Positions 1-64,000 of a stretch of DNA of 64,000 nt are shown here, one piece after another (the stretch's first letter is position 1; every line of letters begins with the position of its first letter). Where the stretch lies: NCBI RefSeq assembly GCF_905475395.1, contig NC_058338.1, positions 2,109,001-2,173,000 on the forward strand, written 5' to 3'. The stretch comes from Chrysoperla carnea. Lineage: Eukaryota; Arthropoda; Insecta; Neuroptera; Chrysopidae. The position numbers and the translations under genes are program-made. Under the pieces are notes generated by a model. The model saw only the letters and a list, made by a program, of their open reading frames with translations, made no database searches and had not been told where the DNA came from.

Positions 1-1105
1 TCGAGATAAACATAATAAATCATTAAAACTACTGCAAGCCGAAATACTTCGAGGTCGTAAATGATCAATACTTTTATTGTGTTGGAGTAAACCAATGTTC
101 GACGATGTACATGCGAAGCCACCAGAATCAGGACTTGATCCTAAATTTGATAAAGATTGAGTCGATGATGAACGATTTTTTTCTGCACTTTTTAATTCAT
201 CGGCAATTTGCCGCAGTTCTTTACCTAAACAAGAAAGACTGGTCTTAATTCAATATCGACGTCAAACGCTGCCATTCATAATGCTAAAAATAAATGTCAT
301 AGTATGTATCAGAGTTGGCAGCCATCAGTTCATACTGTCGTGAGAAGCTATAGTTATAGCTCGTCTAACTTGCTCGAGTAACTTGAGCGTTGAACCTGTC
401 GTAACATTGTTTTTCACGAAAATCAAGAATAAAAATGACTTCATGTTTTGGCTAGACTTTCTTTATTATATCAATAATTGCCTGTCAATTTTTGGAAAGT
501 CATTAAATAGCATTTTCTTCATAATAATCTTAACAATTCAAAAAAAAATGAAATGAATTTTACCTAATTGATGCCAATCAGTTGCTAAAGGTCCAATATC
601 AGATGATCGTCGATTATAACGTGATGTATTTGAAAATTGTACTAACGATATTGAATGAAATTTTTCATTTTCTTCATCTTTTTCACTTAAATCGATGGAT
701 TCACATGACGATGGCATTGTTTGAGTACCAATTGTTCGAGTTACAGCACATTTTAAAAGTTTACTTGTATTCGAATTTGAATAATTTGTATTTAAAACTG
801 GTAAACTGCCTGTAAAAAAAATTACAGGGTGTATCACGTGATACTAAAATTTAGTTTACACTATCATTTCAATATTGCCATTGAATTTGTATCCTACGAC
901 TTTTTAAGCTTTTATCACACTTACCTGATAAATTAGCTGAATTATGTAAACTTTTATGTTGCCATCGAATTGCTCTTGGTGGTCGACATGCTAAACGCGA
1001 TGTTATCATCGAATTATCAACGATCCATGGTGATAAACATTCATTTGATATTGGTTCACATCGTTCAGATTGTTGTAACTTTTGTGAAGAAGATGAAGCC
1101 ATCAC
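1..1105 (-). CDS. Unrecognised gene with a BH3-like motif (5' part, 3 exons, runs off left edge)
   Basis: Three minus-strand exons join in phase: 1105-925 (ATG at 1105, donor CAG|GTAAGT), 809-564 (acceptor TTTTTACAG, donor TTAG|GTAAAA) and 224-1 (acceptor TTGTTTAG), open to the edge; 217 residues are visible. The protein is Ser/Asn-rich and mostly looks disordered. The exon 2/3 junction creates residues 142-153, LGKELRQIADEL. This fits the BH3 pattern of four hydrophobic positions (L142, L146, I149, L153) around a small residue and Asp (A150, D151), as in the Bim and Bmf death motifs that bind the groove of Bcl-2 proteins. No other domain is recognised. A membrane tail, if any, would lie outside the window. 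The splice model is well supported by phase. A pro-apoptotic role is inference from a short motif, and a chance amphipathic helix is possible. Confidence 0.6.
420..545. repeat. Dispersed repeat, copy 1 of 2 seen
   Basis: Lies in the second intron of the BH3-like gene. About 110 bases resemble 37445-37560 in a ZPR1 intron: both have a run with TTATATtAATAATTG, CTGTCAATTTATG-like sequence and a TCTTCaTAACAATCTTAA end. No coding sequence is visible. Family unknown. Confidence 0.5.
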
Positions 1106-1186
1106 TAACTATTTACATTTTACATAATAATTTTATAAATATGAAAAATAGTAAAAAACAAAAATATTTACTACATTCAAAATATA

Positions 1187-1679
1187 CAGAGTGGATCATT
1201 TTAATTTATTATGGCTAATAACTTGTTCAGTAGCTAAACAATAAAAAAACAACTTGAGCAAAAGGTTGCTTTAATAGTCAATTAAGATCCTAGAAGGTAA
1301 GAGATAGAAGAACACTTTAAGTTAGAAAGTTGATCCACATAAAAAATCTAACATTTTTTTTCGAAAATCATTAGCTTTCGGAGGAAATGCGACTTAAAAA
1401 TTTGTCATTATGTTGCATTTAATCGAAAGAAAATACGTTAGCTATAGAAAATTGTTAGTTTTTTTATGAGTAACAACTTTTTAATTTAAAGTGTTCTTCT
1501 ATCTCTTACCTTTTAGGTTTTAAATTGACTGTTCACGTAATCGGGAGAACAAGATATTCAATCTAATGTCAGAACATGATATCCCCCATCAAATTTTATA
1601 ACTTTTGTTTAAGTTATTTTTGGATTTTTTAACTACAAAACGAATTATTAGCCATAATAGATTAAAATGGTCCACCCTG
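1187..1679. mobile_element. MITE with CAGRGTGG termini and TA target duplication
   Basis: A 493-bp non-coding element with about 38-bp terminal inverted repeats. Left starts CAGAGTGGATCATTTTAAT; the reverse complement of the right end starts CAGGGTGGACCATTTTAAT. TA lies directly outside each end. A second internal inverted repeat (around 1290-1330 against 1490-1530, containing AGTGTTCTTCTATCTCTTAC) makes it foldback-like. The same internal sequence recurs at 38500-38530. The TA target and short termini suggest a Tc1/mariner-type non-autonomous element. Confidence 0.75.
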
Positions 1680-2284
1680 TATTCAAATATCGGTCAAGAG
1701 TGAATCAGATGCACGCATTCGAGGTCCAGTAACTCTATATTAAAATATAAACAAGTAGAAAATATGACTAAAAACATAACCGAAATGATAACCACTTTTT
1801 TTGATGAGTGAAAACACGGCCGGATTAACCCTAGACAGTAAAATTTTTCGAGCCCCTATTTGGAGGTTTGTTTGTATTTTTCTCTTTTATGCTGGGATAG
1901 GAGGAGAAGGGGAGAAAGTGGTATGATGTTGTTGAGATGATTAATTTAAACTTTTTCCTTGTCAAATGCAATCAAACAAATCCAACTAAATTTTCCTGCC
2001 CCAAACATTTTCAGTTTGTTTTGTACGCGCGCGGATCCTCAAGACAATTGCCTACTCTACCTAATGGTTAATCCAGCTCTGGATGAAAAATATTTTGATA
2101 ACATGAAATACGTGGCTTTAATTTTCATTTATTTGAATAAAATTATTTTTTAATTTACATTTTAATATAAAATTAATTTCTTAACAAAATTTATAAATTA
2201 TCTATCGATTTATTTTTATTTTATTTGTTTTAATTATAATTATTTTGGTCAATTAAATTATTACTAGCGTTTACTCGCGGTTTC

Positions 2285-2428
2285 GCTCGAATAGACGTCT
2301 CGCCTTCGGATTACAGGTTGTTCTCAAGGAGGGCACAGACTATCCCTTGATTTAGGTGCTAGAAAACCATTTGCAGTACCCCTCTTATGTTTTATTGTTA
2401 TTATTATTATTATCGAACCCTTAAATTA
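2285..2428 (+). mobile_element. LINE 3' tail ending in (ATT)n
   Basis: Short 5'-truncated LINE end. The stretch with GACGTCTCGCCTTCGGATTA, CTCAAGGAGGGCACAGAC and a closing ATTATTATTATTATT run matches the ends of the longer copies at 50.6 and 52.7 kb. The open reading frame is gone. It lies just beyond the stop codon of the neighbouring zinc-finger gene. Confidence 0.65.
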
Positions 2429-2473
2429 TAAGGGATAGTACTAGTGGATTATTCTTAGCTCCCATAAAAGATG

Positions 2474-5400
2474 TTAGTGCAGATGAAAAGTAGACGGTTT
2501 AACTTCAGGATCACAATAATTTTTTGTCGAATTAAAATATTCATTTGCTATTTGGTTCGTTTCACTAGTTCCACTTTCCTCGTCTGTAACAACAACCCCA
2601 ACCTGACCGGATGAAGTTTCATCTTTTGGTGGTTTCTTCACAACACTTGGTTTCGTTACATTCGTTGTTTGGCCATCTTTACCACTTCCATGCCGTTTTA
2701 GTAAATGTCGTTTTAAATCGCGTGTTAATCTAAATGTACTCTCACACATGGTACATCCATGAGGTTTGAAACCAGTGTGAACCCATCCGTGTACTTTGAG
2801 TTCGTGTGCACGCCGAAACTGTTTACCACAATTGGCAGCCGTACACACATGAAGTTTCTCATTTTTATGGAACGTTTTGTGAACATGTAACGATGCTTTC
2901 TGCTTAAAACATTTCCCACATAAATCACAAACAAAAGGTCTGGCTCCAGTGTGAATGTTCATATGATCATCTCGAGTATTTTTCGATGCAAAACAACGTC
3001 CACAAATTTCACACGGGTACTTTTTCACTCCATGATGTAGTTCTTTAATGTGACGACTTAAACCACTCGATAAACGAAACGTTTTCCCACATAAGTGACA
3101 GAAAAACGCTCGTACTCCCGTATGAATAGTCTGATGACGCAGGAAATGATACGGTAAATGTATAACTCTTGGACAATGTTCACATTGATAATGAGGTTTT
3201 CCTTCATATTCAATTCTACACCGGGCTAATAAATCAGAATTTTGTTGTGTACGACCACGTTTGAGCGTCTCCTTTTCTGGAACATCAGAATGTAATTCTT
3301 TACGATGTTTTTGCATTTGATATTTTCGAGGAAATTCTTTCGAACAAACATCACAGCTAAACGTTGGTGTGATTTCTGGATGACGTATTCGAATGTGACG
3401 TTTTAAATCGTGTTTAATTGCAAATAATGAGTTGCAAATGTTACATAATTCTTTGTCCTCTGAAGATGGTGTTGTTGGCACAGTTGTTTCATGTTCAGAT
3501 TCCTCGGTTTTGATTTCTACTCCAAGTGATTTTGATTCTTGCTCGTGATTTTCATTCTTAACCGTTTCATTTGATGTTTGATGAGCTTTCGCACGATGTT
3601 CTACCATTAGATCTCGTTCAGGAAAACCATAGTCACAAATCTCACAATAATACCTGGGTTCGTTTGTAGGTCGTCCTTTTGGTAGACTTTGTGTTTTATG
3701 TAACGTTTCAGCCAAGTGTGATTTGAAATGTTTTAAAGTTTTGAATGTTTCTTGACATGTGTCACAACTATAAAGCTTCTTTCGGGGAACATTTTCTTCT
3801 TCACTAGGTGGTAAAGGTGAAGCTGTAACATCACCTCTATCATCGTCCGAGTCGCTGTTATCTTCTGTTTTAATACATGTTTCAGGCTGTGTTGATGTCG
3901 GTACAATATTTTGATTGGATAACAAAGATTTCTGTGCGTTGTGAAATGATGAAAAGCTGACGAAAGCAATTGTTTCAGATCTGAGAAAAAAAAATTTTAA
4001 GTAGAGAAAATCGTGGGAAAAATAATTCATCAAACCTACCCATCTTGTTGCTTGTTTTTTGTGGAAACATTATAGAAATTCTCATTTTTTTTAGATTCTT
4101 CAAATTTTTCTTCGGTAATATCTTCTAGTTCTTCGAAATTTTCTAATTTCTAAAAATTAAAATACATAATTTTTAATTTGATACATAAAAATTTCGTACC
4201 ACGGTGTTTGTGTTTGAATTTCTCCGAAACGGCGTGACCAATTTCAATGAAATTTTTTTTGTATATTCGATAGGTATGAGAATAGGTCGTAAAGTACTTT
4301 TCACCCTCCTTACCCCCAATCTATGATGGTGAAAAAGGAGATGACAGTTTCTATGTATATAATGTCTATGTTACAAAGATTTTCTATTTCTTATTCTCAC
4401 AAGCAGTATGTTAGAAATGTTTCTTTATTAATCGAAATTCTGAGACTATATTTTTTAATTGTACGAAAAATCGAATCCGATTTACCGTTTTACCGCATGG
4501 GTCAAGAACGAGAGAATTTAGAATAAAGAAATTGATTTATCTTGATCGATATGCGAGGATTTTTCAAGCAGAAATTTTCACTATGCTGAAACGAGACCAG
4601 ATTTTTAAAACAAAAGATTACAGTGGGGCATATATAAGCATCTTCTCAGCTAGTCAGACTTCGAGAAAGTAAATTGGCTGGCACTGAATAACAAGGTCAG
4701 ACTGATCTGAGCAGAGAGCCTCTTCATTCCCTTTAACTCTGGCGTTAAAGGGAATGAAAGGAACACCAGGTTCAGAATGTTTGGGTCCGAAACCTTTCAT
4801 CCATCAATTTAGGTAGAGAAGCTGTGGGATTTTTGCGTGCCATGGAGATGTATAGCCTTCGAGTGACAGTTTGTTTTCAAGGAGGGCATAGATAGGAGAA
4901 TATTCTTTAAACTTACAACAGCACCAAATAGTGTTTTTAATCGTCGATCCGCCTCAATGCTGATCTCTGCCAGGTCATGCCAAGTGAGTAACGTGCTCGC
5001 GCATTGATAACAACATCTACTTGGTAAGTTTGTATCTGTTCGCTCCACTCTGAATGGCAAATGTCGATTGATTTTCATTTGTAGTTGATACTCCAAACCT
5101 TCACCTTCGTAGATCGATATTAAATGTTCACTTCGATTTCCACACAAACGACACAGCATCTCCACGCTAATCACTTCATCCACTTTCATACTTTCATTAT
5201 TTTGTGGTTTTGATTTTTTTTCTGATTTTGATGTTCGAGTTTTTATTCTTTCACTTGAATGTCTCTCTTCTTTTGATCGTTCCCCTTTTTCTGGTTTCTT
5301 TAAAATGAGAAATTATCACTTTTTCAAAAGTTATCAAGGACAATAAAGGTCATTTGGTTGTTAATAACTTTTAAGCTTAAATATAGGTCTGTTAATAAAA

Positions 5401-6309
5401 CTTACCATATATTCTGAATGATTTTCATGTTGATCGTTGCAACTACGAATTTCTAAAAATTGACCATCTACGCTGGCTCGTAGCTTGATATTAAACGGAC
5501 AATCAACTCGTAGAGTACTGGAAAAAATATATCATTTTATAAATTATTTTTAAAACTCGCTACCGATTGAATTGTACGAGCCTTCATGGTTAAATTATTC
5601 ACTAGGTCAAATCAAGATTGCTACAAAAAGGTCATTATTTGAGGAGATACGCCAGTTTAAAGTGAAAATTGTCTATTCACAAGCTTTCGATTGCACATAT
5701 ACAATTTGATGTATAAATATTTATGCACCCCCTTGTAACTTTTGGTTAAATAGTTTACTATCACGGATTCCAGGGCTATTATGAATAACCAAGCTAACAA
5801 CACTTTTAATTTGTCTTAAAAGTCGGTCCAGGAAGGTAATCGAATATTGTTTTTATGAAGTTTCTATTTTAAGATTTATGTCGAATAAATACAGTCCAAG
5901 ATATCGGTGCGAAGAATCAAACCTTCGGAATTCAATTCTAGAGAGATGTTTTATATCATTTTCCCTACCTGATACTAGACTATATTCTAACTTTTATAGA
6001 ATCTTCAAATTCCCTGACACGATTCCAGATTGATTACAGTTTCAGATAAAATAAATTTTCGATAATTACGTACCTAATTTTTTTCAGTCCTTTACTCTTC
6101 GATATAAATCGTTGACCACCATGAATACAAGAATATTGAATCTCGTAATATTGAATTTTTTCATTAAATTTTTTCTTTAAGTTTTTTGTACTTTTTATTG
6201 TTCGACTCGATCGTTTCCATAATTTTTGTTTGGTTTCCTCTTCGTACAAATGAATAAAATCCGTAAGCTCCTCATAGCTTGCAAATTGTAAGCCAACTTT
6301 TAATTCCAT
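2474..6309 (-). CDS. ZSWIM3/FAR1-like + ZAD + 10 C2H2 zinc-finger protein
   Basis: Five in-phase exons: 6309-6074, 5517-5406, 5297-4917, 4149-4040 and 3980-2474 (stop), giving 781 residues. Residues 1-116 resemble the N-terminal DNA-binding domain of ZSWIM3 and FAR1/MULE-type proteins (FASYEELTDFIHLYEEETKQ, then CPFNIKLRAS and an EIRSCNDQHEN end). Residues 163-240 are a ZAD, with Cys pairs C165/C168 and C212/C215; this domain usually dimerises insect zinc-finger transcription factors. Ten C2H2 fingers follow at about 350-700, some with HTGxxPF linkers. Acidic linkers hold IKTE motifs. It is probably a nuclear sequence-specific transcription factor with unknown target. The first intron pair could instead separate two genes, but both joins keep frame and the ZSWIM3-like domain is completed only by exons 1 plus 2. 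Confidence 0.8.
4633..4895 (+). mobile_element. Degenerate LINE 3' fragment in an intron
   Basis: Sits in the intron between the ZAD exon and the next exon of the minus-strand gene, on the opposite strand. It has the RNase H-region signature shared with 24.4 and 50.1 kb (CATCTTCTCAGCTAGTCAGA; AACAAGGTCAGACTGATCTG) and then the tail block GAGTGACAGTTTGTTTTCAA. Internal parts are missing compared with the 50-kb copy. Confidence 0.6.
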
Positions 6310-7708
6310 TTTCCACTTTTCACATGAAAATTATCTGTTACGAGGTTATGTCGTTTATAAATATTTATTTATGTCAACAATTTATGTTTGTTTTGCACGC
6401 AAACTAACGTTATTTGTAATTTTTACGTGAGAGGAGTATAAAATAAAATGTCGCTAACTCGCTAGAGGGTGAATAGTTATGATATTTTGGGTACCGTTCT
6501 GCGAATACTGTTTAGTGCTTTCAATGGGGAAAAATCAAAGAGATTATATAGAGCGTGTCCGCTTAAGGGGTAATAGCCATATGAAGATTATCGACATATA
6601 AAAAAATAAGCAACTTTTGTTTGAAACATTTTCTTGTAAACATCACTGTTTACTCACGAGGGCGCTAATTAGGTGAAAATTTTGTAGTATGTATTAATAT
6701 GGGAATATCAGTTATGTGTGTGACAAAAAACAAACGATAAAATTTCGTAAGGGAATTCATAGTTTCTGAGAATGGCGGTCATTATTATGGCACATCGACC
6801 CGTAGAGAATTCCGCAGTGCAATACCCCCGGTTAAAAACAGAAATAATATATATGTAATACAAAATATCAACAGTAATTTACTACCCTTTTATTGTGTAT
6901 AGGCAATTTTATTACAGATATATAATACAAATTACATACTGAACAAAATTATATTTTAATAAAAAAATTGGTGCAGTATTTTTAGACCGATTCTAATTGA
7001 GCGCTGAGTTTGTCAAAACCTTTGAAAATTCAATATATGATCTAAGATCAAAACTCTTCTTCTCGTTGATTATAAAAGAGCAATAGAAAAATAAAAAAAG
7101 ATCGTGATAAATGTAAGTTAAAGTGAGATATTAAACAAAAATTAATTTTTGCGCTTCAATGCATGGAGGTTAGAGAGAAGAACGATCGCTGTAGAAAATA
7201 GTGTCTCAGAAATACGGACAAAATAAGTGAGGCGCTGCGATCACTAAGTTGTCTCAATAAAAGCGTGTATATAATATCATTCAAAGAAAAAAAAAAAAAT
7301 GAAATTATTATTAATTATTATTATTATTTATTAATGAATAAATTATAAATTTATCTATACTACTGTATAAATTTGTACATAATGCAACTAACTTCACCTA
7401 CTTGTACTCATAAACAGCTAACTTCGCAGATACTACTTACTGACGACAGCAGGGCTCTGGTGGCTGAAAACTGAATTATAAATTCTACAAATTTTCAGTG
7501 ACAGACGCGCTAATGCTTTAGCGTATAGCAATCGTTCTCCTTCTCTCTAACCTCCATGCTTCAATGTTTAGAAAAACATTTGTTTTGACAGTTTAATAGA
7601 CATACTAGTTTTGCATAAAAAACGAAAACTCGAAACCTAGAATTAAGATACTAAAACGAAATTTTAAAAATAAACTAACTTTTGTAATTATAAAAAAAAC
7701 ATTCTATT
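6310..7708. promoter_or_regulatory. Head-to-head intergenic region of the two ZAD genes
   Basis: About 1.4 kb separate the divergent starts at 6309 (-) and 7709 (+), so the two ZAD genes may share upstream control. The space is AT-rich, holds the hAT-like MITE at 7162-7558, and has no open frame of note. No specific promoter motif is claimed. Confidence 0.4.
7162..7558. mobile_element. hAT-like MITE with 8-bp target duplication
   Basis: A 397-bp element starts CATGGAGGTTAGAGAGAAG and ends with its reverse complement, CTTCTCTCTAACCTCCATG; the inverted repeat extends imperfectly for about 35 bp. It is flanked by perfect 8-bp direct repeats CTTCAATG (7154-7161 and 7559-7566). An 8-bp duplication points to the hAT superfamily. 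The interior is AT-rich and non-coding. Confidence 0.85.
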
Positions 7709-10700
7709 ATGTCTTTTCATTCAGTTTGTCGTTTATGTGCAAATTTTACAAACGAAGTTGATCTAGTCGATATATTCGGTAACAAAAATGATTTAGAATC
7801 GAAAATTGAACAATGTTTTCGTTTAAACCTGGAAATTGATAATTATCAACCAAAACAAGTGTGTATTGTGTGTGCTTCTAAAGTGCATTCGTATTATGAG
7901 TTCTTTGTTCAAGTACAAAAAGCACAACTAGTCTTTAAATCAAATCAAGCACCAGGTTCATTTCCATTTAAGACTGAAATCGAAGATGATGAAACTAAAT
8001 TTGAAACCAGTAATTTAAGCTATTCAGGTAAATAAAGCTTGTTTTTTTTTTAGCCAATTCAAGATAGATTTAATCTGAGTTCAGTTTATTTGTATGCAAG
8101 ATGACCAAAATGATTCTGGTGGGGGCTCCGACGATGATTATGAAGATATTAAATTGGACTTGCGACAAAACACTTCGGTAATAAATAAAATAATTTTGAT
8201 TCTAAATAGATTTTGTAATTTTTGTGATTTCGGTTTTAGTGGACGCGAAAATCTAAGACAAACAGAAAAAATGATGAAACAGTACAAGAGGAAATAGTTT
8301 CAGGTAGACACTGCCCCATTTGCCCTATTGTAGATTCGACCCTAATAAAAAATTTGTATTTTTTGTTAGATATTGAAGAATTGAAAAAAGCCTTCTTTAA
8401 AATCGTTGATAAAATGTCTGAGAAAGCAAACGGTCATTTAATAACAGATGAAACGTATCAACGATTTATACGCGAAGTCGAAGATGCCGAAACAAAGACA
8501 ACCACAAAAACTGCAATGGACTATCGTCGAATAAAACGTTTTGAAATATTATTAACCGATGAAAATGTGAAAAAATTAATTGCACGGTAATTTAAAAAAA
8601 CATTTTTAAATATAAAAATTAACATTGAGACAGATAACTGTTGTATAGATGGGTGGCAGTGTTCGTCAGGTTATTGTCAGTTTCAAGCAATAGATGCTTT
8701 GTCTGTTATAGTCACTTTTCAGTATAATTTATATATTGTAACAAAAAAACTCGAAGACGTACGATGTATATACGTTACTACATTGAGTAACAACTACATT
8801 GTGCGCTGTGCCCGTCTGGTTATTGCCAGTTTCAAACAATAGATGTTTTGTCGATTATTACGTACTATTTTGTATAATTTATATATGGGTTTATTCGAAA
8901 AAACTCGAAGACGTGCGATGTAATCATTCTGTATCGGTGGATAGTAACTACATTGTGTGCTATGTCCGTCAGGTTATTGTAAGTTTCAAATAATCGATGC
9001 TTTATCTGTTATACGTTTGAAAATCGTTTTTTAAGGAGTTTTTAAAAAAAAAAAACAAGAGTTTTGGATTTTGCAAGGTCAAGGGTTACTAAAGTTTACA
9101 ACGAAATAAAAAACAAATATAAATCTGAAAAGATTTGGATAACAAATAAATTTTTGTTTCTTTCTCTTGAATCCAGACGAAAGAAAGCATCAGAAACAAT
9201 AAAATATTTTGTTCCGAAGAGTGAAATGTTTGAATTGATACATGACGCCCATCTTAAATGTAAACACGGAAAGTTACGTCGTACCGAGCATCTTTTAAAA
9301 ATGAAATATAAAAATTTATCACGTGAAATTATTATGGTCTATTTGAATTTATGTCAAGTGTGTAAAAAACGAAAACTGAAAATACGGGAACGTTTAAAAT
9401 TCAAGGAGGCACAAAGTCAAAATCGATCAGGTAAGTTTGGTTTAGTTCTAGATCACGGAGCTAGAGATGGAAACAAAACTGGTAACAATATTTCCTCTGT
9501 GTTCCTCGAAGCATTTAAAGGTTATCTTCAATTGGAATTCTGTCGCCTCAAGGGTCCGAAGTGCGGATTTTACTATGTGAGAAGATGCTGATATTTGCCC
9601 CACTATAACATATTGACCAAGAAGAATCGATCCCTTTATTCTAGGTCTATAAATCTTCGACACCATGATAGTCATGATCAAGATAGATACCAGATTTTTT
9701 TCATCAGCCCACAATTGTTGCTATTTGAATTTTTATTAAAATTTGTTGAATAGTATTTTATATTTTAGTAAATAAAGCACCTACTTTCACGTTAAAATGT
9801 CACCAATGTAGTGATTTATATCACACCGAAAAAGATTTACGTTACCATTTTGAAAGTGTTCATGAAAAATCAGTCGAATATCAATGTTTGGAATGTTCGA
9901 AAATTTTTGTGAATTATTTAACATTTCGCAGCCATATTAGGAGTCATAAAAATCAATTTAAATTTAGGTATTGTTTTTTTTGGTTGCTACGATTACAAAA
10001 TAGGGAACTTGCATCAAAGAGGTTGTTAACTCAGGGTTGTCAGATTATTCGATTTTCCCTCAAATTAAGTGGATTTTAGACGACCTGGTGGAAAATATTT
10101 TTAGTGGAAATTTCCAGAGATTTGCACTTCTGATTTTCACAACTTCTAAAATGTGAAAATCAGCAGACATTTCATAATTTTTGTTAAATTTTCTCGTAAA
10201 ACGCCAAGAGACGAGGTGTTTACTAACCCGTATCACGGGAGCCATCTACGTTGTGATATTCGAGTTCAGCGGCCACAAAAATACCCAAGTAACAAAATTA
10301 GGCTCATTTTCATCGATATTTAGTTTCCAGTTTTTTCCAGATTTTCATTTCTCCTCCATCACTTTTGTTCATAAAATTTGTAGGCATCCTCACGAATCGA
10401 ATGCAAAAGAACCGCATCTCGATCCGCTTTATTGCTCACAAAATCAGTTCAGTTGACCCAAAAGTTATCAGATGTCTGATAATTTCAAATTAATTTAATT
10501 TAGGGGATTTTAAGTGATCGTTTAGGCGATTTAGGGGAAAGTAGATGAGCTTATCTGGCAACATTGTTTTAACCTAAAAAAAGGAATGTATATAAGCTCG
10601 TAAAAAGTTATACTTCTTCGGTAATAACAACTTAATCGATCATATATCTATCCTTGTCTATTATGAGTGACATTTCGTTTATCGACTAACTTCATGATGA

Positions 10701-12472
10701 TAAAAAAAGATTAACTAACTTCAACATGTAGTTTTCGTGTCACAAAAATACATTCTCAACATTTTTCAAGAAGTATAACTTCAAAAAAATTAGAGGCAAG
10801 TTCCCTATTTAAAAAAGGGAGAATTGACTTTTAATATCCTTGATTAAAATAAACTCCTTTTGTAGATGTGAAATCTGTGATAACTTCTTTTCATCAAATA
10901 AAAAATTACAAAATCATAAAGAGCGTCATAATAAAATTCGTAAGAAATATTTTTGTAGTTCGTGCGGTAAGGGTTTCCTAAATGATAAATATTTAACAAT
11001 CCATGAAAAACGAGCACATTCAACACCAATCAATGATGAGACAGGCGATGACAAGGATCGAATTGTTAGGAATCATGAATGCGATGAATGTCATAAAATG
11101 TTTGCATCCGTTCATAGTCTTAATAATCATAAAAAAGTACATGCTGGTAAGTTTTTAAAACTATTAAAGGCAGTTTGACCGCTATGCCTATGTGTCTGTC
11201 TGTGGCATTGTAGCGCTTAAACAGTTTAACCGATTTAATTTTTTTTGGTATCGTTTGTAAGGTAATTTAACGGGAAGTGTTCTTAGCTATGTTTCAAGTG
11301 TGAGTTTGGGATTCTGTACCCGGAAAACTAAAAAATAGGCGATGATTCTGAAAATCGGTTCTGTTCCCAAAAAAACTATTGGGGTTTTTTTAAATTTCAC
11401 TTGTCATAGCTTTGCTTAAGATTGTTGTGAAAGTTAAGGGGGGGATCTCATTGTCCATTTCACACTAACCCATGTAAAATGCATAAAACGAAGTTTCTGC
11501 GGTCAACAATTTTCTTCATTACAATCTTAAATATTTCAGGTATTCGAGAACATACGTGCGAACATTGCGGTAAAAGTTTTATTCATAAATCTTATTTAGA
11601 TGATCATATTGCATCTCATAGCAGCGAAAGACCTTTTAAATGTGAGACATGCTCAGCCAGGTAAGTGTAAAAATGTCAAACAATTATATCTCTGCGAAAA
11701 ATCATCGAATTTGGAACCCCAATAGATTATTTAAACAATTGTATTGAGCTATTGTGATTCGAAATAGGATAGTTTTTCGCAGAGATGTAACTCGTTGAAA
11801 TTTTGGTTTTTAAAACTGTCCGTTAAAACTTTTGATGGCAATTTTTTTTAAAGTTTTAAATCAAAAGCATACTTACGACGTCACCTAGTTCTACACACAG
11901 CTGTCAAATCTCATCAATGCCATATTTGCGGGAAAAAATTTCTTCGAAAGCCAGCATTAATCGAACATTCGATCACACACACAGATTTGTATCCGTTTAA
12001 ATGTAAATTTTGTGATAAAAGTTTTCGAGCGAAGAAAAATGTTGTGGTATGTATTGACAATAAATGACGCAACCACAAAATACACATTTTTTGAGTTCAC
12101 AGATATTTCTCAATCTCAAAAATGTGCCTGTGGAATTTTTTTATTTACTTTCATAGCCATTGATCAGTTCGGATCAAGCGGAGTTCTTTGAATTTAAAAT
12201 AAACTGTATTTTGTGCACCGTTCTTTTTTTTTTGTCCAGAAAATAAAACAAGGAATCTACAAAACATTATGATTTTTTTCCAGAAACATGAACTGTTACA
12301 TACCGGAGAAAAACCATACTCTTGTGATACATGTGAAAATCGTTATTTCACGAGTTCTTCAAATTATCATAGTCATATGAGACGAGTCCATGGTATTGTT
12401 CGCGTAAAAAAGGAGAATCCAATTATTGAAACGAAAATCGGAAATACAGAAATTTTCGATGGCAATAAATAA
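7709..12472 (+). CDS. ZAD + integrase-type H2C2 module + 10 C2H2 zinc-finger protein
   Basis: Ten exons join in phase: 7709-8027, 8101-8177, 8240-8303, 8370-8586, 9078-9430 (or from 9060, same frame), 9769-9967, 10866-11146, 11540-11660, 11854-12046 and 12284-12472; 670 residues. An N-terminal ZAD has C7/C10 and C52/C55. Residues about 155-340 resemble arthropod KRAB-A-domain-containing-2-like proteins, ending in an H2C2 zinc-binding module of integrase type (FVPKSEMFELIHDAH, KHGKLRR, then CQVCKKRK). Ten C2H2 fingers fill about 350-645; several codons and two fingers are split by introns. Likely a nuclear transcription factor that acquired a transposon-related module; target unknown. A polyadenylation signal AATAAA follows near 12510. 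The exon 5 acceptor is the least certain splice. Confidence 0.8.
8630..9015 (+). repeat. About 150-bp tandem repeat, three copies, in an intron
   Basis: Three copies start near 8639, 8789 and 8941. Each contains a CGTCAGGTTATTGTCAGTTT-like block followed by CAATAGATGCTTTG and, between copies, AAAACTCGAAGACGT. A single related copy lies at about 15245-15370. It fills the intron between exons 4 and 5 of the ZAD/H2C2 gene. Confidence 0.75.
9448..9714 (-). mobile_element. LINE RNase H-region fragment, minus strand, in an intron
   Basis: The minus-strand translation contains ISASSHIVKSALRTLEATEF and FKCFEEHRGN. These align with the RNase H stretch ISIFSDSQNALRILEASRF ... YECFEELNN of the LINE at 50 kb. 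It is truncated at both sides and lies in the intron after exon 5 of the ZAD/H2C2 gene. Confidence 0.6.
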
Positions 12473-12577
12473 AAATAAGTTTGCTTGTAATTGAATTTTA
12501 ATTTATTAAATAAAGTTTTAATTTGATCAAACGCTTACCTTTATTGATTTTCGAAAATATTTGGTCATAAATTAATA

Positions 12578-13009
12578 CTGCCCCACAAAAAAAAAGAAAA
12601 ATTGGCGCATTTAAAAAACTTTCAAATTTTCTCGAAATTTCAAACGGGTAAATATCAGCGAAAAATGATTGGATCTAAATGAAATATCAATCCGATAGAT
12701 TGATTATAGTTTCTAGTCTTTGAATCAAACTCTCAAATATTTTTATCATCCCTTAACATTTGATGTACAGGGCTGAAACGTTAAGAAAATTTATTTATTA
12801 ATTTAATATGCATTTTAAAAGTTTACATGGGGGTGCATAAGTAAGTATGTATACAAGAAATTGAGTAGATGCAATGAAAAGCTTGTTTATTTCTCTTGAG
12901 AAAGATTTTACATTGAGCTTTAAAAGAGCTTCTAAGATCGAAATACTCGCTGTGAAAGCAAAATAAACACCTATCACACTACTGTATCTTCCTGTTTTTT
13001 GTGGGGCAG
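12578..13009. mobile_element. MITE with CTGCCCCACAAAA termini, TA duplication
   Basis: A 432-bp element bounded by CTGCCCCACAAAAAA and its complement TTTTTTGTGGGGCAG, with TA on each side. The same terminus appears near 51770-51785 in a B56-gene intron, so the family is dispersed. It is non-coding and lies about 100 bp downstream of the ZAD/H2C2 gene. Confidence 0.75.
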
Positions 13010-13740
13010 TATATAATCGGTTTGTTTCTTACTCTAGAAATTTTTCTAATTGAGCTAGAAGACTCAAACTGAATATATTTTGATGTCGACTCCTCAGTTA
13101 AGTTAAAAGAAATTTTATTTTCTATTTATAAAAAAATTTTGTTATTTACTAACATTAATCGAGAAATTAATAATTTTTTTTAACGTCATTAGTTTTTTCT
13201 AAAGTTTACTTAAATAAACTCGTCAAATTAATTTTCCTGACTATCAAAATTTCCATATCGTATTATAAACAGCAACAAAAAAGAAAAAAAAAATCACGCG
13301 ATTTGATTATAATCGCGTAATCAAATTTGTTATTTTTTTTGTGTTTAAAACAAGCCCGCATTTACGTAATTTGATTTGTTGTTGATAAAGTAGAAAATTG
13401 TATTCTGTAACCAAATTAAATAATATTTTACCTCTATATGAACAAATGAACATATCAACTAACTCAGTTAACTGTCTAAATACCCTACTAATGATTGGCT
13501 TTATAATTTTTAAGATTTGGACCTACTCGTTGGATCCATATTACTAGAGCGCTATGCATCCCATCGTATGGTATTCGCTCTCTGCATGAGTTTTAATTCA
13601 GACAGTTACCATAGTAACGACACTCTATTTGATTAATATAATTCTATGAATGGTTATGTAAGTCTATGGTTTGTATATATGTTTTACATTGAAAATTTGA
13701 TATAAATTAATAGACGAAACACTAAAAATGGTCAAAGCTC
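13010..13740. other. AT-rich intergenic DNA, nothing recognised
   Basis: No gene or clear repeat seen; includes short A and T runs and a segment of nearer-average composition around 13500-13620 without a frame. Confidence 0.5.
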
Positions 13741-13749
13741 GCGAAAATT

Positions 13750-14033
13750 GAGCAGTAAGTCGAATTTGAATGCGGTTTTCGATTTGTCCAATTTCGTTAC
13801 TCGAAGGTTTTTGGGATCGCTGAACACGAATATGGACAGAATTGGTCTTAGAGGTACCTGGTACCTAGGATGAACGGTATCCCCGTCGCGTCCTGAAGTT
13901 AGAGAATTTGTCGAAAACTCCTGAAGGTGAAAGGGGTACCGATCATCCTGGGCAGTAGGCACCACTGAGACCAATTCTGTCACGATATTCGTGCTCAATC
14001 GAAAACCGCATTCAAATCCGATTTACTGTTTTT
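13750..14033. repeat. Imperfect inverted repeat (foldback)
   Basis: Arms 13750-13865 and 13945-14033 are inverted copies sharing TTTGAATGCGGTTTTCGAT, CACGAATAT and GACAGAATTGGTCT. The left arm carries about 35 extra bases. It lies next to a LINE fragment and may be part of the same insertion. Confidence 0.65.
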
Positions 14034-14059
14034 TTAATTTTTCGAACTTCATTGCATTG

Positions 14060-14590
14060 TTTTAGAAGGTCTTAACAGATTAGGAGATAATCTGAAAAAC
14101 CAACAATTAAAGGCATGGAGCAGCTACGATGGAGGGCGAATCGCCAAAGCCTGTTGGGTGAAGGAAACTTGCTCGGTAACAGAGCCGAGGAGATCTTGAA
14201 ACTAAACAGAGCTGATATTAGAGTAATCGTAGAGTTCAGAGTAATCACAGGGCATGATAACCTGAACAAGTTCCAACATCATATTGGAAAAAGACAATCT
14301 CCCGCGTGTGACAGATGCGGAGAAAATTCAGAAGAAACATCGATCCACTTTCTCTGTTACTGCTCGGCTCTCATACAGCAGCGAAGGAAATGGTTTGGTC
14401 CGGCCATAGTCGAACCAGAAGAAATTAGGAAACTCAGCGCTAGGCAAATCCTGGGTTTCAGTACATCAGTTGGTTATAATAGCCATTGAAAAGCGTAGCG
14501 GGGATAGAGTACAAGGGTCTATTTGGCTAGGTGCTCTGAACCATTGATTCGAGGCGCGATGCTCGAGCATGACCCGCTAACCTCCATACC
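14060..14590 (+). mobile_element. LINE C-terminal fragment with CCHC-like knuckle
   Basis: A 124-codon frame (14115-14489) reads like the C-terminus of RNase H-bearing LINEs: FRVITGHDNLNKFQHHI, then CDRCGENSEETSIHFLCYC, a Cys-Cys-His-Cys spacing typical of the post-RNase H region, then RRKWFG. It differs from the family at 50 kb, so a second LINE family is present. Truncated at the 5' end. Confidence 0.75.
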
Positions 14591-14599
14591 CATTGCATT

Positions 14600-16560
14600 G
14601 TTTCGTCGATTATAATTAAGGTTAAATTAATAAGTTAATTAAGTTTTTAATATTCCCGTTAGACAGCGAAAAATATGTTTTTGTAGAAAGCGCATATTTA
14701 TTCTAGAACCCGTGTGATTTCAATTAATTCCAGTATACAGAGGTTGTGTGGTATATTTATTTAATTTGTAATTTTTTTTTTAAATAATAAAAAAAAAATT
14801 GTTAAATATTTTTCAATAAAGTTGAATATAAATAAAAAATATGATATTATTTTTGTGAATTATTAATATATTATGTATGAAATGTAAAATGAAGTAAGTA
14901 TATGTAAAAAATAATAAATATATGATGTTAATGAACAATTAACATAATAAATATTTAAACGATAACTTAATAATAATAATAATAATAATAATTTTAATTT
15001 ACATTACAACTGTAGGTCAGGTCAAAGAAAAAAAAAAATTTTTTTTATCTATATTTTTGTATTCCGATTAAAAATTTAATATTTATTATATGCGATACCC
15101 ACTATAATTTTAATACAGGATGCTCTTTTTAGAAAGCTCTCGTTCAAGTCCTAATCTTAAACGAGCTCTAAAAGGCAAAGGGGACCGTTAAAAACCATTG
15201 ACCTCAATGTCACTTGGTAAAAAAAAATAATGGTGCGATTAACGTTGGCCGAGTAGCTATGTAATCATTCCTTATTAGTGGGTAACAACTAGACTGTGTA
15301 CTGTGTTCGTCAGGTCATTATCAGTTTCGAACACTAGATGATTTGTATGTTATAGATATAGGTACACACCCATTACTAAAAAGTCGTGAAGGTGCGCTAA
15401 AAAAACGTAACGAGATCATTCGATCACTAGATTTTTACTCCTCATATTGAAACTGGTGGTGAAATTCCATTAAATTGCCAGTCAAATCGGTGGGTGAAAA
15501 ATGTTTTGAATGGAGAAACGAAAAATTATTAAACCTTCTGTAATCAAATAAAAAAATTGTCTAAAACTAGCAATGTTTTGTTTTGAATTTTAGAGTTTAC
15601 TTTTTAAATTTTGTTATTCTGTATTAACCGTAAACTAATCTTTATAGAAAGTTTTTATTTTTACTCCGAAACTTAAAAGAAAAAAATTTTGTATTGAATT
15701 ATCTATGGTTCGACCGTCACGTGAGTAGTCAACTAGGCAATTTGTGTGACGTAAATGTAATGAAATACTCTAAAGTATCGTAAATTAGGCAATTTGTATG
15801 ACGTAAATGTAATAAAATGCTCTAAAAATATCGTAAAAAGTTTTTTATGTTTCTTTTTGGAAAGTTTCGTATTAAGATAATGTTGAAAACTTTTTTAAAG
15901 CTCAATCGCCGTGAGCGTGTTTACTATGATAAAAATAACAATTTAATTCAAAATTTTGCCCCGCAAGATGCCCCAAAACTGTGTTTATTGAGCATTCACC
16001 GTACTTGCCCAAACCGCCGAACGACTTTAATAAGCTTAACTGAGTACTTGGTCTGATCTCTAAAGGTCATACTCACTTGGCTTGTTTTCATGAAGTGTTG
16101 TTTTGATGTGATTATTTAAACCACCCTGTATGCGTAAGAATAATATGAATTATTTTATAAATATAAGTAGAAAAACGTCATTAATTTAATTTGAATAAAA
16201 TAATCGAAATTTTATAAAATTAAATTAGTTACTAGACCAATATAACAATAAACAACTTCTTTGATTGCAATATCAACTATAAAATTAAAATATAATTTAA
16301 AAAGTAGTGCAAAAAAATAAAAAACCACCCTAAATATTTAATAAACGGCCCATTGATGTTGTGAATTTAAAAGTGTTGCAACTTGTTCGAATCAGTTTTA
16401 TACTTATTTAATTAAAAATTAAATATTAAATTTTATTTGAGAATAAAAACTTTACCAAAATTAGTTCGTATAATTGTGCTTTTGTTTACAAGTTTACGAA
16501 TTTAAAAAATTTGTTTATAACAATTATAATAATAACTGTGCGAATTAAAGTCTGTAAAGT
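14600..16560. other. Repeat-bearing intergenic DNA upstream of BCAT
   Basis: AT-rich. It contains an (AAT)n run at about 14968-14992, the single copy of the ZAD-intron repeat at about 15245-15370, and a tandem pair of about 54-bp units at 15732-15840 (TAGGCAATTTGTRTGACGTA in each). CCACCCTGTA at 16122 looks like a stray end of a CAGGGTGG element. No gene supported. Confidence 0.5.
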
Positions 16561-16597
16561 GTTTTTCATTTTTATTTGGCGAATTATTTGAGAAAAT

Positions 16598-19500
16598 ATG
16601 GTTATTAAAAGCAAGGTAAATAAATATATTCCGTTTCCGTTTAGATCTAAACAAGAAACATTTAAAAATTAATTTAATAATAGTTAATCGAGCTTTTCAA
16701 TTTTTCATTATAAATTACAAAAAGTAAATATAAGCGATAGAAAATGATTTAATAGAATATTGTTTTAAATATTACCGCCTTTTAATTACAATCATAGATA
16801 TAACTATTGACATGTATAACCATAAAGTCAATGGATGGACAGATTAAGGAAAATGAAAGGTGTGAAATATCATTCGTAAATCATGTTGTACAAATCAGTT
16901 GTAAAAATGTAGAGAGTTTAAAATTGAATAGTTTATTAAACTTAAATAATTAATAAATAGGCAACTTGTATTACGTGAGTGTTTGTCAAATAATCGAAAA
17001 ACCCTTATAGATGTATAACATATACGTAATACAAATTGCCTATTTATTAATTTTCAACTTAAATATGGATCGTTTCATTTAACTAACAATTTATTGTTTA
17101 TTAATAAATAGATGGTTTATGAATGATATTTGACATTTAAGAAACGCATTCCACCTGGTTTTAGCACAAAGTAAGCGGATTATTTAGCATCAGAATAGAT
17201 CGGTTTTGTAAATATTCCATTTGACACTTGAAATGATTTTTTATCACATAGACTTGATCACTAATATAAGAATCATTTAAAATGTCTGAACACAAATACC
17301 AATTTGAATGTCTCGGTAATTTACTTCATTTCGTGGCCACTAGATGTCAGGACGAATCATATTTTACAGTCAATGTTTCAGTTTTTCTTGAAAACACGGG
17401 CCAAACAACGTTTTCTAAAAATGAAACCTAGCTAGATCGATTTTTCGCCCAAAAAAAAAAACTCTGAATACTAATTTTCATGATAACCGAAATTACATCT
17501 TGTCTCTTTAGAATATCACCAATAGGCTTGTTGACGAAATTTTTTTTATCACATCAGGTGAAAAATTCTCACTGCACGTGGGCTGAAAAGTAAAGTTGGC
17601 TTTTGAAAATCTTTAGAAGTACGCAAAATATGAACGTTTAAAATTCGTAATTAAACAAAGAGTAAGATATAGGTTAGTGACGTCATTGTTCGATATCACC
17701 ATAGAGATTACATAAAAAATACATATAATACTTTGTTTTGCTAAAAATTCGAGATCGGAATTTTCACATAAAAACTATGACACGAAATAAAACTGTTAGA
17801 AATTAAGGTGATTTCAAAGTGCTGGATTTTCCATCAGGGTCGAAGGCCTAAGAAAACTTTCTTTATTCTTTATCAATTTAGAATAATATGATAGAAATTG
17901 CAAAAAAGGAGTAAAGGATCTCTTAACGAAATTTAATGATTTGATTTAAAAAATATTACATCAGAAAAATTTTCAGAAATTAGATTAAAGCAAAAAAAAA
18001 AAAAAAAAATTTAAAACCTTATCAAAATGTAGCAACAGCAAAATTAAAATAAAATGTTTAATAATTGTTTGGGTCAAATATATTAATTACATAAAACATG
18101 TCTAATTTATAGTTTATACTTTAATTTGTGTACTTAAGGTTATCTAACTATAAACTAAATTAATTTTGTAAGGTGATTTAGCTAAAAAATTAATTTCATC
18201 ACAACATCACAACAAGATGAAGATACTAGATAATAAAATTTCTTTTAGTTACTAAGCTTTACCAGCTTTGACAGTGTTTGTCTATTAAATTATCAATGAT
18301 AATGAGTGGGATCTCTAAGGTATTTCTATTAAATCTCATATTCGGGTCAATGTCTAGGTCAATTTTTTTTTTTGTATAAATCATTTAATTTTATCCTAAA
18401 TATGAATTAGCTACTTATTCTCAAGGTCGAACTAACCATTAGACAGAGTAGGCAACTGGAAATGTTTCTTAGTGAGGCAATTTAATTGGAAAATTTGGAT
18501 CCCCATAATGATAATAGATATTATTCTTTTTTTTTTACACATGCTGTCAGTTGATGAAATACTTGATACCTACATAACAGAATCATCTTGTATCGATTAG
18601 TAGAACTAATAATATGGATGCGTTACATTACGTAACGCAATCACTTCGTCAATTACTTTTATTTATCTCGAGTTGATCTTTCAATAAAAAAATTTTTTTG
18701 TCGTTCATGTTTAAAATTTGACGTTGAACATAAAGGTGTATTTTCATGATGACGTTGGACGCTGAGTTTGAGCGTTAAATTAGCCCACGTGACCTGTTAA
18801 GGCCGTGCTGCCATCTGGACGGAAAAAAACTCCAGCAGCGTCAAAATTGTTTAGCTTTTTACGATTTGACGCTCCTAAAGATTTTTTTGTTTCATCATAG
18901 AGCGTTATAAAGATACATTTAGAAACACCTGTATAATATAGACTCAACTTCTTCGTCATGCGATCAATATATTGATCAATATCGATATTGACTCAATAAT
19001 ATTGAGGGTGTGATGCAAGTGTTAGTTTACGACAATAATAAAAGGGTGGAGCACATAACTTAGATTTGAATTGTAAATATGGTACCCATGTATTGTGTTT
19101 AATTAATTATTAAAAAAAAAAATTAATAATTAATATTATTTGAATAATAACTAATATTAATAAAATACATAAATATGCAAATAAATTATCAATATATATA
19201 TTAATTTAAGTATTCTATTATGTATATAGGTATCTACGTCAATGTAATTTATACGATAAAACGTATCTTTGAATGCCACTTCACTAACTTTCTGATTATC
19301 TTATTAAATTATTGTAATATCTCTCATTGATCAATAAAATTGAATTCTTTTATCAAAAATAATGATTAATTTTTATATTTAATAATTAAATGAAAAATTA
19401 ATCATAATATTAATTAACTTTCACCTGAAAAAATAGAACTATGAGCAGCGTCAAATTTAAAAGATGTAATTTCATGATGACGCTTGACGCTGGCTTTGAG

Positions 19501-22500
19501 CGTCAAATTGTAAAAAGGCGCGAACTAAGCACGGCCTAAACTGGCCACAAGACCTAATTTGACGCTCAAAATCAGCGTCAAGCGTCATCATGAAAATACA
19601 CCTTTAGCATAAAAATTGTGATTTTGATTTTCGGGATGAAAATAATAAGTTTGTATGATCAGAAAATGAATAAAAGTATATAATAAATATTTTAAAATTG
19701 ATAATATGGGAAATAAACAGTTTTATAGAAGAATCAGAAACATATATTAATGAATGTATTGTTTATTATTTACTTAACCTTTTTATGAAGCCATGTTTTG
19801 ATGTTGATGTTATTGTGTTCTGTATTTTGTTGATTCTGTTCAACAACTAGATCTTGTTAATCTATTTAGAATTCACCAGAATATTTAACAATTTTTTTTT
19901 TTTATATACAGAATGTTTCAGGATAAATTAAAGATTACTGTACAAATTTAAAATAGTAAATCAAAAACAATTAATAGCCATCTTTTCTGATATACACAAT
20001 GAATTATGACTATTTTACACTTAAAAAATTGAAAACCGTGCATATATTTTTACTACATAAAAGAATCCCTTCGAGTGATATAGAAGGGGGATAAGAGAGA
20101 TCAAGATGGGTGGAGGCTGTAAAGCGATGATTTATATTTTTAAGCCCAGTGAAGCGGGCGGGTATCAAGCTAGTATAGTATAATAATAAAACCCATATTT
20201 GTATACAAATAAACACAATGTTGAATAAATTACAAATACAAATATTTCCCTGAATGCAAATCAAATTTGAATTCAATTGACTAATTCTGATGCACAATCC
20301 ACACTTGATATTCATAAAAAAATACACGACCCCAATTGAGCTTTTTTAGAAGTATTACTCATCTGAGAAAAGTATACTTCCTTTTCGCGAAATTTTCCAA
20401 GTACACGTTTGCAATAAACGATCAACAAAAACCGGTCTACTGATAATTGAGAGTTCACACTCGTCAATTGACGATAATAATTCATACTAATTAAAACAGG
20501 AAGTGGACCCGTTTTTTCTTCTAATATTAAATTTTTATATTATTTTAAATTTTCATAGACCGTACTTCGTTGGGTTTTGGAGCATCAACATAAATTAAAA
20601 CAGGCGAATCGATGCTGTCATATACGAGCTGCCGTACAAGAACCATTACCTGTTGTTGAAAATGAAGTGGAACATGTTCAAGTACCAATCAAACATAATA
20701 AAAATTTAAGACATAAATCATTTAAACGAAGTCAAATATCATCACTGCAACCACAAGATATTGGGCAAAAAACATTCGTATCAGATATCACATATCGATT
20801 CGATGAAGCCAGATTAAATCCACAAAGATCCTTTAAGGTATGTATACCATTTTCATTTTTGTTAGATGAGGCAAAAACTTTATGTTAAGCTAATTCTTAT
20901 GGGTATCGGCAGCTTAAAGCCTATTTATCCTGTCGTGAGACAGACGTATCTGTCATCTATCTAACCTTCGAGTTATTTATGGGGTACCTTCAGGGTATTA
21001 AAAAAATTACAACTAATTTCAACATGTATTTTTCATGTCACCCTATGCGCGCGAATTATATAAATTCATGATCATTATTTTTTCATAAGGCATCAAAAGA
21101 AGAATAACTTCTTTAAAATGAAAATTTAGCTGAATTTCCATTAAAAATTCTAATTGATTTTTCTAATTTTCAAAAACTGTTTTTATTAATTGCTTGTATT
21201 TTTTAATTTTTCTAGTATAGCGAATTAGAAGTAACTTTGGCTGGTCCAGATTTATTAAAACCAAAACCAGACGTTGGAACTATTCAATTTGGTAAATATT
21301 TCACGGATCATATGCTCAAAATTTATTATCACAAAGCATTGGGAGGCTGGCAAAAACCTATTATTGTACCTTTTGAAAATATTGCATTACATCCTGCAGC
21401 AAAAGTACTTCATTATGCAGTCGAGGTAAATATATTCTCTACAGTGTTTGGTAGCCAAATAATTTGGGACAAACTAAGCTAAAACGATGTTTTTTTTTTT
21501 TTATTTAATCAGCTATTTGAAGGTATGAAAGCATATCGGGGTGTTGATGGTAGAATCCGAATGTTCAGACCATTATTGAACATGGAACGAATGAATGCAT
21601 CAGCAGTTCGATCTGGTTTGCCCACATTTGATTCGATAGAATTAGCTAGATGTATAGAACGATTGGTTTCAATCGACCAAGAATGGATTCCATACAGTGA
21701 GGCATCCAGTTTATATATACGACCGACATTAATCGGAATCGATGTAAGTATATTCAAGAAAGCATTTCTATTTATAACTGGGAGTTTTAACTCCGCTAAC
21801 TGGCGATAATAATTCGTACTAATTAAACGTGGATGCAGACCCGTTTTGATTAGTTCCAATTTAGACTACAAGATGGCAATTTTTGTACTTACACCATTGA
21901 ACAATACTTTCTAAATTTAGAGGAATAATCCAAATTTCGCTTGCAAGCCTAAGTCATCCATTTTCACTCCGTATATAACGCAAATTGTTCGTTGAATTCA
22001 GGGTTCGCTGGGTGTTGCATCGTCTGACTCAGCCTTGCTGTATACAATTTTATCACCGGTAGGATCATATTTTACGGGTGATCGAAAATCTGTATCGTTA
22101 TTAGCAAATCCAAGTTATACACGGGCATGGCATGGTGGTTGCGGAGATCGAAAATTAGGCTCAAATTATGGACCAACGATACGTGCACAATCGGAAGCGA
22201 ATAGTAAAGGTCGACAACAGCCGTTATGGTTATATGGCGAAGACAATTTAATTACTGAAGTTGGTACCATGAACTTTTTCATGTTATTTATTAACGAAAA
22301 TGGAGGTAAGTTTTCTGAGCTTTATTGGAAATTTCAAATAAAGGTATAATAGCAGTTTCGAGACGGGAAACAGTTTAGTCAATTCAATATTGTGACCCTC
22401 GATACTGCTATACTATCTTAAACAAAAATAAAAAAATGGAAAATACCCTGATCGTAGATTTAGTGAAATGTTATGAACAATATGAATTTATTTATCAGTT

Positions 22501-24241
22501 GTTGAAAAGTCATGTTGACTATGCCAAGGTTATTACAGACAAATCTTCACTATTTTGATATTTTGATTGAAATTATTGTTTTTATGTGGAAATTTTTTTT
22601 GTTCTTTCTAAAACTGCTCAATTTTAATGTGATTAAGGATGTATGAGCATGGTAGTGGGGGCACAAATTTAAAAATAGATATTTTCAATTTTGATGATAA
22701 ATTTATATTATTACTTGACGATATAAGACGAAAAGTATTTTCGATATCTGGCTTAATTTTCAAAATATCGAAAATTGAAAATTTTGTTTAATTATTTAGC
22801 TTTCGATATTTCGAAAACCAATACACATACCGAAAAATTTTATTCTTATTTTTCGTCTACATTCATGAAGTTATAACAAAATTAATCATCAAAGTTGAAA
22901 ATAAGATAAAACTAATTTCAACCCTTAATCTACCCTGCTCTTACATTCCTTATATAGACGGTGACACTTAGTTCTTTTCTTTTCTAATTCATTGCTAATA
23001 TGTTTACTTTCTATTAAAAAGTTTTTTTTAATTTGTTTTCATTCATTCCAAATGAAAGTTATCAAAAACTTCCAAAATATGTCGTTTTTTGAGATTCCTC
23101 CATAAGAGCCAATGTATTTTATATCGATTTTTAATGACTTTTTTCTTAAAAATTTGCACGGATACCTAAGCTGAAATTTTAACCACATATTCTTTGAGTA
23201 AATGACTACCTACAAACAAATTTTGAGCCTTTAAATCAAACATTGTTGTCATGCTCATACATCCTTAAATAATTTTATTTATCATTAACAATTAAATTTT
23301 TTTTTGAATATTCAACAAAACATAGTTTTGTTTTCCTTTTTTTGGGAAAAGCCATAATATCTTAAGATTTTTCTATATAAGTGAAGCCCTATATTCTGTA
23401 GCCAATATTTTAGACTCCATGATTTTGTAGACAAGAAGAGAAGATGTATTTTTTTTCTAAAAGTAATTTACAAAATTTTCTTTTCAGAAAAAGAATTAAC
23501 AACTCCACCAATTGACGGATTAATCTTGCCAGGAATAACACGACACTCTGTTATACAATTAGCAAAAGAATGGAACGAATTTAAAGTAACCGAAAAACGT
23601 ATCACTATGGAACATTTCACAAATCTTTTATCCGAAAATAGGGTAAGTTGAATACTCTTCTTTTTTTTTAATTTCATTCCCGGGGATAGATAATGGATAC
23701 CACACTTATTTTTACCATAAAAATGCATTTAAATTTTACATTTTTAAATTTCGCGCGTAATTTGATGAAAACGCTGGACGCATTGGACACCATATTGCTC
23801 TGTGGCCATGACGCCAACTGGCTGCGTATGATAGTTGTTTATAATTTGTTTACATAGCCATATGACGTAATAACATGGCGGCTTGGCTATCTCAATAATA
23901 TGTTTTTAGATTTCTTCTCATATAGGTCCCCTGGTGGAAATATTTTCTGTCGATAGTCTTATTTAAGACTTTTCAGAATTAATTAGAGATCTACTCATTC
24001 TTCTAGAAAATACCATATTTAATAAAACTTATCTGAATAATTTTTGTTGTAGATACTTGAATGCTTTGGCGTTGGAACCGCTTGTATAGTAAGTCCAATC
24101 GATTCCATTGAATATTTAGACAATGTTCTATACATTCCAACCATGGAACAGAAGACACCGGTTTATAATCGAATATATAAGACATTAAATGACATACAAT
24201 ATGGACGAATCGAACATCCATGGGCTGATATAGTTAATTAA
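16598..24241 (+). CDS. Bcat: Branched-chain amino acid aminotransferase (BCAT)
   Basis: PLP-dependent fold-type IV enzyme that transfers the amino group of Leu, Ile or Val to 2-oxoglutarate. Exons 20559-20837, 21216-21425, 21513-21743, 22002-22305, 23488-23642 and 24053-24241 join in phase. A tentative first exon, 16598-16615 (ATG plus five codons, donor AAG|GTAAAT), joins in frame across a 3.9-kb intron. That gives 461 residues and an Arg/Lys/His-rich, mitochondrial-type N-terminus. Signature blocks: the Schiff-base lysine context [10 protein letters not shown] (K297), LWLYGED and EVGTMNFF. The vertebrate mitochondrial CXXC redox switch reads CIVS (410-413), so its second Cys is absent. Polyadenylation signal near 24290. 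Identity is secure; only exon 1 is doubtful. Confidence 0.93.
16951..17049. repeat. Small palindromic repeat in BCAT intron 1
   Basis: About 25-bp inverted arms (TAATAAATAGGCAACTTGTA near 16951 and its near-complement ending at 17049) around a 48-bp loop. The core GGCAAYTTGTATKACGT also occurs in the tandem pair at 15.7 kb, so these may derive from one family. Confidence 0.65.
18733..19604. mobile_element. MITE-like element, termini AAGGTGTATTTTCATGATGA
   Basis: An 872-bp span is flanked by TA. The left end AAGGTGTATTTTCATGATGA and the reverse complement of the right end match for about 50 bp, with GACGCTGAGTTTGAGCGT-type blocks. A third arm in forward orientation starts near 19458, so the right part (19458-19604) is itself a hairpin. 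This suggests nested or rearranged copies. Non-coding; in BCAT intron 1. Confidence 0.7.
20040..20185 (-). repeat. SINE/LINE-tail-like repeat, minus strand
   Basis: The reverse complement begins ACTAGCTTGATACCCGCCCG and continues CTTCACTGGGCT. It resembles the block at 46227 (ACTAGCTGTGAACTACCCGC then TTTGCTGGGC), a pattern common in insect retroelement 3' regions. It overlaps an unsupported small minus-strand frame. Confidence 0.5.
21775..21890 (+). repeat. Copy of the ~130-bp AGATGGCAA repeat in a BCAT intron
   Basis: Contains AACTGGCGATAATAATTCGT, CAGACCCGTTTTGATTAGTT and CAAGATGGCAATTTTTGTAC, the same order of blocks as the clusters at 43.85-45.0 kb. A partial copy is also at 20450-20500. 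Confidence 0.65.
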
Positions 24242-24303
24242 AAATATCCGTTTCCATGTCCGCCATTATAAACTCAGTACCTACATAATAAATAAACGAT
24301 TTA

Positions 24304-24721
24304 CAGTCAAAACCAGTTATAACGACATTATGGGAGACCTCAAATTATGGTCATTTTATCAATCGAGGATAGTCTATGAATGTTTCGAGGAATTGAATCG
24401 CCTGGCATTGAATAACACAGTCAGACTGATCTGGATACCGAACCACTCTGGTGTTTAAAGGGAATGAAGCAGCGGACTCGTTGACATGAGAAGAGTTATC
24501 TCAAGAACTTGTCATTCCCATAGCAAAATACTCCGTAATTTCCTGAATCAAGGAATGTTTACGACAAGCCTATTTTGATTTTTGGGATTTTGGGAACGCA
24601 GGGCATGTGACAGGTCGCTGTAATCGATATAAAAATCTATTTATGAACTGTTGTTCGGTTCACAGATGAAATTATCAATTCCTTATAATAACCTATTCGT
24701 CGTTATAACCGGTTTTGATCG
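24304..24721. mobile_element. MITE (CAGTCAAAACCGGTTATAAC family) carrying a LINE fragment
   Basis: Ends CAGTCAAAACCAGTTATAAC and the complement of CGATCAAAACCGGTTATAAC, with TA outside both. Inside, 24360-24600 (+) is a LINE RNase H-region piece (GTCTATGAATGTTTCGAGGA; AACACAGTCAGACTGATCTG). Other members of this MITE family lie at 38352-38601 and 55322-55648. It starts about 60 bp after the BCAT stop codon. Confidence 0.8.
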
Positions 24722-25179
24722 TACTTATTTATTTTGATCAATTTAAACATAATTTTTTTTTAAAGAAAGACGGTAGCGTTTAAACCGTCATTTTTACATG
24801 ATAAATAAAGCGTGCTAATGGTGACTAGATGTCGTTGAGGACCTTAATCGACCTTAAAAACTCATCTGGCACCCTCAACTATATATTAAACAGTGATATT
24901 CAAATTGAACAGCTCTTTATAGCGAGAGCGATGGATAAGTGATCGTTAACTTTGTTTCTGATTGGTTTCGTATCTCGTTTACGGTCTTTACAATTCATTC
25001 GTTACACTTGTAAATAATTTGTTTTTATTTTTTGTTAAGTTTAAATATTTATAAATGTATTATTTAATATTATTTTTTATAAATTATAAATTATTAATTA
25101 TGTATATAAAATATTTATAGAAAAGTATTAATTTTATTCAAAATAAATTATATTAATTTTATTCGTTTAATCATTTATT

Positions 25180-25715
25180 AACCGACTTCAAACAAAAAAG
25201 GAGGAGGTTATCAATTCGACTGTATTTTTTTTTTTTTTTAAATATTTGTTACCTCAAAACTTTCGACTGGGTGAACCGATTTTGATGATTCTTTATCAAT
25301 TTGAAAGCAGGTGCTTCCCGTGTGGTCCCATTTCATTTTGATCGAGTTCTGACAACGACATCCATGAGAAATCCACAAGTCTTAAATTTGCATTAAGTAT
25401 GCACGACAAGAGGACAAATAACTCTATATCACGTCAACCGATTTCGATGATTCCTTTTTAGTGAAAAATTAGTTAGTGTACTTCAGATTCACTAAAAATC
25501 ATAAAATAAAAAAAACTTTTAACAAAAAAAAAGACCGACTTCAAAAGAAAAACTTTTCCAAAACAAATTAATATGCACTAAAAAGTAATCAATTAACAAT
25601 AATATAATGTAGTTAAAATTATTGTTATTTTTGGAGCCGGTGTCAGTCAAGCTAATAATTGTTCTGTCAGAGTTGTTTCCTTGGTTGATACCGACTCCAA
25701 AAATAACAATAATTA
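25180..25715. repeat. Widespread insect repeat with ACCGACTTCAAA blocks
   Basis: Starts ACCGACTTCAAACAAAAAAG then GAGGAGGTTATCAATTCGAC, a long T run and the CTTCCCGTGTGGTCCCATTT block; ACCGACTTCAAAAG recurs at 25533. An inverted pair at 25616-25645 and 25683-25711 (TTATTTTTGGAGYCGGT) closes it. I recognise the text pattern as a common insect repeat but cannot assign a family. Confidence 0.55.
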
Positions 25716-25870
25716 AATCTGAAATGGTAATTGAAATCGAGAACGGAATGAAAGAAGTTATATGGATGTTAGTGATGTGTGGAGCGAAACAAATTTTGAT
25801 AGGAGTGGTTTATTTGCAGCCAGAAAATTCGAAATATACGAATTATAATTTTTTACATTACGAATCATAA
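25690..25870 (+). mobile_element. LINE endonuclease-domain fragment
   Basis: A short frame includes ILIGVVYLQPENSKYT, like the VYxPPENSKY block of LINE apurinic endonucleases. Nothing else of the LINE is preserved. The next 47 bases (25870-25916) are almost identical to 38139-38186 in the last ZPR1 intron. Confidence 0.5.
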
Positions 25871-25990
25871 TGGTGTAAACAATGAATTAAAAATATAAAA
25901 AAAATACATGAATATTCTCTATGAAATTATGTTGGTAAGGAAATGTTTTGTTACTAATTTCACATGAATAATGTTTTTAATGTTTTTCTC

Positions 25991-27076
25991 TCAACTATGC
26001 ATAACTTGTTTATGTTTAATTAAACTATGTTTTGCAGTAAATGTTTTATCACACACATCACAAGAAAATGGTTTTTCCCCCGTGTGAACTTGTTGATGAC
26101 TAATTAAATGATGTTTACGATTAAATGTTTTATCACACAAGTCACACGAATAAGGTCTTTCTCCCGTATGCGTTCGTTCATGTTTAATTAACTCCTGTTT
26201 CTGCGTAAATCTTTTCTCACAAAAGTCACATCTAAATGGTTTCTCACCCGTATGAATACGTTTATGTCGAATTAAATGAGATTTCTGTGTAAATGTTTTA
26301 TTACAAATATCACATAGAAATGGTCTCAAACTTGCACTTGAAAATGATTTCCATAAACATGGAAATTCTTCGAAATGTCGTTGTTTATGACTGATTAAAT
26401 ATTGTTTTAACGTAAATGTTTCATCACACACGTCACATGAAAATGGTTTTTCACCACTATGAATTCGTTTATGTTGAATTAAATTACTTTTGATAATAAA
26501 TTTTCGAGCACAAATTTCACATGTAAATGGTTTTTCACCAGAATGAATTCGTTCATGTTTCGTTAAAGTATGTTTTTGTGTAAATGTTTTATCACACACG
26601 TCACATGAATACGGTTTCACTCCCGTATGTGTTCGTTTATGTCGATTTAAACTACTTTGTTGGGCAAAACTACGATCACAAATTTCACATTTTGGAAACA
26701 ATTTCACATTTTTTTCACTACGACTTGAACAATCTTCATTCATTTGATCATAAATTGAGTTAATGTCACGAAACATGTCATCTTCATCAATATTTAAATT
26801 AGTTTCTTCTTCAGTTTCATTCTCCTCCTTTAAGTTTTCAATTTTAATGAATAAAGTTTCCATTATTGGATCTTGAATATCTTCTGATTTGTTTTCATGA
26901 TTTAAATCAGTTTCATGTAATATTATTTCATTAAAGTCTTCATTTACTTCTTTTTTAATTCCAGTTGTTGATTCAAAATGTATTTTATGATCGTCACAAA
27001 TTTCTTTATTTTTATTTGACATTTTTGAATTTATTAAGACTGTTGTAAATAAAAAGTTTTCGAAAATTTTTATCAA
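25991..27076 (-). CDS. C2H2 zinc-finger protein, 8 fingers, intronless
   Basis: Single open exon of 361 codons. The first Met is at 27076; the Met at 27022 (MSNKNKEI) avoids a hydrophobic N-terminus and is the likelier start. An acidic region (about 20-120) holds GIKKEVNED and FIKIENLKEE, i.e. PsiKxE motifs. Eight canonical C2H2 fingers run from about 129 to the C-terminus with TGEKPF-type linkers. Between fingers 4 and 5 the linker is replaced by about 19 residues (EEFPCLWKSFSSASLRPF) that look like the remains of a lost finger. No ZAD. Probably a nuclear DNA-binding factor, target unknown, and close in style to the genes at 59.4 and 63.8 kb. Confidence 0.88.
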   Translation of the reverse strand: MIKIFENFLFTTVLINSKMSNKNKEICDDHKIHFESTTGIKKEVNEDFNEIILHETDLNHENKSEDIQDPIMETLFIKIENLKEENETEEETNLNIDEDDMFRDINSIYDQMNEDCSSRSEKNVKLFPKCEICDRSFAQQSSLNRHKRTHTGVKPYSCDVCDKTFTQKHTLTKHERIHSGEKPFTCEICARKFIIKSNLIQHKRIHSGEKPFSCDVCDETFTLKQYLISHKQRHFEEFPCLWKSFSSASLRPFLCDICNKTFTQKSHLIRHKRIHTGEKPFRCDFCEKRFTQKQELIKHERTHTGERPYSCDLCDKTFNRKHHLISHQQVHTGEKPFSCDVCDKTFTAKHSLIKHKQVMHS

Positions 27077-27299
27077 AAATAATTTTTACATTTATTGAAT
27101 CACTCGAATCAGTTGACGTAGGGTGCGTTCCGATATTCGTTGTGTGCGTAGTCATGGTATGGGCAATAAAATCGATGCCAGCGCTTCCAGTGAAAAATTT
27201 TGGCGTTAAAGAAGGCTGTTATGACTAATTTGCAGTTCTTTACATGTTAATGTTATAGAAAATGTCAAATTAAAATTATTGAAAAACAATAATTAATTA

Positions 27300-27860
27300 A
27301 CGGTGTGGCTATCCGCACAATACCGTCTACGGTCTAGACCGTCCATGGTATACCGTATACGGTCTATTTAGACGCGCTATGAAATTATTTTTGCCCTTTT
27401 ATACCGTGGGGCCCTTATATCGTGCACGGTATACTTTTTCACGGTATACTCTTTATGCCGTCGAGCCCTTATACCGTGTGCGGTATACTCACGTCCACGG
27501 TATACATTATACAGATGGGAAAGCGTATTCTACAGAGATTTTTTGCCGTACGAGGTTTTTAACCGCACACGGTAAGCTATAACACACGGTATGCGTTTAT
27601 ACAGAGATTTTCAAGCCGTGCGAGGTTTTTAACCGCACACGGTAAGCTATAACACACGGTATGCGTTTATATTGGGATTATTAGGCCGTGAATGGTTCTA
27701 TACCTCACACGGTAAGCTATAACACACGGTATGCGTTTAGACAGAGATTTTCAAGCCGTGCGAGGTTTTAAACCGCACACGGTATGTCATAATAGACTGT
27801 ATACGTCTAGATAGAACTTGTAAGACTTGAAATTGCTTTATACTGCACGCAGTGAGCTAT
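27300..27860. repeat. 70-bp tandem repeat with CCGCACACGGTA core
   Basis: The block GGTAAGCTATAACACACGGT (or variants) recurs exactly every 70 bp at 27571, 27641, 27711, 27781 and 27851. Upstream, 27300-27540 is a degenerate relative rich in CGGTATAC and its complement. The array abuts the 39-bp satellite directly. Confidence 0.85.
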
Positions 27861-27862
27861 GT
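27833..27862 (+). repeat. Left inverted flank of the satellite array
   Basis: GCTTTATACTGCACGCAGTG followed by AGCTAT reappears inverted at 33783-33813, directly beyond the other end of the array. Confidence 0.85.
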
Positions 27863-30800
27863 GACTTGTGCTCCACAAGTCATAGTACAATACTATGACT
27901 TGTGCTCCACTCCACAAGTCATAGTAAAATACTGTGACTTGTGCTCCACTCCACAAGTCATAGTAAAATACTATGACTTGTGCTCCACTACACAAGTCAT
28001 AGTAAAATACTATGACTTGTGCTCCACTACACAAGTCATAGTAAAATACTATGACTTGTGCTCCACTGCACAAGACATAGTAAAATACTATGACTTGTGC
28101 TCCACTGCACAAGTCATAGTAAAATACTATGACTTGTGCTAGACTCCACAAGTCATAGTAAAATATTATGACTTGTGCTCCACTGCACAAGACATAGTAA
28201 AATACTATGACTTGTGCTCCACTGCACAAGTCATAGTAAAATACTATGACTTGTGCTAGACTCCACAAGTCATAGTAAAATACTATGACTTGTGCTCCAC
28301 TGCACAAGTCATAGTAAAATACTATGACTTGTGCTAGACTTCACAAGTCATAGTAAAATACTATGACTTGTGCTCCACTACACAAGTCATAGTAAAATAC
28401 TATGACTTGTGCTCCACTACACAAGTCATAGTAAAATACTATGACTTGTGCTCCACTACACAAGTCATAGTAAAATACTATGACTTGTGCTAGACTTCAC
28501 AAGTCATAGTAAAATACTATGACTTGTGCTCCCCTACACAAGTCATAGTAAAATACTATGACTTGTGCTCCACTGCACAAGTCATAGTAAAATACTATGA
28601 CTTGTGCTAGACTTCACAAGTCATAGTAAAATACTATGACTTGTGCTCCACTACACAAGTCATAGTAAAATACTATGACTTGTGCTAGACTCCACAAGTC
28701 ATAGTAAAATACTATGACTTGTGCTCCACTGCACAAGTCATAGTAAAATACTATGACTTGTGCTAGACTTCACAAGTCATAGTAAAATACTATGACTTGT
28801 GCTCCACTGCACAAGACATAGTAAAATACTATGACTTGTGCTCCACTGCACAAGTCATAGTAAAATACTATGACTTGTGCTAGACTCCACAAGTCATAGT
28901 AAAATACTATGACTTGTGCTCCACTGCACAAGTCATAGTAAAATACTATGACTTGTGCTAGACTTCACAAGTCATAGTAAAATACTATGACTTGTGCTCC
29001 ACTACACAAGTCATAGTAAAATACTATGACTTGTGCTCCACTACACAAGTCATAGTAAAATACTATGACTTGTGCTCCACTACACAAGTCATAGTAAAAT
29101 ACTATGACTTGTGCTAGACTTCACAAGTCATAGTAAAATACTATGACTTGTGCTCCACTACACAAGTCATAGTAAAATACTATGACTTGTGCTCCACTGC
29201 ACAAGTCATAGTAAAATACTATGACTTGTGCTCCACTACACAAGTCATAGTAAAATACTATGACTTGTGCTCCACTACACAAGTCATAGTAAAATACTAT
29301 GACTTGTGCTCCACTGCACAAGACATAGTAAAATACTATGACTTGTGCTCCACTGCACAAGTCATAGTAAAATACTATGACTTGTGCTAGACTCCACAAG
29401 TCATAGTAAAATACTATGACTTGTGCTCCACTGCACAAGTCATAGTAAAATACTATGACTTGTGCTAGACTTCACAAGTCATAGTAAAATACTATGACTT
29501 GTGCTCCACTACACAAGTCATAGTAAAATACTATGACTTGTGCTAGACTCCACAAGTCATAGTAAAATACTATGACTTGTGCTCCACTACACAAGTCATA
29601 GTAAAATACTATGATTTGTGCTCCACTACACAAGTCATAGTAAAATACTATGACTTGTGCTCCACTACACAAGTCATAGTAAAATACTATGACTTGTGCT
29701 CCACTACACAAGTCATAGTAAAATACTATGACTTGTGCTCCACTACACAAGTCATAGTAAAATACAATGACTTGTGCTCCACTACACAAGTCATAGTAAA
29801 ATACTATGACTTGTGCTCCACTACACAAGTCATAGTAAAATACAATGGCTTGTGCTCCACTACACAAGTCATAGTAAAATACTATGACTTGTGCTCCACT
29901 ACACAAGTCATAGTAAAATACTATGACTTGTGCTCCACTACACAAGTCATAGTAAAATACTATGACTTGTGCTCCACTGCACAAGTCATAGTAAAATACT
30001 ATGACTTGTGCTCCACTGCACAAGTCATAGTAAAATACTATGACTTGTGCTCCACTACACAAGTCATAGTAAAATACTATGACTTGTGCTCCACTGCACA
30101 AGTCATAGTAAAATGCTATGACTTGTGCTAGACTTCACAAGTCATAGTAAAATACTATGACTTGTGCTCCACTACACAAGTCATAGTACAATACTATGAC
30201 TTGTGCTCCACTGCACAAGTCATAGTAAAATACTATGACTTGTGCTCCACTGCACAAGTCATAGTAAAATACTATGACTTGTGCTCCACTACACAAGTCA
30301 TAGTAAAATACTATGACTTGTGCCCCACTGCACAAGACATAGTAAAATAGACATACTAGACATTGTGGAGTCTAGCACAAGTCATAGTATTTTACTATGA
30401 CTTGTGCAGTGGAGCACAAGTCATAGTAAAATACTATGACTTGTGCTAGACTCCACAAGTCATAGTAAAATACTATGACTTGTGCTCCACTGCACAAGTC
30501 ATAGTAAAATACTATGACTTGTGCTAGACTTCACAAGTCATAGTAAAATACTATGACTTGTGCTCCACTGCACAAGTCATAGTAAAATACTATGACTTGT
30601 GCTAGACTTCACAAGTCATAGTAAAATACTATGACTTGTGCTCCACTACACAAGTCATAGTTAAATACTATGACTTGTGCTCCACTACACAAGTCATAGT
30701 AAAATACTATGACTTGTGCTCCACTACACAAGTCATAGTAAAATACTATGACTTGTGCTCCACTACACAAGTCATAGTAAAATACTATGACTTGTGCTCC

Positions 30801-33770
30801 ACTGCACAAGTCATAGTAAAATACTATGACTTGTGCTCCACTGCACAAGTCATAGTAAAATACTATGACTTGTGCTCCACTACACAAGTCATAGTAAAAT
30901 ACTATGACTTGTGCTCCACTACACAAGTCATAGTAAAATACTATGACTTGTGCTCCACTGCACAAGTCATAGTAAAATACTATGACTTGTGCTCCACTAC
31001 ACAAGTCATAGTAAAACACTATGACTTGTGCTCCACTGCACAAGTCATAGTAAAATACTATGACTTGTGCTCCACTGCACAAGTCATAGTAAAATACTAT
31101 GACTTGTGCTAGACTTCACAAGTCATAGTAAAATACTATGACTTGTGCTCCACTACACAAGTCATAGTACAATACTATGACTTGTGCTCCACTCCACAAG
31201 TCATAGTAAAATACTGTGACTTGTGCTCCACTCCACAAGTCATAGTAAAATACTATGACTTGTGCTCCACTACACAAATCATAGTAAAATACTATGACTT
31301 GTGCTAGACTCCACAAGTCATAGTAAAATACTATGACTTGTGCTCCACTGCACAAGTCATAGTAAAATACTATGACTTGTGCTAGACTTCACAAGTCATA
31401 GTAAAATACTATGACTTGTGCTCCACTGCACAAGTCATAGTAAAATACTATGACTTGTGCTCCACTACACAAGTCATAGTAAAATACTATGACTTGTGCT
31501 CCACTGCACAAGTCATAGTAAAATACTATGACTTGTGCTCCACTACACAAGTCATAGTAAAATACTATGACTTGTGCTCCACTACACAAGTCATAGTAAA
31601 ATACTATGACTTGTGCTCCACTACACAAGTCATAGTAAAATACTATGACTTGTGCTCCAATGCACAAGTCATAGTAAAATACTATGACTTGTGCTCCACT
31701 ACACAAGTCATAGTAAAATACTATGACTTGTGCTCCACTACACAAGTCATAGTAAAATACTATGACTTGTGCTCCACTACTCAAGTCATAGTAAAATACT
31801 ATGACTTGTGCTCCACTACACAAGTCATAGTAAAATACTATGACTTGTGCTCCACTACACAAGTCATAGTAAAATACTATGACTTGTGCTCCACTACACA
31901 AGTCATAGTAAAATACTATGACTTGTGCTCCACTACACAAGTCATAGTAAAATACTATGACTTGTGCTCCACTACACAAGTCATAGTAAAATACTATGAC
32001 TTGTGCTCCATTACACAAGTCATAGTAAAATACTATGACTTGTGCTCCACTACACAAGTCATAGTAAAATACTATGACTTGTGCTCCACTGCACAAGTCA
32101 TAGTAAAATACTATGACTTGTGCTAGACTTCACAAGTCATAGTAAAATACTATGACTTGTGCTCCACTACACAAGTCATAGTACAATACTATGACTTGTG
32201 CTCCACTCCACAAGTCATAGTAAAATACTGTGACTTGTGCTCCACTCCACAAGTCATAGTAAAATACTATGACTTGTGCTCCACTACACAAATCATAGTA
32301 AAATACTATGACTTGTGCTAGACTCCACAAGTCATAGTAAAATACTATGACTTGTGCTCCACTGCACAAGTCATAGTAAAATACTATGACTTGTGCTAGA
32401 CTTCACAAGTCATAGTAAAATACTATGACTTGTGCTCCACTGCACAAGTCATAGTAAAATACTATGACTTGTGCTAGACTTCACAAGTCATAGTAAAATA
32501 CTATGACTTGTGCTCCACTGCACAAGTCATAGTAAAATACTATGACTTGTGCTCCACTACACAAGTCATAGTAAAATACTATGACTTGTGCTCCACTGCA
32601 CAAGTCATAGTAAAATACTATGACTTGTGCTCCACTACACAAGTCATAGTAAAATACTATGACTTGTGCTCCACTACACAAGTCATAGTAAAATACTATG
32701 ACTTGTGCTCCACTACACAAGTCATAGTAAAATACTATGACTTGTGCTCCACTGCACAAGTCATAGTAAAATACTATGACTTGTGCTCCACTACACAAGT
32801 CATAGTAAAATACTATGACTTGTGCTCCACTACACAAGTCATAGTAAAATACTATGACTTGTGCTCCACTACACAAGTCATAGTAAAATACTATGACTTG
32901 TGCTCCACTGCACAAGTCATAGTAAAATACTATGACTTGTGCTCCACTACACAAGTCATAGTAAAATACTATGACTTGTGCTCCACTACACAAGTCATAG
33001 TAAAATACTATGACTTGTGCTCCACTACACAAGTCATAGTAAAATACTATGACTTGTGCTCCACTACACAAGTCATAGTAAAATACTATGACTTGTGCTC
33101 CACTACACAAGTCATAGTAAAGTACTATGACTTGTGCTCCACTACACAAGTCATAGTAAAATACTATGACTTGTGCTCCATTACACAAGTCATAGTAAAA
33201 TACTATGACTTGTGCTCCACTACACAAGTCATAGTAAAATACTATGACTTGTGCTCCACTACACAAGTCATAGTAAAATACTATGACTTGTGCTCCATTA
33301 CACAAGTCATAGTAAAATACTATGACTTGTGCTCCACTACACAAGTCATAGTAAAATACTATGACTTGTGCTCCACTACACAAGTCATAGTAAAGTACTA
33401 TGACTTGTGCTCCATTACACAAGTCATAGTAAAATACTATGACTTGTGCTCCACTACACAAGTCATAGTAAAATACTATGACTTGTGCTCCACTACACAA
33501 GTCATAGTAAAGTACTATGACTTGTGCTAGACTCCACAAGTCATAGTAAAATACTATGACTTGTGCTCCACTACACAAGTCATAGTAAAATACTATGACT
33601 TGTGCTCCACTACACAAGTCATAGTAAAGTACTATGACTTGTGCTCCACTACACAAGTCATAGTAAAATACTATGACTTGTGCTCCACTACACAAGTCAT
33701 AGTAAAGTACTATGACTTGTGCAGTGGAGCACAAGTCATAGTATTTTACTATGCTCCACAAGTTAAATAT
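27862..33770. repeat. 39-bp palindromic satellite array, about 150 copies
   Basis: Each monomer is TACTATGACTTGTG, an 8-base loop, CACAAGTCATAGTA, then AAA: two perfectly complementary 14-base arms, so every unit can form a hairpin. Loops vary (CTCCACTA, CTCCACTG, CTCCACTC, CTAGACTC, CTAGACTT) while arms hardly vary. Higher-order repeats are visible: 31116-31390 recurs at 32130-32404, 1014 bp (26 monomers) apart, and a three-monomer pattern recurs around 28.06-28.3 kb. Orientation flips at about 30345-30420 and at 33715-33755. 39 = 3 x 13 keeps frames open on both strands, with no sign of a real protein. Confidence 0.95.
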
Positions 33771-33782
33771 ATAGATGTACCG

Positions 33783-33813
33783 TGAGATATAGCTCACTGC
33801 GTGCAGTATAAAG
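33783..33813 (-). repeat. Right inverted flank of the satellite array
   Basis: Reads ATAGCTCACTGCGTGCAGTA then TAAAGC, the reverse complement of the left flank. The 70-bp tandem copies are not repeated on this side. Confidence 0.85.
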
Positions 33814-34058
33814 CAGGAAATCAGAATATTTAATTAAATATACTTTTACATAAATTTTAGCATTTTCAAATTTCATGATTTATTTTTGACTAACGATAAT
33901 ACCCTATTGACGTCACTATGATGTTTTGAAAATGTTGAAGGTAATTTTTTAAGAGTTAGCAACACTGCTGGTTATTGGTAAAGTTTCTGGTTTAATTTGA
34001 AAGTAAAAAATTTCAGGTTAGGTTGTAAATAATAAAATTATCAAAAAAAGTACTCAAA

Positions 34059-37000
34059 ATGACTAATCCGGACGAGAATATTACAAAAAAAACCAATATT
34101 TCGTGATTTAAATGCAGACGATGTCGAATCTGAGGTAACAGTAATCGAATCGATGTGCATGAATTGTGAAGAAAATGTAAGTAAAAGAAAAATTTCGACA
34201 ATACTGTACAAAAATTTATTCGGAAACTCAAAGTTCAAAATGAACGAAATTTATTTTAAATTGATTTTTTTTGTCAATATTCCGAATTCGTGTTAAAAAC
34301 TTTAATCGAAGTTTGTTTTTAGGGTCAAACTCGATTACTTTTAACAAAAATTCCATTTTATAAAGAGGTTGTCATTATGTCCTTCAAATGTGAACATTGT
34401 GGTTTTCAAAATAATGAGATCCAATCGGCTGGACGAATTGCTGAGCGTGGTATACGAATTACACTTAAAGTGACTGCTGTAAGTGATTTAAATCGTCAAG
34501 TTGTTAAAAGTGATTTTACAAGTGTCAAAATTTTGGAAGTTGATTTTGAAGTACCAGCACAAAGTCAAAAAGGAGGTAAGTGTTGAGTAAATTTTTACAA
34601 AATTACTTTCAGTCCAAACAGTAATCAAAACTTAGCAAATAAGTTTCTGGTAACTGGTAAAATTTTTTGAAAAGGGCATAAAGTCCCAGCGGGGTGCATA
34701 TGTAGTCCAAATTTTTGTAAAATTCCCTTTTTTTGGCTTTAAATTGTCATCTAGTTGGTATTTTTGGTCGCTGAATACGAATCTGATGTCAGATTACACG
34801 AATCTTGTCCCGTATTCGAAAAGTCGTGCCATTTTTGACCCGAAATTCCACTAAAACGGAAGACTAAATAAATATTATGGCTCAAAATGTTATCTAGAAG
34901 GTATTTTTGGTCGCTGATTACGAAACCGATGTTAGATATATGGATTCTGTCACGTATTTCGAAAACCGTGCCAATTATTTGCCATGAATTTCACTTTTGC
35001 TCGTATTTTTTTTAGAAGTAACAACAATTGAGGGTATTATTGATAGAGCTGTAGCCGGATTGAATCAAGATCAAGTTACACGTCGAATTCAACATCCAGA
35101 AGTTGCTGAACAAATTGATCAATTTATACAAAAATTAAACGATTTAAAAACTGTTAAAACTCCATTCACAATTGTAAGATCCATGAAAAATTTTTATAGA
35201 CTTATAAGTCCCGTCAAGCTAGATGAAATTTCTTTCTGTTAGGTTAGGTTAGGTTAGAGTGGCTGTCCTGGAGTGGGACACACTTAGATCATAGAGTCCG
35301 TTGTGATAACGTAAATGGTATGGCCCATCCCCGGCCACTATTCCATGAACCATTTGGAGCTGTTTAAGAACAGCAGGAGGGCTTTGACGCCGACTGACTT
35401 CAGGTCGGAGAGGTCGTCAATAAGAGGCTGGCTCAAGTAAGTCCATCACCTCATGACAAGAGCTGGACAGTGACAGAGAAGATGAGACATTGTCACCTCC
35501 TCGTCACCACTGTGACAGCTCCTGCAGTAGTCGTGATACACTGCCAGGCCTAAGCGTTCAATCTGTACAATAAATAAAATTTCACTTAACTTGATGGAAG
35601 TATTATGGAGGAAAAAAAAAACCGTATAAATTTTTGTTTGTTTAGATACTTGAAGATATTTCTGGTAATGCTTTTATAACGAATCCTAATGCACCAATTA
35701 AAGATCCAAATATGACAACTGTACATTTTAAACGTAACAAAGATCAAAATCATTTATTAGGAATTTTTACTACGGATGAGGTAAGTAACACCAAACACAA
35801 AATAGTTATTCACTTCTTATACATCTTCAGGATACCAGCATATTGCAGAACTCACAGTCATCATATAATACAAAACTATGGGTCTCTGAATGAAACTGTT
35901 TTACTTATATTATTAAACACTAGACAGCGCCACATATTTCAATTCCAAATAGCGATATTAGTCGAAAATTTAACTTCATAACATGGGGATCTCTGATGAT
36001 TTCACTTGTAGGGTCTATATGGAGGAGGATGTAACCTCCATACATCTGCAAGATGTCAGGTTTAGAATGTTTGGGCTCAAAACATTGTATCCGCCAATCC
36101 CGACTTTCTGCGTGGCGTCTAGCCTCGACTTGCTTAAAATAAATCTCTTACCCGGAGATGTCTCGCCCTCGGGTGACAGATTATTCACAAGGAGGGCACT
36201 GAGGACCTTTAGGTCCTTTCTAGCAAAAGGACTTCCCAGATTTATAATGTAATATCTAACCTTCAGCACAAATCACAAAGGTAACTGGGACCTGTGGTTT
36301 AATACAATTAAAGCCGAGTTCTGTTCTGCCTATAAAAAGGCATACGTGTCGTGCCCTGATACGTTACCTCCAAATTTCCAAAACCCAAATGAAAATCTAT
36401 AAATCTACGCTTTTCAGAAATTTTATAAGAATTAATTTATAGGTTGGCGAAGATTCGAATGAATCGAAATTATTACATCCGATTGAAGAAAATGAATTTA
36501 CACTAGAAGATTTACAGGGTGAAGTTTTACAAATACCAACTAATTGTAATAATTGTGGATCACCCTGTCAAGCCAACATGAAAGTTACAAGTTAGTTTAC
36601 TCAATATTACTTTTTCTTTCCAAAATTTAATATAATAAAAAAAAAACTATAACGACATTGAAAGAATTGAGATAATTTCGATTGCAAAGCAACCATTGTC
36701 AGTAGCTAAATTTATTCTGTATTATATGAATAAATTTAGCTACTGATGATGGTTCAAAACATCGATATTTATCGAAATGATAGCCTGTTGTTTGTAATTT
36801 TTTTTTAAATAGAATTTTATTTCGAGTATCGAGTATGGTATTTATTTCAATAAATATTCTAAAATTAATTTCTTTGTAGATATACCACATTTTAAGGAAG
36901 TAATTATAATGGCACTTGCCTGTGACACTTGTGGAAATCGAACAAATGAAGTGAAAAGTGGTGGGGGTATCGAAGAGAAAGGTGTACGAATTGAAGTGAA

Positions 37001-38335
37001 AATTGCAAGTCGTGATGATTTCTCACGTGATGTTTTAAAATCCGATACGTGCAGCTTACAAATACCCGAATTAGAATTGGAAGTTGGTCCGAATGCAATT
37101 GGTGGTCGTTTTACAACGGTTGAAGGTATTGTTACAGCGATTAAAGAACAATTGGGTGTGTCAGGGCATATGTTTGGTGATAGCGAAGATCCGAAAGCTG
37201 GTGATAATATGGAAAAGTAAGTATTTTTTGAAGTTATGTTCCTTTAGACGCGCTATGAAGGGCATTTTTATGATGCGCGTGCACATGATGACATGAAAAC
37301 TACATATTGAAGTTAGAAAGTCTTTTGTTACCACCATGAAGTTAGTCGATAAACGAAATGTCACTCACAATAGACAAGGATATATACAGGGTGTCTACTT
37401 AAGTTGGCTACTACATATGATTGGCCAAGAACAGGACCAAGAACAGGAATGCCTTCATATTTAGGATAGGTTTTCTCCTGATTATATTAATAATTGGCTG
37501 TCAATTTATGTGGAAATTTGTCATAAAATTGTATTTTCTTCGTAACAATCTTAAATAAATTTTTTTCTATTTTTTTTTATAGATTTTTAAATCGATTGGA
37601 TGATGTTTTAAAATCAAAAACATCTGTTACGCTTGTATTGGATGATCCTGCTGGAAATAGTTACATCCAGGTATTTTAAGTTATATTAATTCCTTTTGTA
37701 TTCTCCCCTGTTAAGGAAATCCACGCACAATCCTAATATGCCGATAAAACAAGTGAAAACAAACAATTGGCTGAGTTAATTGTTAAAATACCATGTATAG
37801 ACAGTTTGTTTTTTGACGTCACGTATGTAAAGAAAGATAACCACATTAATTACTTACATTTTATTTGGTATTTCATTAAATTATATTATTCTACGGCTTT
37901 TTATTAGAAAACTTAATGATAACGAGTGTAAATTTTGTGTTGTAAATTCATTTTTTTAAAGTGTAAATTATACATTGAACTGTCACCAATTGACAGATCA
38001 CGTACTTATACGTCATCAACAGAGAGCGCCAAAAAAACTGCGTTTAAATATCTCAAAATTAGAATGTATTTTAAATATTTTTTTACACTTAAATACAACA
38101 TTTTTAAACAGTATTTATATTTTTTACTTTGTTATAACGGTGTAAACAATGAATTAAAAATATAAAAAAAATACAGGAATATTCCCTTTTGAATTCTTTT
38201 TTTTTTTTACAGAGCTTAAGTGATGCAAATGAACCGGATGACCAATTGAAAATCACTCGTTATGAACGTACGTTCGAACAAAACGATGAATTAGGTTTAA
38301 ATGATATGAAAACGGAAAATTATCAAGAAACTTAA
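34059..38335 (+). CDS. Zpr1: Zinc finger protein ZPR1
   Basis: Conserved eukaryotic eEF1A-binding zinc-finger protein. Exons: 34059-34176, 34323-34575, 35016-35173, 35646-35780, 36443-36590, 36880-37216, 37583-37670 and 38213-38335; about 452 residues. Both ZPR1 repeats are present: first Cys4 finger CMNC ... CEHC and second CNNC ... CDTC, each followed by an alpha/beta domain ([23 protein letters not shown]). Oddity: the exon lengths sum to one base more than a multiple of three. The ATG at 34059 reads [11 protein letters not shown] and then leaves frame at an 8-A run (34085-34092), while [14 protein letters not shown] continues in the shifted frame. The rest of the gene is intact, so an extra A from sequencing or assembly, or a natural indel, is likelier than a pseudogene. 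The next in-frame Met (within ESMCMNC) would lose about 20 conserved residues. Confidence 0.92.
35232..35560 (-). mobile_element. LINE C-terminus and 3' end with (CCTAA)n tail, minus strand
   Basis: In ZPR1 intron 3. The reverse complement encodes [20 protein letters not shown] then CPAL, the Cys-Cys-His-Cys knuckle of RNase H-bearing LINEs. It ends in CTAACCTAACCTAACCTAAC, equal to (TTAGG)n on the plus strand (35239-35258). It differs from the (ATT)n-tailed family. Confidence 0.75.
35975..36260 (+). mobile_element. LINE C-terminal/3' fragment in ZPR1 intron 4
   Basis: Translation [20 protein letters not shown] then [12 protein letters not shown] matches the LINE at 50.4 kb (MGLSNDPTCRACMEHDEIAI ... 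VRFRMFESVIL), and the tail block GACAGATTATTCACAAGGAG follows. Truncated, same strand as the host gene. Confidence 0.7.
36692..36747. repeat. 27-bp-arm hairpin in a ZPR1 intron
   Basis: CAGTAGCTAAATTTATTC at about 36699-36716 and GAATAAATTTAGCTACTG at about 36727-36744 are perfect complements with a 10-base loop; outer bases extend the arms to 27 with two mismatches. It sits in a sequence beginning CTATAACGACATTGAAAGAA, a relic of the CAGTCAAAACC MITE family. Confidence 0.7.
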
Positions 38336-38351
38336 AAAAAAAACTGTTATG

Positions 38352-38601
38352 CAGTCAAAAATCGATTATAACGACATTGAAAGAATCGCGGTTTTCTTTC
38401 GGTTAAACGCAATAATGAGATATTTTTCAAATCATATTTCCTCCGAAAGCAAACAATTTTCGAAAAAAATGTTAGTTTTTTTTTTAATGAGAATCAATTT
38501 TCTAATTTAAAGTGTTCTTCTATCTAAGTTTTTTGGATCCATCGATTACTAATATCTAATATGTCGTTATAAAGCAATGTCATTATAACCGATTTTGACC
38601 G
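38352..38601. mobile_element. MITE of the CAGTCAAAACCGGTTATAAC family
   Basis: 250 bp beginning CAGTCAAAAATCGATTATAA and ending with the complement of CGGTCAAAATCGGTTATAAT; TA follows the right end. It starts 16 bp after the ZPR1 stop and ends 88 bp before the DNAL1 stop, so it lies in the shared 3' space of two convergent genes. Confidence 0.75.
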
Positions 38602-38689
38602 TAATTCTGTTGATTGTTAAATAAAATTTTTTTTATTTTATGTAGAATTTTAATAAAATTAATTTTTTATTTCAATAAATATTTAAAAA

Positions 38690-39934
38690 TTAGGTTTGTT
38701 GTTCATCTGATATAGAAACATCTTCGTCTGGTGCGACCACTGGCTCACCTTCAACCTTTTTTAAGGTGGGTATTCGTCGTATGGCCTCTAATACATATTT
38801 CTCAGATTCTATAGATTCGTATAATGGATTTCCTAGAAAATGAAAGATTTAGATAAATAAACCGAATCAAAAAGAGTGGTGTTATAAGTTTGACCGCTAT
38901 GTGTGTGTGTGGCATCATAGTTTAGGATTCCGTACCCGAAACAACTAAAGAAGAGATGATCTTCAAAATCTGTTTAATTTGGAGGAGTCTATAAAAAGAC
39001 AAAGGTAATTTAATGGAGGGTGTTCTTAGTTATGTTTCAAGGCCGAGTTTAGGGTTCCTTCTATTGGAAAATTTCTTCATAATAATAGTAAGGTCTTGTA
39101 CTCAAAAATTTTGATTAAAGAAAAGTTAGAATTTACCAGAAAAGACTAAGTCTTCTAATAAGGGACAAGTGGCAAAACGATCATATTCCTTCCATTCTTT
39201 AATTAAATTATTGCTAATGTATAAAACTTTTAATTTCTGTAAATTCTCAATTCCACGGGTCTTTTCAATTAAATTATATGATATCCATAATTGTTCCAAA
39301 GTTTCTCCCAAACTTTCCTACAAAAAATTATCCATTTTAATCTCGAAAACAATTATTTTTTTTTTTGAAAATACAGTCGAAAATACACATGCCTGAAATA
39401 TCAGTTGGTTTTAAATCCGAATTTATACTACTTACCAGGCCTGCAAATGATTTAATATAATTTCTGGGCACGGATAATATTTTTAAATTTTTTAAACTAC
39501 TAATTCCCGAAATTTTTTCAATCATATTTGTGGATAAACTAAGTTTCCTACAAAAAATAAAATAATGTATTCTGGCATTAAAAGATTAATCTTAGATTAT
39601 TTAAAATTTTGTATTCTCAGACTGTTATTAAGGTTATTCGACAAGTGTAGTTAAGGTTCCTCAAACATCGATAATTGTAGGGATTTGTAGTGGAAAAGAG
39701 GGACCTGGCTCCTGTTATAAATTGGACTATCCTGTACATTAAAATTTTTAATAAAAGTCAAACATATTTAGATTCTTACTCGCAATTTTGCAAGACTGAA
39801 AATGAGTTATCCATTTTTTCAATAGGTGGCCATTGAAATTGTAAGTTCACTTCTTTTGCGTTCTCTAATTTGATACCATGATTTTTTTCTTGCCAATTTT
39901 TTAGCACGTCTTTAATCGTAGTTGCCTTTGACAT
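38690..39934 (-). CDS. DNAL1: Axonemal dynein light chain 1 (leucine-rich repeat)
   Basis: Binds the outer-arm dynein gamma heavy chain and tubulin in cilia and flagella; in insects expected in sperm and sensory neurons. Four in-phase exons: 39934-39780, 39547-39436, 39317-39137 and 38832-38690, giving 196 residues (vertebrate form about 190). Diagnostic blocks: [37 protein letters not shown], then LRR units with [41 protein letters not shown] and [14 protein letters not shown]. Acidic C-terminus ending DEQQT. It is convergent with ZPR1; the stop codons are about 355 bp apart with a MITE between. Confidence 0.95.
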
Positions 39935-40157
39935 TTTTATTATACTTTTCTTGAGCGAATTTTCATTGCGTTTTTGTATTGACTACACCGTATACCTTGG
40001 TGATAAGAGTGTATCGATAAAACAAAATTTTGTGTGTCAACAAGTTATTTAGAACCCGTTACCAAGGAGATATTCCATAGTTTTGTTTTCCATCCAAAAG
40101 GGTAAAAAAGGATGTTAAAAAAAAAATATTTCAAACAAAAGTTGATTTAAACTTTTT

Positions 40158-40480
40158 TTCTATCTCTAACGGTTTACAAGATGGATACTTTTTCATTTGA
40201 TTGAATGAGCAAAAAAATTGCATTTTAAAATTGGCATATCTCGGTTTCAATTTTGAAGCTAGAAAATCGAAAAATAAACGAAAATGTGCACAAATACTTC
40301 AGCTACAACTTTTAATTGAACTTTTTTTTTTATTTTATGCATAGTTTTTTTGTAATTTGTAAAAAACTGCTAAAAACTCCCAAAAAGGAGTTTAGATACG
40401 CCCCTGAGAGGTCGTTTTTATAATACAAAATGTTTAAAACCTAATGAAAATTTGAAACGTTCTTTACCATGGATGTCGGC
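40158..40480. repeat. Dispersed repeat blocks
   Basis: TTCTATCTCTAACGGTTTAC recurs at 50709, and GTAAAAAACTGCTAAAAACT plus GTTTAGATACGCCCCTGA recur near 48165-48230. No coding content seen here. Confidence 0.5.
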
Positions 40481-41016
40481 TAGAAAAAATAGTCTAGCGC
40501 CTAGACTACATTAAATGGTAGTTTAAACGAGGATGAAATAAACCACGTGAGTCTTATTATCCAATCAATGCTATAAAACTTTAAAATCACTGACAATATA
40601 TGCAGGGCTGGTTTAAGTAGAAATCTTAATACACAACGTTAATTCACTCGAGTTTTTTTCAATACAATTGGAATTTTTATATTAATTTATAAAGCTACAT
40701 TTATGAGCTACATCTAATACTAATATATAATTGGCTACATCTAATATTAATTTCAATTGAGTGGCCATCTGTAGATTCTTTCTAGTATTAAAAAACTTCA
40801 TAATGAAAAATACAAAAAACGTGATAACAAAACATAAACAATTAATTTTTGCTGTTCTACAGTAGAATAACTTAAAAAATTAAGTGATATTAATACAAGT
40901 CATGAAAAAATTTTAATTATAGTTATTATAATTTCAAAGTTATTAATTAATTGTTATTAAAGCAATAAAATGGCACGACGTCGTACGTTGAAGAGGGTGA
41001 TCGTAATCGATCATTA

Positions 41017-41352
41017 ATGGGTGATAATCGGAAACGACGAAAACAAGATCAAGAAGAACTATATATTTATCGAGATGATATTAATTTTAAAATGTATACA
41101 GAAAATTTTGAGATTGTTCAAAAGAATTTGAATTTTGAAGTTTGTAATGTATGTGATCGTCGTTGGTTTGATTTACAAATTAATAAAGATGGGTTTTGTT
41201 GTATTTGTCATAAATTTAAAATCAAAAATGAATTGAATATTTTCACAGCTCATAATAACATGGATCCTGGTTTACAACCTGATATTTTAAACAAATTAAC
41301 ATTTGTTGAGGAACAATTAAATAAAAAATATTTGTCAATAATTGAAGTATAA
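41017..41352 (+). mobile_element. Helitron N-terminal (DUF6570-like) fragment
   Basis: A 111-codon frame holds CNVCDRRWFDLQINKDGFCC, CHK and then AHNNMDPGLQPDILNKLTFV and EEQLNKKYLSIIEV. This is the Cys-rich N-terminal region that precedes the helicase-like part of insect Helitron proteins. It stops after that region; no Rep or helicase motifs follow. It could be a 5' exon remnant or a truncated copy; there is no sign that it splices to the B56 exon at 42006. Confidence 0.65.
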
Positions 41353-41529
41353 TTTTATTTTAGAAATATTTATTTTATATGATACCATTCGCGAGCCATT
41401 ACAAAGTTATACTTTTAGCTAGTGTATGAAGTGGTGAAAATGGAGTTAAAATCTAATCTAAATACAGACCTGTACTAAAATATATAAATTTTTCTATGAA
41501 TCAGTATGGACGTCTCTGTTTTATGTTTG

Positions 41530-41583
41530 TATGCGGTGTATGTGGTATGTATGCATGTATGTATGTGTATATGTATGTATGTC
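41530..41583 (+). repeat. (TATG)n microsatellite
   Basis: Imperfect TATG/TGTA run (GTATGTATGCATGTATGTAT). Confidence 0.8.
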
Positions 41584-42005
41584 TACGTAAACTCCAAGAG
41601 TTTATTTTTTTTTAACATTTCTATTGTAATGTCAATTAATTCAAATTGCTTTCAAATCATTTTCACAACCCTTGTTTAAACCCCAAAAAAAACGAAGAAA
41701 AAAGAAACTTATGTGTGTCTGTGTGTGCATGTGCGTAAAATAATTAAAAAATAAATGGTTAGTATAACAAATTACAAAGTTGAAAAACAATTGTTTGAAT
41801 ATTTTTGAACAGCATAGTATTATATGCCACAAGCTCTGAGATTACACAGCACAGAGCTCTGACTTCTATTCTTAGGTTAAAATTAATTCTCAAATATTTG
41901 TTGAAACCGAAAGCGCAAACGCCTTTTATTAATAAAAAAAAAAACCGTATTTTGTAATTAAATTAAAATTGAAGTGTTTTTTTCATGATTAAATTGCTAT
42001 TTCAG

Positions 42006-53801
<11,796 letters not shown>

Positions 53802-55320
53802 TCTACCCCCCCACCCCTCACTACTACTACAAACCAACAACTATACAAACTCTTTACCAATTTATTCGTCAAGTCTCTTCAAATTTTATCAACAAACCAA
53901 AATAATTTTGATTTGATTTTTGATTATTATTGTTGTTATCAATAGAAGGCAAGAAGGCAGTCTTTATAGTACTGTTTTATCTTGAACACCCTGTAACACA
54001 TGCAAGTCAATTGTCATATTTAAAATTGTAAACACACAAACACACTTGGTCAAAGATGTGAAACTACAAAATTCTCTCGAAACCACAACCAACGCAAAAA
54101 ACCTACAATTTCTCTAGCCTGGTCAACGAATTTTACGACGAACCTGGTCCTAGAAAAATCTTATATATTTATTTAAACGAGCAATTCTTGTATATCTTGG
54201 AATCTCGGAAAAGGCTCCAAATTAAAAAGATCCTTAAAGAGCAGGAAATTTGTTTAAAAGAAAAAACTCTTGCCTCCTCGAAACTTTACCATCAATATTT
54301 ATAAATTTAATTTAGAGGTGAAAAGTATTCGACGGATTTCTAAACATTATTCCGAATCAAATGACATCATGATAATAATTTTCCGTTAGATCAAATTTGT
54401 CCAAAAATGGTGCTGGTTGACTAAATTACACTGCTAGTATTGCCTTTAGTATGTTTGGATCCAAAATTTAGGACCCAAACATTGCGTAGTGGTTTCAGCA
54501 TCCTCTCAAAAGATTCAGTGTCCTCTTCGTAGTCACATTCTTTTGTTATAAAAAATATGACAATACAGGGTGGATCAAAAGTATCGTATTAAAAATGTAG
54601 CAGATAAAATTCTAAAACAAACGGAAAGTTTTATTACACTTTCTTCCTAGAATTTCTCTATATCAGTGTGCTCTTCTGATTTTATAGTTTAGATACCAAC
54701 CCACTCCCCTTATACAAGATGTTAACTATAATTGACTGTAGAAATCCTTTAAGCTTATAAAGACGATCGAAAAAGTTATTTAACAAATTTTGATTTGAGA
54801 ACTAATTTCCGATATAATTAACCAAATCAATTAATAAATTTATCCAATGACAGAGCACTTAGAAATAGAAGGACGTCTTGATCGTGTCTGGGTGGGATTG
54901 AGTCAAAATTTAAAAAAGTGAGGTTAATTATCTCGGAAATTAGGCCTTCGATCGAAATTTGATAAAGAACTTTTTCCGTTTGTTTTTATAAGCTTATTTA
55001 GGAAGTCGAGTGTTCTGCAAACAATTATAAAACACCTTGTATATTATTGATTTTTGATAGTATGTGTGTGTGATACAGGGTGATTTTTAAAAATGATGAG
55101 GTTATATGAACAAAAAACAAAGTATGTATAAAAAAAAAACGTAGCTCGTATAATTATTTCCATGATGATTGATTTTCTTGTATATTTTATGCTTTAATTA
55201 TTTTTTTAAAGTCAAGCAACAAGTTGTAATGCACTATTTTATATTTAATGAAAACAAAAAATACAAAAAAATAAATAAATATATTATATATATATATATA
55301 TTTAGGTTATGCCAAACTTC
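53802..55320 (+). other. B56-gene 3' flank and intergenic DNA
   Basis: 3' UTR of undetermined length. CAGGGTGGATCAAAAGTATC at 54568 and CAGGGTGATTTTTAAAAATG at 55077 look like ends of CAGGGTG-type elements. An (AT)n run is at 55284-55302. No gene supported. Confidence 0.4.
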
Positions 55321-55321
55321 A

Positions 55322-55648
55322 CAGTCAAAACCGGTTATAACGACATTAAAACAATCTACAATTTCATACAGTTTTAAAAAACTTTTCATAAGAGAAACGA
55401 AAATACTCGAAGGAGGAAATTTCCTGTGCTACCTTTGACGTCCTCATCTTCACACTGCGGGAATCTTTTTTTGTTCGATCGAGTCAATCTTCAATATTAT
55501 TGTGTACTGTCCCAAAATGTCAATTGAGACAGAGGGGCCTATATATTATTAGGCCCCATTATCTGATATTTTAACGTTATAACCGACATGTCACATTATC
55601 CGATGGTTATAACTGATCAGTTGTGTCGTCATAATCGATTTTGACTTG
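55322..55648. mobile_element. MITE of the CAGTCAAAACCGGTTATAAC family
   Basis: 327 bp beginning CAGTCAAAACCGGTTATAAC and ending in the complement of CAAGTCAAAATCGATTATGA; TA follows the right end. No coding sequence. Confidence 0.75.
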
Positions 55649-55649
55649 T

Positions 55650-58600
55650 ATATAATATCCCAATCAAAAAGTGGAAGATTCCAATTGTAATTAACCCCTC
55701 TTAATAACGCCTAAAATTCAATTTTTTTAGTTTTCGAATGACATCAGATGATGTTCTAGTTTAAATTTTCCTTTCAACTTTTGTCACAGGATTCAGAGCT
55801 GTTAGAAATTTTGAATTTTATAAGAAATTGTTGATCAGCTTAATTCGTTAACCGCGATTATTATAAAATTTGGATTTTAGTCGTAGATCTAATCTAGCAA
55901 AATATTTGTCGACGGAGTAGGTACAAGATCACTTTTATTCTAAGAATTTGTGCTTTTGTAGAAGAGAGAGTTAATTACAGTTGAATTTTGGATCAGTAGC
56001 CATTATAGCTTTAAATTTACACCATAAACTATTCGTCTTCGTATGACTTTTGCAGGTAGTAGCTTCTAACCAGGCCACCAGGCCCGTGTACAGGACTCAT
56101 CCAAAGAAAGAAAGGGGGATTCAAACTTTTGTTTATGATTTTAGATCTTGAAAGTTAATAAAACAAGTCTTTTTTCAATGAGTTAATTCTACGAGGTACA
56201 GAAAAAAACTTTTCCAAAACCCAACGTAAAGTTTTAACGTTTTGAGCTGACTTAACGGTGAAAAGGAACGGTTATTCGTCGTCGCTGTTGTCACAGGAAA
56301 AACTACCACAACGCGAAGCATTTGTTAGAAATTTGCAAACGCATCTTCATTGCAAATATCGAATGAATTTTCCTAAAATTTCTAAATCTTTCCTCACATA
56401 CTTTTACAATAGAATCTCATCTACTTTTTTTCCCCCCCTGCTAAAGTTATAATGACTTCAAATCTAAAATAAAATTGACACTTTTCTATTTGGGACGTTG
56501 GGAGAGGGAGAGATTAGAATTGTAAATATTTTAAAATTCAGAAATCCAGCAGAATAACGTCATTTATAGAAGACATTTTAGAGGGATCATCACATTATTA
56601 TCGAGAGAGGAGGGGGGATGGTGTTGTATATTATAATACATAAATGGTGTCCGGTTTAAAAAAAATGTTTACGAGTTCATTGTTTTCTTTAGTGAAAGTT
56701 TGATTTTTGCCATATTTCGGGAACATTGTTATTTTTTCGAAAGTATTAACAATAGAGAAGTTCTAAGTGCTCTCTAGTTTCCATGTAAAATTATGTTATA
56801 ATATATTGAAAACAAGTTGAGAAACAAACCATTTATCATCCTACATGTTATTTTATCATTTCTCCGTGCGATGGCGTTACTAAAGTGATGTGTTGATTGG
56901 CATTTGAATTTCAGTTTAGAAAAACCATTTTCAATTGTAAAATTACATGAAAAATCAATTCTTCTCTATTACTGTGTTGGTAATCGACGGTACCCAAAGC
57001 CGTCTTTAAACTATTGGAGGCCTTGGACACTTTTCACATGGGATGTCGATGGATAGAATCTTTACAGTATGGGAATATTTTTTTGATCGGTTGAGAGTCA
57101 ATCTAATTTTCACTAAAGGGACAAGAACCAGTCTTGGAAACAATATAATATAGACTAAAATTGCATATTTTTGTGTTGGGTGGTCTCCACAATTATTAGA
57201 ACAAAACTGGTGGTTATTTTTTTGGTACAATATTATACAAATGTTTTTATTTCTTTATTATTTTTTAAAATAAAAAATATAATTTCATAACATGTACATT
57301 TTTTTTGCCGTGAAATGTTTCTTTTTTTTTATTTTAAATTTTCATATTTCATTTTAAACGTTTGAATTTTTATTAATACAAGATTTTTGTTAATTTAAGA
57401 ATAAGACGAATCTATTTGCTAAGTTGCTTTCTATCGCATTTCATTACGAACTTTTTCATAGATAGAAAATTTCTTTTTTAGTGATTTCAGTGACTAAAAT
57501 GAATTTTCATCAATTTAACTCTGCATAAAATGTATAAAAATTGCGACACTGTTTTATTTCTGATTAGAGAATCTTAAGATTTTAAGCACGAAATGATGGG
57601 ATCTGTAGACAGACACAATCGAGGTCGAATCCCGATGCAGACTTAAATTGCCCTTGCAAATAAATTAGGATTCAATTGTCCACTTTTTTGCATGCAATAG
57701 AAGAAATCACGAACATTTTATTTAAATAGAAAAAAAGATAAGCGGGAAAGATATGCGAAATTTTGAAATCCGTGTAAGTTCAGTTTAACTGTCACGGTCT
57801 CCAGGGCTATAACTAATTAAAAATCATTAATAACTGTCGATCAATTAAAATTTTTGCGGCAGACAAGCAACAGAATTGTAAAACAACTTAAAATTAATTC
57901 AAATGATAATTGGTGGTCGTTTTATCCGGTATTGATGACCAATTCTTCAATGTCTTGTCAATTTCGTCATTATAAGCGATGTCAGATTAACCGATTTTAA
58001 CTGTTTTAAATATGAAAAAATTAAGAATGTTGTAGGAGGCAGATGAAATATGAAAAGTAATTGAATTATAAATTATAATAGATATAATAATAGACCGGTA
58101 TTTAGCCCCAAACGTGGATCGGGGATCTGATCCTCATACAACAATTTACATCAATTATTAAGATTCCATCAAACAACAATTCTAGTCTATTCTTATTAAT
58201 GTTTACTTTGAAAAACAGGATAAGAAAATGCCAAGACAGGATAAAAACATGTGTTGTCCAGGGTTGTATACAGACCCGTCTTTAAACTACTGGGTGTCCC
58301 AGTGCACTTTTTCCTCGTGGGGTCATAGGGGACAGAATCATTGCACTGGGGGAATTTTTCACAATATCTTACTATAATCGAAATAGACAAGAATTGTTGT
58401 TTGAAACGAATCCCAATAATTGATGTGATTTGTGTGATATCGATTTTTGGGACTAAATAGAGTAAAGCAGCACAGTCTATAGATAAATTATTGAATATTA
58501 AAAATTATGTATAAATTGTACAATTATATGCAAAACAAATAAATATTAAAAATATTATTTAAATAAATATTAAAATTGATATTCAAAAAAAAAGAAACAA

Positions 58601-59428
58601 AGAAGAATTATGTTGTATGATCTATGATCTATGATCTATAATGTATGATGTATGATGGCAGTCAGTCTTCAATGATACTGATTCATGCTTATTATTTTAA
58701 AAATAAAATATTATTCAGTTACAATTTTTAAATTCCAATGTAGTTTATCAACCAATCTTTTTCTTTTACCGTTTCTCCGTCAATCGATTTATCTTAGAGC
58801 TTTGGGAGTACTACTGAAGATATGGCAGTAATGAAAATTCAATATGGCGACCAACATCGAATAGCTATTAAAGAGATCTGTTAACTTCTAAATACGTGGA
58901 TTGATTTTGGATTTCTTTCATCCAAGCGATTCATCTCGTCAAGACCTTTTCTGTCAGTACACAGTACATTTTTGTGAAAATTAAAGTTAATTGGAAAGCA
59001 GCATGCATTAATTTTAGTTCCCGTGGTAAATTTATCAGTTTTTGTACTGAATAAAACATAAAACCTCTTCTACCGATTTCGCTAGGATTTTTTGGAGCCT
59101 CTTGCGGGGTAAAATTTTGAATTATTTCATTTTAAAATTGTAATGATTGAGCTTCAAAAAAAGTTTTCATCATGAAGAAAATTTATCACAGATTCTATTT
59201 ATGCCAACAAAACATTCCCTTACGGCGCTTTCCAAAAAGAAAATATAAAAAGTTGTCAAATTGACGTATAAATTTTATCTTTTACGATATTTTTAAAGGA
59301 ATAAAAAAACATTTACGTGATACAAATATTTATTCATAAAATTAATTTGATACATAACTTTCAATGAATATAAATTAGTTGCTAACTAATTGATTAGCCA
59401 TGTGACGGCGCCGAACTACTTTAAACTA
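55650..59428. other. Intergenic DNA with scattered repeats
   Basis: No convincing gene. Two related blocks at about 57000-57090 and 58265-58360 share CCGTCTTTAAACTAYTGG and CACTTTTYMCRYRKGG-type text, a dispersed pair. 57600-57640 contains AGGTCGAATCCCGATGCAG, reminiscent of a pol III B box but without a clear A box. A short ATGATCT/ATGATGT microsatellite is at about 58616-58660. Confidence 0.45.
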
Positions 59429-61111
59429 TTACAAATGTTTGATTACAAATTTCACATAATTTTTTTCGTTCGCATGCATTTTTTGATGATGAATTAAATT
59501 ACTTTTCCAAGCAAATGTTTTACAACAAATTTCACATGTCAGCGGTTTTTCTCCGGTATGTGTTCGTTTATGTTCGTTTAAACAATGTTTTTGTGTATAT
59601 GTTTTCTCACAAAATTCACAAGAAAAACGTGTTTCTTCATTATGAATACGTGTATGACTGAGTAACGTTTGTCGAAAACTAAACGATTTATTACAGACAT
59701 CACATGAAAACGGTTTTTCACCGGTATGTGTTCGTTTATGTTCGATTAAAGTCTGTTTTGTCGCTAATGTTTTGTTACAAATTTCACAAGTTAATGGTTT
59801 TTCTTCGTCATGAAGAAGTTTATGTTGAATTAAATTATGTTCCGTAACAAATTGTTTATCACAAATTTCACATGGAAACCGTTTTTCTTCATCATGAATT
59901 GATTTATGTTGGATTAAATTATGTTCCATAGCAAATTTTATGTTACAAACATCACAAGAGAAAATTTTTTTTTCTTCACTATGAGTTAGCTTATGTCGAA
60001 TTAAATTGAAGTGATGAGCAAATTTCTCATCACACACGTCACATGAAAATGATTTTTCTCCATTATGAATGAATTTATGTTGAATTAAATCATTTTTTGT
60101 AGTAAATTTTTCCTCACACACGTCACAAGTTAAAGGTTCGTCTACACTATGCGTTTGTTTATGTTCTTTTAACAATTCTACCGAGTTAAATATTTTTGTA
60201 CAAAATTCACAAATAAGTAGATTTTCTCGAATATGTGTTTGTTTATGTCGAATTAAATTCGAATTCCATGCAAATTTTGAATTACATTGGTCACACGAAT
60301 ACAGTTTATTATCTTGAATTGTTGTTTGATTTTCGAACACATTTTCTTCATCATTTTCATCGAAGTCTTCTCGAACGACGGTATGTGTTTCTTTATGTTG
60401 AATTAATTTATTTTTATCATCAAATGTTCGATTACAAATATCACATGCAAATCGTTCTTCCCCGATATGAAGTAGTTTATGTACAGCTAATTGATTTCTT
60501 TGAGGAAATCGTTCATCACAGATTTCACATCGAAATGATTTATCTCGATGTATTTTTTTATGTTTATTTAAATTATATTTCATAGTAAATGTTTTAAAAC
60601 AAATTTCACATGAAAATGGATTTTCCACGGTATGTGTTTGTTTATGTTGTATTAAATGCTGTTGAACAGAGAATGTTCGATCACACACTTCACATTTAAA
60701 ACTTTTCACTCCCGGATGAATTCGTTTATGTCGAATTAAATTAAATTTGGTAGGAAATGTTTTATTACAATGGTCACATGCATAAATTTTATAAATTTTT
60801 TGATTTTCTATAACATTTTCTTCTAATTGTTCATCTTTAATAATAAATTCAGTATTTAATTGTTGTTCCAATTTGATATTTTGATAATTATCGAATATTT
60901 CGATTTTAATTGGGTCATGTTCCGTTTTAATAATGCCTTCATTTAATAATATTGGGGAGTTTTCGTTTTCATTCCATAATTCCTCTTTAATGGTATGTTT
61001 TGTATTGAATTCTTCATTTTCCTCTTCTTTGATATCAAATTCATGCTTTAAATCGTCAAATAAATTATTTGCCATTTTCCTTTTTTGATTGAACAATAGT
61101 GTTTGTCTCAC
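59429..61111 (-). CDS. C2H2 zinc-finger protein, 15 fingers, intronless
   Basis: Single open exon of 560 codons; the second Met (MANNLFDD, 61075) is the more natural start. The N-terminal 110 residues are acidic and packed with PsiKxE motifs (IKEE twice, IKTE, IKIE, IKLE, IKDE), the sumoylation consensus. Fifteen C2H2 fingers follow: five, then a 25-residue acidic break (VVREDFDENDEENVFENQ), then ten to the C-terminus. Many linkers are NEE/DEEK variants of TGEKPF. No ZAD or KRAB. Related in design to the genes at 26-27 kb and 63.8 kb, so probably a local duplication series of nuclear DNA-binding factors with unknown targets. Confidence 0.9.
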   Translation of the reverse strand: MRQTLLFNQKRKMANNLFDDLKHEFDIKEEENEEFNTKHTIKEELWNENENSPILLNEGIIKTEHDPIKIEIFDNYQNIKLEQQLNTEFIIKDEQLEENVIENQKIYKIYACDHCNKTFPTKFNLIRHKRIHPGVKSFKCEVCDRTFSVQQHLIQHKQTHTVENPFSCEICFKTFTMKYNLNKHKKIHRDKSFRCEICDERFPQRNQLAVHKLLHIGEERFACDICNRTFDDKNKLIQHKETHTVVREDFDENDEENVFENQTTIQDNKLYSCDQCNSKFAWNSNLIRHKQTHIRENLLICEFCTKIFNSVELLKEHKQTHSVDEPLTCDVCEEKFTTKNDLIQHKFIHNGEKSFSCDVCDEKFAHHFNLIRHKLTHSEEKKIFSCDVCNIKFAMEHNLIQHKSIHDEEKRFPCEICDKQFVTEHNLIQHKLLHDEEKPLTCEICNKTLATKQTLIEHKRTHTGEKPFSCDVCNKSFSFRQTLLSHTRIHNEETRFSCEFCEKTYTQKHCLNEHKRTHTGEKPLTCEICCKTFAWKSNLIHHQKMHANEKNYVKFVIKHL

Positions 61112-61396
61112 AGATTCAACAATCTACTGATGTGGTTCTGACATCAAAGCTACCATAGAGAATATAAAGGATGCGTTCCGATATACTCTCTGCGAGCACT
61201 GTTCAGAGTTCTCTACTATTGCGGATAAGCCGGGAGTCCGTGACAGTAAAATTGAACTTACACGGATTTCGAAATTTCGCAAATGAATCAATGCTATTAA
61301 ACGACAAATACAATATGGACTAGCTGTGTTAGAATTTATCCTGACAGGAATATTTTTAATCATTTCAGTATTTGGCTCTTTCATAGGAATTTTAAA

Positions 61397-61573
61397 TATG
61401 CGATAAAATGAATGAGAGAGAAGACTGCTAGTTAGTTCCTATGTGACTTTATCTAATGTATATGTTGGCTAGATAATGTTTACATTAAACAAAATCTCTA
61501 TGGATCATATGATTATGACAAGGACACATAGGAACTAACTGGCAGTCTTCTCTCTCATTCATCATATCGCATC
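61397..61573. mobile_element. Short foldback MITE
   Basis: About 47-bp inverted arms (ATGAATGAGAGAGAAGACTG ... TTAGTTCCTATGTG at 61397-61444, mirrored at 61526-61573) with an ~80-bp loop, upstream of the 15-finger gene. Confidence 0.8.
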
Positions 61574-61799
61574 CACATCCAGTCTAGCGTTCGCATCTAT
61601 ATGGATTAGTTACTAGTATTTCTAAGTAAGTATATATAGCGTTTTATAAAGGAATGTTTCAAAATTAACGCAAGAAATTTGAATCAGACGTTAATCTTGG
61701 GGCATCCTTTATTTTTATTATTATTATTTTATAAAAGTAATAGAATTTTACTTATTTTGTATAAAAACTTTAATAAGAAGAATCTTTATTAATTTATTT

Positions 61800-62165
61800 T
61801 ATGAAAATTTAAGACATTTTTTTTTTGTTATAAATAAATAAAAACCGTTATATATTTTAAATTTTGTTTTTATTTTTAAATTTGTAATCCTATTTTTTTT
61901 TTTTTTTTTTTGTTATAAATAAATAAAAATCGTTATATATTTTAAATTTTGTTTTATTTTTTAAATTTGTAATATTATTTTTTCTTTCAGAACAAAATTA
62001 TCAATTAATTAATTATTTAGTAAAGGTAAGTATTAAGTTAATTATATGATTATAATAAATAAATAATTATATTAATAACAAAGACAGATTAGCTGTGTGG
62101 TTAGTGCTCTTGCATAAAAGTCGAAAGGATGCTGGTTCGTATCCTGGTAGGGTTAACATTTTTTT

Positions 62166-62203
<38 letters not shown>

Positions 62204-62455
62204 TAAATAAATAAAAATTGTTATATATTTTAAATTTTGTTTTATTTTTTAAATTTACAATCCTATTTTTTCTTTCAGAACAAAATTATCAATTAATTAA
62301 TTATTTAGTAAAGGTAAGTAAGTATTAAGTTAATTATATGATTATAATAAATAAATAATTATGTTAATTAATAAGACAGATTGTGTGGTTAGTGCTCTAG
62401 CATTCAAGACGAAAGGATGCTGGTTCGTATCCTGGTAGGGTTAACATTTTTTACT
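61800..62455 (+). repeat. Tandem duplication carrying two tRNA-derived SINE-like units
   Basis: AACAAAATTATCAATTAATT recurs at about 61993 and 62280, a period near 289 bp; a third partial copy of the upstream part is at 61800-61900. Each full unit contains a pol III-type sequence (62090-62157 and 62380-62447) with GTGTGGTTAGTGCTCT (A box region) and GGTTCGTATCC (B box). Copy 1 is followed by a T run of about 40 (62164-62201). Confidence 0.75.
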
Positions 62456-62562
62456 TTTTCATTAAACGAATTTTTCTTGATGTTAAAAATTTTCCACTTT
62501 TTTTATAGTTTAAATTATTTATATACCCCGCCCAATTGTCATAAAAACGTCAGTTATACATA

Positions 62563-63125
62563 TGTCATAAATCATTATTCTGTCAGGAGGTGGGAATTTA
62601 AATAATCATAAATCAATCATTTAAAATCATGTTCTCTTGTTACAAAATATTAAAAATTATGTAAAAAATGTTAAAATTTGAAATTTTGTAACAGGAGAAT
62701 ATGTCATAGAGTTAATCTTACTCATATTCTCCTATTACAAAATACTAAAATTTTTATTTATAAAATCAAAAAATCGTTCGTTAAGACTAAAATTTCATTC
62801 TTTGTAATAGGAGAACATGTCATATAGTTAATATCAATCATATTCTCCTATTACAAAATATTAAAATTTTTATTTATAAAATCAAAAATCGTTCGTTAAG
62901 AGTAAAATTTGATTCTTTGTAATAGGAGAACATGTCATATAGTTAATATCAATCATATTCTCCTATTACAAAATATTAAAAAAATACTTATTTTTTAAGA
63001 TTTTGTAATAGGAGAATATGTTGCTTCACAAAAAAAAAAATAATTATGTCATAAATCACTTTCCTATATATGTCATAAATCATTCTTTTATCAGGGGGTG
63101 GGAATTAAAATAATGATTTATAGCT
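62563..63125 (+). repeat. ~120-bp palindromic tandem repeat between direct repeats
   Basis: Three to four units at 62628-63022, each with ATTCTCCTATTACAAAAT and its complement ATTTTGTAATAGGAGAAT-like arm, plus AAAATCGTTCGTTAAGA. Direct repeats flank the array: GTCATAAATCATT ... GGTGGGAATTTAAATAAT at 62563 and again at 63070. Confidence 0.8.
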
Positions 63126-63194
63126 TTTGGTTCTCATAACAATTATCTAAAAAAATGACATTTTCTCGACACAATAATTTTTTTAATTAAAAAT

Positions 63195-63275
63195 TAAATC
63201 AGATCATGCTAGATACGAACCGAGGTACTCTGGTACCGTGAGAGACTATGCTAACCACTACTCCACCTTTGACAT
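63195..63275 (-). repeat. tRNA-like SINE or tRNA relic, minus strand
   Basis: The reverse complement reads GGAGTAGTGGTTAGCATAGT, CTCTCACGGTACCAGAG and CGGTTCGTATCTAGC: A-box-like and B-box-like segments at tRNA spacing. It does not fold as a convincing functional tRNA by eye. Confidence 0.5.
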
Positions 63276-63824
63276 GATTTAGTTATCAATAATTTAATAT
63301 ATATACATTTTACTCACCTTTGTCAATAAAGTTGTTTTCTTAAACTTAATATTCATTTTTCTTTTACTGAACTTTTTTCATTATACTTATACCCATTATG
63401 TATTTCTTTTTACTTACCTTTTTTTAAAAGCTTACCTATAAATGAATAATTGTAGTAATATTTTGTTAAAAATGTTCTGTTTGATATTCCTGAAATCGAT
63501 GAAAGGGATAAAAGATAAAGGTAGGTATAATATTGAATAATAATAATTAAACCAGAAAAATTTATAAAAACGATATTTTATTTTATATATTTGTACATAT
63601 TTCACCTAAAATAAATATGAATTAATAATAGTTATTTTATACAGCATAAATCATTTTTCGGGATAACGTTTTCCATGATGGATTTGACCTAAGCAATTTC
63701 CTCAGTTGTTGATACGTTTAAAATCATTTGACACTCACATCTATGTAACTTTAATCTCTCTGACTAGATTAAGTTGACTGAATGTTCCTCCAGGTCCTAT
63801 AAACACGTTTCAAAAAAAAATTGT

Positions 63825-64000
63825 TCAAAAATTTTCATCGGATATTTCTTCTTTAATTAAAACATGTTCAATTTTGATAATTTCCTTTGATATTTCTTCT
63901 TTAATTTCTACATGTTCCAATGTAACAGTTTCAGATTTAACATTCAAAGGTTTTTCACGAAAATGAATTCTTTTATGTCTATTTAAACTCTGTTGCTGAT
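63825..64000 (-). CDS. C-terminus of a further C2H2 zinc-finger protein (cut by the edge)
   Basis: The minus strand is open from the window edge to TGA at 63827-63825. The visible end of the protein is QQQSLNRHKRIHFREKP (the second half of a C2H2 finger) followed by an acidic tail with VEIKEEIS, IIKIEHV and LIKEEIS. Three PsiKxE motifs lie within 30 residues, here C-terminal to the fingers rather than N-terminal as in the 59.4-kb gene. The rest lies outside the window. Confidence 0.75.
   Translation of the reverse strand, partial: QQQSLNRHKRIHFREKPLNVKSETVTLEHVEIKEEISKEIIKIEHVLIKEEISDENF

What the first reader, a model, noticed from the sequence alone, without database searches (positions are those of the whole stretch)
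1..1105. Candidate BH3-only-like protein assembled across an intron
The motif LGKELRQIADEL appears only after exons 2 and 3 are joined (564 to 224, minus strand), so single-frame ORF calling misses it. It has all four hydrophobic positions, the small residue and the Asp of BH3 domains, close to the Bim/Bmf pattern. BH3-only proteins were long thought to be missing from insects; to my memory one has been reported in Drosophila (Sayonara). Seen: motif, phase-consistent splicing. Inferred: any role in apoptosis.
Basis: partly seen in the sequence, partly recalled or inferred. Interest (0 to 1): 0.78.

Follow-up and report, generated by a model that had tools for sequence, protein, structure and literature searches.

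The report
Lacewing protein with BH3-like helix
A small, mostly unstructured protein of the green lacewing carries a short helix that looks like the death-triggering switch of human proteins such as BIM and PUMA, plus a possible docking site for a dynein light chain; if real, it would be one of very few such switches proposed in insects, but chance resemblance is not excluded.

Summary
The gene is real. On the minus strand of Chrysoperla carnea chromosome 2, three exons (1102-925, 809-564, 224 to nine bases past the window edge) encode 218 residues with clean splice sites and coding-type codon use. Residues 141-152, LGKELRQIADEL, fit the BH3 pattern at every defining position and score like genuine BH3 motifs. 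I add a GTQT motif (87-90), a dynein-light-chain (LC8) docking type, about 50 residues before the core: the BIM/BMF order of parts. The genome encodes a BAX-like and a BOK-like protein.

Against: the match alone is not proteome-significant (expected chance hits 0.16 to about 6, depending on the null); no Pfam BH3-only family is hit although known BH3 peptides ring; there is no membrane tail; no orthologue was reachable, so conservation is untested. Best reading, about 0.42: an LC8-held BH3-only-like protein. Main rival: an LC8 client whose short heptad helix resembles BH3 by chance.

The parts
925..1102 (-). Exon 1 (coding, ATG at 1102; in-frame TAG three codons upstream of the ATG)
   Evidence: donor CAG|GTAAGT; codon log-odds +0.29 per codon
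810..924 (-). Intron 1, phase 1
   Evidence: GTAAGT...TTTTTTTTACAG; codon log-odds negative in all 3 minus-strand frames
564..809 (-). Exon 2 (coding), holds the GTQT motif and residues up to the first base of G142
   Evidence: codon log-odds +0.33
718..729 (-). GTQT, residues 87-90: dynein light chain LC8 (TQT) docking-type motif
   Evidence: sequence; TQT in 2.4% of 20,000 shuffles of the protein; GTQT is the core of the phage-selected DYNLL binder (PMC3078936, passages)
565..567 (-). Codon of L141, first hydrophobic position of the BH3-like core, at the 3' end of exon 2
225..563 (-). Intron 2, phase 1; ends TTAG like exon 2, so the core also reads unspliced
   Evidence: GTAAAA...TTTCTTGTTTAG
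1..224 (-). Exon 3 (coding) as far as the window edge; continues to the stop codon at G000:C2:2108992-2108994, outside the window
   Evidence: codon log-odds +0.26; AATAAA signals follow the stop
193..224 (-). Main part of the BH3-like core, residues 142-152 (GKELRQIADEL); the codon of G142 is split by intron 2
   Evidence: predicted helix, pLDDT block mean 92

Best explanation
A real lacewing gene, without a detected paralogue, encodes a 218-residue, largely disordered protein that works like a BH3-only protein of the BIM/BMF type. In healthy cells the GTQT segment docks it on the dynein light chain LC8. When released or upregulated, its amphipathic helix (core LGKELRQIADEL, residues 141-152) inserts L141, L145, I148 and L152 into the groove of a Bcl-2-fold protein, with D150 facing the BH1 arginine. 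The likeliest target here is the BAX-like protein, which it would activate or expose. Shown: gene model, motif, a confident helix in a single-sequence model of the exon 3 piece, presence of a BAX-like, a BOK-like and dynein-light-chain-family genes. Inferred: every interaction and any role in cell death.
For: Coding gene: all three exons have positive in-frame codon log-odds, both introns and both flanks are negative in the three minus-strand frames (stops penalised), GC by codon position 0.38/0.48/0.13, 218 open codons against 7.7% stops per codon by composition. Motif: 18.2 bits against a PSSM of 13 recalled BH3 motifs, within their leave-one-out range (9.3-27.3) and above 6 of the 13; best of 659 positions of neighbouring coiled-coil exons is 10.9. 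HMM 11.4 bits, 0 of 20,000 shuffles reach it, next best of 2,974 window ORFs 7.9. Among 8 PDB sequences at E up to 10, two are PUMA BH3 peptides (E 0.98 and 1.1) and one is the dF3 peptide, which reads LAEELRQLADEL (E 0.56). Helix followed by low-confidence chain. GTQT at 87-90, upstream of the core as in BIM and BMF; TQT by chance 2.4%. Targets: BAX-like gene on C4 (best PDB hits BAX, E 3e-11) keeps an Arg at the BH1 position (TWERVV); BOK-like gene on C1 (BOK, E 2e-25); 5 dynein-light-chain-family matches.
Against: The motif alone is not proteome-significant: 0.16 (HMM), about 2 (PSSM) or about 6 (coiled-coil composition) chance hits expected. Pfam BH3-only models do not hit it, while the BIM, BMF, PUMA, BAD and HRK peptides each ring, and PUMA and BAD even cross-hit the BIM model. 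PDB E-values are near 1 and the top hit, E 0.29, is sc-apCC-4, by its name and repeats a designed coiled coil. The GTQT site lacks the usual Lys/Arg at -3 and acid at +2. No hydrophobic C-terminal tail (best 19-residue Kyte-Doolittle mean 0.47). BCL-XL follows BAX closely as PDB match of the supposed target (E 8e-10 against 3e-11), so 'BAX-like' is not firm; that the dynein-light-chain genes include LC8 itself was not tested. No orthologue found, so no conservation evidence.
Confidence: 0.42

Rival explanations
1. An LC8 client with a short self-associating helix. LC8 brings two chains together through the TQT site, and the helix downstream (W138, L141, L145, I148, L152, A155 at heptad a/d positions) forms a short parallel coiled coil. 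The BH3 resemblance is chance, because BH3 h1-h4 spacing (4-3-4) is also heptad spacing. The protein would be a scaffold, not an apoptosis regulator.
For: W138-L141-L145-I148-L152-A155 follows 3-4-3-4-3 spacing (sequence). Top PDB match is a designed coiled coil by its name. About 6 equally good chance motifs are expected per 7.5 million residues under coiled-coil composition. LC8 sites lie in disordered regions and LC8/Ctp dimerises its client Panx (PMC7861614, passages).
Against: Only about 2.5 heptads. Small residue plus Asp at exactly the BH3 positions is not required by a coiled coil. 659 positions of coiled-coil exons next door reach only 10.9 bits.
Confidence: 0.33
2. A helical nuclear export signal or another amphipathic docking helix, in a disordered regulatory protein unrelated to Bcl-2 biology.
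For: W138-x2-L141-x3-L145-x2-I148 fits a helical export-signal spacing (recalled, no call). Highest hydrophobic moment in the protein is in this segment, 0.61.
Against: A second segment at 35-53 has nearly the same moment (0.60), so the moment is not distinctive; export signals do not call for the A149-D150 pair.
Confidence: 0.15
3. Not a functional coding gene (pseudogene or artefact of joining frames).
For: No transcript data or orthologue was available to me. One of the three reverse-strand frames of the joined CDS also has a slightly positive codon log-odds (+0.04).
Against: Three exons in one phase, good splice sites, polyadenylation signals, codon use typical of two other genes of this genome in each exon separately (0.26-0.33), no frameshift.
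Confidence: 0.04

Closest known systems
BIM (BCL2L11) and BMF, vertebrate BH3-only proteins
   Same: Disordered protein with an LC8-type TQT motif followed downstream by a single BH3 helix (LC8 binding of Bim and Bmf: PMC3078936, passages; of Bim: PMC3419265, start of abstract in the listing; the order of the parts is recalled).
   Different: No Pfam BIM or BMF model match; GTQT without the Asp-Lys lead-in; no hydrophobic C-terminal tail; 6 of 12 core identities with BIM, 4 of 12 with BMF.
PUMA (BBC3)
   Same: Highest BLOSUM62 score of 13 recalled BH3 cores over 12 residues (36; 6 identities) and the only natural BH3 peptide among the 8 PDB hits.
   Different: No PUMA Pfam match.
Sayonara (CG14044), the Drosophila BH3-only protein
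   Same: Insect protein that acts through a BH3 motif and interacts with Bcl-2-fold proteins (PMC10107002, abstract and sections 6, 10, 27).
   Different: Sayonara has 378 residues, two coiled coils, belongs to PTHR21974, and its BH3 is inferred only in Muscomorpha; the lacewing protein has 218 residues and only one short heptad stretch. I had no Sayonara sequence to compare.
EGL-1 of C. elegans
   Same: Ecdysozoan BH3-only protein with one BH3 helix (named in PMC8998228, passages).
   Different: 3 of 12 core identities (recalled EGL-1 sequence).

Membership tests
BH3-only proteins | BH3 pattern: four hydrophobic positions, small residue, Asp | tested here: met
   L141, L145, I148, L152, A149, D150; 18.2 bits, within the leave-one-out range of 13 known motifs
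BH3-only proteins | No other BH domain / no Bcl-2 fold | tested here: met
   No Bcl-2 family match in Pfam at E up to 10
BH3-only proteins | BH3 segment is an accessible amphipathic helix | tested here: met
   Single-sequence AlphaFold2 model of the exon 3 frame from L141 (76 residues, mean pLDDT 53): helix 2-22, pLDDT block means 92 and 82; 52 of 76 residues below 50; hydrophobic moment 0.61. Residues before L141 were not modelled.
BH3-only proteins | BH3 residues conserved in orthologues | not testable with these tools
   No insect collection; scans of viral and prokaryote contigs found no relative
BH3-only proteins | Binds a Bcl-2-fold protein and triggers BH3-dependent death | not testable with these tools
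   Needs binding and cell assays
BIM/BMF family (PF08945, PF15185) | Match to the family profile | tested here: not met
   No match at E up to 10 for the full protein or the 30-residue BH3 segment; control peptides of BIM and BMF match their own models at 8.7e-18 and 3.6e-9
BIM/BMF family (PF08945, PF15185) | LC8-binding TQT motif N-terminal to the BH3 | tested here: inconclusive
   GTQT present at 87-90, but -3 is Ile and +2 is Met, unlike the published natural consensus (the Bmf site itself has Leu at +2); binding untested
BIM/BMF family (PF08945, PF15185) | Hydrophobic C-terminal segment (recalled) | tested here: not met
   Best 19-residue hydropathy mean 0.47, at residues 21-39; C-terminus ends LLCLSRKK
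Sayonara / PTHR21974 | C-terminal coiled-coil regions | tested here: inconclusive
   Only one short heptad stretch seen by eye; no PTHR21974 profile or Sayonara sequence was on hand

The most novel reading that the evidence does not exclude
Lacewings, and perhaps other non-dipteran insects, keep a BIM/BMF-type death switch (LC8-tethered, single BH3) together with a BAX-like effector, so the tripartite vertebrate-style pathway was lost only along some insect lines and did not vanish from insects as a whole.
Probability: 0.2. Interest if true: 0.82.

Novelty: new member of a known kind. Interest (0 to 1): 0.45.

Why it matters
[quoted passage not shown] A lacewing protein with a canonical BH3 and an LC8-type site, in a genome with a BAX-like gene, would make it directly testable whether insects kept mitochondrial death control of the vertebrate kind. 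If the motif is chance, the case is a useful warning about BH3 pattern matching.

Tried and rejected
Orthologues: protein scans of viral contigs (2 pattern hits, none confirmed) and of prokaryote genomes (58 pattern hits, none confirmed), hoping for misfiled insect contigs; no relative. Paralogues in the own genome: no match at E up to 10 beyond the three exons (4 candidates scored). Literature text search for six peptide strings near the motif: 0 papers. Literature searches for insect, arthropod or invertebrate BH3-only proteins and for Bim/Bmf with LC8: in the titles and abstract starts listed, Sayonara was the only insect BH3-only protein I saw. Three of them returned unrelated papers for the most part and say little; listed papers that mention BH3-only proteins, such as the silkworm apoptosis survey PMC3091752, were not opened. 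NCBIfam: no match. The 27-residue TQT segment against PDB: no match. WXG100-like and Mobilization_B Pfam matches (best E 0.013, below their cut-offs) I take as helix-composition noise. Reaper/Grim-type IAP motif: the N-terminus MASSS does not begin with an Ala-Val-Pro-type motif (recalled rule, no call). One search (337 scaffolds) found nothing; the species came.

Full report
Source. The genome has 337 contigs and 559,487,470 bases; the contig with the window is 100,744,152 bases. The published Chrysoperla carnea assembly inChrCarn1.1 has 337 scaffolds, 560 Mb and a chromosome 2 of 100.74 Mb (PMC10116181, passages; abstract start). So the window is chromosome 2 of the common green lacewing (Neuroptera).

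Gene model. On the minus strand: ATG at 1102 with an in-frame TAG three codons before it; exon 1 1102-925; intron 1 924-810 (GTAAGT...TTTACAG); exon 2 809-564; intron 2 563-225 (GTAAAA...GTTTAG); exon 3 from 224 across the window edge to a stop codon whose last base is C2:2108992, nine bases outside the window, followed by AATAAA signals. Both introns are phase 1. The product has 218 residues. GC by codon position is 0.38/0.48/0.13. With codon frequencies of two other ORFs of this genome (zinc-finger ORF and BOK-like ORF) and stops penalised, each exon is positive in frame (0.29, 0.33, 0.26 bits per codon); the other two forward frames of the joined CDS are negative (-0.50, -1.09), of the three reverse frames two are negative and one is +0.04; both introns and both flanks are negative in all three minus-strand frames. 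With 7.7% stop codons expected per codon, 218 open codons are not chance; 0 of 20,000 shuffles of the CDS were open. No paralogue was found.

The motif. Residues 141-152 read LGKELRQIADEL. Every defining BH3 position is met: L141, L145, I148, L152, small A149, D150.

How surprising is it? A PSSM of 13 BH3 motifs (recalled sequences) gives 18.2 bits; leave-one-out scores of those 13 run from 9.3 (BOK) to 27.3 (BIM), six of them below ours. Chance is 3e-7 per position, about 2 in 7.5 million residues with ordinary composition and about 6 with coiled-coil composition. An HMM of nine BH3 peptides (A1; a PDB search with it listed chains named for eight of the nine) gives 11.4 bits, E 0.16 for 15,000 proteins; 0 of 20,000 shuffles of the protein reached it, the best being 9.5. 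Within the window and three neighbouring 10-kb stretches (77,707 six-frame positions) the next best PSSM score is 13.3. As an internal control the BH3 regions of the two lacewing Bcl-2 proteins score only 4.1 and 0.5, so this PSSM does not recognise every genuine insect BH3. A phmmer search of the 30-residue segment against PDB lists 8 sequences: sc-apCC-4 (by its name a designed coiled coil, E 0.29), the dF3 peptide (0.56), two PUMA BH3 peptides (0.98, 1.1), and RelE, PspA, Syn-F4-Link and a Beclin-1 fragment. So the match is as good as real BH3 motifs but could be one of a handful of accidents in a proteome.

Context. A single-sequence AlphaFold2 model of the exon 3 frame (76 residues from L141) shows one confident helix, residues 2-22 of the piece, with 52 of 76 residues below pLDDT 50. 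Mean pLDDT is 53, so only the helix is informative. The segment has the highest hydrophobic moment of the protein, 0.61, though residues 35-53 nearly equal it at 0.60; there is no membrane tail. At residues 87-90 the protein reads GTQT. LC8 (DYNLL) binds peptides centred on TQT; Bim and Bmf are LC8 clients; the phage-selected optimum is VSRGTQTE and the Bmf site is EDKATQTL (PMC3078936, passages). Ours, RTIGTQTM, has the core and the Gly but not the Arg/Lys at -3. TQT occurs in 2.4% of shuffles of this protein.

Possible targets. The Pfam Bcl-2 model finds two genes, and protein searches with each find only itself and the other; exon-split genes may be missed. The C1 protein is BOK-like (best PDB match BOK, E 2e-25); its BH1 reads TWGK, as in BOK. 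The C4 protein is BAX-like (best PDB matches BAX, E 3e-11; BCL-XL follows at 8e-10, so the assignment is not firm); its BH1 reads TWERVV with Arg where BAX has NWGR. An Arg there pairs with the BH3 Asp (recalled). Five matches to the dynein-light-chain family are present; which is LC8 was not tested.

Against membership. The Pfam models for BIM, BMF, PUMA, BAD and HRK ring on their own peptides; PUMA and BAD even reach the BIM model weakly (E 0.051 and 0.0025), while the lacewing segment reaches none, nor does the full protein. It is therefore not a demonstrated member of the BIM or BMF families. Conservation, the test that matters most, could not be made: two collection scans, neither of which holds insects by design, found no relative.

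What is known. BH3-only proteins were described as present in some Ecdysozoa but not in insects (PMC8998228, passages). Sayonara in Drosophila is reported as the first functional case there; its BH3 is inferred only in Muscomorpha, and the authors treat BH3 as a short linear motif that easily arises anew (PMC10107002, abstract and sections 6, 10, 27). In the titles and abstract starts listed by my searches I saw no other insect BH3-only protein, within a library that lacks most subscription journals and all preprints.

Verdict. Gene real; BH3 pattern real; single-frame claim wrong; function open. I lean, at 0.42, to an LC8-held BH3-only-like protein acting on the BAX-like protein, against 0.33 for an LC8 client with a short coiled coil, 0.15 for another docking or export helix, 0.04 for a non-functional gene. 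These odds are judgement, not computed.

Noticed in passing
27874-33722: Tandem array of about 150 copies of a 39-bp unit (95% matches) whose unit contains an inverted repeat; it stays open on both strands and so yields long ORFs that are unlikely to be genes.
   Followed up: partly
L008 (G000:C1:138886126-138887466): A full-length cytochrome oxidase subunit I ORF (542 aa frame) without stops in the standard code, with other bacterial-looking ORFs beside it, about 1.1 Mb from the end of chromosome 1: looks like rickettsial DNA inserted or mis-assembled (the Rickettsia likeness is by eye).
   Followed up: no
1184-1682: Nested inverted repeats (arms 1184-1264/1602-1682 and 1266-1358/1448-1540, 83-84% complementary), a MITE-like element just upstream of the gene.
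   Followed up: no
2474-5312: Upstream neighbour on the same strand: exons with a zf-AD domain (4809-5312) and a C2H2 array (2474-4069), probably one zinc-finger gene.
   Followed up: partly
L001 (G000:C1:75159044-75159349): The lacewing BOK-like protein lacks the canonical Asp in its own BH3 region (VIPRLVAVGVEL).
   Followed up: partly
L002 (G000:C4:60830637-60831156): A BAX-like Bcl-2 protein in a lacewing, distinct from the BOK-like one; flies are described as having two Bcl-2 genes, Buffy and Debcl, so a BAX-like insect gene may deserve its own look.
   Followed up: partly
36813-37220 and 52121-52582, + strand: Exons of ZPR1 and of a PP2A B56 regulatory subunit.
   Followed up: no
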